A stretch of 64,000 bases of DNA from Thermococcus sp. 21S7 (GTDB lineage: Archaea > Methanobacteriota_B > Thermococci > Thermococcales > Thermococcaceae), in contig NZ_SNUT01000009.1 of assembly GCF_012027615.1 (NCBI RefSeq), positions 1-64,000 of the forward strand, read 5' to 3'. The position numbers and the translations under genes are program-made. The notes beneath the pieces were generated by a model. The model saw only the letters and a list, made by a program, of their open reading frames with translations. It did no database searches and was not told the origin of the DNA. Shown here in pieces: positions 1 through 64,000 of the stretch (positions are counted from its first letter, which is position 1; each line of letters starts with the position of its first letter).

Positions 1-707
1 ATCTCGACTATCTTACCGGCGTACATCACAGCAACCCTGTCGCTGATCTCAGCGAGGATGCTGAGGTCGTGGGTGATGAATATCATCGAGAGGCCGAGTT
101 CCTTCTTCAGCTTCTTCATGAGGTTGATGATCTGAGCCTGGACAACAACGTCGAGTGCCGTTGTCGGCTCGTCGGCTATAACCACGTCGGGCTCAAGCAG
201 AAGGGCCGTTGCGATGATGACACGCTGTTTCATACCACCCGAAAGTTCGTGCGGGTAGCGGTAGACGATTTCGGGATCAAGACCGACAAGTTCGAGATAC
301 TTCTGTGCCCTATCGATGGCTTCATCCTTGCTCATACCCTTGTGGAGCATGAGCGGCTCGGTCATCTGGTAGCCAACCGTGTAGACCGGGTTGAGGGCGT
401 TCATTGCACCCTGGAATATCATCGAAATCTTCTGCCAGCGAATCTCCTTTCTGAGAACGTCCTCTGGAAGGCCGACTATCTCCCTTCCGTCGATCTTCAC
501 GCTTCCACTGACAATCTTGCCCGGCGGAGTCGGCATTCCCATAAGGGTAAAACCAAGGGAGGACTTGCCGCATCCGCTCTCACCGGCAAGTCCCAGCACT
601 TCACCCTTCCTGAGGTTGAAGGTGAGGTTATCGACGGCCTTGACGACGCCCTTGTTGGTGAAGTAATACATCTTGAGGTCTTTAACTTCGAGTACGTTCT
701 TGACCAT
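1..707 (-). CDS. Dipeptide/oligopeptide ABC transporter ATP-binding protein (DppD/OppD type), partial
   Basis: ATPase subunit that would energise the permeases encoded just upstream on the same strand. About 235 residues are visible; the C-terminus lies beyond the window edge. Seen: Walker [10 protein letters not shown] near residue 42, Q-loop near 99, signature LSGGMKQR near 155, Walker [13 protein letters not shown] near 175, and the switch histidine in FITHDLS. The start is ATG at 705-707, preceded by GAGGTGGT; an ATG at 709-711 is out of frame. It follows the DppC-type permease by 10 bases, so it belongs to the same operon. Family assignment is firm. The substrate (peptide or oligosaccharide) cannot be read from the sequence. 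Confidence 0.93.
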
Positions 708-717
708 TCATACCACC

Positions 718-2187
718 TCACAGCTTCCTGAGCCTCGGGTTGAGTATCTTATCGAGGGCCGTACCTATGAGAACGAAGGTCAGGCCAACGACAGCTATAC
801 CGAGCCCAGGCGGGAGAACCCACCACCAGTAGCCCTTGGTCGTCGCCGCCTGCGCCTGAGCCGCGTTGAGTATCTGTCCCCATGTAACAGCCGTCGGGTC
901 TCCGATACCGAGGAAGCTCAGTGAAGCCTCGGCGATAACCGCACCCGGAACGCTGAGGGCTATGACCGCAAAGGCGTACGGGAGCAGCTGCGGAAGGATG
1001 TGCTTGAAGATGATTCTTCCGTTGCCGGCACCAAGGGCCTTGGCGGCCTCGATGTACGTCTGCTCCTTGATCTGGAGGGCCATACTTCTCGCAATCCTCG
1101 CTATTCCCATCCATCCAAAGATGACCAACAGCAGGACTATGAACATTAGGGTCACGTGTCCCACCGTGGCACCGATGAGGATGAGTATCGGCAGGCTCGG
1201 TATTGAGGCGAAGATTTCGTTGATACGCATCATGAACTCGTCGGCGTTTCCACCGAGGTACGCGCTGGTAACTCCGTAGACGAGACCTATGACGGTGCTG
1301 AGGACGGAGACGAGTATACCGATGGTGAGCGAGACCCTGCTACCCCAGATGATGCCTGCCCAGAGGTCCCTTCCAAGGTAGTCGGTGCCCATGGTTCCGT
1401 AGCTCCTTCCGAGGAAGGTGACCTTTATGTCATCGAGGATGACCTTGTTCTGGTCAGGAGTAGGGTTGTCAATCTTTAGGACGAGTTTGTAGTCCCCCCA
1501 GAGCGGCTCGGGGTTGTTTATAATGTCCTCAGCCTTCATCCCGGGCTCAACCTTGGCGAAGGCCGCGGACACGAGGGTGTTGATGTTCATGATGACTATT
1601 GGGTCCATCTGAGCCTGGAACGGGTCGAGTTCTTTACCCTCAGTAACGTTGACGAGCCACACATAGATGTTGGCGGAGATCGACGCGTCCCTACCGACGG
1701 CTATGGTGGTGGAACTAGTGAGGGGCTTGTTGTTCACGAGGGGAACGGTTTTTCCGTCGGGCCTCTCAAGGTACAGGCTGTACGTTGGAGCTTTTGACGG
1801 AGCGTTCAGGGTCACGTTTATGTTCCTTATGATGATTCCCTGAGGACCGAGGTAGTAGCCCTTGGAAAAGCTGTAGGGGGCCTCAATCAGAGTTTCGGTG
1901 CTGCTCGGGTGAGTGATGGAAAGCTCATCGCTGTAGTAAGCCACCTGCGGGACGAGCTTCTGGGAGGTGAACATGTTGTACCAAGTCGGCGGAACGTTCT
2001 TGGGGTTGTCCTCCCAGTAGGCAGAGCTCCTCCACTTATCGGGAAGGTCCGGTATTGTGGTGTAAGGGGCTGTAAGCGCGACAAGGACGAGGAGGATGAG
2101 GAGGAGAACACCGGCTATACCGGTCTTCTCCCTCTTAAACTCTTCAAGGAACTCCTTAAATCCTTCTTTGACGTCGACCCATCTCAT
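718..2187 (-). CDS. ABC transporter permease, DppC/OppC type, with large extracytoplasmic domain
   Basis: Membrane permease of a family-5 importer, 489 residues. A first membrane helix at about residues 22-42 is followed by a roughly 220-residue soluble region with no helices. The usual DppC core then begins at GTDYLGRDLWAGIIWGSRVSLTIG. The EAA loop (EAAKALGAGNGRIIFKHILPQ) and the C-terminal segment SFLGIGDPTAVTWG are clear. Bacterial DppC proteins are about 300 residues, so the insertion after helix 1 is an added outer domain, as in the second dppC of this window. It lies 11 bases after the DppB-type gene. Confidence 0.93.
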   Translation of the reverse strand: MRWVDVKEGFKEFLEEFKREKTGIAGVLLLILLVLVALTAPYTTIPDLPDKWRSSAYWEDNPKNVPPTWYNMFTSQKLVPQVAYYSDELSITHPSSTETLIEAPYSFSKGYYLGPQGIIIRNINVTLNAPSKAPTYSLYLERPDGKTVPLVNNKPLTSSTTIAVGRDASISANIYVWLVNVTEGKELDPFQAQMDPIVIMNINTLVSAAFAKVEPGMKAEDIINNPEPLWGDYKLVLKIDNPTPDQNKVILDDIKVTFLGRSYGTMGTDYLGRDLWAGIIWGSRVSLTIGILVSVLSTVIGLVYGVTSAYLGGNADEFMMRINEIFASIPSLPILILIGATVGHVTLMFIVLLLVIFGWMGIARIARSMALQIKEQTYIEAAKALGAGNGRIIFKHILPQLLPYAFAVIALSVPGAVIAEASLSFLGIGDPTAVTWGQILNAAQAQAATTKGYWWWVLPPGLGIAVVGLTFVLIGTALDKILNPRLRKL

Positions 2188-2198
2188 CGTGAATCACC

Positions 2199-3254
2199 TC
2201 ACATCTTAGAGGAAGCACCGACCTTAACACGCGGGTCGAGGAATCCATAGACCATGTCCGCGATAACAACTCCTGCGAGGTAGAGCACCGTGAAGAAGTA
2301 CGTCAGACCTATGAGAAGGTTGGTCTCGTTCTGCTGAAGGGCAACCCAGTAGAGCCTGCCCATTCCGGGGTAGTTGAAGACGAGCTCACTGATGATGGCA
2401 CCGCCGAGCGAACCGAGGAGGGCGAAGATGATCATGGTAACTATCGGCGGCGCGGCGGCGCGGAGGGCGTGACCGTAGATGATTTTGTGCTCGGGAACAC
2501 CCTTGGCCTTAGCCGCCATGATAAAGTCCTCCTGAAGGGTGCCGATCATGATGTTCCTAGTCGTCCAGGCCCAGCCACCGAAGGCAACGAAGACGTAGGT
2601 GAGAACCGGAAGGGCGAGCTTGTACAAAACATCCTTAACATGCTCCCAGCCGGTGAGCTGCGGGTCAAACATCGAGCTGAGCGGGAACCAGCCGAGCTTG
2701 AAGGCGAAGATTAGAAGGAACATCATTCCAGTCCACCACATCGGCAGACTGTAGGTGAGCAGCGCAAAGATGGAGAGTCCCCTGTCAAAGGCACTGCCCG
2801 CGTGCCTAGCGGCCCTGACTCCAAGGAAGATACCCAGGATAATAACTATTATCGTCGCGGTCGTGAAGAGCAGAATGCTCCTTGGAACGGCAACCTTGAT
2901 GATGTCGGAGACATTGTTGGTTCCGAAGATGGGCGTGGTGGTGGTTCCAAAATCAAGCCTCAGAGTGCGCAGGGCTTTATTGTAGACCTTCTGCCAGTAC
3001 GGGAGGTTGAGCTCGTACTTCTCCCTGAGGAACTGCTCGTGCTCGGCTTTCGCCTTTTCATAGGCGTCCTGGCCCTGTGTTCTCAAAATATTCTGACCCG
3101 TGGTTCTATCCCATTGCATCATTTCATCATTCATCTTTGCCAGGTTGCTCTGTTCCGCAACCTTGACAAAGAGTGCCGAGATAATAAACGTCACAATCAG
3201 CAGAACAAGGATGGCGTTCAGAATTCTAAACACCAGGTACTTTAGATACCCCAT
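2199..3254 (-). CDS. ABC transporter permease, DppB/OppB type
   Basis: Membrane permease of 351 residues, first gene of the permease-ATPase transcript. Seen: N-terminal helix (ILVLLIVTFIISALF), a loop of about 75 residues, then five helices with the EAA-type motif AAKAKGVPEHKIIYGHALRAAAPP and the typical C-terminal end IADMVYGFLDPRVKVG. An RBS of GGGGTG type and a separate promoter lie upstream. The preceding binding protein gene is on the same strand, 181 bases away, so the importer is probably transcribed as two units, with much more binding protein than permease. Confidence 0.94.
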   Translation of the reverse strand: MGYLKYLVFRILNAILVLLIVTFIISALFVKVAEQSNLAKMNDEMMQWDRTTGQNILRTQGQDAYEKAKAEHEQFLREKYELNLPYWQKVYNKALRTLRLDFGTTTTPIFGTNNVSDIIKVAVPRSILLFTTATIIVIILGIFLGVRAARHAGSAFDRGLSIFALLTYSLPMWWTGMMFLLIFAFKLGWFPLSSMFDPQLTGWEHVKDVLYKLALPVLTYVFVAFGGWAWTTRNIMIGTLQEDFIMAAKAKGVPEHKIIYGHALRAAAPPIVTMIIFALLGSLGGAIISELVFNYPGMGRLYWVALQQNETNLLIGLTYFFTVLYLAGVVIADMVYGFLDPRVKVGASSKM

Positions 3255-3315
3255 TTTTTCACCCCCACGTAGGTTGCTCGTGTTTAATGTATCTTTTTCA
3301 ACATTGTAAAACTGA

Positions 3316-3327
3316 CTTTATATATCT
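3316..3327 (-). promoter_or_regulatory. TATA box of the dppBCD-type transcript
   Basis: The minus strand reads AGATATATAAAG, a strong archaeal TATA element about 60 bases before the permease ATG. Transcription would begin near 3295, giving a 40-base leader. This separates permease expression from that of the binding protein. Confidence 0.65.
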
Positions 3328-3399
3328 TACTGCATAGATGTGCACATTTTCATTGGAGTACACTATGAAACTTAGGAAGGACGGCCAGAAACACGAGTA

Positions 3400-3430
3400 A
3401 AATTTCAAAAAGAGGGGAAAAGAACGAAAA
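3400..3430 (-). terminator. T-rich terminator after the binding protein gene
   Basis: On the minus strand, just after the binding protein stop at 3436, there are several T runs (TTTTCGTTCTTTTCCCC, then TTTTTG). This fits archaeal oligo-T termination. No stable hairpin was seen. Confidence 0.45.
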
Positions 3431-3435
3431 CAGCT

Positions 3436-5868
3436 TCACTTCTTCTTGGTGAAGTACCAAGCGGCCGCGGCGATGATGATTATTACCAGGCCGACGACGA
3501 CGTAGGTGGTCGTGTTGCCTCCGCCTGACGGAGTGGTGCTCGTGGTCGTGGTCTCACCGGGGCTGCTCGTGGTGCTCGTGCTGGGCGGCTGGGTGGTGGT
3601 CGGGGTCTTGGTTATGTCGTCCCAGCTGAGACCCGAAATCTTCAGCATGACCTTGGCGAGGTCATCGACGTGCTGCTTAGTGAGGAGGTCGAGCTGGAGG
3701 AGTCCCTCACCGCTGCTGCTGAAGGAGTACTTGCTGCTGGCGTCGTAGGCGTCGCCGTTGGCGACGAGCTCACCCATGGCCCAGTACAGCTCCCACGGCA
3801 TGCTCGGGTAGATGACGTAGTTGGCAGCGGTGACGTCGTCGGCGAACGGGTGGACGTAGTTGCCGTAAACGACGTAGCCGTTGTCGGTGAACTGGAAGCC
3901 GAGGTAGGTCTGGTAGGTGGCGGCAGTGTCACTGAGGGAGCTGTCGTAGTACGGGTCGTCCGGGGTGTCCTTGTAGGCCCAGGTGTAGACGAAGGCGATG
4001 TAGTACTTGATGTCATCAACGGTCATCTTCACACCGTTCTGCCACTCACCCATGTCGCAGGTGACGGTGACCTTGACCTTAGCGGTCTCGCCGGCGTGGG
4101 CGGCAATCCAGCCCTGGGTCTGGTTGTAGATGACGGCATCATCCGGAACGGTGAACTCACCCCTCTCAAGGGTCCACTTGCACCTGTACGGGACATAGAT
4201 ACCGTCGAAGTTGACAGTATAGCCGGCGTCGCGGATGAGGCGCCAGAGCCTGGTGCTGTAAACGTCTGTAATACCTGCAACAGGGTTGATGGCACTCATG
4301 AAGAGGGCACCGGTTGAAGCGAACTGGGCGACCTTGAGGTGCTTGTCCGGGGTCTTGGCGCTCATTATGCTCCACCTGCTGGCGATACCAACACTCGGGT
4401 CGCTGATGATGTCGGTGACCCTCTGCTTGTTAACCGGGTAGAACTCCCAGTTCTCAACGAGGAAGATCCTGACGCTGTCCATGATACCGATGGTGATACC
4501 TATCTTCTGGAGGTCCCAGTACTGGTCGGCGTTGTTGAGGACGATGGTGGTGTTGGTGGCCGGGTCAGTGTACTGGGTCATAAGCAGGAGGTAGCCAATC
4601 TCTTTGGTGGTCCACTTGAGTATCGGGCCGAGGCTCTCCTCGCTGGTGTAGTACTTGGTCTCAAGCTTCTGCAGGCCGGCGGTGACGCTGCCGTCGCCTA
4701 TGAACTTGAGGGCGTCCTCAACGGTGACGTCGGGCTGGTGCCTCGGGTCGTTGAAGTTCGGGTAGTAGCCAAGCGGGGAGTACCAGTAGTAGATCTGCCA
4801 GTCCGGGTACATGCTTCCGAGACCACCGGCACCCCAACCACCGGTGTAGAGGTTCCACTCGTAGGTGCTGATTGGCTTCCTGAAGACAATCTCGCTCGCC
4901 TTCTGCCTGTCAAGGAGCATCCTGTCAACCTTGAATCCAACCTTCTTCTCAAGGAGGTCAGAGATGTAAAGGCCTATGTCCTTCCTCTCGTCCTCGGTAC
5001 GGATGACGAACTTGATGGTAACCGGCTGACCGTCAAAGTACCAGTAGCCATCATCCTTCTTCTCAAGGGTGTGACCGGCAGCGGCGACCTGCTTGGCGGC
5101 CTCCTGCATGGCGTCGCTTATCATCTTAAGGGCGAGATCCTCGTTACCGTCGGCGGTGAGGTGGAGAGCATCGTAAACCGGAGTGAAGTACTTGGCAGCC
5201 GGGTCGCTCGGAGTGATACCGCTGAGGGCCGGGGCACCGCTTCCCTGGTAGATGTTCTGGATGATGTAGTTCCTGCTGATGAGCCAGTTCATGGCGAACC
5301 TGACCTTCCTGATGGCAAACGGGTTGAAGTAAACCTTGTCACCAACGGTGACGATCGGGGCGTCCTGGTCAGGGTCCTTGTACGGGTTGATGCTCAGCTC
5401 AACGGAGGAGCTGGCGCTCTTGTAGAGGTTGAGGTTGGCTAGAACATCGCTTCCAAGACCCTGATACTTGTTGGCACCAAAGGCGAAGAGACCAATGTCG
5501 AACTCACCTTTGGCGACCTGGAGAATTATGGTCTCCTCGTTCTGGACACCCTGGTACTCAATAACGTCGGCGTAGCCCTCCTTCGGGAGCTTGGGATCAT
5601 CATTGAAAACGTTCCTCTTTCCATTAAACTTCTCAAGTTTGAGGTAAAGATTCTCGGGAGAGTACATTGAGAGGATGTACGGACCGTTGCTGATGACGAA
5701 GTGGCCGTACTTGAGGTACCACTGGAGGTCGGCCTTGAAACGGGCCTTGGCCTCGTCGCTATTCAGCGGAATGTCCTTCGGAGTGTAGTTCGCCGCGCTA
5801 ACTGGGTGGATAGCAAACAAACTAAACAACATCAAACCCATAATAAACAATCCCAAAGCCTTCTTCAT
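3436..5868 (-). CDS. ABC transporter family-5 substrate-binding protein, membrane anchored
   Basis: Extracellular solute receptor of the dpp-type importer, 810 residues. Seen: an N-terminal signal peptide (KKALGLFIMGLMLFSLFAIHPVSA, cleaved after A25 or so), a long family-5 binding domain, then a Thr/Ser/Pro/Gly-rich stalk at about residues 740-785. It ends in a membrane helix (TYVVVGLVIIIIAAAAWYF) with a KKK end. This signal-domain-stalk-anchor plan is the usual archaeal design for dipeptide-class receptors, some of which bind peptides and others oligosaccharides. The start has an RBS GGAGGC at 5877-5882. The downstream permease genes make it part of one transport system. Confidence 0.93.
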   Translation of the reverse strand: MKKALGLFIMGLMLFSLFAIHPVSAANYTPKDIPLNSDEAKARFKADLQWYLKYGHFVISNGPYILSMYSPENLYLKLEKFNGKRNVFNDDPKLPKEGYADVIEYQGVQNEETIILQVAKGEFDIGLFAFGANKYQGLGSDVLANLNLYKSASSSVELSINPYKDPDQDAPIVTVGDKVYFNPFAIRKVRFAMNWLISRNYIIQNIYQGSGAPALSGITPSDPAAKYFTPVYDALHLTADGNEDLALKMISDAMQEAAKQVAAAGHTLEKKDDGYWYFDGQPVTIKFVIRTEDERKDIGLYISDLLEKKVGFKVDRMLLDRQKASEIVFRKPISTYEWNLYTGGWGAGGLGSMYPDWQIYYWYSPLGYYPNFNDPRHQPDVTVEDALKFIGDGSVTAGLQKLETKYYTSEESLGPILKWTTKEIGYLLLMTQYTDPATNTTIVLNNADQYWDLQKIGITIGIMDSVRIFLVENWEFYPVNKQRVTDIISDPSVGIASRWSIMSAKTPDKHLKVAQFASTGALFMSAINPVAGITDVYSTRLWRLIRDAGYTVNFDGIYVPYRCKWTLERGEFTVPDDAVIYNQTQGWIAAHAGETAKVKVTVTCDMGEWQNGVKMTVDDIKYYIAFVYTWAYKDTPDDPYYDSSLSDTAATYQTYLGFQFTDNGYVVYGNYVHPFADDVTAANYVIYPSMPWELYWAMGELVANGDAYDASSKYSFSSSGEGLLQLDLLTKQHVDDLAKVMLKISGLSWDDITKTPTTTQPPSTSTTSSPGETTTTSTTPSGGGNTTTYVVVGLVIIIIAAAAWYFTKKK

Positions 5869-5891
5869 ACTCCACTGCCTCCTTCACTTTT

Positions 5892-5905
5892 TGGCAATAT
5901 TGCCA
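5892..5905. promoter_or_regulatory. Perfect 14-bp palindrome in the binding protein leader
   Basis: TGGCAATATTGCCA is a perfect inverted repeat. It sits between the predicted transcription start (near 5922) and the ATG of the binding protein gene, where a bound repressor would block RNA polymerase. It does not resemble the TrmBL1 or SurR sites known in this order. The regulator is unknown. Confidence 0.55.
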
Positions 5906-5944
5906 CATATGGTGTATAATGGCATGGAGATATACATTGAAAGC

Positions 5945-5954
5945 CTATTTAAGG
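5945..5954 (-). promoter_or_regulatory. TATA box of the binding protein gene
   Basis: The minus strand reads CCTTAAATAG about 80 bases before the ATG. Transcription would begin near 5920, giving a leader of about 50 bases that contains the 14-bp palindrome and the GGAGGC RBS. Confidence 0.55.
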
Positions 5955-6188
5955 GTTACGTTCTTGTAAAAGTATCTGCTTTAATAGAGTAACCACAGAC
6001 CTTAGTTATCCATATGAGGGCGTTTAAACACACCGTATGGGCATTGCGTTGTTAAAAACTACACAAAAATTTGTAGGAGAATACACAAAGCAGATATGGC
6101 AACATCGGGGGGTCAAACAGTTGGGGAAAGCCCCAAAAATCGTTAGCGCCCAGTTTCATACTCCCAAGCATGGATGAACATGCAAAAA

Positions 6189-6198
6189 ACTTAAAATG
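6189..6198 (+). promoter_or_regulatory. TATA box of pyrC
   Basis: ACTTAAAATG lies about 30 bases before the ATG at 6227, predicting a nearly leaderless mRNA. This argues against the upstream ATG at 6170, which would precede the transcription start. The 358 bases between the binding protein start and pyrC hold only the two divergent promoters and the palindrome; no gene was seen there. Confidence 0.55.
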
Positions 6199-6226
6199 GG
6201 CTAGCATCCATTCCAGTGCGGGCGCT

Positions 6227-7459
6227 ATGTACGACCTTGTCATCAAAGGGAAGTTCTTAAAGGATAGGAAACTGATGGAAGGGAGCATAGGGATTCTTGA
6301 GGGAAAAATTTCCCGAATATACCTCGGTGAATTGCAGGGAGAAGAAAAGATTAAAATCGACCGCGGAAAGGTCATCCTCCCGGGGCTTATAGACGTTCAC
6401 GTCCATCTGAGGGATTTCGAGCAGGGAAAAAAGGAAACCGTGAAAACCGGGACGATGGCCGCTGTACACGGAGGAATAACGACGGTTTTTGACATGCCGA
6501 ACACCAACCCACCCATAATCGATTACGGGACTTTTCGGAGGAGAGAGAAGCGGTTTATGGGGAGAGCGTACTCGGACTACGCCCTAAGCTTTCTCATCAG
6601 AGACAACTGCACGGAAGCAGAGAAAACGAATGCGGATTTCTACAAGATTTTCATGGGCGCTTCGACGGGCGGAATCTTTTCTGAGGATTTTGAACGCGAC
6701 TACCTCTGCGCTCCGGGGGTTGTAAGCGTCCATGCCGAAGACGCCAGAATAATCCATGAGAAACCTGAACGGCCGCCGGAGGCCGAGATAACCGCCATAA
6801 AACGCGTCCTGAATGCCGCGAAGCGGTTCAAAAAGCCCCTCAACATCTGTCACGTCTCCACCGCAGGGGGAATGGAGGCAATACTGAATGCGAACCTCCA
6901 ATGGGTAAGCTTCGAGGTTACACCACACCATCTCTTTCTGACGAGGGAGGACTATGAGAGGAACCCGCTCCTCAAAGTTTATCCCCCGCTGAGGGACGAG
7001 GAACACAGGAGGGCGCTCTGGAGGAACTTTTCCAGGGTTCCACTCATAGCCAGCGACCACGCACCCCACACGCAGGAGGATAAGGAATCCGGAGCGGCGG
7101 GAATTCCAGGACTGGAAACGGAGGTGGCACTCCTTCTTGACGCGGTGAACAGGGGGATGCTTGAGCTTTCCGACATCGTTGAGAAGATGCACACGAATCC
7201 GATTAGGGTATTCGGGATAAGAAACAAGGGATTCGAAGTTGGCAGGGATGCCGATTTCACCGTGGTGGACTTGAAAAGGGAGTGGACGGTTAAGCCGGAG
7301 GAGTTCTACACGAAGGCAAAGTGGAGCCCGTGGGAGGGCAGAAAACTGGAGGGGAAGGTCATAATGACGATTCTCCGTGGAGAACTCGTTATGGAGGACG
7401 ATGAAATCCTAGGAAAGCCTCAGGGGGTTAGGATAAATGCTGGAAAGGGTAGGGCTTAG
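6227..7459 (+). CDS. pyrC: Dihydroorotase
   Basis: Third step of pyrimidine synthesis: reversible closure of carbamoyl aspartate to dihydroorotate, in the cytoplasm. It has 410 residues from the chosen ATG. Seen: metal ligands in GLIDVHVHLRDF (residues 54-64), substrate loop DMPNTNPP, the lysine region FYKIFMGASTGG that carries the bridging carboxylate in this family, histidines in CHVS and VTPHH, and the catalytic Asp in SDHAPHT. An in-frame ATG at 6170 would add 19 residues without family character and lies ahead of the TATA box. The next gene, pyrK, overlaps its end by 23 bases and belongs to the same pathway. Confidence 0.95.
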   Translation: MYDLVIKGKFLKDRKLMEGSIGILEGKISRIYLGELQGEEKIKIDRGKVILPGLIDVHVHLRDFEQGKKETVKTGTMAAVHGGITTVFDMPNTNPPIIDYGTFRRREKRFMGRAYSDYALSFLIRDNCTEAEKTNADFYKIFMGASTGGIFSEDFERDYLCAPGVVSVHAEDARIIHEKPERPPEAEITAIKRVLNAAKRFKKPLNICHVSTAGGMEAILNANLQWVSFEVTPHHLFLTREDYERNPLLKVYPPLRDEEHRRALWRNFSRVPLIASDHAPHTQEDKESGAAGIPGLETEVALLLDAVNRGMLELSDIVEKMHTNPIRVFGIRNKGFEVGRDADFTVVDLKREWTVKPEEFYTKAKWSPWEGRKLEGKVIMTILRGELVMEDDEILGKPQGVRINAGKGRA

Positions 7460-8138
7460 GGAAGTTTGGGAAGTCGCCAGGGACGTTAAAGCGTTCCGCT
7501 TCGATAAAAAGCTCGAATTCACCGCGGGGCAGTTCATAATGACATGGCTCCCGGGGGTTGGGGAGAAGCCCTTCAGCCTGGCCTGGAACGATTTGATAGT
7601 CGTCAAGAGGGTAGGCCCATTCACCTCCCGGCTCTTCGAGCTGGCTGAGGGTGATTACATCTGGATCAGGGGACCCTACGGCAGGGGCTTCGAACCGAAA
7701 GGAAAGAACGTCGCCCTCCTCGGCGGCGGCATAGGGATCCCACCACTCTACGCCTTCGCGAGGCAGCATCGGGGTAAGCTTGAGGCGGTGACCCTCATCT
7801 ACGGCGCCCGTTCGAAGGATGAGCTTGCGCTGATGGACATCGAGAACTACGTGGATGAAGTAGTAATCACGACCGACGACGGCTCCGCGGGGAGAAAGGG
7901 CTTTCCAACGGAGGTTCTCGCCGGGAGAAAGGGGGAGTTTGACAGGGTCTACGCCTGCGGCCCGGAGCCGATGCTGAGGGCCGTTCTCAGGGTCATGGAC
8001 TACGAAAACGTCCAGGTATCGGCCGAGCGCTACATGAAGTGCGGAATCGGCGTCTGCGGCTCCTGCAACCTCGGAAAGTATCTCGTCTGCAGGGATGGAC
8101 CGGTCTTCGACGGCTTCCAGCTGAGGGGACTGCTCTGA
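7437..8138 (+). CDS. pyrK: Dihydroorotate dehydrogenase electron transfer subunit
   Basis: FAD and [2Fe-2S] subunit that passes electrons from the PyrD subunit to NAD. It has 233 residues. Seen: FAD-binding KPFSLAWNDL, the NAD-binding segment NVALLGGGIGIPPLYAFA, CGPEPMLRAV, and four cluster cysteines in CGIGVCGSCNLGKYLVC near the C-terminus. The start overlaps the pyrC stop, implying translational coupling. The pyrD partner is not in this window. Confidence 0.93.
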   Translation: MLERVGLREVWEVARDVKAFRFDKKLEFTAGQFIMTWLPGVGEKPFSLAWNDLIVVKRVGPFTSRLFELAEGDYIWIRGPYGRGFEPKGKNVALLGGGIGIPPLYAFARQHRGKLEAVTLIYGARSKDELALMDIENYVDEVVITTDDGSAGRKGFPTEVLAGRKGEFDRVYACGPEPMLRAVLRVMDYENVQVSAERYMKCGIGVCGSCNLGKYLVCRDGPVFDGFQLRGLL

Positions 8139-8145
8139 CCAATCA

Positions 8146-8157
8146 CCTTTTTAAACC
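8146..8157 (+). promoter_or_regulatory. TATA box of the radical SAM gene
   Basis: CCTTTTTAAACC lies about 33 bases before the ATG at 8186, just after the pyrK stop. The GGTGAG RBS at 8177-8182 follows. Confidence 0.5.
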
Positions 8158-8185
8158 CCTTTTCTCCGCTTCGGCCGGTGAGAGG

Positions 8186-9088
8186 ATGAAGTACAGCTGG
8201 GAGGAGTTCGCGAGAAGCATGGGCGTTGAGCCCCAGATTCTTGAGAACAGGGAGGCCAGACTGCTGAAGAAGTTCGTCATGGATTTGGAGTTCCCCACCC
8301 ACTGTCAGGGCTGTCAGGGGCTTGATTTGAGCAACCCGAATCCCGTTCACCACCCGAGCTACGAGTTAACGCCTGCCTGCAACCACGACTGCATCTTCTG
8401 CTACTCGAACGTCGCGGTAAAGCTCGGGAAGGCCCCAAAGCCCGGCTACTACGGCTGGGATGACCCATACGCGATAACCGTTTCCCAGTACGGCGAGCCG
8501 CTGATAAGCCCCCGTATAGTTGAAGTGAACAGAATGCTTAGGGAGAGGTTTCCAAAGGCGAGACTCGACCTCCAGACCAACGGCTCACTGCTGACGGAGA
8601 AACTGTGGGGCAAACTCGACTTCGACCTGGTCATGATAAGCCTCGACGCGGCGAGCAGGGAGAAGCACCTCAGAATAACCAACGCGGACACCTTCGATGC
8701 CGTCGTCAACGCCCTGAGGATAGTGGGCAGGGACAAAGGCGTCCGCTCCGTCGTTAGAACCATCTTCATGCCCGGCATCAACGACGATGACATACCAAAG
8801 ATAGCGGAACTCGCCGCCTCGCTTGGTGTGGACGAAATGATGCTCCAGCCGCTCACGATTCACGAACTCAACGTGGAGAGGCTGAAAAAGGCCGGCCTCG
8901 ACTTCGAGCGGGCGGAGAGCGTAAAGGAATACCTGAAGGCAGCTATGGCGGCGAAGGAGTACATAGACGTCCGGATAAGCGGCTGCCAGCTGGCGGTGTA
9001 CAGGACGATGGATCCGCTGACGCTCTTCAGCGCGAGGCGCGTCGCCAGGGACGTGGCACCGGCGATGAAGAGGAAGAAAACCGAATAA
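8186..9088 (+). CDS. Radical SAM protein of unknown function
   Basis: Iron-sulfur enzyme expected to cleave S-adenosylmethionine; 300 residues. Seen: the cluster motif CX3CX2C as CNHDCIFC near residue 68, a preceding CQGC pair near residue 37, and the barrel strands LDLQTNGSLL and LVMISLDAAS. The Asn/Ser-rich TNADTFD segment is typical of the SPASM/MoaA-like branch. No C-terminal SPASM cysteine cluster was found; a single late cysteine is in SGCQLAVY. The start at 8186 follows a GGTGAG RBS and a TATA box. The longer open frame from 8039 overlaps pyrK and is not credible. Substrate unknown. Confidence 0.88.
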   Translation: MKYSWEEFARSMGVEPQILENREARLLKKFVMDLEFPTHCQGCQGLDLSNPNPVHHPSYELTPACNHDCIFCYSNVAVKLGKAPKPGYYGWDDPYAITVSQYGEPLISPRIVEVNRMLRERFPKARLDLQTNGSLLTEKLWGKLDFDLVMISLDAASREKHLRITNADTFDAVVNALRIVGRDKGVRSVVRTIFMPGINDDDIPKIAELAASLGVDEMMLQPLTIHELNVERLKKAGLDFERAESVKEYLKAAMAAKEYIDVRISGCQLAVYRTMDPLTLFSARRVARDVAPAMKRKKTE

Positions 9089-9132
9089 ACTTTTTTATTC
9101 TTGAACATCTTTAACGTCTTTGAGGGGTAGGC

Positions 9133-9795
9133 ATGCTGAGGGAACTGTTTGCCCTCTTCTTCCTAGCGGTTTTCCTCTTCATCAACCTATCCCTGATGCT
9201 CATGAGGGCCTTCGGAAGCCTCGCCGGAATGACCTGGAGAAAGGTTCTGAAGCTGGATATCCCGGAAAACGAAAAGAAGAGCCTTGCGAAACTCTACACA
9301 CCGATCTGGATAGCCGTAGGTATCTGGGCATTCTGGAAGCTCTGGGGGGCCGCATGGACGGCGGCGCTGTTCGGATTCCTGGCCTTCAGAAGCGGGGCGA
9401 ACATAACCAAAACTCTCGTCTACGGCCTCCACGACCAGAGGCTCATAGACGAGCACACCGAGGATAGCAGACTACTCGGCATCGTTGGAACGGCTACCAA
9501 GCTTTCGATACTGCTGGAAACGGTTTTCGTAGTGGCTTTCGCCCTGGCGTACAAGGCCTTCTCCGTAACACTCAGCCCGAACGGTATGAGCGCCAACACG
9601 TTCATTCTCTCGCTCTGGCTCGCGGGACTGGCGTTCGGTCTTCTCTTCGGCTGGTTAATAGCCAGAAACAACCGCGGAATACTCCTCCAGAACGCTATAG
9701 CGACGATCGGCTTCTTTGCAACGAAAAAGGGCAAGGCGAAGACGGACGAGACAGTGGTGAAGGCCAAATCCAAGATGCCCAGACTTGGACGGTAG
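9133..9795 (+). CDS. Membrane protein of unknown function
   Basis: 220 residues with about five hydrophobic segments: residues 3-27, 56-75 (WIAVGIWAFWKLWGAAWTAA), 110-145, 155-175 and 180-205. The C-terminus is basic (KKGKAKTDETVVKAKSKMPR). A GAGGGG RBS precedes the ATG, and a T-rich TATA-like segment lies at 9089-9099. No family was recognised. It sits between the radical SAM and PP-loop genes on the same strand, but each has its own promoter, so a shared role is not implied. Confidence 0.75.
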   Translation: MLRELFALFFLAVFLFINLSLMLMRAFGSLAGMTWRKVLKLDIPENEKKSLAKLYTPIWIAVGIWAFWKLWGAAWTAALFGFLAFRSGANITKTLVYGLHDQRLIDEHTEDSRLLGIVGTATKLSILLETVFVVAFALAYKAFSVTLSPNGMSANTFILSLWLAGLAFGLLFGWLIARNNRGILLQNAIATIGFFATKKGKAKTDETVVKAKSKMPRLGR

Positions 9796-9806
9796 CATTT
9801 TTAAGG
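9796..9806 (+). promoter_or_regulatory. TATA box of the PP-loop ATPase gene
   Basis: CATTTTTAAGG ends about 20 bases before the ATG at 9827, which predicts a leaderless mRNA. This supports that start over the in-frame ATG at 9785. Confidence 0.55.
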
Positions 9807-9826
9807 GGCAACCCGTTCCTTTGACC

Positions 9827-10651
9827 ATGCTCAAGTGCTCGTTCTGCATCCACGACGAGAGAACGGCAAAGATAGACATCATAGACGGAAAGCCAGTCTG
9901 CAGGGAGTGCCAAATCTATCGGAGGCATCCCCCCGACCGCGGGAGGATAAGGAGGGAGCTTGAAGAACTCATGGAGGGTGTTGATAGGGCAATCGTTGCC
10001 TATTCCGGAGGCAAAGACAGCGTAGTTGCCCTCTATCTGGCTAAAGAGGCCTACAGGGTTCCGGAGCTTGAGGCGGTCATGATAGACCACGGGCTAATGG
10101 CGGGGGAAGCGGTAGAGAACGCGAGACGAATAGCGGAGCACCTCGGCGTCCAGTTCAAAGTCCTGCGCTACGACTACTCCGACATATTCCGCGAGGCCCT
10201 TCTGAAGGCGGAATCCCCGTGCAGGCGCTGCTCGAAGAGAACCATGGAGAAGCTCAGAAAGTACGCACTCAAAAACGGCTATAAGCACATCATAACCGGC
10301 CACGAGCTTCCCTTCGGCCATCATCCCTACAGACCTATGAAGGGAGGGATAATTCAGATAAGGCTCCTCTCTCTGATGCCGGAGAGCGAGAGGATTAAAA
10401 TCCTCAAGGGGCTCCCCTTCGAGTTCCCAGAGCTACCCGGCTACACAACCAACTGCCTCGTCCTCGGGCCGGCGCTGGAGCGCTACTGGGAGAGGCACGG
10501 TCACAGCTTCGAGCACAGAAGAATAGCCGCCCTCGTTCGCTACGGTCTCATGGAAAGGGAGAAAGCCGAGAGGGAAGCGGCGAAACCGCGCGTTCCTGAG
10601 TGGCAGAGGAAGCTCGTGATGGAACGTTTGGGCATTGATAAGGACCCGTAA
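9827..10651 (+). CDS. PP-loop ATPase with N-terminal zinc finger, TtuA/Ncs6-like
   Basis: Adenylates a substrate, most likely a tRNA base for thiolation. It has 274 residues. Seen: a CSFC plus CREC zinc-finger pair at residues 4-32, the PP-loop SGGKDS near residue 60, and a CRRC pair near residue 128. A further cysteine is in TTNC near residue 208. Two internal cysteines plus zinc cysteines are the arrangement of the tRNA 2-thiolation enzymes TtuA and Ncs6, but the C-terminal zinc finger of those enzymes is missing, so the exact role is open. TATA spacing suggests leaderless translation. Confidence 0.82.
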   Translation: MLKCSFCIHDERTAKIDIIDGKPVCRECQIYRRHPPDRGRIRRELEELMEGVDRAIVAYSGGKDSVVALYLAKEAYRVPELEAVMIDHGLMAGEAVENARRIAEHLGVQFKVLRYDYSDIFREALLKAESPCRRCSKRTMEKLRKYALKNGYKHIITGHELPFGHHPYRPMKGGIIQIRLLSLMPESERIKILKGLPFEFPELPGYTTNCLVLGPALERYWERHGHSFEHRRIAALVRYGLMEREKAEREAAKPRVPEWQRKLVMERLGIDKDP

Positions 10652-10752
10652 CTCCAAACTTTACGGTTTCATCCAGAACTAATCGTTACGATTTTCTTCC
10701 GAGTTCTTCTCCACAGTGCCATTGTTGGAATGTTAACACTCTCCTGCATTAG

Positions 10753-10762
10753 ATTTTTAAAG
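10753..10762 (+). promoter_or_regulatory. TATA box of the second permease pair
   Basis: ATTTTTAAAG lies about 31 bases before the ATG at 10793, with a G-rich RBS (GGGGGG) at about 10782. The upstream in-frame ATG at 10730 lies ahead of this element. Confidence 0.5.
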
Positions 10763-10792
10763 GTTTACATCAACGTAAAACGGGGGGTACCA

Positions 10793-11860
10793 ATGCACGG
10801 AAGATGGCATTTATACCTTCAGGTGATCGTTAAGAACTTGGTTCTGTTTATAATCGGTGTCCTAATCCTGGATTACATGGCGGTCATCGGCAACATAAAC
10901 GCAACCCTCTACAACAGCGATGTCTATGGGGACTACCTAGATATGGTTAACCACCTTCCGGAGAGCGTCAAAAAAGTCATAGAGAAGCACGTCAGCCTCG
11001 AACAGCTGGCGAGAGAGATGGCGATGGACGCCCTCGGAATATCCAGCAAAAAGGAGCTTATGAAGGACCATCTTCGGGTCGTTTACAACTTTTTCACCAA
11101 CCTTCACGCTAAAACCCGGGGCGGATACGAGTACTACACCTACATCCTGAAGAGCCTCCTGCTGGTCATCTTTACCGAGCTGTTCATACTGACCTTCGGC
11201 CTCTACCTCGGGCTGAGGGCGGGCTACAGAGGTGGATGGACCGACAGGCTGTTATCCGTGCTCACGCCCCTCTTCTCGGCCATTCCCTCCTGGTTCATAG
11301 CGGTGGTGCTCCTCTACACTCTGTACTGGAGGATGTCGCTTCTTCCCATGGACTTTGAAGGCCATCTGCGGGATGCCTTGATAAACGGGGGCTCCCTTCC
11401 ACTGGCATATATCGTGGGGCTTCTCCTCCCGGTTCTAACCCTCGTGGTGGCGATGATATGGGAGTACGCCTTTAACGTGAGGAACCTCATCAAGTTCGAG
11501 AGCACGGAGGGACACGTTCTGTACGACAGGGCGAGGGGACTGCCCGACGGGAAGATAATGAGGAAACTCCTGAGAACGGCGCTGCCTGCGTTCCTTACGT
11601 TCACCACGTACAACTTTCTGGAGATTCTGATGAGCGCGTTTGTTGTGGAGATTATCTTCAACATCCACGGCGTGGGCTGGATACTCGCGCACTCCTTCAG
11701 GATAGGGCACAGTGTGGAGGGTGTGACGTTCTACTACAGCAGCTACGGGGTTTTCTTCGCAGCATTCGTGATGCTGCTCTTCTACTTCATAAACGCAGTC
11801 GTTATGGAGTCGCTCTACATACACCTCGACCCCAGAGTGGGAAGGGAGGGACGCAGATGA
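10793..11860 (+). CDS. ABC transporter permease, DppB type (second copy)
   Basis: Membrane permease of 355 residues. Seen: N-terminal helix (VLFIIGVLILDYMAVIG), an outer loop of about 95 residues, then helices with an EAA-type stretch (YDRARGLPDGKIMRKLLRTALPAF). It ends in the usual LYIHLDPRVG. It overlaps the next gene by four bases. Unlike the system at 1-5868, no ATPase or binding protein lies beside it, so it must borrow these or have lost them. It is diverged in sequence from the first DppB. Confidence 0.88.
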   Translation: MHGRWHLYLQVIVKNLVLFIIGVLILDYMAVIGNINATLYNSDVYGDYLDMVNHLPESVKKVIEKHVSLEQLAREMAMDALGISSKKELMKDHLRVVYNFFTNLHAKTRGGYEYYTYILKSLLLVIFTELFILTFGLYLGLRAGYRGGWTDRLLSVLTPLFSAIPSWFIAVVLLYTLYWRMSLLPMDFEGHLRDALINGGSLPLAYIVGLLLPVLTLVVAMIWEYAFNVRNLIKFESTEGHVLYDRARGLPDGKIMRKLLRTALPAFLTFTTYNFLEILMSAFVVEIIFNIHGVGWILAHSFRIGHSVEGVTFYYSSYGVFFAAFVMLLFYFINAVVMESLYIHLDPRVGREGRR

Positions 11861-13113
11861 GAAGGGTGCCCATTAAAATAAGAATCGCCGCCGCAATACT
11901 CATATTCTACCTCTTGGCCGCGGCACTGGGGCCAAAACTGGCCAACAAGGAGGCGATAGACAACTGGAACAATAAGATGTACTGGGCGGACAATCCCAAG
12001 CTCGTGCCGCCCGAATGGGTCAATCTCTTTGGGAAGAACCTGCCCCCAACCGAAAACCTGACCCCTTCAAGGATAGACGGAAACGTTTACACCTACGAGT
12101 ACAACTTCCACTATTCCGATGCCCCCCAGGATATAATGATATACACGGAGTTCCCCGAGGAAATCACGGTGAACCTGACCCTGCCGGACGGCAGGGAGTA
12201 CACACTGTACCGGGGGCTATCGGGTGAGCGTATACGGCTGGGCATGATGTTTTTAACCATGCAGAGGATAGCCCGGGAAAAGGGACTGAACTATACGGAC
12301 TCGGACCTTATCTTTGGGGGAGGGCTCACCCCGATATTCACCGACAAGGAGGGTCTGGAAAAGGGCACGTACGTTCTTGAGATAACCGCTGATGACGAAC
12401 CGGAGGTTCGGGTGCTCGGGAAGGTCTACGGACTCATGGGAACGGATTCAACCGGGAGGGACATCTGGCAGGGCTTCATATGGGGGCTGAGAGAAACCAT
12501 GGAGATGGTGGTGGCCGTCGGCCTGACGACGGTTGCCATAGGGGCCACGCTCGGAGTCCTGAGCGCCCTCTCGGGCATTGCAGGTGCGATAACGGACGGT
12601 CTGACGAAGCTCTCGACCATACTGCCACTGGTTCCCGTGATGGTCATGATGATTCCCGTCACCGCCGAAGTCACGTACGGCGGCCACCTGGAGGTGCCCT
12701 TCTGGAGCTTTGTTCTCCTGATGGGATTTCTCCTCTTCGGAAAGATAGCGAGAAACGTCAGGGCGCTTGTTGAGACTGAACTGAGCAAGGAGTACGTGGA
12801 GTCAGCGGTGAGCCTCGGGGGTTCGAGGTGGTGGATACTGAAACACCACGTATCCAGGGCGGTTCTGCCCTACAGCGTCTACCAGTTCTCAATAGTTATG
12901 CCGAAGGTCGTCGCGCTCGTTTCGCTGCTGGGCTTCTTCGAGGCGATACCCGGCTTCAACTGGGGAACCCTGCTGGGGAGCATGATAACCGAAAACCAGC
13001 TCTTCAGTATGGCGTGGTGGATAGTGGTACCCATCGGGGTGGCGCTGGCGCTCTTCGCCATGGCCTTCGTGCTGATAAACCTGAGCATGGAAGAGATGTT
13101 CCTAACCAGATGA
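11857..13113 (+). CDS. ABC transporter permease, DppC type (second copy)
   Basis: Partner of the preceding permease, 418 residues. Seen: N-terminal helix, an outer domain of about 170 residues, then GTDSTGRDIWQGFIWGLRE as in the first DppC. An EAA loop (ESAVSLGGSRWWILKHHVSRAVLPY) and the C-terminal FFEAIPGFNWGTLLG follow. Its last bases overlap the end of an inverted DppC pseudogene on the opposite strand. No gene for an ATPase follows. Confidence 0.88.
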   Translation: MRRVPIKIRIAAAILIFYLLAAALGPKLANKEAIDNWNNKMYWADNPKLVPPEWVNLFGKNLPPTENLTPSRIDGNVYTYEYNFHYSDAPQDIMIYTEFPEEITVNLTLPDGREYTLYRGLSGERIRLGMMFLTMQRIAREKGLNYTDSDLIFGGGLTPIFTDKEGLEKGTYVLEITADDEPEVRVLGKVYGLMGTDSTGRDIWQGFIWGLRETMEMVVAVGLTTVAIGATLGVLSALSGIAGAITDGLTKLSTILPLVPVMVMMIPVTAEVTYGGHLEVPFWSFVLLMGFLLFGKIARNVRALVETELSKEYVESAVSLGGSRWWILKHHVSRAVLPYSVYQFSIVMPKVVALVSLLGFFEAIPGFNWGTLLGSMITENQLFSMAWWIVVPIGVALALFAMAFVLINLSMEEMFLTR

Positions 13114-13427
13114 ACCAGATGAGCCGTTGGAGAGCAGCGTTAGTCCGATGCTGACGAGGATTATGACGATGGAGGGTGAAATCGGCCACCACCAGAGGGA
13201 ATAGATGGCGTTCTGGGTGAAGGCCTCGGCCACGAAGGAGCCCAGTTAACGCCTGGAATTATCTGGAAAAGGCCGAGTATCGAGACCACGGCTATCATCT
13301 GAGCGAAGAGCAGGGTAGAGTATGAGAGCGCGTAGGGGACGACGGCCCTCAGTAATTGCATAGCCGAGGACGAGGCAACGAACAGGGTTACGATGATGTA
13401 CCTGAGCACTATCCTCTTCAGGCTCAT
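13102..13427 (-). pseudogene. Remnant of a DppC-type permease, internally deleted and frameshifted
   Basis: Starting at ATG 13425-13427, the reading frame gives one N-terminal helix (LKRIVLRYIIVTLFVASSSA) joined directly to the end of a DppC: LLRAVVPYALSY, VSILGLFQIIPGVNW. The outer domain and most helices are missing. Near 13238-13243 a single missing base shifts the frame; reading on in the restored frame gives GSFVAEAFTQNAIYSLWWW and a hydrophobic end to a TAG at 13102-13104. A TATA element (TTTTTATATC, about 13456-13465) survives. So both a large deletion and a frameshift are present. It lies convergent to, and overlapping, an intact dppC. Confidence 0.8.
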
Positions 13428-13480
13428 GGAGCACCGGAGATTTAACAACTGAAAGATATAAAAAGTTTCGACGCTCAATG

Positions 13481-14695
13481 TCATGCCCCAATAATCTCGC
13501 GAAGAATTTCCCTTGCAACATCTAGTACATCCTCTGGCTCGGCCTCGATTCTTCCCCTCGCAAGGTTGTCGGTTCCACCGCCTTTGCCGCCGAATTCCTC
13601 GATAACTTTAGAGAGAAGGTCCCTCATCGACACATCCACCTCTTCGTTCCTTGCGAAGAGAACGTAGTCCTCGCTCGCTAGGAGGAGTATCAATCCGGGG
13701 TTCTCTTCCACAAAGTTGACGGCAAAGGCCTGGGCATCCTTCATCGGCCACTTCTCAACTAGGGAGATGACGTTGTAGTGACCTACCTCCTCCGCCTTGT
13801 CAATCAAAGCCAATTTCTTCCAGCGCCAGAGTTCGCGCCTGAGTTCGTCAAGCCTTCCCTCAAGGGAATCCATCTCCGCCTTGAGCTCTCCAACGCGCTC
13901 AAATAGGGGCCTGTTCTTGTTGGGCATTTCATCCAGAGCTTTCCAGTAGTCCTCCAAAAGTTCGTTAAGCGTTTTTAATGCCCTATTGCCAGCCACGAAC
14001 TCTATTCTCCAGAGGTTCTTGGACTTCTTGTAGAAGCGGAGGATCTTTATTGTGCCTATCTCGGAGGTGTTCCCCACGTGAGTTCCTCCGCAGGGAGTTT
14101 TGTCAACGTTACCTATGCTCACTATCCTGACCCTGTCCGTTACCTTGCTCACGTGCTTCCTCAGTGTCTTGACGAGGTCATCCGGCAGGTACTTGAACTC
14201 CTCGATGGTTACGGGGATTCCCTCGGAGACTATTCTGTTGGCCTCGATTTCAGCTTTAGTAATCATCTCCCAGTCGAGCCCGCCGTTAACTTCAATCTTG
14301 TTGTAGTGCTCGAAAATCTGGAAGCCCGTCGTGTCAAGGTCGTAGAGTTCCTTAAGGACGGCAGAGAGAATGTGCTGGCCGGTGTGGTTTTTCATGTTCT
14401 CGTATCTCCAGTCCCAGTCGATCTTAAGTGTGACCTTCTCTCCCCTCTCCGGGAGCCTGCCCGCGATTACTCCCTCGTGCCAGATTTCCTCCCTCTCCTT
14501 GACCTTCGTGACCTCTATCGTGAAGCCGTCTCCTTCTATCAGGCCCCTGTCCGAAGGCTGACCTCCGCCCTCCGGATAGAAAATCGTCCTGTCCAATAGC
14601 ACCTCGACCAGACCGTTACCGAGGTTCTTAACATCAACCACCCGCGCGGTGGTCTCCTTAATGTATGGGTCAGAGTAATACAACCTCTTGGTCAT
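13481..14695 (-). CDS. alaX: Alanyl-tRNA editing protein, large type
   Basis: Free-standing deacylase that removes serine or glycine mischarged on tRNA-Ala; 404 residues, the AlaX-L size with a C-terminal extension. Seen: zinc ligands HTGQHILSAVL near residue 98 and CGGTH near residue 200, and [10 protein letters not shown] as in the AlaRS editing domain. The C-terminal KGGGTDNLARG resembles the C-Ala end of AlaRS. The start at 14695 has GAGGTG at 14702-14707; the longer frame to 14737 overlaps the upstream gene further. It is the last gene of a three-gene operon, 10 bases after a chemoreceptor gene, an unexpected companion. Confidence 0.92.
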   Translation of the reverse strand: MTKRLYYSDPYIKETTARVVDVKNLGNGLVEVLLDRTIFYPEGGGQPSDRGLIEGDGFTIEVTKVKEREEIWHEGVIAGRLPERGEKVTLKIDWDWRYENMKNHTGQHILSAVLKELYDLDTTGFQIFEHYNKIEVNGGLDWEMITKAEIEANRIVSEGIPVTIEEFKYLPDDLVKTLRKHVSKVTDRVRIVSIGNVDKTPCGGTHVGNTSEIGTIKILRFYKKSKNLWRIEFVAGNRALKTLNELLEDYWKALDEMPNKNRPLFERVGELKAEMDSLEGRLDELRRELWRWKKLALIDKAEEVGHYNVISLVEKWPMKDAQAFAVNFVEENPGLILLLASEDYVLFARNEEVDVSMRDLLSKVIEEFGGKGGGTDNLARGRIEAEPEDVLDVAREILREIIGA

Positions 14696-14705
14696 GGAAA
14701 ACACC

Positions 14706-15464
14706 TCACGACTCGGATTCCATCTGTTCCTTCGCATACTCGCTGACCATCATCCTAAGGAGGGAAGCCAGCTCCTTGTTGTACTTATCCTGCATGTCAG
14801 CGAATTTCCTCAAGGCCAGGGCGATTCCTTTGAGCCTCTTTATGTCGTTGACTATATCCTCCTGCTCACGCGAAATCTCATCGAGGACCGAGCTTATCTC
14901 AACCATTGCCTCAATGTCCCTGCCAAGTATATCGGTTCCCTCCTTAATCCTGTCCATCACAGCCAGGGCATCGCGAAGGGTTTCAAGCTGGCCCATGACG
15001 CGGGTATTGAAGTCCTTGATTTCCTTGGCGAGGTTCATCGTCTGGACGGCCATCTTTCGAATCTCGTCCGCGACTACCGCGAAGCCTCTGCCCGCCTCAC
15101 CGGCACGGGCGGCCTCTATCGAAGCGTTCAGGGCAACAAGGTTTGTTTGCTTGGCCACACTCGCTATCGAGTCGCTTATTCGCGAAACATACTCCAAGTT
15201 TTCAACGAGGGTGTTGAATTCCTGAGCGAAAACCTCAAAGCGCTGGAAGAACGGGAGGAACTCCTCCTGGAACTTCTCAAGTTCTTTCATCACCTGGGAC
15301 AGCTTCTCGATGTTCTCGATAATCACCATGTTGTTATCAAGAAACTGCCCGCTGATCTGCTCCGCCAGCTCGTCTATGATTTTGCTGGACTCTCTGCTGG
15401 AAGTCTTTATACGGACTGACTGCGCCAAGGCGTTCGATGCTTTCTCGATGCTCCTGACGTTCAT
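14706..15464 (-). CDS. Soluble methyl-accepting chemotaxis-type receptor
   Basis: Cytoplasmic chemoreceptor of 252 residues with no membrane helix and no ligand domain before the coiled coil. The hairpin tip that binds CheA and CheW is perfect: [20 protein letters not shown] followed by [18 protein letters not shown] (residues 102-138). The rest is heptad coiled coil. In this family a receptor without its own sensor domain usually takes its signal from a partner protein. The gene immediately upstream (9 bases) encodes a di-iron protein of the type known to serve oxygen-sensing receptors. No cheA or cheW is in this window. Confidence 0.92.
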
Positions 15465-15473
15465 ACTATCACC

Positions 15474-16241
15474 TCAGCGGTAGAGGTCAACACCGCACTT
15501 GAGGTTCTCAAGAAAGTCATAGAAGCGCTGTATGAACCTCTTGGGTATTATAGCCCCGTGCTGGGGCAGTATAGCCTCAACTTCGAGAAACCTGACCCTG
15601 TCGAGCCATGCCTTTATGGCCTTGCCCGTCGGCATGAGTCTCTCATGGACCGGTCTCATGGCCTGTATGTGCTTTTCAATGTTCTCGACCACTATATATG
15701 GGTCATCAAGGAGCGCTATTCCTATGTCCCCAGTGAAGAGGAACTTGCTCCTGTGGTCGTATATAGTGAAGTGCCCGGGACTGTGGAGGAAATGGGCCGG
15801 GATGAACTCAAGCGTCGTTGCCCCGAAGGCCATCGTCTCCCCTTCGTCAGGCAGTTCGTGGGTTATTGCCTTTGCGTCCTCAAAACCGAAGTGGGGCAGG
15901 AATCGTGTCCAGAGCCAGTGGACTATTATTTTTGCATTGCTGACCTCCCTCCAGAGGGGTAAACTTCCAGCCACATCCGGGTCCTGGTGGCAGATGTAGA
16001 CATACTCGATATCCCTCGGATCGACGTACTTTGAGACATTGGCAAGGACCTTTGAGAAGATTTTGTACCCACCGGGGTCTATTAGGATTCCCTTTCCCCT
16101 GCTGACTATCAGGTAGCTGTTGACGTCAACGTCCTCTCCGCCCTCCTGGGTTCCGAGGTAGACGACGAGGTGCTCATCATCGCGGTAGAGGACGTGATCC
16201 TTCCACGGGTCGAGCCCGGGCTGTATCAGGTACTCCCCCAT
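15474..16241 (-). CDS. Metallo-beta-lactamase-fold di-iron protein, ODP/flavodiiron-like
   Basis: 255 residues of metallo-beta-lactamase fold without the flavodoxin domain of flavodiiron proteins. Metal ligands visible: HQDPD at 85-89, H153 (HSPGH), D172 (TGD) and H228 (PQHG). Compared with the classic HxExDH motif, Glu is replaced by Asp at 87 and the last His by Val at 90. This single-domain form resembles the oxygen-binding di-iron protein (ODP) that signals to a soluble chemoreceptor in Treponema. A soluble receptor is the next gene here. ATG 16241 is preferred because GGTGGTG lies just before it; GTG at 16250 is the alternative. Confidence 0.85.
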   Translation of the reverse strand: MGEYLIQPGLDPWKDHVLYRDDEHLVVYLGTQEGGEDVDVNSYLIVSRGKGILIDPGGYKIFSKVLANVSKYVDPRDIEYVYICHQDPDVAGSLPLWREVSNAKIIVHWLWTRFLPHFGFEDAKAITHELPDEGETMAFGATTLEFIPAHFLHSPGHFTIYDHRSKFLFTGDIGIALLDDPYIVVENIEKHIQAMRPVHERLMPTGKAIKAWLDRVRFLEVEAILPQHGAIIPKRFIQRFYDFLENLKCGVDLYR

Positions 16242-16271
16242 CCCCACCACCGAGAGAAGACTACGAAGAGG

Positions 16272-16283
16272 TAATATTTAAGC
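16272..16283 (-). promoter_or_regulatory. TATA box of the ODP-receptor-alaX operon
   Basis: The minus strand reads GCTTAAATATTA about 35 bases before the start codon. It is the only promoter seen for the three genes, which are separated by 9 and 10 bases. Confidence 0.55.
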
Positions 16284-16342
16284 GATTTGCCTACACAAGC
16301 ACCTACATAAACGCCTGACTGGAAAAATGGAATGCAAAGGGC

Positions 16343-16987
16343 TCAGGAACCGCCCCTGGCCTCGATTAAAGCCTTGACCCTCTTGAGCCTGAAGAAGTTC
16401 TCGCGCTCCATCTCGTCGAGGCGCCCCTTGATGAACTTCACCGTCGCCTCCATGCGCGGAATGATTATGTACTCAAGGGCATTGACGCGCCTCTTGGTGA
16501 CCTCTATCTCCTTCGCGAGCCTCTTGAGGGTCTCTTCCACCTCCGCCAGGCGGACCGCTAGGTCGAGAACCTCTTCGAACTTTTCGGCGGCGAGGTCCAC
16601 CTTGGCCGAGCTCGATACGAATGCGTAGCCGCGCTCGTTTGTGCTCCTCCTGAAGGACTCGGCCTCGATGAGCGGAACCGGAACGCCCATCACGTTCCTC
16701 CTTCTTATCTCGACCTCCCTGTTGGGCTTCACGGAGAGGCCTATCTCCCTGAGGCGCAGCGTCCCGACGTCTATCTCCGCCGCCTGAAGGGCCGCAAAGG
16801 CCTCGGCCATCTTCCTGCCCAGCTCCTCGCGGAGGCTCAGGGCCTCGTCGTATATCGTGAAGAACTCCATGACGAGGGCGTCCTGCTTGTCCTTGAGGAG
16901 TTTGTGGCCCTTCTTGGCCAGCTTAATGCGCCTCTTGAGGTTCAGGAGTTCCATACGGGTGGGCTTGACGTTGAGAAGCTCTGCCAT
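16343..16987 (-). CDS. atpD: A-type ATP synthase subunit D
   Basis: Central stalk subunit that rotates inside the A3B3 head; 214 residues, the normal length. It begins [20 protein letters not shown], the typical subunit D opening, and both ends form long helices. ATG 16987 has GGTGGT five bases upstream; the open frame extends three codons further without an RBS. Last gene of the atpHIKECFABD operon. Confidence 0.95.
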
Positions 16988-17014
16988 CTCGACCACCTAA
17001 AGATTGAGGGGAGG

Positions 17015-18406
17015 TCAGCCCTCCCTCTTCCTGTACTTGGGGTGGTACTTGAGGATGTACTCCTTCCTGACACGCTTGAGCTCGCTCTCCGGCAGCTCGG
17101 CGAGGAGCTCCCAGCCGAGGTCGAGGGTCTCGAAGATGCTCCTGTCTTCGTCATACCTCTGGGCGATGAACTCCCTCTCGAACCTGTCCGCGAACTTGAG
17201 GTACTTCCTGTCGGTCTCGCTCAAAGCTTCTTCACCGACGACTGCAACGAGGTCCCTGAGAGACCTTCCTTCGGCGTAGGCCGCGTAGAGCTGCTGGCTG
17301 AGCTGCGGGTGGTCGTCCCTGGTCATTCCCTTACCGATACCGTCCTTCATCAGACGGCTGAGCGACGGAAGGACGTCTATCGGCGGGTAGATACCCTTCC
17401 TGTGCAGCTCCCTGCTGAGGACTATCTGGCCCTCGGTGATGTAGCCGGTCAAATCCGGAATCGGGTGGGTGATGTCGTCGTCGGGCATCGTCAGGATGGG
17501 CACCTGGGTGATGGAACCCTTCCTGCCCCTGACACGACCGGCACGCTCGTAGATGGTCGCCAAGTCAGTGTACATGTAACCGGGATAACCGCGCCTTCCT
17601 GGAACCTCTTCCCTCGCCGCGGAAATCTCACGCAGAGCTTCCGCGTAGTTGGTCATGTCCGTGAGTATAACCAGAACCTGCATGTCGTAGTCGTAGGCGA
17701 GGTACTCGGCAACCGTCAGCGCCATGCGCGGGGTGATGATACGCTCAATGGCCGGGTCGTCGGCGAGGTTGAGGAAAAGGACTGCCCTCTCTATCGCACC
17801 GGTCTCCTCGAAGCTCTTCTTGAAGAAGTTGGCTTCCTCGTAGGTGATACCCATCGCCGCGAAGACGACGGCGAACTGCTCCTCCTCACCGAGGACCTTG
17901 GCCTGCCTAGCTATCTGGGCCGCGAGCATGTTGTGCGGCAATCCGGAACCGCTGAAGATGGGCAGCTTCTGACCGCGGATGAGGGTGTTCATTCCGTCTA
18001 TGGCCGAGACACCGGTCTGGATGAAGTCCCTAGGATAAGCACGGGCGACCGGGTTGAGGGGAGCACCGTGGACGTCGCGCCTGTCCTCGGGGATTATGTC
18101 CGGGCCCCCGTCGATCGGCTTTCCAATACCGTTGAAGATTCTGCCGAGCATGTCCATGCTGACCGGGACCTTGAGGGTCTCGCCGGTGAAGCGGACGCGT
18201 GTCGTTTTGATGTCGAGATCGCGCGTTCCCTCGAAGACCTGGACGATTGCCATGTCTTCCCTGGCCTCAAGAACCTGTCCCTTCCTTTTCTCACCGCTCT
18301 CGGTCTCAATCTCAACGACCTCACCGTAGGCTACGCCCTTGACGCCCTGGACGATCATGAGCGGCCCGTAAATCTTGCTAACGGTTGAGTACTCCATTCC
18401 CGGCAT
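17015..18406 (-). CDS. atpB: A-type ATP synthase subunit B
   Basis: Non-catalytic nucleotide-binding subunit of the A3B3 head, 463 residues. Seen: [16 protein letters not shown] opening, [11 protein letters not shown] in place of a true P-loop (as expected for B), and the conserved segment [35 protein letters not shown]. The chosen start, ATG 18406, overlaps the atpA stop region; ATG 18397 (MEYST) is a possible alternative. Confidence 0.95.
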
Positions 18407-18410
18407 GCTA

Positions 18411-20168
18411 TCACGCCCCGTACCTCTTAAAGAGCTCTTCAAACTGAGCGTTGGTCTCGTCTATGAGCGCGGCAACTTTCTCGATGTCGGGCTCGAACTT
18501 CATACGTCCTATCTTCTCCTTGACCGGGAGCTTGGCTATCTCGTCGACGGGAACTCCCCTCTCAACGGCCTCCATGGTCCTGTCGTAGAAGTTGAGTATA
18601 ACGCGCATCATGGTTACCTGCTTCTTCGGCGGGCAGTAGGTGTCGACCTCGTCGAAGGCGTCCTGCTGGAGGAAGTCCTCACGTATCATCCTGGTGACGA
18701 TGAGCACCGCCTTCTCCCTGTCGGGCAGTGCATCCGGACCGACGATACGGACGATTTCCTGAAGTTCGGCCTCCTTCTGGAGGAGCGCCATGGCCTGGTC
18801 GCGCATCTTCCTCCACTCGGGGTCGACGTTCTTGTGCCACCAGTCCTGGATGGCGTCGATGTAGAGGGAGTAGCTCCTCAGCCAGTTGATGGCCGGGAAG
18901 TGCCTCCTCCTAGCCAGGTCTGCATCGAGCGCCCAGAAGACCTTGACGACACGGAGGGTGTTCTGAACGACCGGCTCGCTGAAGTCTCCACCGGGCGGCG
19001 AAACGGCACCGATGACGGAGACGCTTCCAATCCTCTCGTCGCTTCCGAGGGTAACGACTCTTCCAGCACGCTCGTAGAACTCCGCTATCTTGCTCGCGAG
19101 GTAGGCCGGGTAACCTTCCTCACCGGGCATCTCCTCAAGACGGCCGGAAATCTCACGGAGCGCTTCCGCCCACCTGCTCGTCGAGTCGGCCATCAGAGCC
19201 ACGTCGTAACCCATGTCCCTGAAGTACTCGGCGATGGTGATTCCTGTGTAGATTGAGGCCTCACGGGCCGCGACCGGCATGTTCGAGGTGTTGGCTATGA
19301 GAACCGTTCTCTCCATGAGCGGCTTTCCGGTCTTCGGGTCCTTGAGCTTGGGGAACTCCTCAAGGACGTCGGTCATCTCGTTTCCGCGCTCGCCGCAGCC
19401 TATGTAAACGACGACCTGGGCGTCACTCCACTTTGCCAGCTGGTGCTGGGTAACGGTCTTTCCTGAACCGAACGGGCCGGGGATTGCGGCGGTTCCACCC
19501 TTTGCCTGGCTGAAGAAGGTGTCTATCGTCCTCTGGCCGGTGATGAGCGGAACCTCCGGCGGAAGCTTCCTCTTGTAGGGCCTCTTGACACGAACCGGCC
19601 AGCGGTGGTACATCCTGAGCTCCTCGATGCTCCCGTCCGGCTTCTTCACCTTGGCTATGACCTCCTCGATGGTGTAGTCGCCCTCTTCAGCAATCTCTAC
19701 TACCTCGCCCTCCACCCAGGGCGGGACGAGAACGCGGTGCTCGATGATGCTGGTCTCGGGAACGACGCCGAGAACGTCGCCGCCAACGACCTTGTCGCCG
19801 ACCTTGACCTTGGGCGTGAAGTGCCACTTCTTGTCCCTCGGAAGGGCCGGGGCGGTGAGACCCCTCGCGATGAAGTCGCCGCTCAGCTCCCTGAGAACCT
19901 CAAGAGGCCTCTGGATACCGTCGTACATTGCGGTGAGCAGTCCGGGGCCGAGCTCAACGCTCAGAGAGGCGCCGGTTCCTTCAACAGGCTCCCCGGGCCT
20001 TATGCCGGCGGTTTCCTCGTAGACCTGGATGACCGCCTTGTCGCCCTCAAGGCGGATGATTTCTCCTATGAGCCCCATTTCGCCGACACGAACGACCTCG
20101 TACATCTTGGAGCCTTTCATTCCGTCGGCAACGACGAGCGGACCCGTAACACGAATTATCCTTCCCAT
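18411..20168 (-). CDS. atpA: A-type ATP synthase catalytic subunit A
   Basis: Catalytic subunit of the A3B3 head, 585 residues. Seen: Walker A GPFGSGKT near residue 234, the A-specific insertion of about 90 residues before it ([16 protein letters not shown] region), and [30 protein letters not shown]. No intein interrupts the P-loop, although inteins occur at this site in some relatives. Six bases follow subunit F. Confidence 0.97.
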
Positions 20169-20174
20169 TTCGGT

Positions 20175-20483
20175 TCACCTCTTCAGCTCAACACCAATTG
20201 CCCTTCTAACTATCTCCTTGATCGCCTCTTCACCAAGCCTGGAGCCGGATTTGTCCGGCACCTGAAGGATGATTGGAACGGTAACCTCCGGAAGTTCAAC
20301 CTTCCCAACGAATCTCTCGGTTATCAGGATTATTCCGATGTCGTCCCTCTCGACGAGCTCCTTCAGCTTGTTCCGGAGCCTCTCCATATCAAGCGGGGTG
20401 TCGTCGAAGGAATAAACCTCATGGGCACCGGCCAGCTTGAAGCCGAGCGCGGTGTCCTTATCGCCAAGCACGGCTATCTTCAT
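20175..20483 (-). CDS. atpF: A-type ATP synthase subunit F
   Basis: Central stalk subunit of 102 residues. Opening [19 protein letters not shown] and the central GIILITERF are family hallmarks. It overlaps the subunit C stop by four bases. Confidence 0.95.
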
Positions 20484-21580
20484 GCAACATCACCCGCGAG
20501 TTCCTTTATCCTCTCAGGGTGAACGCCGTCCTCGATGAGCTTCGCTATCGCCCTGAGCTTCCTGAGTTCCCTCTCCCTCTGGAGGATGTAGCTCAGCGGT
20601 GCGGCGACGCTGAGCGGGTAGAACCTGTTGAGCTCGTTCATCCTCTCAAGGATGTGCCTCTCAAGGGCCCTCTCAAGGACGCTGAGGTCCCTCTCGACTT
20701 CCTCCCTGACGTCCCTGATGACCTTTCCGTACTTCGTTGAGTCCAGCTCGGCCAAAGCCATGCTCAGGTCGTCGACGTGGAGGAGCGGGTCGAGCTTTAC
20801 GCTTCCGCCAGGGATTATCAGCGGCCTTATCTCTTCCGCGGTCATTCCAGCGGCCTTTGCCCTGAGAACGGTGAGTATGTTGGTCTTGTCGATTTTGAGT
20901 CTGACGAACTCCTCAAGGATAACGCGCTCGTCCTCCTTCCGCGAGAGGGCGTAGCTGAGGAGCTTTCCGTAGTGCATCCTGTAGAGTTCGGTTTCGAACT
21001 CCTGGAGCGATATCTCCCCGAGGAGCAGTCTCTGGTAGGGTTCCTCGTAGGGGGTGCCCTCAAGGATTACGAGTATCTCCTCCATGGTCTTTGCCTCTGC
21101 CATTGCCTTTACCTTGGGGAGCATTGGACCGATATCCATGACGTAGTCGCCCGCAACCTCGCCGGCGAACTTGGCCTTGACCACGCTGGCTATGTTCCTG
21201 ACGTCCCACTCCTCAAGCATGAACCTGAAGAAGGGGCTGACCCTCTTCGGGAGAATCTTAATCATGAGTTCGTAGGTTCCGGCGAGGGCCCTCTCTAAGG
21301 CTCTCTCTATCTCCTCGACGGTGTAGGTTGAAACGTCGGTGAGGTAGTCCTTGTAGTCGGTGTCCTCCAGGCTGACGACGAAGTTCTGCAGCGTTCTGCT
21401 CTCGGCCAGCTCGTTGAAGCGCTGCTCGGTGAGGAGCTTCGCCTCCATCGCCTTTATCCTGGCGTTGGGGTAGGAGTAGGGCGTGTATTTCCAGACTATC
21501 CTGGCCGTCTTGTATCCCACCCATACGAATACTACAGCCAGTGTCGTGTTGAGGATTCCGCTTACGGCTCCTGCTTCCAT
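20480..21580 (-). CDS. atpC: A-type ATP synthase subunit C
   Basis: Funnel-shaped subunit joining the central stalk to the K ring; 366 residues from ATG 21580, which follows GGTGAGG. It is entirely helical with a short N-terminal hydrophobic stretch, and the repeated three-helix pattern of the family is visible ([22 protein letters not shown]). A GTG at 21589 is the less likely alternative start. Confidence 0.94.
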
Positions 21581-21585
21581 TAACC

Positions 21586-22197
21586 TCACCCGAAGAGAGC
21601 CTTGGCTATCTCTGCCCTGAGCTCGCCCTCAAACCTCTCTATCCTTGACTCGAAGGTGTTGTCCACCCTTACCGCCCCGTCGGGGGTCTCAACCAGGACG
21701 CCGCCTATGGTTGATATCGGCTCGCCGAGGCTTATCTCCACGTCCCTTCCGAGTTTCGCCGCAACGGTTTCCCTGAACTCATCGAGCTTGCCCTCAATGA
21801 GCCTCAGGGTCTTTTCGTTGGAGCGTATAAGGCACGCCTCCCCGCCGAGCTCTTCGAGGGCCTTAACCGTGAGGTCGATGAGCATCGGGAAGTACTCCTC
21901 CTCGGGGAGCTCCGCGAGTCTCTCCCTCAGGGCGGTTATTACCTCCTGGATGAGCTTCTCCTGCACCTCAAGGCGCTTTTTCCTGACCTCAAGCCTGGCG
22001 TTGGCAATTATGCGCTGTTTTTCAGTCTCGGCCTGGGTCTGGGCCTTCCTTAGTATCCACTCGGCTTTCGCCTCGGCCCTCTTTCTCGCCTCTTCCTTAA
22101 TCTTCTCTGCCTCCTTCTGGGCCTCGCTGAGTATGTACTGTATCTTCTGCTCCGCTTCCCTGTTTATCTCCTGTATGATCAGCTCTGCTCCATCCAT
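21586..22197 (-). CDS. atpE: A-type ATP synthase subunit E
   Basis: Peripheral stalk subunit, 203 residues. The first 100 residues are a charged coiled coil that pairs with subunit H, and the C-terminal globular part (IGGVLVETPDGAVRVDNTFESRIE) contacts the head. It follows atpK by 41 bases. Confidence 0.94.
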   Translation of the reverse strand: MDGAELIIQEINREAEQKIQYILSEAQKEAEKIKEEARKRAEAKAEWILRKAQTQAETEKQRIIANARLEVRKKRLEVQEKLIQEVITALRERLAELPEEEYFPMLIDLTVKALEELGGEACLIRSNEKTLRLIEGKLDEFRETVAAKLGRDVEISLGEPISTIGGVLVETPDGAVRVDNTFESRIERFEGELRAEIAKALFG

Positions 22198-22238
22198 CCT
22201 CCTTCCTCCTTGGCCTATAAAGAAAGTTTTGGACGGAG

Positions 22239-22730
<492 letters not shown>

Positions 22731-22742
22731 TCATGCACCTCC

Positions 22743-24719
22743 TTAAGCTTCAAACTCCAGCTCGGAAACTTCTCTTTTTGCCCTAAAGGGCTGGAAGGGT
22801 TTACCTTCACCTGAGTAGAACGTTCCGAAAAATTCAACGTACTGCAGACGGAGCGAGTGAACGAACGCTCCGAGGGCGTTGATGGCGACCGAAAACAGCT
22901 GGCCGCCTGCAAACAGTATGATTCCAATGAGTATGCCTATGGGAACGGGGCCGATGCTCACGCCCCAGACCATCTGGGCCAGTATGTTGACGACCATTGC
23001 TATTCCTGCCGTCGCTAGGGCGAGCGCCATGAGCCTCGCGTAGCTGAGCCAGCTGCCCACGAAGCCGAAGAAGTCCGAGATGACCAGGAGGACCGCCAGT
23101 GCACCGTTCTTGAGCTCGCTGAGTATGAAGAGCACCAGGCCGACTCCGAAGAGCGCCTTGCCCGGCATGCCCAGGGACGGGTTCTTGCTGGCGAGGAACA
23201 GGAAGGTTATTCCGAGTATTATGAGCATCCATGAGAGCTGGTCGAGTATCGCATCCTTGGTCTCGCCGTTCTTGAGCTTGACTATGAAGCCGACGGTGTA
23301 GCCGGTGAAGAGGTGGGCTATACCTATCGCCAGGGCCAGCTGAAGCACCACGAGGGCGTCCTGGAAGGTGTCCCAGACGCGCGGAACGGTGAATCCCGCG
23401 AGGTCAAGGGCGTTGCCGAAGTAGCTGCCGAAGATAACTCCCATCGCCATGGTGAAGAACGAGCTTATCAGCAGGGTGTAGGCGAACTTGTAGGTGCCGT
23501 CGTTGAACTTCTTGTGCCCCTTGACGAGGAGGGCAGCTATTATCGCTATTATGAGACCGTACATGAAGTCGGTGAGCATGAATCCGAAGAAGAACGAGTA
23601 GGTGAAGGTTATTATCGGCGTCGGGTCTATCTCGTTGTACTTGGGGACACCGTACATTTCGGTGAGCATCTCGAAGGGTCTTGCCCAGCCGGGGTTTTTG
23701 AGCTTTATCGGAATCTCCTCCAGCTCCTCCCCGGTGGGCTCCCTGATGTTGATGTAGGCCGTGCCGTTGGTTACCCTCTTGATGCCCTCCAGGACCCTGG
23801 GGACGTCGCTCCTTGGAAGCCAGCCGGTCAGAGCGAAGGTCATGTTCGTTCTGGCGAGCATCGGCAGCACGGTTGACTTGTCGCGCTCGTTCTCCATGAG
23901 TTCCTGATAGAAGACGACGTCGTCGTAGTACTTCTCGGCCAGCATCTCCGCGTCCTTCTTGGCGCTCTCAAGCTCCTCCTCCTTTCTCCGGAGCTTCTCC
24001 TCGTAGACGGCTATGAGCTCCCTTGGAGTCCCCTCCCCCTCGGGAACCTCCAGCCTCTCAAGGGAGTACTTGGCCAGAATCGGGTTGGCCCTGTCGTAGT
24101 CGGCTTTGAGGAAGACGAACACCGCCAAAACCTTGTCCTTCAGCTCCTTGGAAACCACGACCGCCCTGTTCTCCGTGGCCCGGGTGACCTCCTCAACGAG
24201 GGACTTAAACTTGTTCCTGTCAACGGTTCCGACGACGATTTCCAGCATGTCGGTCGATTTGAGGTATGAAACGTCGAGGTTGAGCACCGAGAGAAGCTCC
24301 AGTATCGCTATGTCGCCCTTTATTCTCTCGATTTCGGTCTGGGTGGAGGTTATCTTGCCCTCAACCGCCTTTATCTCCGGTTCGACGGCGCTGAGAAAGT
24401 TCTCAACGTCCTTTATGAGCCTCTCGATTCCCTCGTACCGGTACTTCTTTCTCGCCCGCTCCTTTGGAAAGATGAACTCCTTTATGCCGCCCCCGGTGGA
24501 CTTCCGGTAGGCCTTCAGAAAATCAACGAGCCTTGAGATGGTTATACTGTACGAGGCGGCCTTCCTGTGGTACTCGTTGGGAGAATCTTTCTGGGCGATT
24601 TCGACGTCCAGCTCCCTTATTTCAACAATACCGTTCTCGTGGAGATACGTTAGAAGGCTGTCTTTGTAGCGGTTGAGGGTAATGACCTCTATCTTGACCA
24701 TCTCTTCAGGCTTGAACAT
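22743..24719 (-). CDS. atpI: A-type ATP synthase subunit I (a)
   Basis: Stator subunit that forms the ion half-channels; 658 residues. Residues 1-350 are soluble and largely coiled coil. The C-terminal half has about eight helices with the conserved FFGFMLTDFMYGL, ARLMALALATAGIAMVVN and GAFVHSLRLQYVEFFGTFYSG segments. It lies one base after the subunit H stop. Confidence 0.96.
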   Translation of the reverse strand: MFKPEEMVKIEVITLNRYKDSLLTYLHENGIVEIRELDVEIAQKDSPNEYHRKAASYSITISRLVDFLKAYRKSTGGGIKEFIFPKERARKKYRYEGIERLIKDVENFLSAVEPEIKAVEGKITSTQTEIERIKGDIAILELLSVLNLDVSYLKSTDMLEIVVGTVDRNKFKSLVEEVTRATENRAVVVSKELKDKVLAVFVFLKADYDRANPILAKYSLERLEVPEGEGTPRELIAVYEEKLRRKEEELESAKKDAEMLAEKYYDDVVFYQELMENERDKSTVLPMLARTNMTFALTGWLPRSDVPRVLEGIKRVTNGTAYINIREPTGEELEEIPIKLKNPGWARPFEMLTEMYGVPKYNEIDPTPIITFTYSFFFGFMLTDFMYGLIIAIIAALLVKGHKKFNDGTYKFAYTLLISSFFTMAMGVIFGSYFGNALDLAGFTVPRVWDTFQDALVVLQLALAIGIAHLFTGYTVGFIVKLKNGETKDAILDQLSWMLIILGITFLFLASKNPSLGMPGKALFGVGLVLFILSELKNGALAVLLVISDFFGFVGSWLSYARLMALALATAGIAMVVNILAQMVWGVSIGPVPIGILIGIILFAGGQLFSVAINALGAFVHSLRLQYVEFFGTFYSGEGKPFQPFRAKREVSELEFEA

Positions 24720-24720
24720 T

Positions 24721-25032
24721 TCAGCTCCCTCTCACGAGCGCTATTCCCGCAGAGATGGCTTTCTCGAAGTTGTTAGTGGCCTTGACCTTGAGCTCCTCGA
24801 TCTCGGAGTCCCCCTCAGCAAGTATCCTTTTGGCTTCCTCTTCCCCCTTGAGACGGGCCTTCTCGATGAGGGATTCGGCGTTTTTCTCTGCCTCTTCAAC
24901 TATGTTCTTTTCGAGAAGCTTGGCCTCTTCGCGGGCCTTGAGGACTATCTCCTTGGCCTGCTCCTTGGCCCTCTCGATCCTCTCCTCGGCCTGCTTCTCT
25001 GCATCAACAATCTGCTTGATGACGTCCTCCAT
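24721..25032 (-). CDS. atpH: A-type ATP synthase subunit H
   Basis: Peripheral stalk partner of subunit E, 103 residues, nearly all right-handed coiled-coil pattern rich in Lys, Glu and Ala. First gene of the operon. A G-rich RBS (GGGGGG) lies at about 25037-25042. Confidence 0.93.
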   Translation of the reverse strand: MEDVIKQIVDAEKQAEERIERAKEQAKEIVLKAREEAKLLEKNIVEEAEKNAESLIEKARLKGEEEAKRILAEGDSEIEELKVKATNNFEKAISAGIALVRGS

Positions 25033-25095
25033 GATTAGCCCCCCAATGAGCCCGAAAACAGTTAAACCTCACGTCACCTTTGGCTTCCTTAAGTC

Positions 25096-25106
25096 GGTTT
25101 AAATAG
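25096..25106 (-). promoter_or_regulatory. TATA box of the ATP synthase operon
   Basis: The minus strand reads ACTATTTAAAC about 65 bases before atpH, predicting a start near 25075 and a leader of about 43 bases. All nine genes follow without another clear promoter. Confidence 0.6.
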
Positions 25107-25139
25107 TTTTTGGCCTATGAACCTAGGATTTGACGAAGA

Positions 25140-25179
25140 AAGAACAAAAATGAACATGAAAGTTGAAAAAAATGTCATA
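25140..25179 (-). terminator. T-rich terminator after trkA-like gene
   Basis: On the minus strand the stop at 25180 is followed by T runs (CATTTTTTTC, then TTTTTGTTC), matching archaeal oligo-T termination, before the atpH promoter. Confidence 0.5.
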
Positions 25180-25872
25180 TTAGCTTTCATTGTTGGGTTT
25201 TTTCTTTTCCAGGAGCTTCTTCACGTCGTCGAGAACGCTGTTCTTGGCGAAGATTATTATCTGTCCACTCCCTGGAAGCTTTGTATCCCCTGACGGAATT
25301 ATTAGGTTGCCCTTCTCGTCGTAAACCGCCACCATGAGCGCGTCCCTAGGCAGCTTCAGGTCCTTGACCAGCTTGCCGGCTATCTCGCTGTCCCCGTTTA
25401 TGCTGAAGCGGACTATCTCCGCGCCCTCCTTCGGGAATAAAACGCGGTCGAAGCCCGGCGTGACTATGTTCCTGCTGATGTACTCCGCGGCTATCTCCTC
25501 AGGCGAAATCACGAAGTCGAAGTAGCGCTTGAGGTCGGTGACCTCCTCGAATATGCGCCTGTTCTGCGGGTTGCTTATCCTGAGCGACGTCTTAATCTTC
25601 GGGTTGAGGTGCTTCGCTAAGATGCAGGCGAGCAGATTCGCGTCGTCCTTGCCGGTCAGTGCGGCGAAGGCATCGGCCTGCTTTATGTTGGCCTCCTCAA
25701 GCGTTTTCGGGTCGGTGGCGTCGCCCTCGATGACCAGACCGTTGATGAGGAGGGAGAGCTCCTTGGCGCGCTCCTTGTCCATCTCTATTATGGTGACGTC
25801 GTGTCCCTCCTCCTCAAGCATCTTGGCCACGAGGTAGCCGACCCTTCCGGCACCCATGATAACGACGAACAT
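25180..25872 (-). CDS. TrkA-type potassium channel regulatory protein
   Basis: Cytoplasmic regulator of potassium uptake, 230 residues. Seen: N-terminal Rossmann domain with MGAGRVGYLVAKMLEEEG and acidic TIIEMD, GDATDPKTLEEA and TGKDDANLLAC, then a C-terminal RCK_C domain from about residue 145. No membrane segment is present, so it needs a separate channel subunit. Its ATG overlaps the secD stop by one base (TGATG), a tight link with secretion genes that has no obvious functional reason. Confidence 0.92.
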   Translation of the reverse strand: MFVVIMGAGRVGYLVAKMLEEEGHDVTIIEMDKERAKELSLLINGLVIEGDATDPKTLEEANIKQADAFAALTGKDDANLLACILAKHLNPKIKTSLRISNPQNRRIFEEVTDLKRYFDFVISPEEIAAEYISRNIVTPGFDRVLFPKEGAEIVRFSINGDSEIAGKLVKDLKLPRDALMVAVYDEKGNLIIPSGDTKLPGSGQIIIFAKNSVLDDVKKLLEKKKPNNES

Positions 25873-27398
25873 CAGTCCTCACCGAGGAGGTATTTGGCTA
25901 TCTCAGCGTAGGCTGGCCTGGTTATCAGGATTCCGATGAGCACGCCCAGTATCGTCGTGAAGGCGAAGCCCTTGAGCGTTCCAACGAAGTAGACCAGCAG
26001 GAAGCTCATGGCCGCTATCGTCGTTGCCGCCGAGGCGAAGATGACGAAGAACGCCCTTCCCATCCTCTTGAGCACGCTGGAACGCCTGCTTATCTTCGTG
26101 GTCTTCTCCCCACCGAGGAGCTCGTCGGTTATGACTATCTGCTGGTCGACACCGGTACCTATGGCGGCGATGATGCCCGCTATGCTCGGAAGGTCGAGGT
26201 TCCATCTGATGAGCGCCGCGAAGCCCAGGATGATTATCGCCTCGAAGAGGCTGGTGGAGGCAACGGGTATGGCTATCCTCCACTTCCTGTAGTGGAAGTA
26301 GACGATGAGGAGAACCGTTATCAGAGCACCTATGCCCGCGTAGAGCGCCTGCGTTCTGAAGCCCTCACCGAGCCTCGGGGAGATGAACTCCATGCCGACG
26401 ACGGTGAGCTTGACGGGGAGCGAACCGCTCTTGAGGACGGTGTATATGGTGCTGGCTTCCTGCTCGGCCGTGAGTCTGTCCGGGGCGCTTCCGGTTATCT
26501 GAACGTCCTGCTGCGGCTGGCCAACGGTGAGGCCTTCACCGAGAGAGTACGGGCCGTAGAGACCGAGAACCCTGATTATGAGCGCGTGGTCGTTCTCACC
26601 CTGGGCCCTTGGAACGTACCTTACCGTGAGGTTCATTCCCTCAAGCTCGGTCTGAAGCTCCCCCGGAACGTCAACGAGAACTATCTTATCCTTGCCCCGG
26701 GCGAGCTTGGCTATCTCATCGGCGCTCTGGTTGGCGTAGGCGACGACGCTTATGTTGAACGCCCTGGTGATCCTCTCAAGGAGAGTCGGCGCCTCGGGAG
26801 CCTCGGCGTTGAACTCCGAGCTGTTCATGGCCTTGTAAACGCTCTCAGGAACAACCATCAGGGAGTTAACGGGCGGGTCGAGGAACATGTCAACGGGCCA
26901 GCCCTTCTTGCCGTAGGCCAGCTCGGCGAACTTCTCGGCGGCGCTCTTTGAAATCCTGAAGGGAACGCTCCAGCCGTTGGTGGTGGGGTCTATCTTGTAG
27001 ATGCCCACGTACTCAACGTCGCTGCCGGTTCCGAAGACCGTCCCCGCGAACTCCATGTAGAAGACACCCTGACTCTCGATGACGCTCTTTATCTGATTCG
27101 CCTCCTCCGGGGACGTGACATTGGCAACCTTGATGAGGACTATCTGATTCCCCTGGGCCTCGACAGTTATGTCCCTCAGACCGAGGGTGTTCAGCCTCTT
27201 CTGCAGCGAATCGACGACGAGCTGCATGGTCTTGGTGTCGACGGGATGCTCCGTCTGGGCAACGAGCGCGACACCGCCGCTTATGTCTATACCGAAGGTG
27301 AGCGGTTTGAGCGCAAGGGTCGCTATCGAGCCTATGAGGAAGAGCGTGAGCAGGATTATCCTCCAGTTCCGGAGGAGCTTTTTGGTTCTTCTCTTCAT
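25872..27398 (-). CDS. secD: Preprotein translocase subunit SecD
   Basis: Membrane protein that helps Sec-dependent export using the ion gradient; 508 residues. Seen: first helix, then FGIDISGGVAL (the P1 head opening), a large outer domain of about 290 residues, and five helices with IIAAIGTGVDQQIVITDE. The last helices end in TTILGVLIGILITRPAYAE. It overlaps secF by four bases. Confidence 0.95.
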   Translation of the reverse strand: MKRRTKKLLRNWRIILLTLFLIGSIATLALKPLTFGIDISGGVALVAQTEHPVDTKTMQLVVDSLQKRLNTLGLRDITVEAQGNQIVLIKVANVTSPEEANQIKSVIESQGVFYMEFAGTVFGTGSDVEYVGIYKIDPTTNGWSVPFRISKSAAEKFAELAYGKKGWPVDMFLDPPVNSLMVVPESVYKAMNSSEFNAEAPEAPTLLERITRAFNISVVAYANQSADEIAKLARGKDKIVLVDVPGELQTELEGMNLTVRYVPRAQGENDHALIIRVLGLYGPYSLGEGLTVGQPQQDVQITGSAPDRLTAEQEASTIYTVLKSGSLPVKLTVVGMEFISPRLGEGFRTQALYAGIGALITVLLIVYFHYRKWRIAIPVASTSLFEAIIILGFAALIRWNLDLPSIAGIIAAIGTGVDQQIVITDELLGGEKTTKISRRSSVLKRMGRAFFVIFASAATTIAAMSFLLVYFVGTLKGFAFTTILGVLIGILITRPAYAEIAKYLLGED

Positions 27399-28309
27399 GC
27401 CTTACCACCCCTGGGGGCTTCCCTGGTGAGGTACCACTTGAGCACGCCCGCGTTGAGAACCCACGTGTTCATGAAGTCCGCGAGCAGACCGAAGATGAGG
27501 ACTATGGCAATGTTGTCGATGGTCTGCGAGGTCGAGATTATCCAGAGGATCAGCAGGGCACCCAGAGTCGTGGTGCTCATCGTAAAGCCCGTTGAAACCG
27601 CGGCGAGGTAAGCCCTCTCCACGGAGTCCTCTTTTCTCCTGAGGAGCTTCGTGGTCAGGAGGATGTTGCTGTCGACGGTGTAACCTATGAGCATGAGCAG
27701 GGCCGCTATCGTGGCAGTTGTCAGTTCAATTCCAAAGAGACCCATCAGGGCGACGGCTATCGTCATGTCGGAGAGTGCGGAGAATATTATCGTGAGTGAC
27801 GGCACGAGGTTTCTGAAGAACAGGAAGACCACGACGGCCATCGCGAGGAACGCAAAGGCGAGGGCCCTTATTCCCTGCTGCTGGGCTATCTCTCCAAAGG
27901 TCGGCTGCACCTCACTGTGCGTGTATTCCGCGCTGGGATACTTTTCCTTCATGACGTCGATTATATTAAGGGGATCGGTGCCTGTTGGGGCATAAACCCT
28001 GACGCCGTTGGTCTCCACACCGGTGAAGCTCTCAACCCTAACGTCCACCCCTATTTTATCGCTTATGTATTTACCCAGTTCATCAGGATTCGCATTCACC
28101 CCGTAGGCGGTGACCACAACACCGCCCTGGAGGTCTATTCCAAGCGTTGGAAAGTTGACCGCGAGAAGTATCAGTGCTATCACGAAGACAGCAAGGGGGT
28201 ACATTATCATCTGCTTGTATTCCATCCGCGCTAGAAAGCTCAGCTTTTCCTGTTTCTTTGCCCTCACGGAATTAGTGGAGGGCTTGGACTTCGGTTTAGA
28301 CTTCGACAT
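27395..28309 (-). CDS. secF: Preprotein translocase subunit SecF
   Basis: Partner of SecD, 304 residues. Basic N-terminus, first helix, then LGIDLQGGVVVTAYG, a short outer domain, and five helices with LLMLIGYTVDSNILLTTKLLRRKE. GGGGTGAAGGT lies just before the ATG. The order secF-secD is the archaeal one. A TATA element (28363-28372) lies about 55 bases upstream. Confidence 0.95.
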   Translation of the reverse strand: MSKSKPKSKPSTNSVRAKKQEKLSFLARMEYKQMIMYPLAVFVIALILLAVNFPTLGIDLQGGVVVTAYGVNANPDELGKYISDKIGVDVRVESFTGVETNGVRVYAPTGTDPLNIIDVMKEKYPSAEYTHSEVQPTFGEIAQQQGIRALAFAFLAMAVVVFLFFRNLVPSLTIIFSALSDMTIAVALMGLFGIELTTATIAALLMLIGYTVDSNILLTTKLLRRKEDSVERAYLAAVSTGFTMSTTTLGALLILWIISTSQTIDNIAIVLIFGLLADFMNTWVLNAGVLKWYLTREAPRGGKA

Positions 28310-28362
28310 ACCTTCACCCCTTCGTGAGTTTTCGTAAACTTGTCGTTAGTTGGAGGTATGAG

Positions 28363-28372
28363 TTTTAAAATT
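28363..28372 (-). promoter_or_regulatory. TATA box of the secFD-trkA operon
   Basis: The minus strand reads AATTTTAAAA, giving a predicted start near 28337. The 331 bases between secF and speH hold this promoter, the speH promoter and a weak 7-bp inverted repeat (28433-28466). No gene was seen. Confidence 0.55.
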
Positions 28373-28432
28373 AGTGGTTCACGCTTAAAAAAGGCCATCG
28401 GTGAGCAGGGTTAAACGAGGCGGAGAAGGGCT

Positions 28433-28466
28433 TTAATCCATGAAAAAGCCTTCAAATCGGGATTAA
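28433..28466. repeat. Small inverted repeat in the secF-speH intergenic region
   Basis: TTAATCC at 28433-28439 pairs with GGATTAA at 28460-28466 across a 20-base loop. It lies between two divergent promoters. It could be an operator or chance in AT-rich DNA. Confidence 0.3.
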
Positions 28467-28596
28467 GGGGAATCCACCACGAACTTTCAGAAAATTTCAA
28501 TAACGGCCATTATACAGCCACTCAATGCATTCCAGGCCAATTCAGAGCAGTTCAACGCCAAAACGGCCCGTTCACAGCTCTCCACTCCAGGGCTTA

Positions 28597-28608
28597 ACTT
28601 TAAAAAGG
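28597..28608 (+). promoter_or_regulatory. TATA box of speH
   Basis: ACTTTAAAAAGG lies about 38 bases before the ATG at 28641, followed by GAGGTGAG at 28630-28637 as RBS. Confidence 0.6.
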
Positions 28609-28640
28609 GTTCGTAATAGGAGCAACAAGAGGTGAGAGCC

Positions 28641-29066
28641 ATGGCTGAGATAGAGACGATCGGGTTCCACTACGTTGTTGAGGCCGCAGGTTGCGATCCC
28701 GAAATCCTCGGTAACGCTGACAAGATAAGAAAGATATTCCTAGAAGCCGCCAAGGTCGGTAGAATGGAGGTCAAGGCGAGCTATTTCTTTAAGTTCTCGC
28801 CCACTGGCGTTAGCGGCATGGTCATCGTCGCAGAGAGCCACATCTCGATACACACCTGGCCGGAGAAGGGCTACGCCGCTCTGGACGTCTACACCTGCGG
28901 AACCACCGCAGACCCGGAAAAGGCCGTTGACTACATCCTGGACAAGCTCCGCGCTCAGTACGCCCACGTTTCCGAGATAAAGCGCGGAATAGAGGAGGAG
29001 GACGAGACCTTCACCCACATGATACTCACGTGGGAGGAGAAGCTCGAAAGGAAGAATGGAAAATAG
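28641..29066 (+). CDS. speH: S-adenosylmethionine decarboxylase proenzyme
   Basis: Supplies decarboxylated AdoMet for aminopropyl transfer in polyamine synthesis; 141 residues, the short class 1B form. The proenzyme cuts itself between E65 and S66 (VAESHISIHTWPE), turning S66 into the pyruvoyl cofactor. H71 and C86 (YTCG) are the other catalytic residues of the family. The start at 28641 has a strong GAGGTGAG RBS. The downstream gene is convergent. Confidence 0.96.
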   Translation: MAEIETIGFHYVVEAAGCDPEILGNADKIRKIFLEAAKVGRMEVKASYFFKFSPTGVSGMVIVAESHISIHTWPEKGYAALDVYTCGTTADPEKAVDYILDKLRAQYAHVSEIKRGIEEEDETFTHMILTWEEKLERKNGK

Positions 29067-29071
29067 AACCC

Positions 29072-30703
29072 TTACCTCTTTTTCCACATGCCCAGCAGTA
29101 ACAAAACCGCGAGGATTGAGAGGATCAGGATTGCGGCACGGCTCATATCTCCGGAGCCTTTAGCTGGACCCCTTCCCACCGTTTCAGAGGTGGAGGTTAT
29201 CTCCCTGCCGAAAGTCGACACAAACTGCGGCTTTGCCTCCAGGGAAAGGTTCACGAGAACCGTTTTTCCAGGTTGAAGGGAGACCGTTAGGTAGGCCCCT
29301 TCGTAGCCCTCCTTCTCAACCCTCACGCTGTAGTTTCCCGGCATCAGGGAGAGGTTGCAGGGGGTAACGCAGGTTTCCCCGCCCGCGGATACGGTCGCAC
29401 CCGGAGGGGACGTCACGACCTCAAGTACCGGTTTCCTCACGAGCCGGAGGAAAACGCTGACCGAGCCGCCTGGAGAGAGGGAAACGAGCGTGGAGTTCGA
29501 AAGGTATCCCTGGAATTCCGCCGAAACGTTGTAGACGCCAGAGGTCAGGTTTAAGTAGCATGGGGACGTGCACGTCCAGTTCCCAACCCTCACCATGGCC
29601 CCGGAGGGAGAGGTGGTCACGTTGAGTTCGGCAGGCAGAGGGCTGAGGGTCAGGTTCAGCAAAACGCTTCCGTTGGCCGGAACCGTCACATTCTTCACAA
29701 TGCCGCCGTAGCTGGGGAGGGAAGCGCTGACGATATAGGTGCCCGCAGGAAGGGCCAGCCTGAGCGGACTCCTACATGAGAAAACCTTCCGATTCCCCGC
29801 AAAAATCGCCAGACTTGCGTTGGAGGGCCTCGTCGAGACTTCGAGGGTTCCGGCCTCAGGATGAACCGAAACCGCCCGCAACAGTGCGGGGAGATCCGCG
29901 AAGACTGTGATGTTCCTCCCGGCGGAAACCACGACGCCGGAGACGAATGGATAGCCGTTGGCGCCAAGAGAGATGTTGTACGAGTTCAGCCAGGGGGTAA
30001 AGGGAAGGTAGAGCCTCATCGGGGTAAACCACTCCCCAAAAAGATGGAAGCCGTTGACGTAAACCGTGGCGTTGGCCGGCCTTGAGAGTATCCTCACTGG
30101 AACTGGGGCCACGGCGTTTTCAATGGGCTCCCTAGAACAGCCACCGAAGGAACTCCAGCCGCTTTTACTCACCGAAATTTTGACGAGGCAGTACTTTGTG
30201 ACTCCTGCGTATTCAGCGGCTACAGGAAGACCGCTTGGAAGGAGGAGGTAGTCCCTCACGCGGCACGAGGCGAAGAGAACCGTTTCCATGGGGACCGGTT
30301 CTGATGGCCCCATCATTGAGGTCACACCTTCCCCTTCGGTCCAGTTGGGAGCTGACATGCACGGAGTTTCCTCGGATTCCGGGGTGGGGACTTCTCTTCC
30401 CTCTAAGAAAACGGTCGCGGTCGAGAAGCCGCCCAGGGATTCGTTCAGGAGTGACTCGTTCACCTCAACCACGAGGGGCGTACCGCCAACGCTCAGGTTG
30501 AAGACGAGGGTAACGTTTCCGATGGACAGCTCAGCCGGCCATCTGCCGTTGCTCAGGTTCAGCACGGCCGGAGCGGTCGCGTTTAAATCCCCAACCCTTA
30601 CCCGTCCGCTGAACTCAAAGAGCACGGGCGTTGGGGACGCCAGCGGTACGAACAGCACGCTAAATAAGATTGAGAGCAGAAACAACTTCCCCAACGTCGC
30701 CAT
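29072..30703 (-). CDS. PEGA-repeat surface protein, membrane anchored
   Basis: 543 residues, exported and held by a C-terminal helix. Seen: signal peptide (LFLLSILFSVLFVPLASPT), a non-repeat region to about residue 210, then about four PEGA-like beta repeats. Each has the pattern SPxGAxVxxG...L..G.Y.V....GY. Two repeats carry matching Cys pairs (CTSPC and CVTPC), likely disulfides. The end is a helix followed by KKR. It is the last gene of the ABC cassette starting at 33953 and overlaps the ATPase gene by 44 bases, with its own GGTGA RBS. Its role is unknown; a surface partner of the transporter is possible. Confidence 0.85.
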   Translation of the reverse strand: MATLGKLFLLSILFSVLFVPLASPTPVLFEFSGRVRVGDLNATAPAVLNLSNGRWPAELSIGNVTLVFNLSVGGTPLVVEVNESLLNESLGGFSTATVFLEGREVPTPESEETPCMSAPNWTEGEGVTSMMGPSEPVPMETVLFASCRVRDYLLLPSGLPVAAEYAGVTKYCLVKISVSKSGWSSFGGCSREPIENAVAPVPVRILSRPANATVYVNGFHLFGEWFTPMRLYLPFTPWLNSYNISLGANGYPFVSGVVVSAGRNITVFADLPALLRAVSVHPEAGTLEVSTRPSNASLAIFAGNRKVFSCRSPLRLALPAGTYIVSASLPSYGGIVKNVTVPANGSVLLNLTLSPLPAELNVTTSPSGAMVRVGNWTCTSPCYLNLTSGVYNVSAEFQGYLSNSTLVSLSPGGSVSVFLRLVRKPVLEVVTSPPGATVSAGGETCVTPCNLSLMPGNYSVRVEKEGYEGAYLTVSLQPGKTVLVNLSLEAKPQFVSTFGREITSTSETVGRGPAKGSGDMSRAAILILSILAVLLLLGMWKKR

Positions 30704-31316
30704 CTTGTTTCACCTTCCCCCCAGCTATAACAACCGCCCTGTCGGCGAACTCGACGAAGGGCTTCCATATGTGGGAGACCACAACGAGGGACAGGCCTTC
30801 CGAGGCAAACCGCCTCAGCAGACCGGCGATTTCAGGTATCGCGTCAAAGTCAAGGTTCGCGAGCGGCTCATCCAGCAGGACGAGCTCCGGCTCCCCGATG
30901 AATGCCGAGGCTAGGCTCAGGCGCTTCGCCATTCCGGCCGAGTAGGTTGAAATCCTCCTGTCGATAAAGCCCCCGAGGGAGAACGCCTCAACGACCTCCG
31001 AGATGGAGCCGCCGCGGATTTCGGCCAGGAACTCAAGCCACTCACGGCCCGTTCTATGTCTCGGAAGGGCAGGCGGGTCGAAGGAGACGCCGAACCTCGC
31101 CCTGACTTCTTCATCGGCCCACGGGTCGCCGCCGAACACCCTGACCGTCCCGGCCGTCGGCCTGTAGGTTCCGGCGCAGAGGTTCAGGAACGTGCTCTTG
31201 CCCCCGCCGTTGGGCCCGAGGATTAGGGTTACGCCCCCGCCGATTTCAACGCTCACCGAGTCGAGCGCGGTTACGTGGCCGAAGCGCTTCGTGAGGTGTT
31301 TTGCGCGGATTATCAT
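30660..31316 (-). CDS. ABC transporter ATP-binding protein (exporter type)
   Basis: 218-residue ATPase. Seen: Walker A GPNGGGKST near residue 34, signature YSAGMAKRL near 121, Walker B LVLLDEPLANLD near 142, and switch His in VVSHIWKP. It overlaps the preceding small membrane protein by four bases. Its partner is probably the permease at 31729-32499. Export of, or immunity to, the small secreted protein at the head of the operon is one possibility. Confidence 0.92.
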   Translation of the reverse strand: MIIRAKHLTKRFGHVTALDSVSVEIGGGVTLILGPNGGGKSTFLNLCAGTYRPTAGTVRVFGGDPWADEEVRARFGVSFDPPALPRHRTGREWLEFLAEIRGGSISEVVEAFSLGGFIDRRISTYSAGMAKRLSLASAFIGEPELVLLDEPLANLDFDAIPEIAGLLRRFASEGLSLVVVSHIWKPFVEFADRAVVIAGGKVKQDGDVGEVVSALNLI

Positions 31317-31732
31317 CTCCTCACCCCCAGGAGGGCGAAGAGGAGCGCCGAGGTGCCGCCTACGAGGTACTCAATTGAGAGGGCCCTCGAAGACGGGTAG
31401 CTCTCCCGGCCGGAGATTGCCACGGAAGCCGGCACCTCGGAGGAGACCACGACGCAGTAGGGACCCGAGTGGTTGAACTTCACGACCTTTCTCCCGTAGC
31501 CAGAGAGCGTGGAGGAGTAAACGACCCGGTTCTCAACTGGGTCGTAGAACGTCACGGAGTAGTTTCCCTGGCCGTTCATGTTGAGGACGAGAACCCTCGC
31601 CGACGGGACGACCGCGCAGGAGGTCCCAACCGCGAAGTCGGAGTAGGGCTTGGAGAGCTCGGCGTGCTGAACCGCGAGGGCCACCAGCGTGAAGGCCGCG
31701 ACGAGGAAGAGGATGAGCCTGATGAACCTCAT
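31313..31732 (-). CDS. Small membrane protein of the ABC cassette
   Basis: 139 residues with a helix at each end (residues 5-22 and about 118-135) and a beta-rich outer segment between them, including two cysteines (TSCAVV and PYCVVV) that could pair. No family recognised. Four-base overlaps with both neighbours show it is translated with the transporter. Confidence 0.8.
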   Translation of the reverse strand: MRFIRLILFLVAAFTLVALAVQHAELSKPYSDFAVGTSCAVVPSARVLVLNMNGQGNYSVTFYDPVENRVVYSSTLSGYGRKVVKFNHSGPYCVVVSSEVPASVAISGRESYPSSRALSIEYLVGGTSALLFALLGVRR

Positions 31733-32499
31733 CTGACGTCCCTCCTTTCCGCGAGGTAGAGAGTCATGGCGATGAGGAGGAAGGGAAGAAGAACGCAGGA
31801 GAGGAAAGCGGACGAGAGGAGTTCCCCGAACCAGTGGGAAAGAGAGACGCCCGAAGTGTACGCGTGGAATATCGCCGAGTTGAGAACCGCCGGGGGCAAC
31901 GAAGAGACTCCGAACGAGTGGGGCAGGTAGAGAACCGAGAGCCCGACCATCACCGAGACGAAGGTGTTGGGGGAACCCATGGCAACAAAGGAGGAAACCG
32001 CGACCGCGTAGAGAACGGCCAGTGTCCAGTAAAGCAGGTAGAGAGGGAGCAGGCCCTTTGAGAAGAAGGCCGTGAGAAAGAAGTTCCCGGTGTCGCCGAA
32101 GATGTAGATGACCGTCAGAAGGAACGGGACGAAAGATGCGACGAAGAGCATTACGAAAACCGCCAGAACCTTGGAGAGGACGAGCCTCTTCCTTCCCACG
32201 GGGAGGGAGTAGAGCGAGAGGGCGAAGCGAGTGTCCCTGTCGTTCCGCAGGACGAGCGACGCCAGGAGAACCGCCGTCAGCATGAAGGCGGTGTAAACTT
32301 CGTCCGAGAGAAGGGGAACGCTGACGCCCATGGTTCTGTAGGAGAAAGCCCTTATGAAGTCCTCGCTCGGCGGGGACACCATAAAGTGATTTGAGACCCG
32401 AATTCCCTTAAGGAACAGGGAAGTTCCGATGAGCAGGAAACCGAAGGCGAAGACAGCTAAGTTGAGCGGGTCTTCGAGCTCCCAGCGGAGGATTTTCAT
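31729..32499 (-). CDS. ABC-2-type membrane permease
   Basis: 256 residues with six hydrophobic segments, starting with a cytoplasmic MKILRWELEDPLN as in ABC-2 permeases. The RBS GGAGGTGGG supports ATG 32499 over a GTG at 32508. It overlaps both neighbours by four bases. It is assumed to pair with the ATPase at 30660-31316. Confidence 0.82.
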   Translation of the reverse strand: MKILRWELEDPLNLAVFAFGFLLIGTSLFLKGIRVSNHFMVSPPSEDFIRAFSYRTMGVSVPLLSDEVYTAFMLTAVLLASLVLRNDRDTRFALSLYSLPVGRKRLVLSKVLAVFVMLFVASFVPFLLTVIYIFGDTGNFFLTAFFSKGLLPLYLLYWTLAVLYAVAVSSFVAMGSPNTFVSVMVGLSVLYLPHSFGVSSLPPAVLNSAIFHAYTSGVSLSHWFGELLSSAFLSCVLLPFLLIAMTLYLAERRDVR

Positions 32500-33524
32500 C
32501 GAACCCACCTCCGAAAGTCCCTGATGCCAACCGCGATGGCTGTGAGGACGGAAAGGGCAAAGTAGTACACGAGGGGACTGCCGGGCCTCTTGAAGGGGCC
32601 CTCATCCCGGAACTCCACGTTGGTCGCGTAGAGGTTCCAGCCCTGGAGCCAGCGCTTCCGGGAATTCTCGGCGAGGAGTTTGCGGAGGGCCCGCGAGGCG
32701 TTCACGTCCTCCATCGTGGAGCTAACCACGCCCATGAGAACGAGTTCGGGAGGGGTTGAGAACATGTCGGACGCTATCATCAGGCCGGTTGAGGGGTCGT
32801 AGAGGGCCGAGAAAGAAGTGCCCCCGGAGAAGCTGTAGTCCGGGCCGTGGAGGTTGAACCTAATCACGTCGGATTCGAGGTAGATGAAAGGTGGATGGAA
32901 GGTGCGCAGGTGCGTCAGGACTTCAAAGCCCCGGTAGCGGGAGTAGCTCAGGTTTTTGACCCTCATCACCCAGTTTCCCCCTTCCGGAACCGTGACGTTC
33001 AGGAGGACTGCGCCGGGCCCGGGAGGGGAAGAGGGGTCTACGAAGAAGCTCGGCCCGCCGACGGGCGTGCCGTTTATAACGTAGGTGCCGGTTCTAAGGT
33101 CGAGGGTGAGAACCTCGGAAAGCACGAGCACGCTCGCGTTCGCGAGGTCGGGCCTTTCAACGGCCACGTCGTGGAGCTCAAGCCTGACGAGGATTTTGGC
33201 CGTGTCGTCCTCCACGGAGAGGACCCTAAAGGTGAGGTAAGACGTCCCCATCGGCCAGAGGGCGGTAACGTAGTTCTCGTCCCGCGAGACGTTTCTTCCT
33301 ACAGCCTTGACGAGGTAGGGATAGAGCGCCTCGAAGGAGCGCTCGTTGAGCATATTAATCTTAACCATGATGTCGTTTGTCCCGAACCTCGCGTCCTTCG
33401 GAACGATGACCGCATAGGTAACGTAGGTTCCGGGTTTGAGCCAGGTTGGGGCAGCGGCCGATACTGTAGTGGCCCCCAGATAAAAAATTAAAACCCAGAG
33501 GGCAAGCGTTATTTTACCCCGCAC
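32496..33524 (-). CDS. Exported membrane-anchored protein of unknown function
   Basis: 342 residues. Seen: signal peptide (ITLALWVLIFYLGATTVSAAA), a beta-rich outer domain with several N-glycosylation sequons, and a C-terminal helix (LVYYFALSVLTAIAVG) followed by a basic end. It opens TWLKPGTYVTYAV, a motif seen in other archaeal surface proteins. It is 15 bases after the small secreted protein gene and overlaps the permease gene, so it belongs to the cassette. No known family recognised. Confidence 0.8.
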   Translation of the reverse strand: MRGKITLALWVLIFYLGATTVSAAAPTWLKPGTYVTYAVIVPKDARFGTNDIMVKINMLNERSFEALYPYLVKAVGRNVSRDENYVTALWPMGTSYLTFRVLSVEDDTAKILVRLELHDVAVERPDLANASVLVLSEVLTLDLRTGTYVINGTPVGGPSFFVDPSSPPGPGAVLLNVTVPEGGNWVMRVKNLSYSRYRGFEVLTHLRTFHPPFIYLESDVIRFNLHGPDYSFSGGTSFSALYDPSTGLMIASDMFSTPPELVLMGVVSSTMEDVNASRALRKLLAENSRKRWLQGWNLYATNVEFRDEGPFKRPGSPLVYYFALSVLTAIAVGIRDFRRWVR

Positions 33525-33539
33525 GCGACGTCACCCAGG

Positions 33540-33953
33540 TCAGTGCTTGTAGAAGTGTGGAATTAACGCGAAAGCCTCCCCCGTATCGCCATTATACCTC
33601 TCGTAGGGTATCTTTGTGAACGAAAAATTAGCCCCAGTATATCTCTGCACCTTGGACCTGTCCACCCTGACGCCTGACCAGTACGCAACATGTTTCACGG
33701 TTGAAGTATCGACGGTTATCCTTCCGTCGCAGATGTTCAGCCATCCAGAGACACCGGCCCAGACCCACTCATCTTGGCTCCACTGAGGGGTATCCGTATC
33801 GTGGTCGTACATTCTCCAGCATCCAGACGACGAAATGACGGTCTTTGAGGTCCACGCGGACACGCTGGCTATGGAAACCAGACTCACGGGGCAGAGGGAC
33901 AAGCGTAATTGCCCAAGTTTCTTCGTATGTACCACCCCAAATAGGGTTTTCAT
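33540..33953 (-). CDS. Small secreted protein heading the ABC cassette
   Basis: 137 residues. A basic N-terminus and a hydrophobic run (LSLCPVSLVSIASVSA) suggest cleavage near A33, leaving about 104 residues. The mature part is rich in Trp, Tyr and His, with just two cysteines (C45, C75) that could form one disulfide. It ends IPHFYKH. The first gene of the operon, with a TATA box 20-30 bases upstream and no RBS, so probably leaderless. No family was recognised. Small secreted protein plus ABC transporter is the layout of several bacteriocin systems, but that is inference only. Confidence 0.65.
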   Translation of the reverse strand: MKTLFGVVHTKKLGQLRLSLCPVSLVSIASVSAWTSKTVISSSGCWRMYDHDTDTPQWSQDEWVWAGVSGWLNICDGRITVDTSTVKHVAYWSGVRVDRSKVQRYTGANFSFTKIPYERYNGDTGEAFALIPHFYKH

Positions 33954-33972
33954 AATGCCATAAAATACCGGG

Positions 33973-33982
33973 GTATATAAGA
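33973..33982 (-). promoter_or_regulatory. TATA box of the secreted-protein ABC cassette
   Basis: The minus strand reads TCTTATATAC ending about 20 bases before the ATG at 33953. It is the only clear promoter for the six overlapping genes down to 29072. Confidence 0.6.
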
Positions 33983-34049
33983 TTTTTCAGTAAACAAAAA
34001 TAGTTTCACCAAGTGTCAATTAAAGTACCACTAAAAGACGGATGAAGGA

Positions 34050-34556
34050 CTACCGCCGCCTCCTTAGGAACTCCCCAACGTCCGTGACGTTCAGGATGAA
34101 CTTTCCCCTGCTCTCGGGATTTATCCTTCCGATTCCAAGGATAATCCCGTTCTCGTCGTAGATTACGAGCTTCTTCGTCCCCCTCCAGTCGTACCTCCTC
34201 ACGCCGCTCCTGGGAACGTCCTTGCCCGTCGTGAAGAGAAAGCCCGCCTTCGGGCTCAGCACTGCGTAGTTCTTCGCAACGTCAACGAAGTAGAAGAACT
34301 CGACGTTGGGATAGAACTTCTCGACCAGGTTTTTGTCCACCTTTATCGTGCCCACGAAGGTCCCGTAGGCGTAGGGCCTGACCTTCATTCGCTCAATCTC
34401 CGCCCAGACAGTTTCGTTTACCGCGTAGACGTCGCGGAACTTCCCCTCAACCACGGCAAAGAAGTGGTGCCTGAGCTCGCCGTACTTCTCGGCCTCGCGG
34501 AGGATTAAATCGTACTCCCATGAGGAGGCGCGGCGGTAGCGGAGTTCCTGACTCAT
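34050..34556 (-). CDS. PUA-domain protein, NIP7-like
   Basis: 168 residues. The C-terminal 75 residues have the PUA pattern: [20 protein letters not shown], then [17 protein letters not shown] and [11 protein letters not shown]. The N-terminal part ([20 protein letters not shown]) resembles the pre-PUA domain of NIP7. An RNA-binding role in ribosome assembly or RNA modification is inferred. A TATA-like element (34575-34586) close to the ATG suggests a leaderless transcript. Confidence 0.72.
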
Positions 34557-34586
34557 GTCACTATGCTTGGTGCGGAGCTTAAAAGC

Positions 34587-35159
34587 TTAGCCCGTCCCGC
34601 TGGGAGGGCTGGCGTTTTCGGGGTACGCGACTATAACGCTGGCGTTCTCAGGAATGCTGTCGTTCATGTGGACGTGGATGTAGTAATCGGTAACCATCCA
34701 CTGGGCGGTTGCTGCGCTGATGAAGGCCGAGATACCCAGGAAAGCGATTATCGCGGCGGCAACTCCCTCCGGGACTTTCTCCTCCACCAGCCAGAGAACG
34801 GGAACTCCAGCAATTGACGACACGAGCCAGAGGGCAAACGCCGCGGAAATCAGAGGATTTTCTGTATCTGAGAACTGAAGTAACGCCAGAGCCGAGCCCA
34901 TGACGCCAAGGGCAAAGTAAGCCGAGCCGAGTAGCCTGCCCCTTTTCGGCCTCGGGGAGATTCCCAGGTAGTAGACCGCCGCCATCGCCAGAAGAAAGTA
35001 CGCGATGATCAGGATGGGCAGGCTCCAAGCAATCCTAGAATAAACGGAATTGGGAATTACCGCCGAGAGTACCACGACAGGAAATCCACAGAAAAACAAA
35101 TTGATGGCCAGTTGAACGATGAAGCAACCAAGCAGGAGGGGGAGCTTCCAGTTCCTCAT
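34587..35159 (-). CDS. Membrane protein of unknown function
   Basis: 190 residues with about five helices and a short outer C-terminus with Asn/Pro/Ser. The helices run from residue 8 to about 160 in pairs. No family recognised. It lies upstream of the NIP7-like gene on the same strand and 27 bases downstream of the YkgJ-type gene. Confidence 0.68.
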   Translation of the reverse strand: MRNWKLPLLLGCFIVQLAINLFFCGFPVVVLSAVIPNSVYSRIAWSLPILIIAYFLLAMAAVYYLGISPRPKRGRLLGSAYFALGVMGSALALLQFSDTENPLISAAFALWLVSSIAGVPVLWLVEEKVPEGVAAAIIAFLGISAFISAATAQWMVTDYYIHVHMNDSIPENASVIVAYPENASPPSGTG

Positions 35160-35186
35160 GTTTTCAAATAACCGCCTATGGTATAT

Positions 35187-35702
35187 CTACTTTTCGAGCC
35201 CATCGAGTAGCCTTGCAAAGCCCTCCATGTTAGTCTTCTCAAACTCCTCCTCGAACTGGAGGCCGAGCTCCGCTATCTCCTCGGGGGTTATAGTCGCCTC
35301 CGGCTCCTCCGCGTTTATTCCCGGGCAGGATGCATCGTAGTAGAGCCAGAGGGTTTCACCTTTGTATCGGAGCGGCCTCTCGCCCTCGACACCGAGGGGT
35401 TTGCGGGAGACCATGAAGGGATAAATCCTGCAGATTACCGGATTCACATCGTGAACACGGCACTTTCCGGTCTCCGGGTCGTGGAAGACGCAGCCCAAGT
35501 CCCACTCCCTCACCGCGAGGACGAAGCGTATCTTATCCCCCTCAACCGAGAACGTCACAAAGTCCTGGGGGTCGTGACCGGTCTTCGCTATTCTCTCTAT
35601 ATCATTCAAAGTTAGATAGATGTGCCTCCCCCTGCAGCAGTCGAGGCAGTAGAGACACCTGAAGGGCACCGGCTCGGTGAATGGTTTTGGTTCGAACCTC
35701 AT
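35187..35702 (-). CDS. YkgJ-family cysteine cluster protein
   Basis: 171 residues. Cysteines occur in CLYCLDCC near residue 14, then CVFHDPETGKCRVHDVNPVICRIYPF near residues 75-100. This spacing defines the YkgJ (zinc/iron-chelating) family, whose members bind a metal or iron-sulfur centre. Exact function unknown. It is transcribed away from the DUF308 gene. Confidence 0.88.
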   Translation of the reverse strand: MRFEPKPFTEPVPFRCLYCLDCCRGRHIYLTLNDIERIAKTGHDPQDFVTFSVEGDKIRFVLAVREWDLGCVFHDPETGKCRVHDVNPVICRIYPFMVSRKPLGVEGERPLRYKGETLWLYYDASCPGINAEEPEATITPEEIAELGLQFEEEFEKTNMEGFARLLDGLEK

Positions 35703-35827
35703 GAAGTTTCATTCAGGAGAAAGGTTAAAAATGCATCGGAATATTTTCGAAAACTATTCGACGAAAGGTTTTTATCAGTTCGAAGTGGATACTTTATTTG
35801 CAAAAAAGCGTTTTGGAGGTAGTACCT

Positions 35828-36463
35828 ATGGATGAAGTTAAGAAACCTTCCGGGGCCGAGGGTGAGAAGAAGCCGATGACCCCGGATGAGTACAGGGAGG
35901 AAACGGCCAGGAAGCAGGTGGCCAGCCTGATGGCGCACTGGCAGTGGTATCTGGTTCTGGGAATCGTCCTGCTCGTTCTCGGTATCGTCGGTCTCGGCAT
36001 ACTGCCGTTCGTGACCCTTGCCAGCATCGCGGTCTTTGGAGTTTTCCTCATAATCGGTGGTGTCATTCTGATAGCCGTTGCACTGTTCACCCGCGGTGAG
36101 AGCGGGGGGACGCGGATATTCCAGCTCGTGCTGGCGGCGCTCTACATAATAGCCGGAGCGGCAATGCTGGAGGAACCCCTCCTATCGGCCCAGATACTGA
36201 CGTTCATACTGGGCGGCGCGTACTTCATCTTCGGTATCGTCAAGGTTCTCATGGGCTTCAAGACCGAAGGTGGGGGCGTGGTAATCTTCTCGGGCGTCAT
36301 CGACTTCTTCATAGGGGTCATGATACTCGCCAACTGGCCCGAGTGGAGTCCGTGGGTCATAGGCCTCTTCGTGGCGATTGAGCTTATGGTCGCAGGTGCG
36401 AGCTTCGTAGCACTGTCCCTCGGGGCAAGGTCTATGAAGAACAAGCCCGAGGCCCAGGCATGA
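35828..36463 (+). CDS. DUF308/HdeD-like membrane protein
   Basis: 211 residues. A charged 40-residue N-terminus is followed by six helices in pairs with repeated Gly-rich turns (LGIVLLVLGIVGLG, ILGGAYFIFGIVKVLMGF). This repeat is the DUF308 pattern. GGAGGT at 35816-35821 is the RBS for ATG 35828. Function in archaea is unknown. Confidence 0.83.
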   Translation: MDEVKKPSGAEGEKKPMTPDEYREETARKQVASLMAHWQWYLVLGIVLLVLGIVGLGILPFVTLASIAVFGVFLIIGGVILIAVALFTRGESGGTRIFQLVLAALYIIAGAAMLEEPLLSAQILTFILGGAYFIFGIVKVLMGFKTEGGGVVIFSGVIDFFIGVMILANWPEWSPWVIGLFVAIELMVAGASFVALSLGARSMKNKPEAQA

Positions 36464-36519
36464 GCCAGAAAAGCGAAAGAAGCGAAAAACGAAACCTTCT
36501 CTTTTTCCCTCTTTTAACA

Positions 36520-37047
36520 TCAGTCCTTTGGATACGCGGCCTTAAAGGCACCCCAGTCGGACTCAGGGCCGTAGGTGACGGTGAAGTTAACCATCTCGTA
36601 GTTCCGTGGAACATCGTCCGGCTTGTAGAGTATCAGGTGATATGAGCCGTCGAGGTACCAGTAGGAACCCGGGGGTATGCGGAAGGTGTACTTGGATATC
36701 GTGACCTTCCTAACGCATTCCGCCTTCTTAATGTACGCAGTTCCGCTCCACACGACCACGTCCATGCACCAGCCTGGGGTCTTGAGGTCAAGAACAACGT
36801 AGTCCCCGTAGTCCTCGTCGCCTTTCAGAACCAGGTTGTTGTACAGGTCAACGGCGTTCTCCCATTCCATACTGCCGAACGTTATGTTCTTCATTATCAG
36901 TAGCTGTCCCTTGGGCGAGGCAACGCCGTACGGCACGGGGTTGTAGGATATTATCGGATAGTACACTATGTAGAATATAACCAGCCCGAAGAGCGATGCT
37001 ATGAGAAGAACCTTAAGGCGAAAAGAGGTTTCGTAGGAGAGTTTCAT
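36520..37047 (-). CDS. Membrane-anchored protein, paralogue of the upstream gene
   Basis: 175 residues. One N-terminal helix (LKVLLIASLFGLVIFYIVYYPIIS) with an outer domain. It shares SYETxFRxKVL, VYYPIIS, a Cys pair (PGWCMDV and AECVRK) and NFTVTYGxExDWGAFK with the gene at 37058-37633, so the two arose by tandem duplication. ATG 37047 follows GAGGTGG. No known family; the conserved cysteines suggest a disulfide outside the cell. Confidence 0.78.
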   Translation of the reverse strand: MKLSYETSFRLKVLLIASLFGLVIFYIVYYPIISYNPVPYGVASPKGQLLIMKNITFGSMEWENAVDLYNNLVLKGDEDYGDYVVLDLKTPGWCMDVVVWSGTAYIKKAECVRKVTISKYTFRIPPGSYWYLDGSYHLILYKPDDVPRNYEMVNFTVTYGPESDWGAFKAAYPKD

Positions 37048-37057
37048 AAAAACCACC

Positions 37058-37633
37058 TCACGAGCTTTTAACAGACACTTTGAACGCTCCCCAATCCGTC
37101 TCTTCTCCGTAGGTCACGGTGAAGTTGACGAGCTCATACCTCTGAACCGGGCCGTTCTTGTGGAAAACGAGGACGTATCCCGGCTCCAGGCTCCAGCGGG
37201 CTATCTCCTTGGCCTCGTGGGTTGGAACCCTGTTGAAGGCGTACTTACTCAGCTGAAGCTCCCTCGCACAATCGTACTTCTTCACCCAGCCGTTGGCCGA
37301 ACCTCCCCAGGTCCACAGGTCAACGCACCACTGCGGTGTGGAGACCGCAATCGTCAGGGTATCGTCCAGCTCATCACTTCCCCCGAGGACGAGGGCGTTG
37401 TTCTCGGCAGTGAACGGAACGGCGTTCGTATAGGTAACTCCCGCGATGGTGAAGTTCTGGGCGAGCAGTATCTGGCCCCTGGGGGACTCCACTTTAAACG
37501 GATCGACCTGGTGGGAGATGAGTGGATAATATACTATCATGAATATAGCGATTCCAAAGATGACCGCCAGTATAAGAACCTTCACCCTAAACGTGGTCTC
37601 GTAGGATATCCTTGACCTACCGCCTTTCGCCAC
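37058..37633 (-). CDS. Membrane-anchored protein, first of a tandem paralogue pair
   Basis: 191 residues, GTG start at 37633 with GAGGTGAG at 37640-37647. One N-terminal helix followed by an outer domain with two conserved cysteines (PQWCVDL and YDCAREL) about 20 residues apart. It ends with NFTVTYGEETDWGAFKVSVKSS, nearly identical in pattern to its downstream copy. Function unknown. Confidence 0.78.
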   Translation of the reverse strand: MAKGGRSRISYETTFRVKVLILAVIFGIAIFMIVYYPLISHQVDPFKVESPRGQILLAQNFTIAGVTYTNAVPFTAENNALVLGGSDELDDTLTIAVSTPQWCVDLWTWGGSANGWVKKYDCARELQLSKYAFNRVPTHEAKEIARWSLEPGYVLVFHKNGPVQRYELVNFTVTYGEETDWGAFKVSVKSS

Positions 37634-37667
37634 TCCGGCTCACCTCAGCCCATAATTGTTCATCAGT

Positions 37668-37678
37668 GCTTAAAAGTT
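37668..37678 (-). promoter_or_regulatory. TATA box of the tandem paralogue pair
   Basis: The minus strand reads AACTTTTAAGC about 35 bases before the GTG start. The two genes are 10 bases apart and probably share it. Confidence 0.5.
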
Positions 37679-37778
37679 TTACTGAAGAGAAAAAGTTTCA
37701 TAGCGACCTCCCCTAGATATATACCCACGCGCTGCTTCAAGAATGTACTGGTTACTTTTTATATTCTGAACCATAATG

Positions 37779-37788
37779 CTTATATTAA
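37779..37788 (+). promoter_or_regulatory. TATA box of the ABC-2 transporter operon
   Basis: GCTTATATTA predicts transcription near 37808, which excludes the in-frame GTG at 37790 and favours GTG 37820, preceded by GAGGTGAT. Confidence 0.55.
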
Positions 37789-37819
37789 AGTGCACCACCT
37801 ACTATTTGAGGTGATTAGT

Positions 37820-38743
37820 GTGAATATTATTGAAACTGAGAACCTCACCAAAGTGTACGACGGTACCGTAGCCGTCGATCATCTTAATCTAGCAGTAAAG
37901 AAGGGAAGGGTCTTCGGTTTTCTTGGACCAAACGGTGCCGGCAAAACAACAACAATCCTCCTTCTCCTGGGGTTACTGGAGCCGACAGAAGGAACGGCCC
38001 ACGTTGCAGGGATAAACGTTCAAGAAAAGCCAGTTGAAGTCAAGAGGATAAGCGGTTTTGTACCCGCGGAGGGCGGCCTCTATCCAAACCTGAGCGCCAT
38101 GGACAACCTGCTCTATTTCGCCAAGTTCTACAGGATTCCAAGGGGCGAAGCCGAAAAGAGAGCGAAGGAGCTCCTTGAACTCGTGGGACTGGAGAGTGCG
38201 GCCGGTAAGAAGGTCGGCGGCTTCTCCACCGGAATGAAGCAGCGCCTCCTCCTGGCGCAGGCACTCCTGAACGACCCCGAAGTGCTCTTCCTGGATGAAC
38301 CCACGAGCGGCCTTGACCCTCGGGGAGCGGTGGAAATAAGGAACCTCCTGCGGGGGCTCAGGAAAGAGGGAAAAACGATTTTCTTCTCGTCCCATATCCT
38401 CAGCGAAGTCGAAGAGGTCAGCGACGAGATAGGAATAATCTCAAGGGGAAAGCTCCTGATCAGCGGAAGCCAGGAGGAGATAAAGAAGAAGTTCATGGAG
38501 GACAAGATGGTGATAACCGTCGAAACCAAAGAACCCCTGGACATCACAGACCTGAACGTTGAGTTTATAGGGTGGCGCAAGACCGGGCCCAACGGTCTGA
38601 CGGTTTACACCTCAAAAGACGTCAGGGAAGAACTGATAACGGAACTCACGAACAAGGGCTACACGGTCATAGACATCCATCTGCACGAGCCGAGTCTCGA
38701 AGAGGTATTTCTTGAGCTCGTCTATGGAGGTGAGGAGCAATGA
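37820..38743 (+). CDS. ABC transporter ATP-binding protein (ABC-2 type)
   Basis: 307 residues from a GTG start. Seen: Walker A GPNGAGKTT near residue 37, a modified signature FSTGMKQRL near 136, Walker B VLFLDEPTSGLDP near 158 and FSSHILSEVEE. A C-terminal extension of about 85 residues is typical of drug or lipid exporters (NatA/CcmA-like). It overlaps the permease gene by four bases. Confidence 0.93.
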   Translation: MNIIETENLTKVYDGTVAVDHLNLAVKKGRVFGFLGPNGAGKTTTILLLLGLLEPTEGTAHVAGINVQEKPVEVKRISGFVPAEGGLYPNLSAMDNLLYFAKFYRIPRGEAEKRAKELLELVGLESAAGKKVGGFSTGMKQRLLLAQALLNDPEVLFLDEPTSGLDPRGAVEIRNLLRGLRKEGKTIFFSSHILSEVEEVSDEIGIISRGKLLISGSQEEIKKKFMEDKMVITVETKEPLDITDLNVEFIGWRKTGPNGLTVYTSKDVREELITELTNKGYTVIDIHLHEPSLEEVFLELVYGGEEQ

Positions 38744-39756
38744 TAGGGGCAATAGCGGGAAAGGAGTTCAGGGACTACCTGACGAGCAAGAGATTTATTG
38801 TGCTATTTGCGTTCCTCCTCGGTGTTACGCTGCTCGCCCTCGTGCAGGTTAAGGTAGGGATGACCACGTGGCAAGGAATTTCGATAGAGATAGGGAAAGA
38901 AAACCTCAAGGTATACCAGGTGATGGGGGGCGTAACCTACTACCTGAGCCTCATCGGAGGTATCTTCGCCCTAGCGCTGGGCTTTGATGCAATAACGAGG
39001 GAGAGGGAGAACAGAACGCTGAAGGTGCTCATGAGCCATCCAGTTTACCGAGATCAGGTGATTCTCGGCAAGCTCCTGGGCGGGGCTATGACCCTGGCAG
39101 TGGCGGTCATTGTGACGTTCCTCATAGTCCTTGGAACCCTCATGGGGCTGGGCATCACAGTGGACGGTACCGCCGTTATCCGGCTGGCGGTCTACTTCCT
39201 CTTCGCGTACATATACCTCATGGTGTTCTTCGCCATGGCGGTGGCTTTCTCCACCAGGTCATCCTCAAGTGGAAATGCCCTTATGTACTCCCTGGTGCTC
39301 TTCCTCGTGCTAACCTTAGTCATCAACGCAATAGCACCCATAGTGGCGGACCACGTGGCTGGGCCAAAGCCCCAGCCCCCGCAGGAAGCGTTCGTGGACT
39401 ATTCCGGGAACGTAACCTTGGAGGAACTGCAGGCGCAGGAAAAGCTCTGGCAGGAGTACGACGAACGGATACAGGAATGGAGCAAGAGGTACTTCGGAAC
39501 CATCGATAAAATCAACAGCCTGTCACCTACCTCGGGCTTCCAGCAGATAGCGCAGTACGTACTGAATCCGCACGCACGCTCCTTGGAGGACATGTTTTCA
39601 GCGGTACTGGGATATGGAACTACCGAGGAGGAGCCGAACTACACCCTCGCAGAAAGCCTCTCGTTCGCCAAGAGGGAGATAGCCTTCCTGATAGCGTACG
39701 TGGTAATAACCTTCATCGCAGCATACCTTGGGTTCGTAAGGGCTGAGATAAGGTGA
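38740..39756 (+). CDS. ABC-2 family permease
   Basis: 338 residues, six or so helices with a large soluble loop (about residues 205-290) between helices 5 and 6. It starts with an elbow segment (AGKEFRDYLTSKRFIVLFAF), and ITRERENRTLKVLMSHPVYR is a NatB-like signature. It forms an exporter with the preceding ATPase. A large Ig-like surface protein follows. Confidence 0.9.
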   Translation: MIGAIAGKEFRDYLTSKRFIVLFAFLLGVTLLALVQVKVGMTTWQGISIEIGKENLKVYQVMGGVTYYLSLIGGIFALALGFDAITRERENRTLKVLMSHPVYRDQVILGKLLGGAMTLAVAVIVTFLIVLGTLMGLGITVDGTAVIRLAVYFLFAYIYLMVFFAMAVAFSTRSSSSGNALMYSLVLFLVLTLVINAIAPIVADHVAGPKPQPPQEAFVDYSGNVTLEELQAQEKLWQEYDERIQEWSKRYFGTIDKINSLSPTSGFQQIAQYVLNPHARSLEDMFSAVLGYGTTEEEPNYTLAESLSFAKREIAFLIAYVVITFIAAYLGFVRAEIR

Positions 39757-39761
39757 GGGGC

Positions 39762-41693
39762 ATGAGAAAGCTCACCGGACTCGCTTTTCTTTTCCTTCTG
39801 CTGACCATACCCCTGGAAGCAGCAACGACGATAGGAATAACGCTTCATACAGGGCAGAGTGTGGTCGTCAATGGAATAACCGTGGAATTCACCGACTTCT
39901 CAGGCTCTGGACAGGTTGCCTTCAAAATAAACGGAACGACTCGCATCCTCTCCTTTGGTGAAACCGTGAAAATAGCCAGTGGAATCAACATGACCGTTGG
40001 GAGCCTGAAAACATCGGAAGGAGCAGTCCACGTTGTATTCTGGGGAACCAACCTGAACATCAAACGCTCCCCCAGCAGCGTCCAGCTTGAGACCCAGTTC
40101 CCGAGTAAGGTGACGGAACCGGGAAAGAAGGTTGTCTTCACCGTAACCGTCAGGAACACCGGAGACGACGCGTTCATCCCATTATCCGCGGAGGCGCCTT
40201 TCGGATGGAACGTCAAAATAATGGGGGGAGACTCCGAAATCAACGGGGTCTACCTGAAGCACGGAGAGAGTGCCACCATAAGCGTTGTCGTCACAGCAGG
40301 CCAGAGAACCGGTAAATTCCCCATCGTTCTTAAAGCGGGGGAAAGCGAGCTGAGCCTTACCGTTATCGTCAGGAGCGGTGGAGTTTCCATAAGCTGTCCG
40401 TATCCAATCAAAGAAACGGAGGCAGGAGAAGACGTCCATTTTACCCTCCACCTGACATCCCCTGGAGCCAAAGTTCTGGAGTTGAAGGCGGAAGTGCCTG
40501 AGGGGTGGAGCGCAAGGTTCATTGCAAACGGAGAACCTATCAAAGCAGTTACCGTCGAAGGGGAAGCCCAAGTAACGCTCGTCATCAGCGTACCGAGCAA
40601 TGCACCGGTAGGAGATTACAAGGTTAGGGTGCGGGCGGGAGATTCGGAGGAAACCCTCGGGGTTCACGTCAGCAAAACCCATGCGGGCGAGAACGGAACG
40701 CTCACAGTGAAGGTGCTGGACGAGGAGGGCGGAAGCTACATAGCCGGTGCCCTAGTGGAGCTTGTGGGGCCGGAAGGCGTTTTGACGGAGGCAAAGAGCC
40801 TTTCCGACGGAACCGCAAGCCTCGAAGCCCCGGAGGGAGAATACACACTCAGAGTCTCCAAGAAGGCGTATAAAACCGTGGAAAAGACGATCAGACTCAA
40901 GGCCGGACGGGAGAGCGAGGTGAAGGTGAACATGCGCAGATTGCCCTACTACTTTGACCTCGAAACCCCAGAACCCTCAAAGAGTGAACCTCTGGGCCAG
41001 ACCTTCACGTACGCCGTTGTAATCAGAAACCTCGGAAGTGAAGACGACTCCTACTCGCTGAGCCTCACAACTCCAGAGAACTGGGGCGGGATGATAGTTG
41101 AGGATCAAAACTCACGGACGGGCGTTGGAAGTGTCTACGTCAAGGCAGGGGAGGAGAAGACGCTCTACGTTATCCTCATACCACCCGACAACGCTAAACT
41201 CGGAAACTACACGGCGACTCTAACCGTCAAGTCGAGCGGCAGCGGGGAGGAGAAAAGGGCGGGGCTAACGGCCACGCTCACCGGAAGCTACGGAATAGGG
41301 ATAAGTCTTGAGAAGTACAGCCTCCGGGCGGATGCGGGTGGAAGAGCGGAAACCAATGTGAGAGTTTACAGCACCGGCACGAGTCCCCTAACTAACGTAA
41401 AACTTGAGGTGAAGGCTCCCAAGGGCTGGAGCGTCAGGGTGGAACCTAAGAAGGTTCCAACACTAAAGGGGAACGACGAAGTCGAGTTCACCGTGGAGGT
41501 CTTAATCCCAGAGAACGTCGATGCCGGGGACTATGTACTCAACATAAAGGCCGTCAGTGACCAACGGAGCAAAGAAACAAGCGTTAGAGTAACCGTAAAA
41601 AAGGGAAGCGGTCAGACGTACATCGGCATCGGAATAATCGTAGGGGCCATCCTCATCCTCGGAATGGTGCTCTGGAGGTACGGAAGGCGGTAG
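39762..41693 (+). CDS. Surface protein with NEW3-type Ig-like repeats
   Basis: 643 residues. Seen: signal peptide (LTGLAFLFLLLTIPLEAAT) and a small N-terminal beta domain. About four Ig-like NEW3 domains follow (for example VTVRNTGDDAFIPLSAEAPFGW and KLEVKAPKGWSVRVEPKKVP), with a carboxypeptidase-regulatory-like domain near residues 315-390 (GALVELVGPEG...GEYTLRVSKKAYK). It ends in a helix and RRY-type basic tail. GGTGAGG supports ATG 39762. Being translated with an exporter suggests a linked surface role; the ligand is unknown. Confidence 0.87.
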   Translation: MRKLTGLAFLFLLLTIPLEAATTIGITLHTGQSVVVNGITVEFTDFSGSGQVAFKINGTTRILSFGETVKIASGINMTVGSLKTSEGAVHVVFWGTNLNIKRSPSSVQLETQFPSKVTEPGKKVVFTVTVRNTGDDAFIPLSAEAPFGWNVKIMGGDSEINGVYLKHGESATISVVVTAGQRTGKFPIVLKAGESELSLTVIVRSGGVSISCPYPIKETEAGEDVHFTLHLTSPGAKVLELKAEVPEGWSARFIANGEPIKAVTVEGEAQVTLVISVPSNAPVGDYKVRVRAGDSEETLGVHVSKTHAGENGTLTVKVLDEEGGSYIAGALVELVGPEGVLTEAKSLSDGTASLEAPEGEYTLRVSKKAYKTVEKTIRLKAGRESEVKVNMRRLPYYFDLETPEPSKSEPLGQTFTYAVVIRNLGSEDDSYSLSLTTPENWGGMIVEDQNSRTGVGSVYVKAGEEKTLYVILIPPDNAKLGNYTATLTVKSSGSGEEKRAGLTATLTGSYGIGISLEKYSLRADAGGRAETNVRVYSTGTSPLTNVKLEVKAPKGWSVRVEPKKVPTLKGNDEVEFTVEVLIPENVDAGDYVLNIKAVSDQRSKETSVRVTVKKGSGQTYIGIGIIVGAILILGMVLWRYGRR

Positions 41694-41694
41694 T

Positions 41695-43470
41695 TCAGGT
41701 GTTCAAGTGGGCATCAAACTCTTTACTCTTTTTATAATTTGCATATTTCCTGTCGAGCCGCTTTGCCACGTACGGTCCGTTCTTCCGGTAGCCGAACTTC
41801 CGGTAGTAGTTCCTGACGCCGACACCGCTGATGACGAGCATCTTCTTGACATCAAACTCCTCCCTCGCTATCCTCTCAGCCTCCGCAAGGAGTTCCCTTC
41901 CATAACCGCGGTGCTGCCACTCATACTTCGGCTTTCCGCCTATCGGCACGAGCGGCCCGTAAATGTGGAGCTCCCTGACTATCGCCGAGGGACAGCAGTT
42001 TATCTCCTTCCGATGAGCTTTTTCGCTCGGAATCCTGAGGCGGAGGAAGCCGATTAGGATGTCGTTCTTAACGTCCTCGAAGCTGAGGAAAATCTCCCTT
42101 CCTCCGGCGGCATCGTAGTCCTCGCGGAGGAGCCTGATGTGCTCTACCTCGGGCTGGATTCCGAACTTCTCCATCATGTGGCCGACTTCCCTAAAGCGAA
42201 TCTCCCTCGGTCTTATGCCCCTCTTCACGAGTTCGTTGAAGACGAGCTGACCGAGGTTGGAGTGCTTGACGCCGTCAACGATGAGCTGAACCGGAATGTC
42301 GCGCTGGATCCTCATCACCCTGACCCACTTCGGGAAGAGCTTGTAGGCCTCAACGAGGAGTTCAACGGCCTCCTCCGTGCGGTAGGGGCGGTACTTCCCT
42401 TCCTTCCACCAGCGGTAGAGCGGCGCATCTGCCGTAACCAGGGTGGGATACACCTTCAGCATGTCCGGTCTTAAGCGGGAGTCCTCGAAAATCGCCCTGA
42501 AGGTGTAGAGGTCGCGCTCAAAGTTGCTTCCGGGCAGGCCGGGCATTATGTGGTAGTTGATTTTAAGTCCCGCATCGCGGAGGAGCTGTGTGGCTTTAAC
42601 TATCTCCCCGACGCCGTGCCCCCTTCTGGTTCTCTCGTGGATGAAGTTGAATATGGTCTGCACTCCAAGTTCAACCCTCGTGGTTCCGAGCTTCAGCATC
42701 CTGTCTATGTGCCTCTCGAAGGCCCAGTCCGGGCGGGTCTCGATGGTCAGGCCAACCATCCTCACCTTCGCCTTCTCGTTCTTCCGCTGCTCGTCTTCGA
42801 GGTAGTAGTAGGGCTTTGCGTGCGTTTTCTCCCAGGCTTCCTTGAACTCCGGGTCCTCATCAAAGACTGACTTATCCTTCTTCACTATCAGCCTGACGAG
42901 CTTCTCCTCAAGGTTCTCTATATCCTTAAAGTGCGGGAAGTCGTTCATCGCCTTGAAGGCGCACTTGACGAACCACTCCTGGTAGTCCAAATCAACGGCC
43001 GGGAAGGTTCCGCCCTGGATTATGACCTCCACCTTGTCCACGTCGTGCCCTATGTCGGTGAGCTGCTTCAACCTACGCATCATGATGATGTAGGGATGAT
43101 AGGCGCTCTGAACGGCCCTCAGGGCGGAGGGTTCCTTTCCGGTGTAGCTCTGGGGGGAGCCGACGCTCGGTCCCCCGGGACAGTAGATGCAGCGCCCATG
43201 GGGACACGGGAAGGGCTTGGTCATCATGGCGACCACAGCGACGCCGCTTATCGTTCTCGTCGGCTTTCTCCTGAGCAGATCCCTGAACTCCTCGCGCCTG
43301 TCCTCCGGGATGGCCTTGAGGATGTCCGAGTTACCGGGAATCTTTGAGAGATGATACTTCCTGGATACGGCTATCTTATACCTGTTGAGCTCCTCACGGC
43401 CCTTTATCTCGCCGTTCATGACGGCCCTCGCGAGCTCTTCAACGGCCTTCCTGAACTCACCCTCCCCCAT
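41695..43470 (-). CDS. elp3: tRNA uridine-34 carboxymethyl synthase, Elp3 type
   Basis: Modifies the wobble uridine of tRNA using acetyl-CoA and radical chemistry; 591 residues. Seen: iron-sulfur motif FPCPHGRCIYCPGG near residue 85, KVEVIIQGGTF, GLTIETRPDW, VELGVQT, and a C-terminal GNAT acetyltransferase domain (QHRGYGRELLAEAERIAREE). ATG 43470 has GAGGTG upstream and a TATA element at 43501-43510; the frame to 43536 adds no conserved residues. Convergent with the surface protein gene. Confidence 0.95.
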   Translation of the reverse strand: MGEGEFRKAVEELARAVMNGEIKGREELNRYKIAVSRKYHLSKIPGNSDILKAIPEDRREEFRDLLRRKPTRTISGVAVVAMMTKPFPCPHGRCIYCPGGPSVGSPQSYTGKEPSALRAVQSAYHPYIIMMRRLKQLTDIGHDVDKVEVIIQGGTFPAVDLDYQEWFVKCAFKAMNDFPHFKDIENLEEKLVRLIVKKDKSVFDEDPEFKEAWEKTHAKPYYYLEDEQRKNEKAKVRMVGLTIETRPDWAFERHIDRMLKLGTTRVELGVQTIFNFIHERTRRGHGVGEIVKATQLLRDAGLKINYHIMPGLPGSNFERDLYTFRAIFEDSRLRPDMLKVYPTLVTADAPLYRWWKEGKYRPYRTEEAVELLVEAYKLFPKWVRVMRIQRDIPVQLIVDGVKHSNLGQLVFNELVKRGIRPREIRFREVGHMMEKFGIQPEVEHIRLLREDYDAAGGREIFLSFEDVKNDILIGFLRLRIPSEKAHRKEINCCPSAIVRELHIYGPLVPIGGKPKYEWQHRGYGRELLAEAERIAREEFDVKKMLVISGVGVRNYYRKFGYRKNGPYVAKRLDRKYANYKKSKEFDAHLNT

Positions 43471-43500
43471 CTCAACACCTCTCGGCTGGAGTTGAGGCTC

Positions 43501-43510
43501 GGTTTTAAAA
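43501..43510 (-). promoter_or_regulatory. TATA box of elp3
   Basis: The minus strand reads TTTTAAAACC about 32 bases before ATG 43470, which fixes that start rather than the one at 43536. Confidence 0.55.
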
Positions 43511-43524
43511 GGGTTTGCCGGAAA

Positions 43525-43533
43525 GTTTATATT
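43525..43533 (+). promoter_or_regulatory. TATA box of the AAA ATPase gene
   Basis: GTTTATATT lies about 35 bases before ATG 43565 and its last bases are shared with the first palindrome at 43531-43545. Confidence 0.55.
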
Positions 43534-43560
43534 CACTTAGTGAATAATTCAGTTGGTGAA
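43531..43560. promoter_or_regulatory. Paired palindromic operator-like sites
   Basis: ATTCACTTAGTGAAT (43531-43545) is a palindrome of two 7-base arms around one T. TTCAGTTGGTGAA (43548-43560) is a weaker copy 16 bases further on. The first touches the TATA box and the second holds the GGTGAA RBS, so a bound protein would block both initiation and elongation. Regulator unknown. Confidence 0.55.
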
Positions 43561-43564
43561 TAGA

Positions 43565-44971
43565 ATGCGCTTTGTAGACAGGGAGCGCGAGATGGAAGTT
43601 CTTGAGAGGGCCAGAAAACGCTCTCGGAGGAAACTCTACACCCTCGCAATCTACGGCCTCAGGCGGGTAGGCAAAACAAGGCTTTTAAGGGAATTCCTGG
43701 GCAAGAACGACATTTACTTCTTCGTGAACCGGGGTAAGAGCTCCGTTTCACTCCTCAGGGAGTACTCAGAGATTCTTAAGGAAAAGGGCATCCTCTCAAA
43801 GAGGGAAACCATAACGAGCTGGAGTGACTTCTTCGAGGTGCTCTTCGAGAGATTTGAAGGGGTTGTAGCCTTTGACGAATTCCAGGACTTCAGGTTTGTT
43901 GATTCTGCCGTCTATCCAACACTCCAGAGGTGTATAGACGAGAACGAGGATAGGTCAATCCTATTGATCTTCACAGGCTCAACCATTGGCATGGTGGAGA
44001 AACTCTTTAAGGACTCAAAAGAACCCCTCTACGGCAGGATTAAGCGAGAACTTCGCCTTGAACCGCTGAACATCAGGGGAAGTTATTTAATGGCCAAAGA
44101 GCTTGAAATAGAGAACCTAGATAGCTTCATAACGCTCTACGCCGTCTTCGGAGGTTTTCCCCGCTACTGGGTGGCGGTTGAAGATGAGGAACTTGAAGGC
44201 GAGAGCGCGGAAAGAATCCTTGAAGAGTTAATCTTCACATACTCAGCACCGCTTGAGGAGGAAGTTCCAAGAATCCTCTCAATTGAGTTCGGCAAGCGCT
44301 CCGGGATTTATTACGATATCTTAGAGGCCATAGCCAACGGTTCAACATCGCCAAGTGAAATTGCGGGCTACCTGAACAGAAAGGAGACATCCATAACGAG
44401 GCAACTACACGAACTTGTCGGCTATTTCAAGCTTGTTGACTACGACAGGGCAGTTCTCGGAAAGGGGGGAGTCCTCCACATAAAACATCCCTACCTCAAC
44501 TTCTGGTTTCGATTCATCCAGCCAAGGCTCAGCGAGTACGAGGTGAACAGGGAAAAGCTTTGGGAAGATGTCCTCCACAAACTTCCAGACTACGTTGGTC
44601 AGAGGTTCGACTTTGCCTGCAGGGAGCTTGTGAGACTCGCCGAAGAAAGAGGCATCATCCCCCTCGAAGTCTCAAAGATTGGGAGGCACTGGGGGTACTA
44701 CAGAGAAGAAGGCAAGAGAAGGGTATACGAGATCGATATCGTCGCACTCGACGCCGAGAGGAAAAGGGCACTCTTTGGCGAGTGCAAATGGAGGAAGAAG
44801 GCGATAAACACTGAAAAACTCGTTGAAGAGCTGAAAAGAAAGGTAGAACTAACTGGATGGAGAGGGGAGAGTTACTATCTTGTAATCGGGAGAAAGCTAA
44901 AGAACGTCCCGGAAAACGTTATAGCCCTTAACGAGGAAGACATCAAAAACCTGCTGGAGGGAAAGTTATGA
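43565..44971 (+). CDS. Archaeal AAA ATPase with C-terminal DUF234 nuclease-like domain
   Basis: 468 residues. Seen: Walker A YGLRRVGKTRLL near residue 33, Walker B VVAFDEFQDF near 102, a winged-helix region (SPSEIAGYLNRKETSITRQLHELVG) near 265. A C-terminal PD-(D/E)XK pattern also appears: EIDIVALD followed by FGECKWRKK near 400. This is the archaeal ATPase plus DUF234 design, common in Thermococcales in many paralogues, of unsettled function. Its stop overlaps the next start. Palindromes cover its promoter. Confidence 0.88.
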   Translation: MRFVDREREMEVLERARKRSRRKLYTLAIYGLRRVGKTRLLREFLGKNDIYFFVNRGKSSVSLLREYSEILKEKGILSKRETITSWSDFFEVLFERFEGVVAFDEFQDFRFVDSAVYPTLQRCIDENEDRSILLIFTGSTIGMVEKLFKDSKEPLYGRIKRELRLEPLNIRGSYLMAKELEIENLDSFITLYAVFGGFPRYWVAVEDEELEGESAERILEELIFTYSAPLEEEVPRILSIEFGKRSGIYYDILEAIANGSTSPSEIAGYLNRKETSITRQLHELVGYFKLVDYDRAVLGKGGVLHIKHPYLNFWFRFIQPRLSEYEVNREKLWEDVLHKLPDYVGQRFDFACRELVRLAEERGIIPLEVSKIGRHWGYYREEGKRRVYEIDIVALDAERKRALFGECKWRKKAINTEKLVEELKRKVELTGWRGESYYLVIGRKLKNVPENVIALNEEDIKNLLEGKL

Positions 44972-45720
44972 ACCGCAACGAGCTCGTTGCCTTCCTTGAC
45001 GAATACCTCAACGTTCAGGCTTACCCCGACAAGTCGAGCAACGGCCTCCAGGTGGAGGGGAAGGCGGAGGTCGAGAGGGTAGCGTTTGCGGTCGATACAA
45101 CACTAAGAACAATCGAGAGGGCCGCAAAGGCCAGGGCAGACATGCTCATCGTCCACCACGGCATGATATGGGGCGGCCTCGGCTACATCACCGGGATACA
45201 CTACAGGCGCCTGAAGGCCCTCATGGAGAGCGGGATAAACCTCTACGCCGCCCATCTGCCCCTGGATGCGCACCCCGAGGTCGGCAACAACGTCGAGCTG
45301 CTCCGCCTCCTCGGTATTGAGCCCAGGGGCCCCTTCGGCGAGTACCGGGGGCTGAGCGTGGGATTCTATGGGGAGTTCGCTGAGCCGCAGCCCATCGAGA
45401 AGGTGGCACAGGTAATAGCCGAGAAGCTTGGAACGACCGTGAAGACCTACGAGTTCGGGGCGAGGGAGATAAAAACGGTCGGTGCCGTGAGCGGGGCCGG
45501 GGCCTTCGCACTTGAGGAGGCGCACAGAAAGGGAATCGACCTGCTCGTAACGGGTGAATTCACCCACGCGGATTATCTGACGGCCATCGACCTGCCCCAG
45601 AGCGTCCTCGTTGCCGGCCACTACAAGACCGAGACTCTCGGGGTTAGGGCCCTGATGACTGTCGTAAAAGAAAAGTTCGGGGTGGATGTTTTCTTTATAG
45701 ACGAGCCGACGGGACTCTGA
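44968..45720 (+). CDS. Nif3-like dinuclear metal centre protein
   Basis: 250 residues, full family length. Metal ligands: IVHHGMIWGG near residue 55, a cluster around DAHPEVGNN, and VAGHYKTE near residue 212. The family (annotated as GTP cyclohydrolase I type 2 homologue) has no settled reaction. It overlaps the AAA ATPase stop by four bases. Its TGA stop (45718-45720) lies inside the CTGAC end of the small element at 45717-45766. Confidence 0.93.
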   Translation: MNRNELVAFLDEYLNVQAYPDKSSNGLQVEGKAEVERVAFAVDTTLRTIERAAKARADMLIVHHGMIWGGLGYITGIHYRRLKALMESGINLYAAHLPLDAHPEVGNNVELLRLLGIEPRGPFGEYRGLSVGFYGEFAEPQPIEKVAQVIAEKLGTTVKTYEFGAREIKTVGAVSGAGAFALEEAHRKGIDLLVTGEFTHADYLTAIDLPQSVLVAGHYKTETLGVRALMTVVKEKFGVDVFFIDEPTGL

Positions 45721-45766
45721 CATCTCCCCTCCCTGAAGGGCGAGCCTTTCAAAAGAAAGATGTAAA
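45717..45766 (-). mobile_element. 50-bp IS605-derived miniature element (copy A)
   Basis: On the minus strand it begins after TTTAC with a T-rich left end (ATCTTTCTTTT). It continues as a hairpin (CTCGCCCTTCAGGG) and ends GGGGAGATGTCAG. The layout matches copy B at 57094-57145 and both ends of the TnpB relic at 46702-47177. The terminal CTGAC on the plus strand contains the TGA stop of the Nif3-like gene. No coding capacity. Confidence 0.65.
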
Positions 45767-45834
45767 CACCTACACAAAGGATTAATAAAGATTGGCGCCC
45801 AAATTAAAGCAAAGGCGGAAAAGGGGGATACTGA

Positions 45835-46293
45835 ATGAGCAAGGGTCTGCTCATAATGGCCACAATCACAATAGCCCTTGTTGCATACGCCCTGACCACT
45901 GCCCAGATACCACCCGCGAGCATAGAGTACAAAGAGGTGTTCTACACAAACAACCAGAGCGTAACGTACATTACCAAAGACGGATTCGGACTGTTCTCGA
46001 TGGACATCAATCCCAAGGTTAACTCATTTGAGCTGAGTATAGAGTTCCCGGAAGGGACGAGCTACATGGTGCGCTATGGGGATCAGGTCTACAGGGGAAA
46101 GGACGAGTTCAAGATAACCGTTGAAAAAGGCAGCCTACCCGATGAAGTTTACGTTCACTTCCAGCTTCCCAAGGAGCTCACGAGAAAGCTCATCTATGAA
46201 AACGGTGAAGCGGTTATCACGATACGCGGGGACAAGACCCCCATCTGGCACGCCGAGGACACGATAATAGTGAGGTACAAGAAGAAAGAGTGA
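45835..46293 (+). CDS. Exported or anchored protein of unknown function
   Basis: 152 residues. N-terminal helix (LLIMATITIALVAYALTTAQIP), then a beta-rich outer domain. The ATG has a G-rich RBS (GGGGGAT), and a TATA-like segment lies near 45781. No family recognised. Confidence 0.72.
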   Translation: MSKGLLIMATITIALVAYALTTAQIPPASIEYKEVFYTNNQSVTYITKDGFGLFSMDINPKVNSFELSIEFPEGTSYMVRYGDQVYRGKDEFKITVEKGSLPDEVYVHFQLPKELTRKLIYENGEAVITIRGDKTPIWHAEDTIIVRYKKKE

Positions 46294-46294
46294 C

Positions 46295-46642
46295 TTAAAA
46301 ACATGCTAAAGCTCTTTTCAATTCTTCCGGTTTTAATATCGAAATAGAAACGTCCAATTCCTCGGCATATTCTTCTATCCAACCCAGTGAGGGTGCTTGG
46401 AAAGGATAGACAATCCATAGCTCCGGAAACCCTGCCCTTGACGCCTTAACAATGTTGTAGACTATTCTCTGCCGTATCCACTTGTAGGAGTTCTCAAGCT
46501 CGATGGCCAGGAGTTTTTCTCCATCTTTCAGGACGGCCACATCTATCCTGGTCCCATCACCGGTTCTATACTCCGGAACCGCCTCCAGGCCAAGATCCGT
46601 TGCGAGAGTGACTAATTCCCTGGTGAGGGTTTTGACTTTGAT
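46295..46642 (-). CDS. PD-(D/E)XK nuclease-like ORF without a normal start, probably truncated
   Basis: The frame open from 46295 has its first standard start only at GTG 46540 (81 residues), but protein-like sequence continues upstream to at least 46642. That stretch (KVKTLTRELVTLATDLGLEAVPEY) runs into RTGDGTRIDVAVL. RIDVAV followed by LAIELENS fits a PD-(D/E)XK fold. A GGTGGT stretch precedes an ATC codon at 46640-46642. Still further upstream the open frame runs into the TnpB relic boundary at 46702, so the 5' part may have been lost to the insertion. Either a mutated start or a truncated gene. Confidence 0.5.
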   Translation of the reverse strand: MKVKTLTRELVTLATDLGLEAVPEYRTGDGTRIDVAVLKDGEKLLAIELENSYKWIRQRIVYNIVKASRAGFPELWIVYPFQAPSLGWIEEYAEELDVSISILKPEELKRALACF

Positions 46643-46701
46643 TTTGAACCACCGAATGTGTTGGATGATTCCGATATAAAAGCTAATCTCCGCCCTGAAG
46701 G

Positions 46702-47177
46702 CTGACCTCCTCCCCGCCCCTGGGTTAGGGGGTTCCTCGTTGGAACCCTCGCCCTTCAGGGCGGGAAGGTTTGAGGGGTCTTCATAAGAACCCTCTCAAA
46801 TTCGGGTTCTTCGAACCCCTCTGGCCGGGCCTTCGGCCAATTACCCCTACCTCCCGCAAGAGCAGGAAGGCTAGGGGTTATGGTTTTCGCAACCTTCCTC
46901 AAAATGTTGAAAGCACCAACAAGGTCTGCATTCATAACAACGCCCTCTCTGTGGCACTCAAACAAACCTCTAACAAAACGAGCATTAGGATGGCGTTGGC
47001 CACAGAGAGGGCAGGATTGAGAAGTGAAAGCCTCATTCACAACCAAACCCCGGTTTCAGGGTTTAAATATTCTGTACTTTACTGCTTGAGGACTGTTGAG
47101 TTGTTTATTGCATCCCTGCCGCGAACGACGAGGCTTCCAAAAGAAAAACGTAAGGCTTGGAAAAAGAAAAATGTCAG
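46702..47177 (-). mobile_element. IS605-family (TnpB) element relic with internal deletion
   Basis: Bounded by CTGAC (46702-46706) and GTCAG (47173-47177). On the minus strand it opens with a T-rich left end present twice: ATTTTTCTTTTTCC, then TTAC and GTTTTTCTTTTGG. About 100 bases follow with a TATA-like ATATTTAAAC, then the last 96 codons of tnpB. The right end is a G/C-rich hairpin region (CCCGCCCTGAAGGGCGAGG) ending GGGGAGGAGGTCAG. The N-terminal three quarters of tnpB are missing, so it cannot move by itself. Confidence 0.8.
46756..47046 (-). pseudogene. TnpB C-terminal fragment
   Basis: 96 residues: NEAFTSQSCPLCGQRHP, then FECHREGVVMNADLVGAFNI, the zinc-finger and last RuvC aspartate of TnpB, followed by the GGRGNWPKARPEG tail common in Thermococcales copies. 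An in-frame stop (TGA) lies a few codons upstream of GLVVNEAF. The catalytic D and E of the earlier RuvC motifs are absent, so no nuclease can be made. The 3' end of tnpB is also the region that normally encodes the guide (omega) RNA. Confidence 0.85.
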
Positions 47178-48403
47178 CCCCAACCGCGGAGGTCCATCCT
47201 CAAAAGCCTGAACCGGGACACGGAAAGCGGAATCATCGAGAGGGCGGTCAACGTTAGGGAGGCCATAACGGAACCAATGGCAGGGGCAAAGAGGAGTGCG
47301 AGGAGGGGAACAGCCACCAAAGCCCCCCTTCTCGTGAACAGGCCGATGAGAAAGACCAGCGAGGCTAAAAAGAGGGCCACTCCAAAGGAGGCCCCCACGA
47401 AAGGAACCGAGATGGCAAAAACTGCCGAGACCACAAGGAACCGCAGGAGAAGGTAGTCCCTTCCCACCGGCTTGCTCAGCATCAGGAGCGGGCTCTCGGA
47501 GAGCACCTCAAGCGATGCCAGGGGCATGAGGAAGAGCAGGCCGAAGGCCTTGAGAGTTCCCTCAACTGGAAGGAGCATCAGGGGGAGGAGGGCCAAAAAC
47601 GTCCTTGAGGCCCAGAGATTGGCCAGCTCCTTCCTGAACCACCAGGGGAGGGCGGAAAGGTAGAGGGACGGAGGGGACGGCCTCAAAAGTCCCCCAGGCT
47701 CAACACGTAGGAAGATGGCCAGCGCCATCAACGTGAGGACAAGGGAGAAGGCGGCGGTGATGAAGAGCCTGAAAAGGGCGTCCCCGCCGTTATCCGCTTC
47801 CAGATCGCGCGCGAAGAGCTCAAGCTGGGCGCCGGGGGAGAAGAAGACGTAGGTCGTGTAGCGCCGCTCAAGGTTCTCGACGAGCGTGTGGTACTCGGCT
47901 TTTTTGGCCTCGTAGTCCCCAAGGCTGTGGATGCCGAGTGCTTCCTGAGCGTTCTCCTGGGCCTCCATCTGAACGATTCCCGGGGGGACGAAAGTGAGCA
48001 GGAGGAAAAGGATTACCCCGACCGCGAGGGTTTTCCTCGGGTTCCTCAGAACCAGAGCGAGCAGGTATCCGAGCGGGAGGAATGGAAGGGCAAAAAGCGA
48101 GTAGAGGGCTGATGACCGGCTGATGATGACGAAGGGGATTACGATGACGATGCCTGTGAGAACGTCCAAAAGCAGGAGCCGGAGAAAGAGACGGGAGCGC
48201 TTAAAGGGTTTTGGCAGGAGGAGCCCGAGCACGCTTTCCATGCCCCCGGGAAACACGGCTGAGAACAGGAAACCGACCAGGAAGTATGGAATCACCGGGG
48301 ACAGCTCCCCAAAGGCCAGCGCCGTTCCAAGCCCCAGGACGGGCAGGAGCGCAAGCTTTCCACGGAAACGAAGTATCTCAAGGCGCAGGAATGGCAACCC
48401 CAT
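47174..48403 (-). CDS. Multi-pass membrane protein, ABC-2 permease-like
   Basis: 409 residues, about twelve hydrophobic segments in two groups separated by a soluble loop (about residues 150-210). It is the last of three overlapping membrane protein genes. Its TGA stop (47174-47176) lies in the GTCAG end of the TnpB relic. No ATPase is encoded in this operon. Start uncertain: ATG 48403 overlaps the previous stop with GAGGTG directly adjacent. Confidence 0.72.
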   Translation of the reverse strand: MGLPFLRLEILRFRGKLALLPVLGLGTALAFGELSPVIPYFLVGFLFSAVFPGGMESVLGLLLPKPFKRSRLFLRLLLLDVLTGIVIVIPFVIISRSSALYSLFALPFLPLGYLLALVLRNPRKTLAVGVILFLLLTFVPPGIVQMEAQENAQEALGIHSLGDYEAKKAEYHTLVENLERRYTTYVFFSPGAQLELFARDLEADNGGDALFRLFITAAFSLVLTLMALAIFLRVEPGGLLRPSPPSLYLSALPWWFRKELANLWASRTFLALLPLMLLPVEGTLKAFGLLFLMPLASLEVLSESPLLMLSKPVGRDYLLLRFLVVSAVFAISVPFVGASFGVALFLASLVFLIGLFTRRGALVAVPLLALLFAPAIGSVMASLTLTALSMIPLSVSRFRLLRMDLRGWG

Positions 48404-49059
48404 CACCTCAGGTCTATCCTCTCGAAGACCATCACCGCCAGGAGCAGGTAGAGCGAGATGGAGAGCAGGGAGAGGAGAACATCGATTCCGGCTACGCTTC
48501 CAGCAGAAAGCGCCTTCCCCAGAGGAAGAGGGGGAAGGAGGAGCTTTTCGACCAGCCCCGGATTGTCAAGGCGCACGGCGAGCGCCAAAAGCGCGAAAAC
48601 AGCGCCCAAACTGAGGGGAACCCTGAGCTCATCGCGCAGAAACATCCCCGGAATCAGGCAAAGCGCCGAAACTGACAGCAGGAAGAGGACAGTCAGCAGG
48701 GAGGACTGGATGAGCGTTCCCGCATGGGGATAGTAGTGCCAGCCCACTGGGAGCGGGAGAAGCGTGAAGAGAACGGAGAGGAAAGCAACCCCCCCAAAGT
48801 GCTGGAGTAGGAGGGAAACCCTGTGCGAGGGCTTTGCCAGAACCACCGGGTTCCTTGGAACGTCCATGGCATGGAAAGCGACCAGGATTCCGCCGAAGAT
48901 GGCCATGAAGAATGTGTAGTTGCCGATGACCATCTCGGGGGTGAGCACCTTATCCGGGTCGCTGAAGAAAGTCACCGTGTAGAGCACCGACACCAGCAGC
49001 ACGCCGTAGAGCGTCTTCGCGTGGGTGTATTCTTTGAGTTTGAGCTCGAACAGCCACAT
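48403..49059 (-). CDS. Multi-pass membrane protein, ABC-2 permease-like
   Basis: 218 residues, six helices. A cytoplasmic opening (WLFELKLKEYTHAKTLYGVLL) of the type found in ABC-2 permeases is visible. Its stop overlaps the next gene start. Function unknown. Confidence 0.72.
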   Translation of the reverse strand: MWLFELKLKEYTHAKTLYGVLLVSVLYTVTFFSDPDKVLTPEMVIGNYTFFMAIFGGILVAFHAMDVPRNPVVLAKPSHRVSLLLQHFGGVAFLSVLFTLLPLPVGWHYYPHAGTLIQSSLLTVLFLLSVSALCLIPGMFLRDELRVPLSLGAVFALLALAVRLDNPGLVEKLLLPPLPLGKALSAGSVAGIDVLLSLLSISLYLLLAVMVFERIDLR

Positions 49060-49060
49060 C

Positions 49061-49621
49061 TCAGGACCTCCATTCCTTCCTTTTGACTGCGTGGAGGTAT
49101 GCGAGAGTGTAGATAGCCAGCGTCAGCGCGGAAGGGCCAACCCCGTAGTATGAAGACGCCAGCGGATTCCAGAGCGCGGGAAACCACCGCCCGGAACCCA
49201 TCAGGTGAACGGACGTTAGGACAAAGAAGAGGGGAGGGACGAGGGAAGCTTTTATCCCCATCCCCAGTACCGCGAACAGCAGGGCCGCGGGGACCGCGGA
49301 GAGAACGAGGAGGACGGCGTTCCCGAAGTTCCTGGAGGGGAGGGCGAAGAGGAGGGGAATGGAAAGGGCAATTGAAAACGCGATTAGAACTGAGATGGCA
49401 TAGTCCAGTCTTGAAACGGGGTTTTTCAGCTCGATTACCGCGTTTCGGAACGTCACAGCGGCGAGGGGAAACGCCGCGATTAGAATAAACAGCGCAAGGG
49501 TCATCGCCGGCGTCGTTGAGGGAGACAACCTGGAGTAGGCGAGCGAGATGGCGGAAAGGACGATGAGGACTTTTCCAAGCCTGCGCAGGTGAACCCTCAC
49601 CAGCCAGCCGTTCGTTCCCAT
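49061..49621 (-). CDS. Multi-pass membrane protein
   Basis: 186 residues with about six helices; the N-terminus is basic (VRVHLRRLGK). First gene of the three-gene membrane operon, one base before the next. No family recognised. Confidence 0.7.
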   Translation of the reverse strand: MGTNGWLVRVHLRRLGKVLIVLSAISLAYSRLSPSTTPAMTLALFILIAAFPLAAVTFRNAVIELKNPVSRLDYAISVLIAFSIALSIPLLFALPSRNFGNAVLLVLSAVPAALLFAVLGMGIKASLVPPLFFVLTSVHLMGSGRWFPALWNPLASSYYGVGPSALTLAIYTLAYLHAVKRKEWRS

Positions 49622-49660
49622 TGGGAGTTAGAAGGAAAGGAAAATTTAAAAACCTAACCC

Positions 49661-52402
49661 TCAGCCGAGCCTTCTCCTGACCGCCTCTACCGCCTCCTCT
49701 GCCTTCAGCGGGTTCTTGATTCTGCCCTGGGCGAGCTCCTTCCTTCCGCCGCCGCCACCGCCGGCGACCGAGGTTATTATTCTCGCCAGCTCTCCAGCTT
49801 TGAAGTCGAGGCCGTCGCCAACGGCAACGACGAAGTGGCCCTCCCTGCTGACGAGGACTATAACCCTCCTCTCCTTCCTGAGCCGGTTGGCAGCTTCGCG
49901 GAGGTCGTCCATCGCGCCCTCGACCACGGCACCGATGAACTCGACGTCGCCAACCTTCTCGACCTTGCTCTCAAGCTCGTAGACGAGGAGCTTGGCGAGT
50001 TCTTTCCTCAGCTTCTCGACCTCTTTCTTAGCCTCCTTCCACTCGTTGAAGAACCTCCCAGCCGTCTCCGGCACCTTCTCGACCGGAACGCGGAAGGTCT
50101 CGGCGGTTCTCTTGAGGAGCCTCTCGGTCTCCTGCATCCAGTCAACCGCGGCCTCTCCGGCGGCGAAGATTATACGCTCAACGCCGTCCTGTATGCGCTC
50201 GGTTCTCAGAATCTTGATCGGGCCGACCAAACCGGTGTTCGGCAGGTGCGTTCCACCGCAGGCCTGGACGTCCCAGTCCTCTATCTTGAGGACTCTAATC
50301 GTCCTTCCTGGAACGACGCCACCCTGGTACAGCCTGAACCCGTACTTCATCTCGGCCTCGGTTCTCGGAAGCCACTCCCAGGTCACCTTCCTGTTCTCCA
50401 TGACTGCCCTGTTGGCGAGCCTCTCAATCTCCCTGAGTTCCTCCTCACTTATGCGCTTGTAGTGGCTTATGTCGAGCCTGGCCCAGTCGGTGTGGAGCTG
50501 TGAACCGGCCTGCCAGACGTGCTTTCCGAGAACCCTAACGAGCGCTCCCATGAGGACGTGGGTTCCGGTGTGGTGGCGCATGTGCTGGATTCTCCTGTTC
50601 CAGTCGATCCTTCCGTGAACCTTCGCGCCGGGCCTGAATAGCTCAGGCCTCTCGACCCTGTGGAGGATGACCTTCCCTATCTTCTGAACGTTCCTGACCT
50701 CGACCCTCTCCCCATCAACTTCGAGTTCACCGAGGTCGCACGGCTGGCCTCCGCCCTCCGGGTAGAAGGCGGTCTGGTTGAGCACCACCCAGCCGTCTAT
50801 GACCTTGAGAACCTCGGCATCGAACTCCCTCATGAACGGGTCTTCGTAGTAGAGCGTCCTCGTGTCCGGGAGTTCCTTGACGAGCTCAAAGTCAACGACG
50901 TATTTGGCGGCCTCTTCCTTCGCGGTCTTCTCGGCGTCCTTGGCGACGAGGGTGTAGAAGTTGTCGGGAATGTGAACTTTAATCCCCTCGCCCCTGGCGA
51001 CTTCCGCGACTATTTCAGGGGTTAAGCCGTGGCTCTCGTAGAACAGGATGAGCTTCTCCAGGGGTATCTCGTCCCCCCCGGACTTTTTAAGCTTGGAAAT
51101 CTCGCGCCTCACGAGGTCGCTTCCGCGCTTAAGGGTCTCCCGGTAGCGCTTCTCCTCGACGTTGACTATATCGATGATTACATCCTCCATCTCCCCGAAC
51201 TCCGGGAAAGTCCTGTAAAGCTCCTTGATGTGCATCGCAACTACCTCGCTCAGCGGCATCTCCAGCCCGAGCTCGCGGAGGTGCCTTATGCTCTTCCTTA
51301 TCAGGAGCCTCGCAAGGTAGCCTGCCTTGACGTTGGACGGAATGACGCCGTCGGCCAGCATGAACGTCAGTGCCTTCGTGTGGTCGGCTATCGCGTAGAC
51401 CAGCTCGTAGGGTCTCACGGCCTTCTCAAGCTCCTCAACGCTGATTCCAACGCGTCTCGCGACCTCCTGGCGGAGAACCTTGAGGTCGCCCATGTCCTCG
51501 ATGTCGAACATTCCAGCGAGGCGGGAGTTCTCCATGAGAATTCTCTCGTCTATCTTCTCTATCCCGGCCGCCCTCTTCAGCGGCTCGACGACGTAGCCGA
51601 GAACTGCGTCGTAGGCCGTTGGCGTTCCCTGGCTCATCCAGACGAGTCTCTCAAGGCCGTAGCCGGTGTCAACTACCCTCGTCTCCATCGGCACGTAGCG
51701 GTCGCCCTTTATCTCGACGACCTGGCTCGGATCGGCGTTCTCCGGGGCCTTCTTGTACTGCATGAAGACGAGGGTTGCAACCTCAAGACCGCGGTAGAGC
51801 ACCTCGAAGGCCGGGCCCGCGTTTCCTCCGCCTGCCCACGGGTTCTCCTTGAAGGTTATGTCCTCGGCCTTCATTCCGAGGTCTTTCGTGAAAAACTCGA
51901 ATGCCAGCTCGACCGTCTCGTCCATCCAGTATACCGGCTTGCCGGGGTAGTTGAAGGCGTGGTGGGCCATCATCTCGAAGATGGTGAAGTGTCTGCCGGT
52001 TATTCCAACGTTGTCTATGTCGGTGAACCTTATCGAGGGCTGGCTTATCGTGAGCGGATTCGCGGGAGGATCGGCCTCACCGCTGATGACCCAGGGCTGG
52101 AAGTCCATTATGCTTGCACCAACGAGGAGAACGTCGTCCCTCCAGCGCGGCAGAACTGGATAGCGCTTCACCCTTCCGTGGCCGTGTCTCTCGAAGAAGC
52201 TCAGGAACTTCTCGCGCATCTCCTCAAGGGTGTACTTCTTCGGTATCCCGGGCTTTCCTATGAAGGCGTACTCGTCACAGGGCGGGTCGCCGCAGGTCTC
52301 CCTGTCCGGGTCGAGCGTCCAGAAGAACTTCCCGCACTTGGGACACTGCTTTCTGATCCATCCTTCCTCCTTAAACATTCTGGTCGTCATGTCCATGCTC
52401 AT
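49661..52402 (-). CDS. alaS: Alanyl-tRNA synthetase
   Basis: Attaches alanine to tRNA-Ala; 913 residues. Seen: an N-terminal zinc-binding extension typical of archaea ([23 protein letters not shown]), class II motifs in the first 270 residues, editing-domain ligands [12 protein letters not shown] near 600 and [10 protein letters not shown] near 705. A C-terminal Gly-rich [14 protein letters not shown] follows. ATG 52402 follows GAGGTGAGG. A free-standing editing protein (AlaX) is also encoded in this window. Confidence 0.97.
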
Positions 52403-52459
52403 AATCCTCACCTCTTTAAACTGAAGTAGAAACGGAAGCGGGACTAATTAAAGTTTCCC

Positions 52460-52756
52460 TTATTCCTTCGAATCCCGTTCAAGGTCGAGCTCAACGTCCT
52501 CGAACCTATCCTCATCAATGATTACGAAGGGAATCCTGAGCTTTCGAAGGAACTCAACGAGTCTTTTCTCGCGTTTTTCCATCAACTCAACTTTGTGCCT
52601 AAGGCTTGCGTTCTCTATCGCCAGACGGTTGGCCTCGTCCACCTTGAGGTTCAGCTGCATGCGGAGTTCCGTTATTTCGTCCTCCAGCTCCCGTATGGAG
52701 CGTTCAAGGCGCTCGATTTCCTCCAGGTACTCGCGGCAGAGGCGCTTTCGTATCAT
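52460..52756 (-). CDS. Small coiled-coil protein
   Basis: 98 residues. Residues 8-70 form a leucine-heptad coiled coil (LEEIERLERSIRELEDEI and onward); the C-terminus is acidic after a short beta segment (IPFVIIDEDRFEDVEL). No family recognised. No clear RBS precedes the ATG; instead a C/D box sRNA ends about five bases before it, so the two may share a transcript. Confidence 0.72.
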   Translation of the reverse strand: MIRKRLCREYLEEIERLERSIRELEDEITELRMQLNLKVDEANRLAIENASLRHKVELMEKREKRLVEFLRKLRIPFVIIDEDRFEDVELDLERDSKE

Positions 52757-52759
52757 CTC

Positions 52760-52813
52760 GGTCAGCCCCGCGAAACGTCATCACCAATCAGGGGGCTCCA
52801 GACTCATCATCCC
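52760..52813 (-). ncRNA. C/D box sRNA (2'-O-methylation guide)
   Basis: Read on the minus strand: C box ATGATGA (52804-52810), 12-base guide GTCTGGAGCCCC (52792-52803), D' box CTGA (52788-52791), a 3-base spacer, C' box GTGATGA (52778-52784). The second 12-base guide CGTTTCGCGGGG (52766-52777) and D box CTGA (52762-52765) follow. All four boxes match consensus, both guides have the standard length and the whole is about 52 bases, the usual archaeal size. By the fifth-base rule the guides would direct methylation of a C in GGGGCUCCAGAC and a G in CCCCGCGAAACG. The target RNAs were not identified. Confidence 0.9.
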
Positions 52814-52902
52814 CAACCATTAACGCGTTCAAGCTCATAAGCCTTTGCCCGCGAAGGTTTTTCAAAAATGAAACACTTTTCTTTTATTAATCTCAAAGTC
52901 AA

Positions 52903-52914
52903 ACTTTAAAAAGG
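52903..52914 (+). promoter_or_regulatory. TATA box of the alanine symporter gene
   Basis: ACTTTAAAAAGG predicts transcription near 52932 and a leader of about 75 bases, longer than usual in this window. In it, TGTACTGG (52929-52936) could pair with CCAGTACA (52975-52982). Confidence 0.5.
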
Positions 52915-52978
52915 ATAAAGCACATAAATGTACTGGCTAGTAATGCCATGTGCAGTATACGCGGTAAAAGACCACCAG

Positions 52979-52990
52979 TACACATGTGTA
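52979..52990. promoter_or_regulatory. Perfect 12-bp palindrome in the symporter leader
   Basis: TACACATGTGTA is a perfect inverted repeat just before the GAGGTG RBS (52997-53002). A DNA-binding regulator or RNA structure could use it. Unknown. Confidence 0.45.
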
Positions 52991-53008
52991 GGTTTAGAGG
53001 TGTTAAAG

Positions 53009-54559
53009 ATGAGCGCCATCGTGGACTTTATAAACTGGCTCGATGGGGAAGTCTGGGGCATACCCATGATAGTGTTGCTGCTGGGCACCGGTATTCTCCT
53101 GACAGCGTTTCTGAAAGTGATACAGTTCAGGCGCTTGGGCTGGTCCATCAAGTTCACCCTCTTCGAGGGCAGGAAAAAGACCGGTGAGGGTGACATCACC
53201 CCGTTCCAGGCGTTAATGGCAACTATATCAGGAACCGTCGGTATCGGAAACATAGCCGGTGTTGCAACGGCAATCCATTTCGGTGGCCCCGGAGCCCTGT
53301 TCTGGATGTGGATAACGGCACTCGTGGGAATGGCCACGAGGTACTCGGAGGGACTCCTTGGAGTTGCCTTCAGGGACACCCTTCCCGACGGAACGATGAT
53401 AGGAGGAACCTTCAACTTCCTCGAAAAGGGCTTTGCCATGGAAAACATACCAAAGACGGGTAAATACATAGCGGCGATTTTCACACTGCTCTTTGCCCTC
53501 TTCGTCGGCTACGACGCCACCAAGCTGGCCGGCGCCACCCAGGTGGGGGCAATAATAGTCGCGATACTCTTCGGCATCCTCGGCCTCTTCCTGCTCAAAG
53601 ATGACGCATATCCAACGCTCGGAAAGGTGCTGGCGATACTCTTTGCGCTCTTCGCCTCCATAGCGGCCTTCGGAATAGGCAACATGACGCAGTCGAACTC
53701 CGTTGCCGACGCCCTGAAAACGGCCTTCGACATCCCGATGTGGGTTACGGGTCTGGTTCTGGCGGTGCTGACGTTCGTAGTCGTCATAGGCGGTATCAAG
53801 AGGATCGGTGAAGTCGCGGAGATGCTCGTGCCGTTCATGGCAATAATATACTTCCTCTTCGCCATAGGCGTCTGGATAAAGTTCGCAGGGAAGCTCCCAA
53901 GTGCCATCGCACTCATCATCAACGACGCCTTCACAGGAAAGGCCGTGGCAGGCGGTGCGATCGGCCAGGTCATCCTCTGGGGTGTCAAGAGGGGTCTGTT
54001 CTCCAACGAGGCAGGTCTCGGTACCGCAACGCTCGCCCACGCCGCGGCCAAGACCGACCACCCCTCCAGGCAGGCCCACGTCGCGATGCTCGGTCCGTTC
54101 ATAGACACCCTCATCATCTGTACCCTCACCGGCGTCTCGATAGTCGTCACGGAGGCCTACCTCAACCCCGACCTCAACGGTGCACCGCTCACCCAGGCGG
54201 CTTTCGCGGCTGCCTTCGGACACGCGGGCGAGATAATGGTCGCCATAGGCATCGTGCTCTTCGCCTACTCGACGATACTCGCCTGGTCCTTCTACGGCAG
54301 GCAGAACGTCATGTACCTCGCCAAGTGGCTCGAACAGGACCCCGAGAAGTTCGCCAAGCTCTATCCGAAGCTGCACCTAATCTACAACCTGCTCTTCGTC
54401 GTCTTCATCTACGTGGGTTCGGTGACCAAGCTGGAAACGGTCTGGAACTTCTCGGACATGATGAACGGACTCATGGCGATACCGAACCTGATAGGCCTGC
54501 TCGTCCTCTCATGGTACGTCAAGAAGAAGACGGACGAGTTCGTCTCGGCCAACCCGTGA
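53009..54559 (+). CDS. Sodium:alanine symporter (AGCS family)
   Basis: Takes up alanine or glycine with sodium; 516 residues and about eleven helices. Family signatures: MATISGTVGIGNIAGVATAI near residue 70, GPGALFWMWITALVGMATRY, and GLFSNEAGLGTATLAHAAAK near residue 335. ATG 53009 has GAGGTG upstream; the frame to 52928 adds residues with no family character and would cover the palindrome. The next gene, 36 bases on, encodes an aminotransferase-fold enzyme that may act on the imported amino acid. Confidence 0.94.
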   Translation: MSAIVDFINWLDGEVWGIPMIVLLLGTGILLTAFLKVIQFRRLGWSIKFTLFEGRKKTGEGDITPFQALMATISGTVGIGNIAGVATAIHFGGPGALFWMWITALVGMATRYSEGLLGVAFRDTLPDGTMIGGTFNFLEKGFAMENIPKTGKYIAAIFTLLFALFVGYDATKLAGATQVGAIIVAILFGILGLFLLKDDAYPTLGKVLAILFALFASIAAFGIGNMTQSNSVADALKTAFDIPMWVTGLVLAVLTFVVVIGGIKRIGEVAEMLVPFMAIIYFLFAIGVWIKFAGKLPSAIALIINDAFTGKAVAGGAIGQVILWGVKRGLFSNEAGLGTATLAHAAAKTDHPSRQAHVAMLGPFIDTLIICTLTGVSIVVTEAYLNPDLNGAPLTQAAFAAAFGHAGEIMVAIGIVLFAYSTILAWSFYGRQNVMYLAKWLEQDPEKFAKLYPKLHLIYNLLFVVFIYVGSVTKLETVWNFSDMMNGLMAIPNLIGLLVLSWYVKKKTDEFVSANP

Positions 54560-54595
54560 CCTCTCGTTTTTTCAACTTTTTACCCCTTCGAGGCG

Positions 54596-55984
54596 ATGAA
54601 AATGACTTCTGAGTACCCGAAAATCCTGGTCAAACCCCCGGGACCAAAGGCGAGGGAGCTCATTGAGAGGGAAGAAAAAGTTATCTCGCCGGGCCTTGGG
54701 GTCAAGCTCTTCCCCGTGGTTCCGGAAAGGGGCTACGGTGCGCTGATAGAGGACGTTGACGGAAACGTCTTCATAGACTTTTTAGCGGGAGCCGCGGCCG
54801 CCTCGACCGGCTACGCGCATCCGAAGCTCGTGAGGGAGGTTCAGGAGCAGGTGGAGAAGATACAGCACTCGATGATTGGATACACCTACAGCAAGCGCGC
54901 GATAGAGGTCGCCGAGATACTCGCGGAGAAGGCTCCCGTGGAGGAACCGCTGATGCTCTTCGGCATGAGCGGGAGCGACGCGATGGATTTGACCATGCAG
55001 GTGGCGAGATTCGCCACGAGAAGGCCGTGGATGATAGCGTTCATCGGCGCCTACCACGGTCAGACCTACGGCGCCACTTCAATAGCGGCCTTCCAGAGCT
55101 CCCAGAAGCGCGGTCTGTCCCCCCTGATTCCCAACGTTGTCTGGGTGCCCTATCCAAACCCGTACAGAAACGTCTGGGGAATAAACGGCTACGACGAGCC
55201 GGACGAGCTGATAAACCGCTTCCTCGACTACCTTGAGGGCTACATCTTCGCCCACGTGCTCCCTCCCGACGAGACGGCCGTTCTCATAGCTGAACCCATC
55301 CAGGGCGACGGGGGAATAGTCGTTCCGCCGGAGAACTTCTTCATCGAACTCAAGCGGCTCCTCGACGAGCACGGAATACTCCTGGCGATGGACGAGGTGC
55401 AGACGGGGATTGGAAGAACCGGGAAGTGGTTCGCCAGCGAATGGTTCGGCGTTGAGCCTGATCTCCTGGCCTTCGGCAAGGGCGTCGCCAGCGGTATGGG
55501 GCTGAGTGGGGTTATCGGGAGGGGAGAGCTGATGAAAGGCCTGACGAGCGGCTCCGCGCTCCTAACCCCCGCCGCAAACCCCGTGATTTCAGCAGCAGCA
55601 TACGCTACGCTGAGGATAATCGAGGAGGAGAACCTCCTCCAAAACGCCCTGCGCGTCGGGGGGTTCATTCAGAAACGCCTGCGGGAGATGCAGGAAGATT
55701 ACGAGGTAATCGGAGACGTCCGCGGAAAGGGTCTGATGATAGGGGCGGAGATAGTCAAACCCGACGGAAAGCCTGACCCGGAGCTGACCGGGAAGGTGTG
55801 CTGGCGCGCCTTCGAGCTCGGCCTCATTCTGCCCAGCTACGGCATGTTTGGAAACGTGATAAGGATAACGCCGCCGCTCGTGATAACCGAAGAGCTCGCC
55901 GAGAGGGGCCTTGAAATAATGGAGCGGGCTCTCAAAGATGCTCTGGCCGGGAAGGTCACCCACAGAACCGTTACGTGGCACTGA
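54596..55984 (+). CDS. Class III PLP enzyme, aminotransferase or amino acid racemase
   Basis: 462 residues. Seen: GxxxxDVDGNVFIDFLAG opening of the family, AYHGQTYGA, AMDEVQTGIGRTGKWFA, and the PLP lysine in LLAFGKGVASG. The opening YPKILVKPPGPKA and the length match the Thermococcales group that includes both ornithine-type aminotransferases and broad amino acid racemases. The neighbouring alanine symporter makes an alanine-related racemase or aminotransferase the best guess, but the sequence alone cannot decide. ATG 54602 is an alternative start. Confidence 0.9.
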   Translation: MKMTSEYPKILVKPPGPKARELIEREEKVISPGLGVKLFPVVPERGYGALIEDVDGNVFIDFLAGAAAASTGYAHPKLVREVQEQVEKIQHSMIGYTYSKRAIEVAEILAEKAPVEEPLMLFGMSGSDAMDLTMQVARFATRRPWMIAFIGAYHGQTYGATSIAAFQSSQKRGLSPLIPNVVWVPYPNPYRNVWGINGYDEPDELINRFLDYLEGYIFAHVLPPDETAVLIAEPIQGDGGIVVPPENFFIELKRLLDEHGILLAMDEVQTGIGRTGKWFASEWFGVEPDLLAFGKGVASGMGLSGVIGRGELMKGLTSGSALLTPAANPVISAAAYATLRIIEEENLLQNALRVGGFIQKRLREMQEDYEVIGDVRGKGLMIGAEIVKPDGKPDPELTGKVCWRAFELGLILPSYGMFGNVIRITPPLVITEELAERGLEIMERALKDALAGKVTHRTVTWH

Positions 55985-56059
55985 TTCCCCTCCAACTTCC
56001 AATATTTTTGAACCGGTCGATGAAGAAGTTTTTAAGAGAAAGCCGCTGAGCTTCATCCC

Positions 56060-56932
56060 ATGCGGTGGAAGGTACTGGTTGCCCTGCTGGCCGCAATCAT
56101 GGTTGCGGCTTCGGGATGCATCGGGAGTTCGAACGCCCCTCCATCCACGGTCACAGTGACTATGACCACAACCGCCACGGAAACCGTGACCGAAACTCCC
56201 TCGCCGACCGTTGACCTGGCGGGGAATCTATCGAGGTGCATGGAGCACCTGACGTATCTCAACCGGACGCTCAGGGAGGCGGAGGAGGGGTTAAGCAACG
56301 TCACCAAAAGGTACGAGAGGTGCCTCGTTGACCTCGCCGTTCTGGGGAATTCCACCACTTCACTCAAAAACTGCCGGGCGGAGCTGGAGAGAACGAAGGG
56401 TGAGCTGAAGGAAAGGGAGGATGAGATGAGGGAGCTCCGGGCGAACCTGAGCCGCTGCAACGCGCAGCTGGAAACGACGCTGACCGGAGACCTAACTGTG
56501 AAACTCCTGACCGACGAGGAGTACTACAAGAACGTCATCGATGCCATAAACGGCGCGGAGAAGAGCATCTACGTCATGATGTTCTCAATGCTCTACGACC
56601 CGGACGACGGCTTCGACTGGGCAAACGACCTCATACGGGCACTCGTTGCCGCAAAGAACAGGGGTGTTGAGGTTCACGTACTGCTGGAAGACGGCGTAGA
56701 GAGCAACAGAGAAGCGTACGGCTACCTGCGCTCTCACGGCGTCGACGTTTCCTTTGACTCCCCCGGAACGACCCTCCACGCTAAGGTCGTCGTAATCGAC
56801 GGAAGGCTAGTCTTCATCGGGAGCCACAACTGGAGCGAGAGTGCCCTCTACTGGAACCACGAGGTCAGCCTTATGGTGGCCTCGGGGGAGCTGGCGGAGA
56901 GACTCATCGAATACTTCGAGGGCATCCGCTAA
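56060..56932 (+). CDS. Phospholipase D-like lipoprotein
   Basis: 290 residues. Seen: lipoprotein signal with lipobox ASGC at residues 17-20, a Thr-rich stalk, a coiled-coil stretch with spaced cysteines (SRCMEHL, ERCLVD, KNCRAE, SRCNAQ), then one PLD domain with HAKVVVIDGRLVFIGSHNWSE. A single HKD motif is typical of Nuc-type endonucleases and related PLD proteins that act as dimers. It would sit on the outer face of the membrane. A TATA-like GTTTTTAAGA lies about 30 bases before the ATG, suggesting a leaderless mRNA. Confidence 0.88.
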   Translation: MRWKVLVALLAAIMVAASGCIGSSNAPPSTVTVTMTTTATETVTETPSPTVDLAGNLSRCMEHLTYLNRTLREAEEGLSNVTKRYERCLVDLAVLGNSTTSLKNCRAELERTKGELKEREDEMRELRANLSRCNAQLETTLTGDLTVKLLTDEEYYKNVIDAINGAEKSIYVMMFSMLYDPDDGFDWANDLIRALVAAKNRGVEVHVLLEDGVESNREAYGYLRSHGVDVSFDSPGTTLHAKVVVIDGRLVFIGSHNWSESALYWNHEVSLMVASGELAERLIEYFEGIR

Positions 56933-56971
56933 GGATTTAAAGTCCCGTTCGAAAATCCGGTGGGTGCAAAA

Positions 56972-57097
56972 ATGCTCGAATCCCTGAGAAAAGCCTACCG
57001 GAAGTGGCGCTCCCGATGCCCGTTCGTCCGCCGCGTTGAGGAGTGGAGGATGAAAAAGAAGGCGAGGAAGTTCAGGGTAGAGGTGAAGAGGTACTGA
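56972..57097 (+). CDS. 41-residue basic protein
   Basis: A short frame with ATG 56972, a GGTGGGTG RBS at 56958-56965 and a TATA-like GATTTAAAG about 35 bases upstream. The product is strongly basic (about 18 Lys/Arg), with one cysteine and a Trp-rich start (SLRKAYRKWRSRCPFVRR). Its TGA stop lies in the CTGAC end of element B. Possible nucleic-acid-binding peptide; no family recognised. Confidence 0.6.
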   Translation: MLESLRKAYRKWRSRCPFVRRVEEWRMKKKARKFRVEVKRY

Positions 57098-57145
57098 CCT
57101 CCTCCCCGCCCTAAAGGGCGAGACTTGTGAAAAGAAAAATGTCAG
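57094..57145 (-). mobile_element. 52-bp IS605-derived miniature element (copy B)
   Basis: Bounded by CTGAC and GTCAG. On the minus strand: left end ATTTTTCTTTTCAC, hairpin CGCCCTTTAGGGCG (6-base stem), right end GGGGAGGAGGTCAG, identical to the right end of the TnpB relic. It fills the whole gap between two convergent genes; both stop codons (57095-57097 and 57142-57144) are inside its terminal repeats. Confidence 0.7.
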
Positions 57146-58455
57146 GCTCTCAACAGCTCGGAGAGAACCTCAACGACCTTTTTCTTCTCCACCGCCCTCT
57201 GCTCGCCGCTCTCCATGTCCCTTATCGTTACCCTGCCCTCCGCGAGGTCTCTCTTCCCAACGAGGACGACGTACGGAACGCCGAGTTTTCCCGCGTAGTC
57301 GAGGGCCTTCCTCAGCTTCCTTCCGGTCAGCTCGTAATCTGCCGTGATTCCGGCCTTCCTTAGGGAGGAGGTTATCTCTATGGCGGCCATTTTGAGTTCC
57401 CGCTCCTTTCCAATCGGAATCACGTAAACATCGGGCCTCAGCTTCGGCTCCGGAACCAGGCCCTTCCACTCAAGGATTGGAATCAGCCTCTCAATCCCTA
57501 TGGCAAAGCCGGTCGCCGGGGTTGGCTTCCCGCCGAAGACCTCAATGAGGTTGTCGTACCTTCCACCGCCGCCTATTGAGCCTATGCCGAGGTCGTTGGG
57601 CGCCACCGCCTCGAAGACTACGCTCGTGTAGTAATCGAAGCCCCTCGCTATGCCGAGGTCTATGAGGAGTTTCTCCTTAACACCGTAGGCGTCGAGGAGG
57701 TCAACCAGCTCGTAGAGCCTTTTGATTTCCGCCTTCGCTTTTTCGCTCGTGAAGAGCTCCTCAGCCTTTGGAAGAACCTCGTCAGGTTTTCCCCTGATCT
57801 CGATAAGCGAGAGAACCTTCTCGATTCCCTTTTCATCGAGTCCAAAATCGCCCAGAGCGGCTATGAAGTCCTCGCGGCTCATCTTGTCCTTCTTGTCTAT
57901 GAGCCTCATTAAACCTATATCGTCCTCGACGCCGAGCATCTTGGCGAACTCGTCGAGCAGAACGCGGTCGCCTATGTTGACCGTGAAGTCCTCAAGGCCG
58001 GTTGAAAGGTAGCTCTCCACGAACAGGGCTATAACCTCGGCATCGGCCTCCACCTTATCGCTTCCGAGGAGCTCCACCCCGGCCTGCCAGAATTCTCTAT
58101 ACCTGCCGCTCTGGGGCTCCTCATAGCGGAACATGTTCGCGATGTAGTACCACTTTATCGGCTTTGCCGCGTTCTGGAAGGAGTTGACGTAGAGCCTTGC
58201 AACGCTCGACGTCATGTCCGGACGGAGAGAGATGTTCCTGCCCCCCTTGTCGTCGAAGGCGTAGAGCTGCTCGACGACCTCCTCACCGCTCCTCAGCTGG
58301 AAGAGGGCCGTGTACTCGAAGGTGGGTGTGAGAACCTCATGAAAGTTATAGCGCTCGAAAACCCCGCGGATTCTCTCGAAAACCCATCTCCTCCTGGCCA
58401 TCTCCTCCGGGAGCAGGTCTCGCGTTCCCTTAACCTTCTCAAGTCTGACCTTCAT
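57142..58455 (-). CDS. hisS: Histidyl-tRNA synthetase
   Basis: Attaches histidine to tRNA-His; 437 residues. Seen: KGTRDLLPEE, motif 2 region FRYEEPQSGRYREFWQAGVE, histidine loop LGIARGFDYYTSVVFE, motif 3 GFAIGIERLI, and a C-terminal anticodon domain. ATG 58455 follows GGAGGG; the frame to 58461 begins with TTG. The TGA stop lies in the GTCAG end of element B. Confidence 0.97.
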   Translation of the reverse strand: MKVRLEKVKGTRDLLPEEMARRRWVFERIRGVFERYNFHEVLTPTFEYTALFQLRSGEEVVEQLYAFDDKGGRNISLRPDMTSSVARLYVNSFQNAAKPIKWYYIANMFRYEEPQSGRYREFWQAGVELLGSDKVEADAEVIALFVESYLSTGLEDFTVNIGDRVLLDEFAKMLGVEDDIGLMRLIDKKDKMSREDFIAALGDFGLDEKGIEKVLSLIEIRGKPDEVLPKAEELFTSEKAKAEIKRLYELVDLLDAYGVKEKLLIDLGIARGFDYYTSVVFEAVAPNDLGIGSIGGGGRYDNLIEVFGGKPTPATGFAIGIERLIPILEWKGLVPEPKLRPDVYVIPIGKERELKMAAIEITSSLRKAGITADYELTGRKLRKALDYAGKLGVPYVVLVGKRDLAEGRVTIRDMESGEQRAVEKKKVVEVLSELLRA

Positions 58456-58521
58456 TCTCAACCCTCCTTTCCCTGGGAAAAGCGGAAGAGGTTAAAAGTT
58501 TAGCCCAGAGAAATTCGTCGC

Positions 58522-59136
58522 TCATCCTGTGGAGGTCATGAGGAGGTAGATGCCGATCACTCCCTGCACCATCATCTGCGCTCCAATCGCCATCGTGAAC
58601 ATACCTATTATCCTGATGAATACACCGAGGGTGGTCTTGCTCACGTTCTTGATGACGTACAGCGTGACGAACATCACGAGGGCCGTCAGCAGTATGGCGA
58701 GGAATATCGCGGCTGTGGCGTGGTAGAGGCCCTTCTCGGCGGTCAGGGTTATCGCGGTGGTTATGGCAGCTGGTCCCGCTATCAGCGGCGTCGCCACCGG
58801 GACCGCGGCCAGCGCGAGTATGTTCTTCTCCCTCTTTAGGGTCAGCATTCCACCGCTCTCAAGGGCTTCGAGACCTATCTTAAAGAGCACGAAGCCGCCG
58901 GCAACGCGGAGGGCGTTGATGTCTATGTGGAATACCTCCTGGAGGATTATCTGGCCCGAAACCGCAAACAGGAAGAGCAGGAGGAAGCCTATGAGGTTCG
59001 CCCTCACGATGAGCGTTCTGATGTCCTCTATGTGGAAGTCCTCGCGGAGCAGGCTGACCAGGAGTATCTTGTCGCTGGGGTCTATCATGATGAGCATGAA
59101 CAGCGCCGAACTGAGTATCGAGAGTACCTCGCTCAT
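58522..59136 (-). CDS. MarC family membrane protein
   Basis: 204 residues, six helices. Family marks: [33 protein letters not shown], and [16 protein letters not shown]. Function of the family is unclear; the old link to antibiotic resistance is not supported. It has its own start 51 bases after the antiporter stop at 59188. Confidence 0.9.
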
Positions 59137-59187
59137 ATTCGCCCCTGCGGTGAGGGTTTTATAAAGGTATGCCCGGAAGTGTGCATC

Positions 59188-60312
59188 TCATCTGGAGTAG
59201 AGCCACTTGAGGAGCGGCGGCGTTACCACGGTCGTGGCGAAGACCATGAGAATGGCCACGGTGAGCGCGTCCGGCCCGATTATTCCGCTGGCCATCGCGA
59301 CGGCGAGCATGGCGAGCTCCACACCCAGTCTTGGTATCATACCGACGCCTATCCTGAGGGAGGAGTCCCAGCCGAAGCCGGCCATCCTGGCGCCGGCGCC
59401 GCATCCTAGGATTTTGCTCGCTATCGCCGCCACCGTGTAGAGAACCGCGAAGAGGCCGGCGTGGAGGATGTAGTCCAGCTCGATTCTCATCCCAACCTCG
59501 ACGAAGAACAGCGGTATGAAGAGGGAGTAGCCGATGACGTTCATGTGGTCCATTATCCCCTTCTTTTTGGTGCTCTGGCCAAGGGCGAGACCGGTCAGGT
59601 AGGCTCCGAGGATCGAGGCGAGGTTCAGGTGCTCGGCGAGGTAGGCGAAGGCAATCAGAAAGACGAGGGCGAAAGCCGTCTCCGCCTCCGGGAGGTCTAT
59701 GCGGGAGATTGCCCTGAAGGCCCCCTCGGCGAGGCCGGGCCCGAAGTAGAGGAAGAAGAAGAGCAGAACCGAGACGGAGAGGAGAACCTCCGCGAGGCTC
59801 GCGTAGTTGACCTCCCCGCCCTTTATCATCGAGATCGCCACTGTCAGGATGAGGATTCCCAGGATGTCATCTACGACCGCCGCGGCGAGAATCGTCGTCC
59901 CCTCTCGGGTGTTGAGCCTCCTCAGCTCCATGAGCACCTTCACCGTTATGCTGACGCTCGTCGGCGTCATCATGGCGCCGTAGAGGACGGCCTCGTGAAA
60001 GGGGACAAAGAAGTAGGCGACGGAGAAACCGAGGATAAAGGCCATCAGAACCCCAACGCCGGCAACGACCACGCTCTGACGGCCGACCCGCTTGAACTCC
60101 TCCAGCTCGCTCTCCAGGCCCGCTATGAAGAGAAGGAGCAGAACACCGAGGTTGGCGAACTGCCCGATAACCGGGTTGGTATCGAAGAATATCCCCATGA
60201 GGAGCCCCCCGAATATCTGGCCGAGAACCACGGGCTGACCGATGCGTTCGAATACGTATCCCAGGAGTTTCGCCGTTGCAAGCATAAGGGCCATCAGGAG
60301 GAGTATCTCCAT
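59188..60312 (-). CDS. Cation/proton antiporter, CPA2 type (second copy)
   Basis: 374 residues, about twelve helices. Seen: ERIGQPVVLGQIFGGLLMGI, AAAVVDDILGILILTVAISM with the paired Asp residues of the ion site, and FFVEVGMRIEL. One base separates it from the previous antiporter gene, which it resembles throughout. It exchanges sodium or potassium for protons. Confidence 0.92.
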   Translation of the reverse strand: MEILLLMALMLATAKLLGYVFERIGQPVVLGQIFGGLLMGIFFDTNPVIGQFANLGVLLLLFIAGLESELEEFKRVGRQSVVVAGVGVLMAFILGFSVAYFFVPFHEAVLYGAMMTPTSVSITVKVLMELRRLNTREGTTILAAAVVDDILGILILTVAISMIKGGEVNYASLAEVLLSVSVLLFFFLYFGPGLAEGAFRAISRIDLPEAETAFALVFLIAFAYLAEHLNLASILGAYLTGLALGQSTKKKGIMDHMNVIGYSLFIPLFFVEVGMRIELDYILHAGLFAVLYTVAAIASKILGCGAGARMAGFGWDSSLRIGVGMIPRLGVELAMLAVAMASGIIGPDALTVAILMVFATTVVTPPLLKWLYSR

Positions 60313-60313
60313 A

Positions 60314-61456
60314 TCACTCCCTCGAAAACGCCCATTTGAGGAGGAAGGGCGTTACAAGCGTTGTTATTATTACCATGCTGACCGGTATCGAAAACGTTCC
60401 CCTGTCGAAGACGCCCTCCCTCAGCCCGATGTTGGCCATGATGAGCGCGACCTCCATCCTCGGAACCATTCCCATTCCAATCTGCAGGGCCTCCCTGCCC
60501 TTGAACCTGGTCAGCAGCCCGCCGATGCCGCAGCCCACTATCTTCCCCGCTATCGCCAGAACCGCGTAGAGCCCTGCAAAAGCTCCGATGTGGGCCAGAA
60601 CGTGGACGTCGGTCTCGACGCCTATGCTGACGAGGAAAACGGGTATGAAGAGGGAGTAACCGATGGTCAGGGTCTTGCCCGTAACCTCCCTCGCCTCGGC
60701 GCTTCCGGCTATTAGGAGGCCCGCCAGGTAGGCGCCGGTTATGCCCGCCAGCTGAAACTGCTCGGCGATGTAGGCGAAGATGAGCATTATGGCTATCGCG
60801 AAGGCCGTTATGGTCTCGGGCAGGTTTATCCTCTCCGACGCGCGAAGGGCTTCCTTTATCGCGGGGCTGCCGAGGATGAGGCCGAGGAGGAAGAACAGCG
60901 TGACCTCGCCGAGGATTATGAGGACGTCGATCGGATAGACGCTCCCCTTGGTGTTCATGGCGACGAGGACGGTCAGGATTATGATACCGAGGACGTCGTC
61001 AACGACAGCGGCGGCGAGAATCGTCGTTCCCACGCGGCTCCTCAGCTTTTTCATCTCCATTAGTATGCTCGTGGTGAGGCCGACGCTCGTGGCGGTGAGG
61101 ATTCCGCCGAGGAACAGCGCCTGAATGTCGGAATATCCCCAGGCTAAAGCGCCAACGTAGCCGAGAACGAAGGGTATCATGACACCGAGAACTGCCACTA
61201 TGAACGCCGAGACTCCAACGTTCTTGAATTCCTCAATATCTGTCTCCAGGCCCGCCAGAAAGAGCAGCATGACGACTCCAAGCTCGGCAACGAGCTTCAC
61301 TCCCTCATCGTAGGCCACGACGTCCAGCAGTGAAGGCCCTATGAGAATCCCGCCGATGAGCTGGCCGAGTGCGGCAGGGAAGCCCAGCCGCAGGGTGAGG
61401 TAGCCGAACAGCTTCGCAACTATGAGTATCAGGGCCAGCTCCAGGAAAACGTCCAT
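60314..61456 (-). CDS. Cation/proton antiporter, CPA2 type (first copy)
   Basis: 380 residues. Seen: LGFPAALGQLIGGILIGPSLL, AAAVVDDVLGIIILTVLVAM with paired Asp, and PVFLVSIGVETDV. Start ATG 61456 is preferred because GGATGAT lies five bases before it; ATG 61465 is possible. It is 28 bases after a CBS protein gene and one base before its paralogue. Confidence 0.92.
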   Translation of the reverse strand: MDVFLELALILIVAKLFGYLTLRLGFPAALGQLIGGILIGPSLLDVVAYDEGVKLVAELGVVMLLFLAGLETDIEEFKNVGVSAFIVAVLGVMIPFVLGYVGALAWGYSDIQALFLGGILTATSVGLTTSILMEMKKLRSRVGTTILAAAVVDDVLGIIILTVLVAMNTKGSVYPIDVLIILGEVTLFFLLGLILGSPAIKEALRASERINLPETITAFAIAIMLIFAYIAEQFQLAGITGAYLAGLLIAGSAEAREVTGKTLTIGYSLFIPVFLVSIGVETDVHVLAHIGAFAGLYAVLAIAGKIVGCGIGGLLTRFKGREALQIGMGMVPRMEVALIMANIGLREGVFDRGTFSIPVSMVIITTLVTPFLLKWAFSRE

Positions 61457-61484
61457 GATTATCATCCCTGACTAGTTTTACCGG

Positions 61485-62027
61485 TCAACTGGAGACTATG
61501 CGGATGAGACGCATGATGTCCTTAACCTCCAGCACACCGTGAACGTGGCCGTTCTCGTCAATGACGGGGAGGTGGTGCTTTCCAGTCTCAATCATTATCT
61601 TTATCGCCCGTCCGAGGTCGTCTTCAACGTGAATGGTTATGGGCTTGCGGACCATTATGTCCCTAATGCGCGAGGCATGGCTTATCGAGTACTTCTTGAG
61701 GAGACCTATTCCGACGATCGAGTACCTCCTAGGCGGTTCGAAGAAGTGGAGAAGGTCCTTCATTGTGATAAACCCCATGAGCCGGCCTTCCTCGTCAACG
61801 ACGACGGCGGAGCTCTCTTCATCCCTGAGGTTCTCCACCAGCTTCGATATCGAGTCCTCGGGGTGAAGGGTGAGGAAGTCCCTGTCCATGACTATCCTAA
61901 CCGGAACCTTGGAGATGTAGCGGATGTTGTGGCTCATCTCCCCCTTGCGCTTGAGCTGGAGCATTCTACGTTTGCTGTGGATTATCTTTATCTTCTTGGC
62001 CTTCGCACTCTTCGATTTTTCGCTCAT
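61485..62027 (-). CDS. CBS-domain protein with basic N-terminus
   Basis: 180 residues. The first 30 are rich in Lys and Ser. Two CBS domains follow: residues about 40-105 (TLHPEDSISKLVENL, GFITMKDLLHFF) and 120-180 (VRKPITIHVEDDLG, GVLEVKDIMRLIR). CBS pairs bind adenine nucleotides, and the position upstream of two antiporters suggests control of ion transport. A TATA element at 62061-62070 rules out the longer start at 62057. ATG 62030 is an adjacent alternative. Confidence 0.88.
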   Translation of the reverse strand: MSEKSKSAKAKKIKIIHSKRRMLQLKRKGEMSHNIRYISKVPVRIVMDRDFLTLHPEDSISKLVENLRDEESSAVVVDEEGRLMGFITMKDLLHFFEPPRRYSIVGIGLLKKYSISHASRIRDIMVRKPITIHVEDDLGRAIKIMIETGKHHLPVIDENGHVHGVLEVKDIMRLIRIVSS

Positions 62028-62060
62028 CATGCTCCCACTAAGGATTCTATTACCCAATTC

Positions 62061-62070
62061 TGTTTAAAGG
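62061..62070 (-). promoter_or_regulatory. TATA box of the CBS-antiporter operon
   Basis: The minus strand reads CCTTTAAACA about 35 bases before ATG 62027. The CBS gene and both antiporters follow with gaps of 28 bases and one base. Confidence 0.55.
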
Positions 62071-62148
62071 TTTCGGGAAAATTATAACCAGATTCATGTT
62101 AAATACATGGGCACAAATAAACTGGATTAACCAAAAACTTGCCAAAAA

Positions 62149-62159
62149 GTTTTTAAAGC
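62149..62159 (+). promoter_or_regulatory. TATA box of the flavoprotein gene
   Basis: GTTTTTAAAGC lies about 30 bases before ATG 62188 and ahead of the TTG at 62161, supporting the later start. Confidence 0.55.
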
Positions 62160-62187
62160 ATTGGCCATAAACCCCGACAAGGGAAAT

Positions 62188-63636
62188 ATGGTTTCTGGAA
62201 AAACCTACGACGTCGTCATAATAGGTGCCGGCCCGGCCGGCCTTTTTGCGGCCTACGAGCTGGCGGAAAAGAGCGATTTTAAGGTTTTGATAGTTGACGA
62301 GGGTGGAGACATCGAGCAGAGAATCTGTCCGATGTACGATCTGGGCTACTGCATCGGCTGCCAGCCCTGCCACATCATGAGCGGCGTGGGTGGTGCCGGC
62401 GGCCTCAGTGACGGCACGATAAACCTCCGTCCGGACATAGGCGGCGACCTGAGCGAGCTTACCGGAGACGAAAACTACGCGTGGCAGCTAGTGTGGGAAG
62501 TGGACCAGATATTCCTGAACCACAAAGCACCGAGAAACCTCTTCAAGGGCAACCCAGAGGAAGTCAGGTACTGGGAGCAGAAAGCGGCCCAGGCAGGCGT
62601 TAAGTTCATACCCATAATCCAGCGCCACATCGGCTCCGACAGGACGCCCGAAGTCATAGCGGACATAAAAAAGCACCTCGAAAGCCGGGGCGTGGAGTTC
62701 CTCCTCTGGACCAAGGCCCTGGAGTTCGGAAAGGGCTGGGTGAGGGTAAAGCGCGGAAAGGACGTTTTCGAGATAAAAACCAGGTACACGATAGTTTCAC
62801 CCGGCCGCGGCGGGGCTGACTGGTTCCACGAGGTCGCCCAGAGGATAGGTCTCAAGGCCAGGCACGGGCCGATCGACGTTGGGGTACGCGTCGAGGTGCC
62901 TGCCATAATCATGGAGCCGATAACGAGCATAAACCACGACCCCAAGTTCCACATATACACGAACACCTACGACGATTTCGTGAGGACATTCTGTACGAAC
63001 CCCAACGGCTTCGTCGTCGAGGAGCGCTACGACGGCTACGTTGGCGTTAACGGTCACTCCATGCACGAGAAGAAGAGCAACAACACGAACTTTGCATTCC
63101 TCACGAGGATAGAGCTGACCGAGCCGGTTGAGGACACCACCGCCTACGGCAGGAGCATAGCCCAGCTGGCAACGACGATAGGCGGCGGAAAGCCCATACT
63201 GCAGAGGCTCGGCGACCTGAGGCGCGGAAGGAGGAGCACCTGGCAGAGGATACGGAGGAGCGACGTTGAACCGACGCTGAAGCACGTTACGCCGGGGGAC
63301 ATCGCGATGGCCTTACCCCACCGCGTCGTCACCAACATCCTGGAGGGGCTTGAGAAGCTCGACCGCGTTCTTCCAGGCGTTGCGAGCGACCACACACTGC
63401 TCTACGCTCCGGAAATCAAGTACTACGCCATGAAGGTCGAGGTGAACGAGAACCTCGAAACGAGCATTGAGAACATCTTCGCGGCCGGTGACGGGGCTGG
63501 ACTGAGCAGGGACATCGTAAACGCCGCGGCCACGGGCATCCTGGCGGCTAGGGGGGTACTAAAGAAGGAGGGCATTTTCACGGAGAAGGACTTCAGGAAG
63601 CCGGACAACTGGAAAGCCAAGATAGATGCCCTCTAA
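62188..63636 (+). CDS. FAD-dependent oxidoreductase (COG2509-like)
   Basis: 482 residues. Seen: FAD-binding VVIIGAGPAGLFAAYELAEK at the start, a Cys-rich segment (CPMYDLGYCIGCQPCHIMSG) near residue 48, GGAGGLSDGTINLRPD, and a closing IFAAGDGAGLSRDIVNAAATG that completes the FAD site. The four cysteines near residue 50 could bind metal or a cluster. Substrate unknown; the family is often annotated as an uncharacterised dehydrogenase. Confidence 0.88.
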   Translation: MVSGKTYDVVIIGAGPAGLFAAYELAEKSDFKVLIVDEGGDIEQRICPMYDLGYCIGCQPCHIMSGVGGAGGLSDGTINLRPDIGGDLSELTGDENYAWQLVWEVDQIFLNHKAPRNLFKGNPEEVRYWEQKAAQAGVKFIPIIQRHIGSDRTPEVIADIKKHLESRGVEFLLWTKALEFGKGWVRVKRGKDVFEIKTRYTIVSPGRGGADWFHEVAQRIGLKARHGPIDVGVRVEVPAIIMEPITSINHDPKFHIYTNTYDDFVRTFCTNPNGFVVEERYDGYVGVNGHSMHEKKSNNTNFAFLTRIELTEPVEDTTAYGRSIAQLATTIGGGKPILQRLGDLRRGRRSTWQRIRRSDVEPTLKHVTPGDIAMALPHRVVTNILEGLEKLDRVLPGVASDHTLLYAPEIKYYAMKVEVNENLETSIENIFAAGDGAGLSRDIVNAAATGILAARGVLKKEGIFTEKDFRKPDNWKAKIDAL

Positions 63637-63680
63637 ACATCCATTTTTCCTTCCAAAGCTCCCTCCATGGCAGGTTACAT

Positions 63681-63713
63681 CTTTTTAACCCAGATGGCAA
63701 AGATATATTTAGG
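63681..63713 (+). promoter_or_regulatory. Promoter region of the DUF257 gene
   Basis: Two TATA-like elements: ATCTTTTTAAC (63681-63691) and GATATATTTA (63704-63713). The second fits the start at 63745 with a very short leader; GGGGAT at about 63735-63740 is the RBS. Confidence 0.45.
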
Positions 63714-63744
63714 TGAACATCAAAAACAGAACCTGGGGATAACC

Positions 63745-64000
63745 ATGGGGGACGCCGTGGAAAAACTGCTTTCGAGAAGGGACGGTATAGTCCTCTTGGA
63801 GTATCATTCCACTGATCATCCTGAACGGGTCTTCAAAAGAATCCTGGACGGCTGGGGGAGTATGGGCATTTTCCCGCTGATAGTTGACATCGGGGACACG
63901 CTCCACGGGTTCGTTCAAAATCTGCGGTTCAGCGGATGGGATATGAAGATGGACTCAGTGCCCGTGATAAAGATACGGGGACTGGTGGACGTTGGCAACG
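63745..64000 (+). CDS. DUF257 family protein, partial
   Basis: The first 85 codons of a gene cut by the window end. The product begins MGDAVEKLLSRRDGIVLLEYHS and continues VFKRILDGWGSMGIFPLIVDIGDTLHGF. This is the opening of the DUF257 family, largely confined to Thermococcales and related to KaiC/RecA-like folds without a good P-loop. Function unknown. Confidence 0.75.
   Translation, partial: MGDAVEKLLSRRDGIVLLEYHSTDHPERVFKRILDGWGSMGIFPLIVDIGDTLHGFVQNLRFSGWDMKMDSVPVIKIRGLVDVGN

Follow-up and report, generated by a model that had tools for sequence, protein, structure and literature searches.

Boundary stops in the window

Do short transposon-derived elements supply the stop codons of neighbouring genes, or do they come to lie at stops that those genes already possessed? 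This question is raised by the window (the whole 64,000-nucleotide stretch of Thermococcus sp. 21S7 analysed here, on contig 9 of a 2.37-Mb genome), in which several genes end at the boundary of such an element. A preliminary description of this DNA attributed these ends to a family of IS605-derived elements, bounded on both sides by CTGAC, that provide the stops. The three elements, their sequences and the TGA codons at 45718-45720, 47174-47176, 57142-57144 and 57095-57097 are all present as it reported. The relevant features are the following.

44968-45720, plus strand: DUF34/NIF3 (Nif3-like) gene (Pfam PF01784), with its TGA (45718-45720) inside the right end of copy A (reverse complement CTGA)
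45717-45761, minus strand: copy A, 45-bp mini-element with AAAG guide and right end TCAG
45762-45765, minus strand: TTAC target of copy A, reading GTAA on the plus strand; GTAANCACCTACACAA is conserved in many relatives on the 3' side of the Nif3-like gene
46683-46701, minus strand: right remnant of the outer mini-element of copy B, CCTTCAGGGCGGAGATTAG
46702-47149, minus strand: inner element of copy B, a TnpB-derived IS605 remnant lying inside the outer mini-element
47150-47153, minus strand: TTAC that arose through a mutation of the outer hairpin and served as target for the inner element
47154-47172, minus strand: left part of the outer mini-element of copy B, ATTTTTCTTTTTCCAAGCC, with CAAG guide
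47173-47176, minus strand: outer TGAC target of copy B, holding the membrane-protein TGA (47174-47176); empty site in L301/L302
47174-48406, minus strand: membrane-protein gene, ending at the TGAC target of copy B; weak ABC-2 match, below the cut-off
56972-57097, plus strand: conserved 41-residue basic protein, TGA 57095-57097, compared with the C-terminal ends in relatives
57094-57140, minus strand: copy C, 47-bp mini-element of TGAC type with CAAG guide and right end GTCAG; exact empty site in L241/L242
57141-57144, minus strand: TGAC target of copy C, holding the pre-existing hisS stop (57142-57144); TGAC joined to TACCTC in L241/L242
57142-58461, minus strand: hisS, its stop unaltered by the insertion according to orthologue comparison

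Rfam also matched the C/D box sRNA sR23 (RF01138) at 52760-52812 (minus strand) of the window.

Distribution and ends of the family

The source genome contains 22 exact copies of the 14-mer right end GGGGAGGAGGTCAG; a degenerate right-end pattern added one match, and the reversed-pattern control gave one. A covariance model built from 12 mini-element copies matched this genome 52 times at E<=0.1, the top 20 or so being convincing mini-elements, and it detected the family in 53 of the 61 genomes of the genus. Read from its T-rich end, the consensus is ATTTTTCTTTTGAAAGCCTCGCCCTTCAGGGCGGGGAGGAGGTCAG, preceded by TTAC. A typical mini-element is ∼47 bp long and consists of an LE linker, a hairpin (-16 kcal/mol for the consensus) and an RE end; the hairpins of LE and RE resemble each other as direct repeats. 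Mini-elements share with the PATEs discussed below a non-coding length, fused termini, a near-terminal palindrome and the lack of target duplication. At one site, of interest for a possible origin by core deletion between these hairpins, a longer RE is found in L343 and a mini-element in L338/L349; the other end of L343 was not located.

An autonomous tnpA-bearing relative with the same ends exists in the genus. TnpA (PF01797) is encoded in 15 of the 61 genomes, and several of its loci (for example L412, L417, L420, L421 and L423) are flanked by the family LE, adjoining tnpA, with the RE beyond; their left end is that of the family and their right end reads GGTCAG. These shared ends bear out the proposed IS605 derivation, and the mini-elements are very probably terminal-only derivatives of an IS608-like IS200/IS605 transposon. 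In the source genome, the TnpB zinc-ribbon family gave 20 matches, 18 of them above the cut-off, but a search for TnpA gave none, so that the elements may be immobile there unless TnpA comes from outside. For the same reason, current mobility and an enzyme acting in trans are putative.

The exact 33-base hairpin and right-end sequence is also found in Archaeoglobales, Desulfurococcales, Sulfolobaceae, Caldivirga and other archaeal genomes (L192-L239). Linkers in other archaeal phyla are shorter or different, often of the form TTAC-AACTG-AAAG, and the stop contexts of matches there are unreadable by a simple open-frame test. A literature search on Thermococcus MITEs turned up nothing useful.

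Co-variation of guide and target

Copies were oriented and then divided into host target, linker, guide, hairpin and right end. After merging two shared insertions, this gave 126 distinct copies, 94 of the TTAC class and 32 of the TGAC class, a sample that leans to high-scoring, near-consensus copies, with genes called by a simple method based on codon usage. Exact empty sites show that the target, TTAC or TGAC, is host sequence retained in the left flank without duplication. Consequently, CTGAC does not bound the element on both sides as had been supposed: the left boundary is the host tetranucleotide, and only the right GTCAG (reverse complement CTGAC), which reads CTGA on the opposite strand, belongs to the element.

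The guide tetranucleotide lies at the 5' foot of the subterminal hairpin, and it changes with the target. Among the 126 copies, a perfect TTAC target is accompanied by AAAG in 73 cases and by CAAG in 3, and a TGAC target by CAAG or CAGG in 24 and by AAAG in 2 (Fisher P=6e-18); a strict search for the CAAG pattern found only 9 copies. Since the target is host sequence, this co-variation points to recognition as well as to common descent. In IS608, which has a TTAC target and an AAAG guide, the first guide A (A+16) pairs with the second target T (T-3) (PMC5934647). It is exactly this pair that differs here, the target having G in place of T and the guide C in place of A. Both the co-variation and the empty sites support the view that the guide would select its target by base pairing, AAAG with TTAC and CAAG with TGAC.

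Fate of the stop codons

Comparison with orthologous loci shows that the stop usually pre-exists at the target and is then either kept or swapped in register. When the insertion follows TGAC, the TGA of the same-strand gene is untouched and is already present in the empty site, with the T-rich left end TTTTTCTTTT placed immediately 3' of it. Such empty sites at stops were found for copies B (L301/L302) and C (L241/L242) and for L052 (L404), L088 (L399) and L160 (L368/L370); in L402, L403, L406 and L407 the TGAC at the stop is kept and the flank has diverged. TGAC was hence confirmed as an insertion point, in agreement with the preliminary description.

When the insertion is at a TTAC whose opposite strand reads NNG-TAA, the gene on that strand comes to end in NNC-TGA. 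The stop has the same offset in GTAA and in CTGA; protein length is hence unchanged, and the last residue may change. In one pair, L099 has GAAAAA followed by CTGACC..., where L344, a relative with 97% identity, has GAAAAA followed by GTAATAGG. Further empty sites with GTAA at a stop are L346, L348, L396 and L397 for L056, L351 for L095 and L350 for L153. No matching empty site was found in relatives for the R-type loci L089, L116 and L154, and several other loci had no relative in the comparison set.

In the whole set, a boundary stop is in use in 29 of the 126 distinct copies, 13 on the left and 16 on the right. The statement that the boundary contains a stop in every case therefore holds for the window and fails for the family. 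The 16 genes that use the right boundary are convergent genes ending at CTGA; three more end in another frame within the element body. We also observed different mini-elements at an identical stop-codon target in relatives (L341 and L333; L362 and L371), which suggests that the site was reused or that one element was replaced by another.

Copy C illustrates both outcomes. At the end of hisS, GCC-TGAC is directly followed by TACCTC in L241/L242, and the two are separated by the 47 bp of the element in the window. On the other strand, the insertion split the TAG of the 41-residue ORF, and the right end gives TAC TGA, which adds one Tyr. This protein is conserved (KWRSRCPFVRRxEEWRMKRKAREFRVEVK) and has no Pfam match; it ends in VKR or VKK in the closest relatives and in VKRY in the window, and therefore copy C does supply its stop. 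The idea that elements provide their neighbours with stops is thus correct for this ORF, but not for the same-strand genes at TGAC copies, whose stop was already their own. The 41-residue ORF is convergent to hisS in many genomes of the genus.

At copy B, the outer empty site in L301 and L302 consists of TGAC followed by CTTTTATA, and the inner element carries a TNB domain (PF07282, 46756-47046). Judged from its sequence, copy B is evidently an older TGAC-type mini-element that inserted at a pre-existing stop and was later entered by a TnpB-derived element. The segment 46702-47177, previously taken as a single element, is accordingly divided between the nested remnant (46702-47149) and the two parts of the older mini-element (47154-47172 and 46683-46701).

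The history of copy A is more complex. Downstream of the Nif3-like gene, the complement of the TTAC target of copy A, GTAAACACCTACACAA, is conserved, and in genome G004 (L272) an IS605 right end starts at the position matching this target; relatives gave no clean empty site. In relatives, some 15-33 nt separate the gene's own stop from the target downstream. Because of these additional bases, a deletion of some 15-33 bp of the 3' flank probably joined the end of the Nif3-like gene to CTGA, the order of events being our reconstruction. A plain exchange of GTAA for CTGA had been considered for copy A and was dropped, as the orthologues indicate the additional deletion.

Excess of copies at stops and its explanation

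Relative to all non-coding sites plus stops, the excess of stop overlap anticipated in the preliminary description is real. A stop is overlapped by 13 of the 32 TGAC copies (41%) versus 9% expected (P=2e-6) and by 15 of the 94 TTAC copies (16%) versus 4% expected (P=3e-6), an excess of ∼4-fold over random non-coding sites. Within 60 nt on the 3' side of a stop, the corresponding values are 62% versus 53% for TGAC (P=0.27) and 52% versus 35% for TTAC (P=0.048). Since the excess at this distance is small or absent, survival near gene 3' ends accounts for most of it, and neither special tuning nor a terminator role is needed. The earlier proposal that the transposase prefers TGAC and that insertions survive at stops comes close to these data; it requires amendment in that TTAC is the commoner target and that the stop is usually preserved or swapped rather than supplied.

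We consider the following explanation highly probable as a whole. Mini-elements of IS608 type, reduced to their termini, would be moved in trans by TnpA via single-stranded DNA, and the internal tetranucleotide just 5' of the hairpin would pick the target through pairing, by analogy with IS608. Each target contains a stop: TGAC carries TGA on the strand of the element, and TTAC carries TAA on the opposite strand, which reads GTAA. The right end reads CTGA. An insertion after TGAC would hence leave the upstream gene its stop, and one at an opposite-strand NNG-TAA would yield NNC-TGA in register. When the stop of a convergent gene is split, the right end may directly provide a new one, as for the 41-residue ORF at copy C. 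Insertions that are silent or nearly silent for the proteins would then persist in a compact genome, as the distribution of copies suggests. Selection might in addition have shaped the ends for compatibility with stops, keeping CTGA in register with GTAA and, through the change of guide from AAAG to CAAG in one lineage, retargeting the element to the safe haven of TGA stops; this extension is doubtful.

Oligo-T tracts act as archaeal terminators. The T-rich left end and hairpin could accordingly form a portable 3'-end signal, copies at stops being kept for 3' end formation, a role suggested earlier for the hairpin. In TGAC copies, the T tract immediately follows the stop and precedes a stable hairpin, which would fit such a role. 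However, the orientation bias expected of a portable terminator is not seen near gene ends. TTAC copies are enriched with the T tract facing the gene end (22% versus 10%) and facing away (31% versus 14%), and TGAC copies likewise (66% versus 21% and 25% versus 7%), so that enrichment is about equal both ways for each target type; moreover, no Rfam family matches the elements. A terminator role is thus unlikely. This symmetry also speaks against an element tuned by its transposase or end sequence to gene ends or stops beyond the tetranucleotide, for which the ∼4-fold excess, the remaining TTAC excess within 60 nt and the distinct elements at one stop site in relatives could be invoked. The TGAC excess is not significant over that distance, and IS608 chooses its target by the tetranucleotide plus the next base (PMC5934647), which makes such tuning quite improbable. 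That the overlaps arise by chance or from ORF calling might be considered, as the family is common, the tetranucleotides are short and a TGA followed by C makes TGAC itself very common at gene ends. Yet exact empty sites in orthologues already carry the same stop, conserved proteins end there and the excess over random non-coding sites has P values near 1e-6; already contradicted by the orthologues, this reading is most improbable. Survival of guide-selected insertions that spare or exchange a stop remains our preferred explanation.

Comparison with known systems

Several IS200/IS605-derived sequences resemble the Thermococcus mini-elements in part. One group is the 52-bp PATEs of Haloquadratum walsbyi, IS605 derivatives reduced to their termini, for which an origin by repeat-mediated core deletion and a possible mobility were suggested (PMC3119063); fused near-terminal palindromes, a length of ∼50 bp and the lack of target duplication are common to both. 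PATEs differ in sequence and host, and the available text of their description includes neither an in-register stop exchange nor co-variation of the guide. In Borrelia, IS605B stem-loops also place IS605 end hairpins at the 3' ends of genes, there lipoprotein genes, with an overlap of the final coding bases in one case (PMC2775950); by contrast, they are single ends on plasmids, presented in the accessible part of that report without in-register stop exchange or empty-site analysis. REP/REPIN sequences, intergenic and thought to be non-autonomous mobile elements, share the small hairpin with a 5' tetranucleotide guide (PMC6006769, PMC8266576). Their guides are GTAG-like and associated with a separate TnpA class, whereas the mini-elements derive from a classical IS200/IS605 element.

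As in IS608 (ISHp608), the TTAC target is kept in the left flank and an AAAG guide lies 5' of the hairpin; the right cleavage site is TCAG instead of TCAA (PMC5934647). Unlike IS608, most mini-element copies lack both genes, and a natural CAAG sub-group uses TGAC. Engineered guide changes are able to redirect IS608 (PMC5934647), and the Thermococcus family is a natural counterpart of this retargeting, in which guide and target co-vary within one genus and the empty sites prove the target. In the part of the literature covered, neither a naturally switched guide nor a stop exchange was reported, which leaves novelty unproven. By trading one stop for another in register, transposon ends would have a route into dense genomes without harm. 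The published IS608 ends share this property, TTAC and TCAA reading GTAA and TTGA on the opposite strand, and it is therefore testable in other genomes.
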